Shown: positions 1-5,792 of the stretch, piece after piece
How the letters are laid out: every line of letters starts with the position of its first letter
Numbering within the stretch: position 1 is the stretch's first letter
From: Candidatus Eiseniibacteriota bacterium
GTDB lineage: Bacteria; JAFGKV01
DNA length: 5,792 nucleotides
Assembly: GCA_025453925.1 (NCBI GenBank)
Contig: JALOPK010000222.1
Coordinates: forward strand, 1-5,792
Direction of reading: 5' to 3'
The notes under the pieces: model-generated
Databases searched by the model: none
What the model was told of the DNA's origin: nothing
The model's input: only the letters and a program-made list of their open reading frames with translations
Translations under genes and position numbers: made by a program

Positions 1-505
1 ACCTGTCGCTGGATGAGAGTTCGGCCAGGGGTCGACGGTGTTTGGCTTTTGGGCTGTCGGCAGCATAGCCAAGCGGCGTGAACGCAATCGGCTCGACATC
101 CGCAGGGAGGCCCAGGACGGATCGCGCGGCCTGCGGATCGAAGGCACCAATCCAGCAGGTGCCGAGGCCGAGGTCCGTTGCCTGAAGCACGATGTGATCC
201 ATCACGATGGCGGTGTCGACGTCGTTGTAGTTCTTCCCGTCCTTGCGTTTCCAGTTCTTCGAGGGTGTGCCGATCACTGCCAGGATGATCGGTGCTGCCA
301 CGAACCAGTCGGCGTCGTAAATACGCTTCAGTTGTTCTTCGCGGCCTTGGGGCTTGATCACGATGATCTTGAACGGTTGGCGGTTGGCCGCAGTCGGGGC
401 AAGCCGGCCAGCCTCCAGGATCGCGTTGAGCTTCTGCTCTTCCACCGGAAGCGGGCGGTAGGCCCGCACACTGTAGCGCTTCCGTATCAGTTCCGCGAAG
501 TCCAT
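1..505 (-). CDS. Nitroreductase family protein (C-terminus beyond window)
   Basis: Probable FMN-dependent NAD(P)H nitroreductase-family oxidoreductase, expected to be a cytoplasmic homodimer; the substrate cannot be predicted. The reading frame runs from ATG at 505 off the left edge with no stop, giving 168 residues. Seen: the N-terminal FMN-phosphate signature RKRYSVRAY (residues 8-16), APTAANRQPFKIIVI (36-50), the middle segment DVDTAIVMDHIVLQAT (95-110) and GLGTCWIGAFDP (113-124). The end, TPLGYAADSPKAKHRRPLAE, is the usual C-terminal motif of the family, so only a few residues should be missing. The start is fixed by GGAGGT five bases upstream (511-516 on this strand). It diverges from the RDD gene and has no visible partner gene. 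The family assignment is firm; the exact reaction is unknown. Confidence 0.93.
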   Translation of the reverse strand, partial: MDFAELIRKRYSVRAYRPLPVEEQKLNAILEAGRLAPTAANRQPFKIIVIKPQGREEQLKRIYDADWFVAAPIILAVIGTPSKNWKRKDGKNYNDVDTAIVMDHIVLQATDLGLGTCWIGAFDPQAARSVLGLPADVEPIAFTPLGYAADSPKAKHRRPLAELSSSDR

Positions 506-638
506 TGTTGACCTCCTATTCGTGCTTCGGAAGAGCGCCGGAACGGCCCATCCATCCCAACTTCCCGGCGCACCAAGAGAACCACGGTCGTACATTCCGG
601 TCATACCCACCCAGGCAGGGCCGGATCCCGAGGATTGA

Positions 639-660
639 CCCCTGGTCGCCTTGACAGGGG
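639..660. repeat. Small inverted repeat CCCCTG/CAGGGG over the candidate -35
   Basis: CCCCTG (639-644) and CAGGGG (655-660) are perfect 6-base arms separated by 10 bases. The right half overlaps the candidate -35 hexamer at 651-656. This placement would suit an operator for a repressor or activator, but a 6-base inverted repeat in GC-rich DNA can easily arise by chance. Confidence 0.25.
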
Positions 661-679
661 CGTGTCTGATCCATAACGT
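651..679 (+). promoter_or_regulatory. Candidate sigma-70-type promoter for the RDD gene
   Basis: A perfect TTGACA -35 (651-656) is followed after 17 bases by TAACGT (674-679), which keeps the conserved TA and final T of a -10 box. It lies about 125 bases ahead of the RDD start codon and is the best such pair in the 506-804 gap. The long leader that would result is unexplained, and no experimental data support it. Confidence 0.4.
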
Positions 680-794
680 CATGCTCGACTCGATTCTACG
701 TCGTGGACGCTCCCCGGTCCACAGAGGTTCGTGGTCAGATGAAATGAGGCGATCAACAGAGTGAGGTGATTCTCACCCTGAGGCCTCAGAACAC

Positions 795-800
795 GGAGGT
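795..800 (+). promoter_or_regulatory. Ribosome binding site setting the RDD start
   Basis: GGAGGT ends four bases before ATG 805. The in-frame upstream GTG at 766 has no comparable Shine-Dalgarno sequence, so the shorter 166-residue protein is preferred. Confidence 0.75.
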
Positions 801-804
801 CACG

Positions 805-1305
805 ATGAACGGTGACGTCGCGCAGGCTCTTCCGACATCCGCCGAACTGAAGAAGGCCGATCCCACCAAGCGAGTAATCGCGGCGTTGATTGACGGGATC
901 ATTGCCGGTATCGTCACGGTCGTCCCGGTCATCGGCGGTATCGTGGGCGCAGCTTACATGCTCCTCCGCGACGGCCTGCCGCTCCAGGCCCTCGACTTCA
1001 AGAGCGTGGGCAAGAAAGTCATGGGCCTGTCAGTGGTGATGGAGGGTGACCCGCACGCCAAGATCGACTATGCAACATCGGCTAAGCGGAACTGGATGTG
1101 GGCGATCGGGCCTGTGATCTCGATCCCCGCGCACATTCCCTTCCTCGGTCTCCTTCTCATCCCGCTCTACTTCCTGCTCGGACTGGCCCTGCTCATCTTC
1201 GGCATCATGGAAGCGATGAAGGTCTTCAATGATCCCAAGGGCAAGCGCATGGGCGATACCATGGCAGGCACCATGGTCATCGAGGTGGCCCCGAAGGCCG
1301 TCTGA
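805..1305 (+). CDS. RDD family integral membrane protein
   Basis: A 166-residue inner-membrane protein of the RDD family, whose members are mostly of unknown function; some are linked to ion transport. Seen: R23 and D30 in KRVIAALIDGIIAGI at the start of the first hydrophobic segment (about 24-53); the family loop motif KSVGKKVMGLSVV (66-78); hydrophobic segments about 98-110 and 112-136; and a closing RMGDTMAGTMVIEV (148-161), which matches the usual C-terminal signature. The second Asp that gives the family its name is Gly here (LIDG). The start at ATG 805 is chosen for its GGAGGT; an in-frame GTG at 766 would add 13 residues. The hydrolase gene follows after 109 bases, with a strong hairpin between them. 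Specific function unknown. Confidence 0.85.
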   Translation: MNGDVAQALPTSAELKKADPTKRVIAALIDGIIAGIVTVVPVIGGIVGAAYMLLRDGLPLQALDFKSVGKKVMGLSVVMEGDPHAKIDYATSAKRNWMWAIGPVISIPAHIPFLGLLLIPLYFLLGLALLIFGIMEAMKVFNDPKGKRMGDTMAGTMVIEVAPKAV

Positions 1306-1327
1306 ACGGTCCGCACAGATCCCGCAC

Positions 1328-1363
1328 GTCGCCCGTGCCGGCCGGTGTGCCGGTGCGGGCGAC
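1328..1363 (+). terminator. GC-rich hairpin downstream of the RDD gene
   Basis: Arms 1328-1341 and 1350-1363 pair over 14 positions: eight Watson-Crick pairs at the base (GTCGCCCG with CGGGCGAC), two G-U wobbles, then CCGG with CCGG, around an 8-base loop. It begins 22 bases after the RDD stop, where a terminator would be expected. There is no T-run after it, so it may be a weak or factor-assisted terminator, or an mRNA-end stabiliser, rather than a classical intrinsic terminator. Confidence 0.5.
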
Positions 1364-1402
1364 ATGCTATCCGACCACCTCCGGATTGGACCGGCGGCGC
1401 AC

Positions 1403-1408
1403 AGGAGG
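1403..1408 (+). promoter_or_regulatory. Ribosome binding site setting the hydrolase GTG start
   Basis: AGGAGG lies six bases ahead of GTG 1415. It is the only strong Shine-Dalgarno sequence near the 5' end of this frame, whereas the in-frame ATG at 1364 has none. It therefore supports a GTG start. Confidence 0.7.
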
Positions 1409-1414
1409 AATAGA

Positions 1415-2146
1415 GTGTTCGCATGTCTCGCTGCATTCTTGAGCCTATCGACTGCCACCGCGCCCGTACCCGAATCGCCCCAGATCACCAGTGGTGATGG
1501 TCGGATCGTTGAGTGCTCGGTCTTCCTCCCCGCTGGTGCGGGTCGGGTTCCCTGCCTGGTCATGGCCCCGGGACGAGGCTATCACAAGGACCGGCCGATC
1601 TTCACCGATCTTGCGGGTCAGGCTTCAGCCGCAGGATTCGCGGTCTTCACCTTCAACTGGCACTACTACTCTCACGGTCAGGAGCCGTCGGAGGACCTGG
1701 GCAGGGAACTGGCTGACCTGCGAGCCGTGGTTGCGCACGCGCGGAGCCATCCGCGGGTGGACGGCGACAGGCTCGTGATCGGTGGAAAGTCCATGGGCTC
1801 GGCGATCGCGGCCGATGTGTTCGCCTCCGACGATTCCCTGGCGGCGCTGATCCTCCTCACACCGGTGATTCCGAATGAAGAGGCGGTGGCGCAAAACTAT
1901 CCGGGTCTGCTCACGGAGAAACGCCCGACGCTGGTCGTGCTGGGGGAGAGTGACGAAGGAAGTTGCCCGTTGAAGGTGCTCTATGCGACTCTCGCCCAGG
2001 CCGTACGCCCCGTGCCGGTGGTCGTTGTCGGCGGGGACCACGGTCTGAACATCGGCAGCCCCGAAGACCCGGCGACAGTCCCGAACATCGCCGTCGCCAA
2101 TGCGGCGATCGTCCAGTGGATGCGGTTGTGGACCGCGAAGCGATGA
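1415..2146 (+). CDS. Alpha/beta hydrolase, probably exported
   Basis: A serine hydrolase of the alpha/beta fold, 243 residues from GTG 1415. Seen: a hydrophobic N-terminus (FACLAAFLSLSTATA, 2-16) that looks like a signal peptide; PCLVMAPGRG (46-55), in the usual oxyanion-hole region; GFAVFTFNWHY (74-84); the nucleophile elbow GGKSMGSA with S126; the acid strand TLVVLGESDE with D180; and GGDHGLN with H209. These give a Ser-Asp-His triad. The GKSMG elbow and short length recall the dienelactone-hydrolase or TEX30/KANL3-like (Abhydrolase_11) groups, which is recalled from memory and not searched. The substrate is unknown. The predicted signal lacks a basic n-region; starting at ATG 1364 would add HRRNR just before the hydrophobic stretch but has no ribosome binding site. 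It may be co-transcribed with the RDD gene. Confidence 0.85.
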   Translation: MFACLAAFLSLSTATAPVPESPQITSGDGRIVECSVFLPAGAGRVPCLVMAPGRGYHKDRPIFTDLAGQASAAGFAVFTFNWHYYSHGQEPSEDLGRELADLRAVVAHARSHPRVDGDRLVIGGKSMGSAIAADVFASDDSLAALILLTPVIPNEEAVAQNYPGLLTEKRPTLVVLGESDEGSCPLKVLYATLAQAVRPVPVVVVGGDHGLNIGSPEDPATVPNIAVANAAIVQWMRLWTAKR

Positions 2147-2147
2147 G

Positions 2148-2194
2148 GGATGTCGGTGTGGCCACATCCGCGTGGTGATACTATCCTGACATCC
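2148..2194. repeat. Overlapping small inverted repeats after the hydrolase
   Basis: GGATGT (2148-2153) can pair with ACATCC (2164-2169) in a tight hairpin. The longer GGATGTC (2148-2154) can instead pair with GACATCC (2188-2194). The first starts two bases after the hydrolase stop codon, so a termination or 3'-end role is possible. There is no T-run, and the evidence is weak. Confidence 0.25.
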
Positions 2195-2228
2195 GTCATG
2201 GTGCAAAGGATGCCGCAGGTGTGCGATT

Positions 2229-2319
2229 GTCATTGCGAGTCCCCCGAGGACGAAGCAATCCCGGTCGCAGGGGAGATCGCCGCGTCTCCGCGCCTGAAGG
2301 CGTAGGTCCTCGCGATGAC
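2229..2319. repeat. 91-base palindromic repeat element with TCATTGCGAG-type ends
   Basis: The element opens with GTCATTGCGAG (2229-2239) and closes with CTCGCGATGAC (2309-2319), reverse complements at 10 of 11 positions. Internally CGAAGCAATCCC (2251-2262) partly mirrors GGAGATCGCCGCG further in, so the whole could fold as one long imperfect hairpin. The motifs TCATTGCGAG and GAAGCAATC are, from memory, typical of short dispersed palindromic repeats in many bacterial genomes. It has no coding capacity and no recognisable transposase beside it, so it would be a non-autonomous or REP-like element. Copy number cannot be seen from one window. Confidence 0.65.
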
Positions 2320-2366
2320 CGGAGTCTCCGGCGCATGAAACACTTCACATTTGTCGTCATTCTCGT

Positions 2367-2564
2367 ATGACAGATCCTGTGCTGCCCAGCTTCGACATCC
2401 CAGACTTCCCCGACAAGGTGGTTGATCCCCTCGTGATTGAGGCTTGGAGAGTCGAGAACCTCCGACATCTACAGGAATCGGGCCAACTGGCGGCGATTCG
2501 CAACCAGGCATCACGTCTGCCGTCTCCCGTTCGGTTCACTATCCGCGACCGGTCGGTCGAGTAG
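2367..2564 (+). CDS. Hypothetical 65-residue protein
   Basis: A small open frame from ATG 2367 to TAG 2564. I do not recognise it. It looks protein-like rather than random: an acidic, proline-punctuated N-terminus (LPSFDIPDFPDKVVDPLVIE, 6-25), an amphipathic, probably helical middle (EAWRVENLRHLQESGQLAAIRNQ, about residues 25-47) and a basic tail. No signal peptide, membrane segment or metal motif is visible. Against it, no Shine-Dalgarno sequence precedes the ATG, it sits just after a repeat element, and its third-position GC bias is only modest. It converges tail to tail with the metallo-beta-lactamase, with 27 bases between the stop codons. It could be a genuine small protein or the remnant of a longer gene. 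Confidence 0.45.
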   Translation: MTDPVLPSFDIPDFPDKVVDPLVIEAWRVENLRHLQESGQLAAIRNQASRLPSPVRFTIRDRSVE

Positions 2565-2591
2565 GCCTCCACTCGGGAAGGTCGCCCCAGG

Positions 2592-3335
2592 CTACTCTCT
2601 CTCTGCGAGCAGCGCCAGGGTGTGATCGAGGAGGTCGAGACCGCCAGGAGCACCGTGCCCGGGGATGATGATCCCAGCGTCCGGGAACCGGGCCAGGAGC
2701 GTCCGTATGGTACCCGGCCACCCCTGCAGATCCGCCTCTGCGGTATTCCCAAGGCTTTTCGCATGGGCTGATCGGACGAGACACCCGCCGAAGAGCACCT
2801 TCTGATCGGGCACCCATGCCACGATGTTGTCCGGCGTGTGACCGGGGCCTGCATGCAGGAGCAGTATCTCGCGGGCACCGATGGTCAGGGACATCGAATC
2901 GGCGAAGGCATTCTGGGGAATCTCCTTGCCGTCACGCTTCGCAAACTCGAGGGTCTGGTTCAGTGCGTACGACGTGGCGCCCATGCGATGGGCAGCGCCC
3001 AGACCGCCGATGCAGTCATCGTGGGCGTGGCACGGTACGGCGACAATCACCCGCGCGTGCAGGGAATCCGCGAGCCAGGCACCCAGAACCTCCATCTGTT
3101 CGTTCGTCCACGGCGTGTCGACAACCATTGCAGCAGAGTCGCTCACCACGATCATGCCGTTGGCCGGGGTGTTCCCGTACGTGGGGAGATTCTTGTATGA
3201 TGTGTGGCGCCATACGCCCGGCGCCAGTTGTTCCACGGCCAGATCTGGCCGAAGCTCAACAACGTCTCGACTGGCGGTGCTCGACACAGCCAGGGAGGCG
3301 AGAGCTGCAACCATCGCAACAGAACCCATTGACAT
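2592..3335 (-). CDS. Subclass B1-like metallo-beta-lactamase
   Basis: A metallo-beta-lactamase-fold zinc hydrolase, 247 residues from ATG 3335, probably exported to the periplasm; the predicted reaction is beta-lactam ring hydrolysis. Seen: a signal-like N-terminus (VAMVAALASLAVSSTA, 6-21), TPANGMIVV (56-64), VDTPWTN (72-78), and the zinc motif CHAHDDCIGGLG with H103, H105 and D107 (standard H116, H118, D120). Further on are GPGHTPDNIVAWVP with H166 (H196), FGGCLV with C185 (C221), LGN with N197 (N233) and IPGHG with H227 (H263). This is the complete B1 two-zinc set. C108 after the Asp and the downstream pattern recall CcrA/CfiA and BcII. R188 replaces the Lys224 common in B1. An in-frame GTG at 3338 has better spacing from the AGGAGG and is an alternative start. 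A B1-fold relative with another substrate is possible. Confidence 0.88.
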   Translation of the reverse strand: MSMGSVAMVAALASLAVSSTASRDVVELRPDLAVEQLAPGVWRHTSYKNLPTYGNTPANGMIVVSDSAAMVVDTPWTNEQMEVLGAWLADSLHARVIVAVPCHAHDDCIGGLGAAHRMGATSYALNQTLEFAKRDGKEIPQNAFADSMSLTIGAREILLLHAGPGHTPDNIVAWVPDQKVLFGGCLVRSAHAKSLGNTAEADLQGWPGTIRTLLARFPDAGIIIPGHGAPGGLDLLDHTLALLAERE

Positions 3336-3688
3336 CACGGCAGGAGCCTCCTGGCTGAGAGATGGGAGCGTGGATCGAGCAATCACCACCCAACAGGTTA
3401 CACGGGCGGCTGGCTTCTGCAACGGGTCCAGGTGCCACGCTCTCTGTGGGCGGTGCGCGTTCGATGGCACGCCCGCGGATCAATCGCAGGAGACGTTTCC
3501 TCTTGCGAACGGCGTGGCCGTCAAATCTCCTACCGTCGTGGACGTGCGCTTCGCTGGGTCACACTCTTGGCGCGGTCAGGCTGTCCTTGCGTACCCTGGA
3601 CACCTTTGAACTCCTGGCTGGCGCTTTCCGACGATTCGTGCATCTTCATGGCGCCCACCTGCCGCGCGGATCTTGGGAGGTTTGAGCC
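3336..3688. other. Divergent intergenic region, no convincing gene
   Basis: This stretch of about 350 bases lies between the divergent metallo-beta-lactamase and the effector-binding protein, so promoters for both should be here. On the minus strand, TTGCAG (3422-3417) and TAACCT (3400-3395), 16 bases apart, form a weak promoter candidate about 60 bases before the lactamase start. On the plus strand, TTTGAAC near 3605-3611 is a poor -35 candidate without a clear -10. GGAGGT at 3676-3681, seven bases before ATG 3689, is the ribosome binding site of the next gene. Several open frames cross the region but are arginine-rich, lack ribosome binding sites and resemble no protein I know. Confidence 0.5.
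3347..3352 (-). promoter_or_regulatory. Ribosome binding site for the metallo-beta-lactamase
   Basis: On the minus strand AGGAGG occupies 3352-3347. It is 11 bases from ATG 3335 and 8 bases from the in-frame GTG at 3338-3336. It rules out the much longer in-frame start at 3470, whose extra residues look non-coding. Confidence 0.65.
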
Positions 3689-4756
3689 ATGTCATTGAAG
3701 GAAAAGGGAATCGAGCACAAGGAGCTGGATGCCACGCTGGTGGCGACCACACGGTTCGTGTTAGGGGAACGGGAAGAGCTGGCTGGCGTCTTCGCGAGAA
3801 TGGCCCAGGCGATTCCGCCGGAGGCCATTGCCGGCCCTCCTTTTGCCATTATCAACTTCATCACGACCGTGAAGGAAGGCTCCGACGTCGAGGCCGGGTT
3901 TCCGGTGAACCGGGTAATCGAGGGGGATGGGATCAGCACTCGGCTGCTCCCCGCGATGCGGGTCTTGTCGCTGGTACATGAAGGCCCCCTTGATGGCGTT
4001 GGGGGGACGTACCGGCCCCTGTTCAGCTCGGCCTATGCCAATGGCCTCATCTCAGACGAGTTCTGTCGTGAGGTCTGCCATGATCTTTCGGACCCTGCCT
4101 CATGCCGTGTCGAACTGCAGTTCGTGATCCATGACTGGGACCGGTTGTTCAGAGGGAATCTGGATCGCGTGCTTGGCACGACGGCGATGCAGGCCATCAT
4201 GGCGGGTCATGACGCCTTGAACGTGGAGTCGGCCGTCGATGCGCGCTTCACGTGGTCGAAGGGCGCCGTGGAGCGGCTGGACAACTCAGCCTCGGAATTC
4301 GAGAAGTACGAGATCCTCTCCCGGTGTGCCCACGTGTTTCCAGCCGAGCATGTGGAACGGCTCAGGGTTGTTTACGACGAGGCGAAGGAAGTCACTGGTG
4401 ACGGGCTGCTCGCCGTGGATGCGGTCCTGGAGTTCATGGAGAAAGATCCGGTCTGGGGAAGGCGACCCTATCGGGAGGGGCGGACGATTTTCGCCACCAA
4501 GAATCCCCGGGACCCCAAGGCGTTCGAAGCGGCATCCACGCCCGAAGAGAAGCGGAAGGCGGCCTGCTTCTGCCCCATCATCCGCCAGCATCTGGAGAAG
4601 GGAATGTCACCGACCTTCTGCTATTGCTCGTCGGGCTGGGAGCGCCGTCAGTGGGAGGGGGCCATCGGGCGCCCCGTGCGGGTCGACGTGGTCAAGACGC
4701 TGCTGCGCGGCGACGATCACTGCCAGTTCGCTATCCATCTGCCGGAGGATCTCTAG
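3689..4756 (+). CDS. GyrI-like effector-binding domain fused to a Cys-rich (DUF6144/V4R-like) domain
   Basis: A 355-residue soluble protein, probably a cytoplasmic small-molecule binder. Residues about 8-150 read as a GyrI-like/AraC-type effector-binding domain: an IEHKELDATLVATTRFVL opening strand, FPVNRVIEGDGISTRLLPAMRV, VHEGPLDGVGGTYRPLFS and a closing VELQFVIHDW. Residues about 205-355 form a second, cysteine-rich domain: RCAHVFP (C213), CFCPII (C293, C295), CYCSSGWERRQWEGAIGRPV (C311, C313) and VVKTLLRGDDHCQFAIHLP (C345). From memory this ending resembles DUF6144 or V4R / L-2-amino-thiazoline-4-carboxylate hydrolase-like proteins, a tentative match. There is no helix-turn-helix, signal peptide or membrane segment, so it is not an ordinary regulator. 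The two CxC pairs could bind a metal or a thiol ligand. The start is supported by GGAGGT seven bases upstream. No operon partner is visible. Confidence 0.85.
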   Translation: MSLKEKGIEHKELDATLVATTRFVLGEREELAGVFARMAQAIPPEAIAGPPFAIINFITTVKEGSDVEAGFPVNRVIEGDGISTRLLPAMRVLSLVHEGPLDGVGGTYRPLFSSAYANGLISDEFCREVCHDLSDPASCRVELQFVIHDWDRLFRGNLDRVLGTTAMQAIMAGHDALNVESAVDARFTWSKGAVERLDNSASEFEKYEILSRCAHVFPAEHVERLRVVYDEAKEVTGDGLLAVDAVLEFMEKDPVWGRRPYREGRTIFATKNPRDPKAFEAASTPEEKRKAACFCPIIRQHLEKGMSPTFCYCSSGWERRQWEGAIGRPVRVDVVKTLLRGDDHCQFAIHLPEDL

Positions 4757-4763
4757 AGCCAAA

Positions 4764-4776
4764 CGTCTGACAGACG
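4764..4776. repeat. Short palindrome just after the effector-binding gene
   Basis: CGTCTG and CAGACG flank a single A, eight bases after the stop codon at 4756. As RNA it could form a 5-pair stem with a 3-base loop. There is no T-run, so at most it is a weak termination signal. Confidence 0.3.
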
Positions 4777-4820
4777 GCGTCGGACACACGACGCTGTCGA
4801 GTCTTTGCTTCCCTTGCCCC

Positions 4821-4859
4821 CTCATCCGCACCTTCTCCCGGGGGGAGGGCGAGGGTGAG
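4821..4859. repeat. Imperfect CTC-rich/GAG-rich palindrome
   Basis: CTCATCCGCACCTTCTCCC (4821-4839) mirrors GGGGAGGGCGAGGGTGAG (4842-4859) with a few mismatches, forming an imperfect hairpin. Sequences of this kind (CCCTCATCC, then CTTCTCCC, then GGGAG and GAGGGTGAG) are, from memory, common dispersed repeats in GC-rich bacteria. Lying 65 bases past a stop codon, it may also act in termination or mRNA-end protection. Confidence 0.55.
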
Positions 4860-4864
4860 CGAGA

Positions 4865-4887
4865 GCCACGTCGCCCTGCGACGTGGC
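4865..4887. repeat. Perfect 10-base-pair hairpin
   Basis: GCCACGTCGC (4865-4874) and GCGACGTGGC (4878-4887) are exact reverse complements around a 3-base loop (CCT). The stem is very stable. There is no T-run, so it is better read as a palindromic repeat unit than a classical terminator. Confidence 0.7.
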
Positions 4888-4900
4888 CAGAGCGGTGTAG

Positions 4901-4926
4901 GTTGGGTCAGCGGAGCGTGACCCAAC
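4901..4926. repeat. GTTGGGTCA/TGACCCAAC palindromic repeat
   Basis: Perfect 9-base arms GTTGGGTCA (4901-4909) and TGACCCAAC (4918-4926) surround an 8-base loop GCGGAGCG. The sequence TAGGTTGGGTCAGCGGAGCG with a trailing CCCAACA strongly resembles a dispersed intergenic repeat I know from many proteobacterial genomes; this is recalled, not searched. Confidence 0.65.
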
Positions 4927-4947
4927 AAGGGGAACTCAGCCTTCGTG

Positions 4948-5005
4948 GTTGGAGCGTTGCATCAGGCGAGGAGGTGGCTGCATTCGCGGCTGACGCCGCT
5001 CCAAC
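4948..5005. repeat. REP-like palindrome 1 (GTTGGAGCG type)
   Basis: The outer arms GTTGGAGCG (4948-4956) and CGCTCCAAC (4997-5005) pair perfectly. Pairing continues inward with a 2-base bulge and a few mismatches to about 4972/4983, leaving a loop of about 10 bases. It is homologous to palindrome 2 downstream. The right half (GCATTCGCGGCTGACGCCGC) is the best-conserved part. Confidence 0.65.
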
Positions 5006-5128
5006 GTTGGGGAGTTTGGTGCACAGGCGGCGTAGGAGCGCCGTGAGGCGCGAACAAGGAGCTGCATTCGCGGCTGATGCCGCTCCTACGTTGGGGAATG
5101 TGGTGCACAGGCGGCGTAGGAGCCCCGT
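4977..5128. repeat. Two direct copies of a 68-base repeat, 84-base period
   Basis: Positions 4977-5044 and 5061-5128 match at 63 of 68 positions by direct alignment, separated by 16 bases. Each copy holds the right arm of one palindrome (GCATTCGCGGCTGA...), a conserved linker (TGGTGCACAGGCGGCG) and the left arm of the next (GTAGGAGC.CCGT). The pattern is a head-to-tail array of one palindromic element plus linker rather than a coding repeat. Confidence 0.8.
5031..5090. repeat. REP-like palindrome 2 (CGTAGGAGCG type)
   Basis: Arms 5031-5054 and 5067-5090 pair at 20 of 24 positions around a 12-base loop. The ends are CGTAGGAGCG and CGCTCCTACG, and the inner ends are GCGAA and TTCGC. The motif GTAGGAGCGGC with GCCGCGAA is familiar from REP-type repeats of proteobacteria. 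The left arm of a third unit starts at 5115 but its right arm is missing. Confidence 0.7.
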
Positions 5129-5133
5129 CAGTC

Positions 5134-5177
5134 TCCGTCGGAGCCTGTCGGAGGGGTTGCGCTTCCGATCCGACGGA
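5134..5177. repeat. Two-tier hairpin TCCGTCGGA/TCCGACGGA
   Basis: TCCGTCGGA (5134-5142) pairs perfectly with TCCGACGGA (5169-5177). Inside, TCGGA (5148-5152) pairs with TCCGA (5164-5168), giving a stem, a 5-base one-sided bulge, a second stem and an 11-base loop. It occupies the place where the right arm of the third REP-like unit would be expected. Confidence 0.6.
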
Positions 5178-5233
5178 ATAACCTTTGGGCCGCGTGATCG
5201 GTCCTGGTGTGCCTGGCAGGCGTCGAGGCGTTG

Positions 5234-5249
5234 GTCGGGAGATCCCGAC
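5234..5249. promoter_or_regulatory. Leader hairpin before the fibronectin-type gene
   Basis: GTCGGGA (5234-5240) and TCCCGAC (5243-5249) form a palindrome that folds as a 6-pair stem with a 4-base loop. It ends 34 bases before the start codon and 22 bases before the AAGGAGGT ribosome binding site. It could be a 5'-leader stabiliser or a protein-binding operator. No promoter could be picked out with confidence between 5178 and 5283. Confidence 0.35.
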
Positions 5250-5283
5250 GTGGGAATGGCGCCCCCGAGCCAAGGAGGTTCCG

Positions 5284-5792
5284 ATGGTGCAGTGGGTGAA
5301 GTGCCTTGCGTATCTGGTGCTATCGGGCGTCGCGATCTGTGTTCTTCCTTCCTTCCTTTCAGCTCAGACCGCATCGATCGGTGCGGATGACGCGGTCGCC
5401 GGGTCTGGGAGCTTCACCAGAGACTCTGGACCTCCGGACGCCATCACCGATCTGACAGCCGCGCTCTCGATCCCGGATGTTATCCTGACGTGGACGGTGC
5501 CGTCGGACGATGTGGGGGTGACCAGCTTCCGGGTCTACCAGTATGCTGCAGCTAGCGGCACCTGCACGCAAATCGCCCACGTCCTGAACGAGTCAGCCCA
5601 GACGTACAAGGTGCACTGCGTATGCGGCAATCCGACCATCAACTTTGTCTACGATGTGAGGGCCGAGGACGCGGCGGGGAACATCGCGGATCCCTCGAAC
5701 CTGGCGGGCGAGTTCGACTACATGGGGCAGGAGGGACCCATAGGGCCCGCCATCGTGACGACGCCGACATGCCTGCTGCTCTTGGCCCAGGC
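5284..5792 (+). CDS. Exported fibronectin type III domain protein (C-terminus beyond window)
   Basis: The frame is open from ATG 5284 to the right edge, 169 complete residues with no stop. AAGGAGGT (5272-5279) ends four bases before the ATG. Seen: a classic signal peptide with K6, a hydrophobic core (CLAYLVLSGVAICVLPSFL, 7-25) and a likely cleavage at LSA|QTA (after residue 27). A short Ser/Gly-rich linker follows. Then comes one fibronectin type III domain (about 51-145): PPDAITDLTAA, VILTWTVPSDDVGVTSFRVY (66-85) and FVYDVRAEDAAGNIADPSN (121-139). The W70, the Y85 strand and the YDVRAEDAAGN strand are typical of the fold. C94, C112 and C114 could form a disulfide outside the cytoplasm. The protein is probably a secreted or cell-surface adhesive or enzyme-accessory module; what lies beyond the window decides its job. 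Confidence 0.85.
   Translation, partial: MVQWVKCLAYLVLSGVAICVLPSFLSAQTASIGADDAVAGSGSFTRDSGPPDAITDLTAALSIPDVILTWTVPSDDVGVTSFRVYQYAAASGTCTQIAHVLNESAQTYKVHCVCGNPTINFVYDVRAEDAAGNIADPSNLAGEFDYMGQEGPIGPAIVTTPTCLLLLAQ

Follow-up and report, generated by a model that had tools for sequence, protein, structure and literature searches.

What does the open reading frame at positions 2592-3335 of this DNA encode, and how did the gene come to lie where it does? The window, by which we mean the whole 5,792-nucleotide stretch that was analysed, is contig C244 of a draft MAG, G000 (502 contigs, 82% complete, 2.9% contamination). We compared it with two genomes of the same phylum: G001, from the same genus (94% complete), and G002, from the same family (98% complete). 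Our reading, to which we assign a probability of about 0.85, is that the frame encodes an exported di-zinc subclass B1 beta-lactamase, probably hydrolysing beta-lactams, and that acquisition of its gene by the window's lineage is the simplest history. The features of the gene are the following.

2592..3335, minus strand: subclass B1 metallo-beta-lactamase, 247 aa, complete; NF033088 above cut-off, fold match to CcrA
3347..3352, minus strand: AGGAGG, 11 nt ahead of the ATG and likely the ribosome-binding site, read from the sequence
3273..3335, minus strand: residues 1-21, read by eye as a probable signal peptide, no lipobox; the structure model has low pLDDT here
3012..3032, minus strand: CHAHDDC motif, with Cys115, ligands H116, H118 and D120, then Cys121 (alignment of 117 B1 proteins)
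2838..2840, minus strand: H166, zinc ligand H196 (alignments)
2781..2783, minus strand: C185, zinc ligand C221, with R224 and N233 following (alignments)
2655..2657, minus strand: H227, zinc ligand H263 (alignments)

The reading frame runs from an ATG through 247 codons to a stop, and its hydrophobic N-terminus looks, by eye, like a signal peptide. Only three cysteines (115, 121 and 221) can be read in the whole protein, all of them in the active site. Against NF033088, the NCBIfam equivalog model for subclass B1, the protein scored 254.3 bits (E 8.8e-76; cut-off 200), so that a chance match is excluded. On the same model CfiA2 reached 285.1 bits, DIM 262.9, VIM-2 250.6 and IMP-1 249.8; the window protein thus scores like proven carbapenemases. 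None of the cut-offs of named B1 families was reached among the matches listed, the DYB model (NF045731) giving 196.5 bits and the CfiA (CcrA) model (NF000322) 195.7 bits, each with 550 required. The protein is an additional member of the well-known B1 enzymes, and it fits none of the named B1 families matched.

To the sequence evidence we added a predicted structure. From 25 homologues AlphaFold2 gave a model with a mean pLDDT of 93.8 and a pTM of 0.87. CcrA gave the top PDB sequence matches of the protein and ranked first for the model in Foldseek, and in VIA-align 222 residues of the model superposed on CcrA with a deviation of 0.8 A (Z 38.9), closely followed by CIM-2, CJO-1, a Dyadobacter enzyme, ECV-1, BcII and MYO-1. 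As the best structure matches are B1 enzymes, the model points to a B1-type metallo-beta-lactamase fold.

The active site is consistent with this assignment. H103, H105, D107, H166, C185 and H227 align with the zinc ligands of CfiA2, NDM-1, IMP-1, VIM-2 and DIM, and in an alignment of 117 B1 proteins they fall on the standard ligands H116, H118 and H196 and D120, C221 and H263, as in all but two of the 117 sequences. D84, N70 and N233 are present as well, and the substrate-binding loop carries the basic residue of B1 enzymes at 224, here Arg224, together with Asn233. The preliminary description had called the gene a complete B1 metallo-beta-lactamase with all six ligands and the LGN and PGHG motifs, and this description stands: the frame is complete, the family model and the CcrA-like fold of the model agree, and both motifs are there. 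A common fold alone is no proof of reaction; with the ligands and the loop kept, beta-lactam hydrolysis is the best-supported function.

The same description had listed as unusual the Cys after the metal-binding Asp, an extra Asp and Arg224. All three exist in the protein, yet they are ordinary and occur in other environmental or clinical B1 enzymes. In the 117-protein set, a biased sample drawn mostly from one pattern scan and one phylum search, Cys121 was found in 61 proteins, Asp119 in 42 (VIM-2 among them) and Arg224 in seven. Arg224 is also found in SHD-1, a B1 enzyme of environmental origin with demonstrated carbapenemase activity (PMC7443720). Judged on the aligned residues, the true oddity is Cys115, which had not been on that list: it appears in the window protein only (1/117), the position being Thr in 93 sequences and Asn in 18. 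Its codon is TGC, one base from a Ser codon and more than one base from any Thr codon, which rules out one misread base in a Thr codon as its origin. Position 115 belongs, with 69, 70, 84, 121 and 262, to a hydrogen-bond network under the zinc site; this network reportedly influences how zinc is bound and which substrates are preferred (PMC3879351; PMC7443720). Cys115 may alter zinc binding by this route, and it offers a natural variant for studying second-sphere control of zinc binding.

Two further homologues met during the comparison deserve a record of their own. In Hymenobacter mucosus (L154, near 4001-4723) Ser221 and Asn263 replace two zinc ligands, and this homologue is perhaps inactive or altered. 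In a Rikenellaceae MAG (L103, 4001-4723) a stop codon lies within the matched B1 stretch, and the reading frame ends before ligand C221.

Next, we placed the protein among its relatives. A scan of named genomes left 80 B1 loci, the best of them in Phycisphaerae MAGs (43-45% identity in the best tblastn segment), then in Bacteroidota, a Limisphaerales MAG and others. Identity of the window protein to any B1 protein found was 31-45%. The hosts of B1 enzymes named in PMC5637372 are Bacteroidetes, Firmicutes and Proteobacteria; our relatives also came from Phycisphaerae, Limisphaerales, Riflebacteria, Calditrichota and Ignavibacteriales records. In a tree of 52 rows the window protein was, on a long branch, sister to four Phycisphaerae proteins (96/75). 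The preliminary description had proposed a tree as a check on membership of the B1 clade. Our best tree did put the protein among B1 proteins, on the side of CcrA and other Bacteroidota enzymes (93/85), but under AU tests neither a position at the base, next to the outgroup and the fusion proteins described below (p 0.384), nor a union with the CcrA group (p 0.315) was rejected. The deep branching of this tree is accordingly weak.

The distribution of B1 genes over the cut-off is scattered: they were present in 5 of 386 genomes from a mostly domain-wide draw, the window's own included, and in 59 of 193 genomes from the phylum of genome G030. Named Myxococcus and Pyxidicoccus records group with sequences of the latter in the tree, which suggests that this phylum is Myxococcota. 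Single-protein scans of genome contigs and viral contigs confirmed no relative, and a literature search on B1 enzymes in candidate phyla returned nothing specific. The window protein adds one further B1 lineage, from a sparsely sampled phylum (three genomes compared here), and it stands far from mobile resistance genes, the clinical enzymes compared being about 31-38% identical to it.

The genus also holds a second kind of B1-like protein. In G000 (contig C22; L042:4287-6041, minus strand) and G001 (contig C140; L043:2-1333, plus strand) a polysaccharide deacetylase (PF01522) is fused to a B1-like metallo-beta-lactamase domain. As the G001 contig ends within its copy, Pfam confirms the metallo-beta-lactamase part only there. 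The B1-like domain scored 156 bits on NF033088, under the cut-off of 200, and its best named model was SPM (139 bits). This NodB-B1-like fusion was not seen in other genomes of the 386-genome draw, a literature search on it found no paper, and it may be more unusual than the window enzyme.

How the gene came to its present place was approached through its neighbours, compared with contig C240 of G001.

2..508, minus strand: nitroreductase-family protein, reaching the contig end; PF00881; 83% identical in G001:C240
805..1305, plus strand: RDD-family membrane protein; PF06271; 74% identical in G001:C240
1413..2146, plus strand: alpha/beta hydrolase, probable GTG start; PF20408; 65% identical in G001:C240
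2367..2564, plus strand: conserved 65-aa reading frame, bordering the slot at its low-coordinate end; the G001:C240 orthologue is 59% identical
2565..3617, edges approximate, no strand: variable slot, occupied here by the B1 gene and in G001:C240 by an SGNH/GDSL hydrolase gene (homology comparison)
3689..4756, plus strand: GyrI-like domain protein of 355 aa, bordering the slot at its high-coordinate end; the G001:C240 orthologue is 81% identical

The five flanking genes keep their order in G001, and between the 65-aa frame and the GyrI-like gene homology stops at about 2538 and restarts at 3618. In place of the B1 gene, and in the same orientation, G001 carries a gene for a 378-aa SGNH/GDSL hydrolase. 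The rest of G001 and the whole of G002 likewise yielded no B1 gene over the cut-off. The SGNH protein has a 61% identical match in G002 (the best in G000 reaches only 43%), and for this reason its gene looks older. The simplest account, drawn from three genomes of which one is 82% complete, is that the SGNH gene is the older occupant and that the window's lineage acquired the B1 gene.

The plain chromosomal context that had been proposed is borne out by the synteny with G001:C240 and by the lack of any recognised integron or insertion sequence; family model, structure model, ligand alignment and synteny together support a complete enzyme of subclass B1 whose chromosomal setting is ordinary. 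The idea that went with it, a resident gene, is not supported, as the gene is missing from the G001 slot and neither comparison genome gave a B1 gene over the cut-off. The gene might still be old in the phylum and have been lost in G001 and G002. Its GC by codon position resembles that of its neighbours, and neither an integrase or transposase nor an attC-like site or flanking repeat could be recognised beside it, so that a recent arrival is not indicated. These observations would suit long residence, which we nevertheless consider rather unlikely given two comparison genomes of 94% and 98% completeness without the gene and an SGNH gene that looks older in the slot. Gain in the window's lineage is the reading that we keep.

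Other settings for the gene were tried and discarded. As an integron cassette it fails, with no TIGR02249 match on the contig and GTTRRRY no commoner than chance and absent just downstream of the gene. An operon partner was not seen either, the B1 gene running against its neighbours. Neither a transposase nor a partner resistance gene was recognised on the contig, the window has no Rfam match to a structured RNA, and the reading-frame lists of the Phycisphaerae and Limisphaerales B1 loci show no obvious common neighbour. Elsewhere in the three genomes, C-terminal pieces of the TIGR02249 integron integrase lie at contig ends: the end of G000:C450 (L189), the starts of G001:C130 and G001:C22 (L188 and L190) and the end of G002:C125 (L187). 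Since all three genomes have such pieces at contig ends, integrons probably exist in the phylum and break assemblies.

Two repeats were noted on the contig. The intergenic repeat at positions 2178-2370 is dispersed through G000 and G001, where its many copies are about 76-91% identical, and it could fold into a strong hairpin. At roughly the corresponding place G001 has an NTP_transf_5/AbiEii-like gene (L065:3349-3876). At positions 4948-5131 two 82-nt units, 87% identical and containing inverted repeats, stand in tandem, and similar units occur in G001 and G000.

The function could also differ from the one that we propose. The protein may have a B1 fold and zinc site and yet act by nature mainly on another substrate, for instance a lactone or an ester in the cell envelope, its beta-lactamase activity being weak or absent. 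Cys115, unique among the 117 proteins, the hydrolase of another fold in the slot of the sister species and the deacetylase fusion in the same genomes lean this way. Against them stand an equivalog score as high as that of proven carbapenemases, the retention of every ligand and of the substrate-binding loop, and nearest solved structures that are active B1 beta-lactamases, which together make this alternative improbable. A broader speculation, one that we hold to be highly improbable, joins the slot exchanged with SGNH, the fusion and a tuning of the zinc site by Cys115: B1-type enzymes of this phylum would serve the cell envelope besides or instead of drug defence. Finally, that the contig is a contaminant, with host and slot misassigned, is hardly credible and was rejected: the draft has 502 contigs and 2.9% contamination and this contig is short, but the conserved order of the five flanking genes in G001 (59-83% protein identity) and the dispersed repeats common to G000 and G001 indicate that the contig is genuine.

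For the preferred reading, an exported B1 beta-lactamase, the family suggests how the enzyme would work. The protein would be exported to the periplasm and bind two zinc ions; a zinc-bound hydroxide would attack the beta-lactam carbonyl and open the ring, with Arg224 holding the substrate carboxylate. Penicillins, cephalosporins and carbapenems would probably be hydrolysed, and the native use would most likely be defence against environmental beta-lactams. When predicted B1 genes were expressed in E. coli, 18 of the 21 tested hydrolysed imipenem, and the negative ones all came from the Bacteroidetes CcrA group (PMC5637372), the side of the tree on which the window protein falls. These negatives, the unique Cys115 in a network that affects zinc binding, the identity of only 31-45% to any B1 protein found and the weak deep branching speak against the preferred reading. 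On the whole the window protein probably hydrolyses beta-lactams.

Among known systems, CcrA/CfiA of Bacteroides fragilis (37-39% identical) shares with the window protein the fold, the six zinc ligands, Cys121 and Asn233. CfiA2 differs in having Asn115 and Lys224 against Cys115 and Arg224, and the window protein stays below the cut-off of the CfiA family model. The nearest relatives found are the B1 proteins of Phycisphaerae MAGs (L098-L101; 41-45% identical), its sister group in the tree; L098, the one scanned, exceeds the B1 cut-off (259.1). Unlike the window protein they have Thr115 and Lys224, three of them have an N-terminal Cys, possibly a lipobox, that it lacks, and the surroundings of their genes look different. 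MYX-type enzymes of myxobacteria, about 37-43% identical, likewise reside on environmental chromosomes, but they form a separate clade, and at position 121 the ones examined carry Arg or similar instead of the Cys of the window protein. SHD-1 shares Arg224 and departs at Tyr233 and Arg121, residues taken from PMC7443720, against Asn233 and Cys121 in the window protein. VIM-2, IMP-1 and NDM-1 (31-36% identical) have the same subclass and ligands, VIM-2 also Asp119. Their genes travel on plasmids or integrons, unlike the chromosomal gene of the window.
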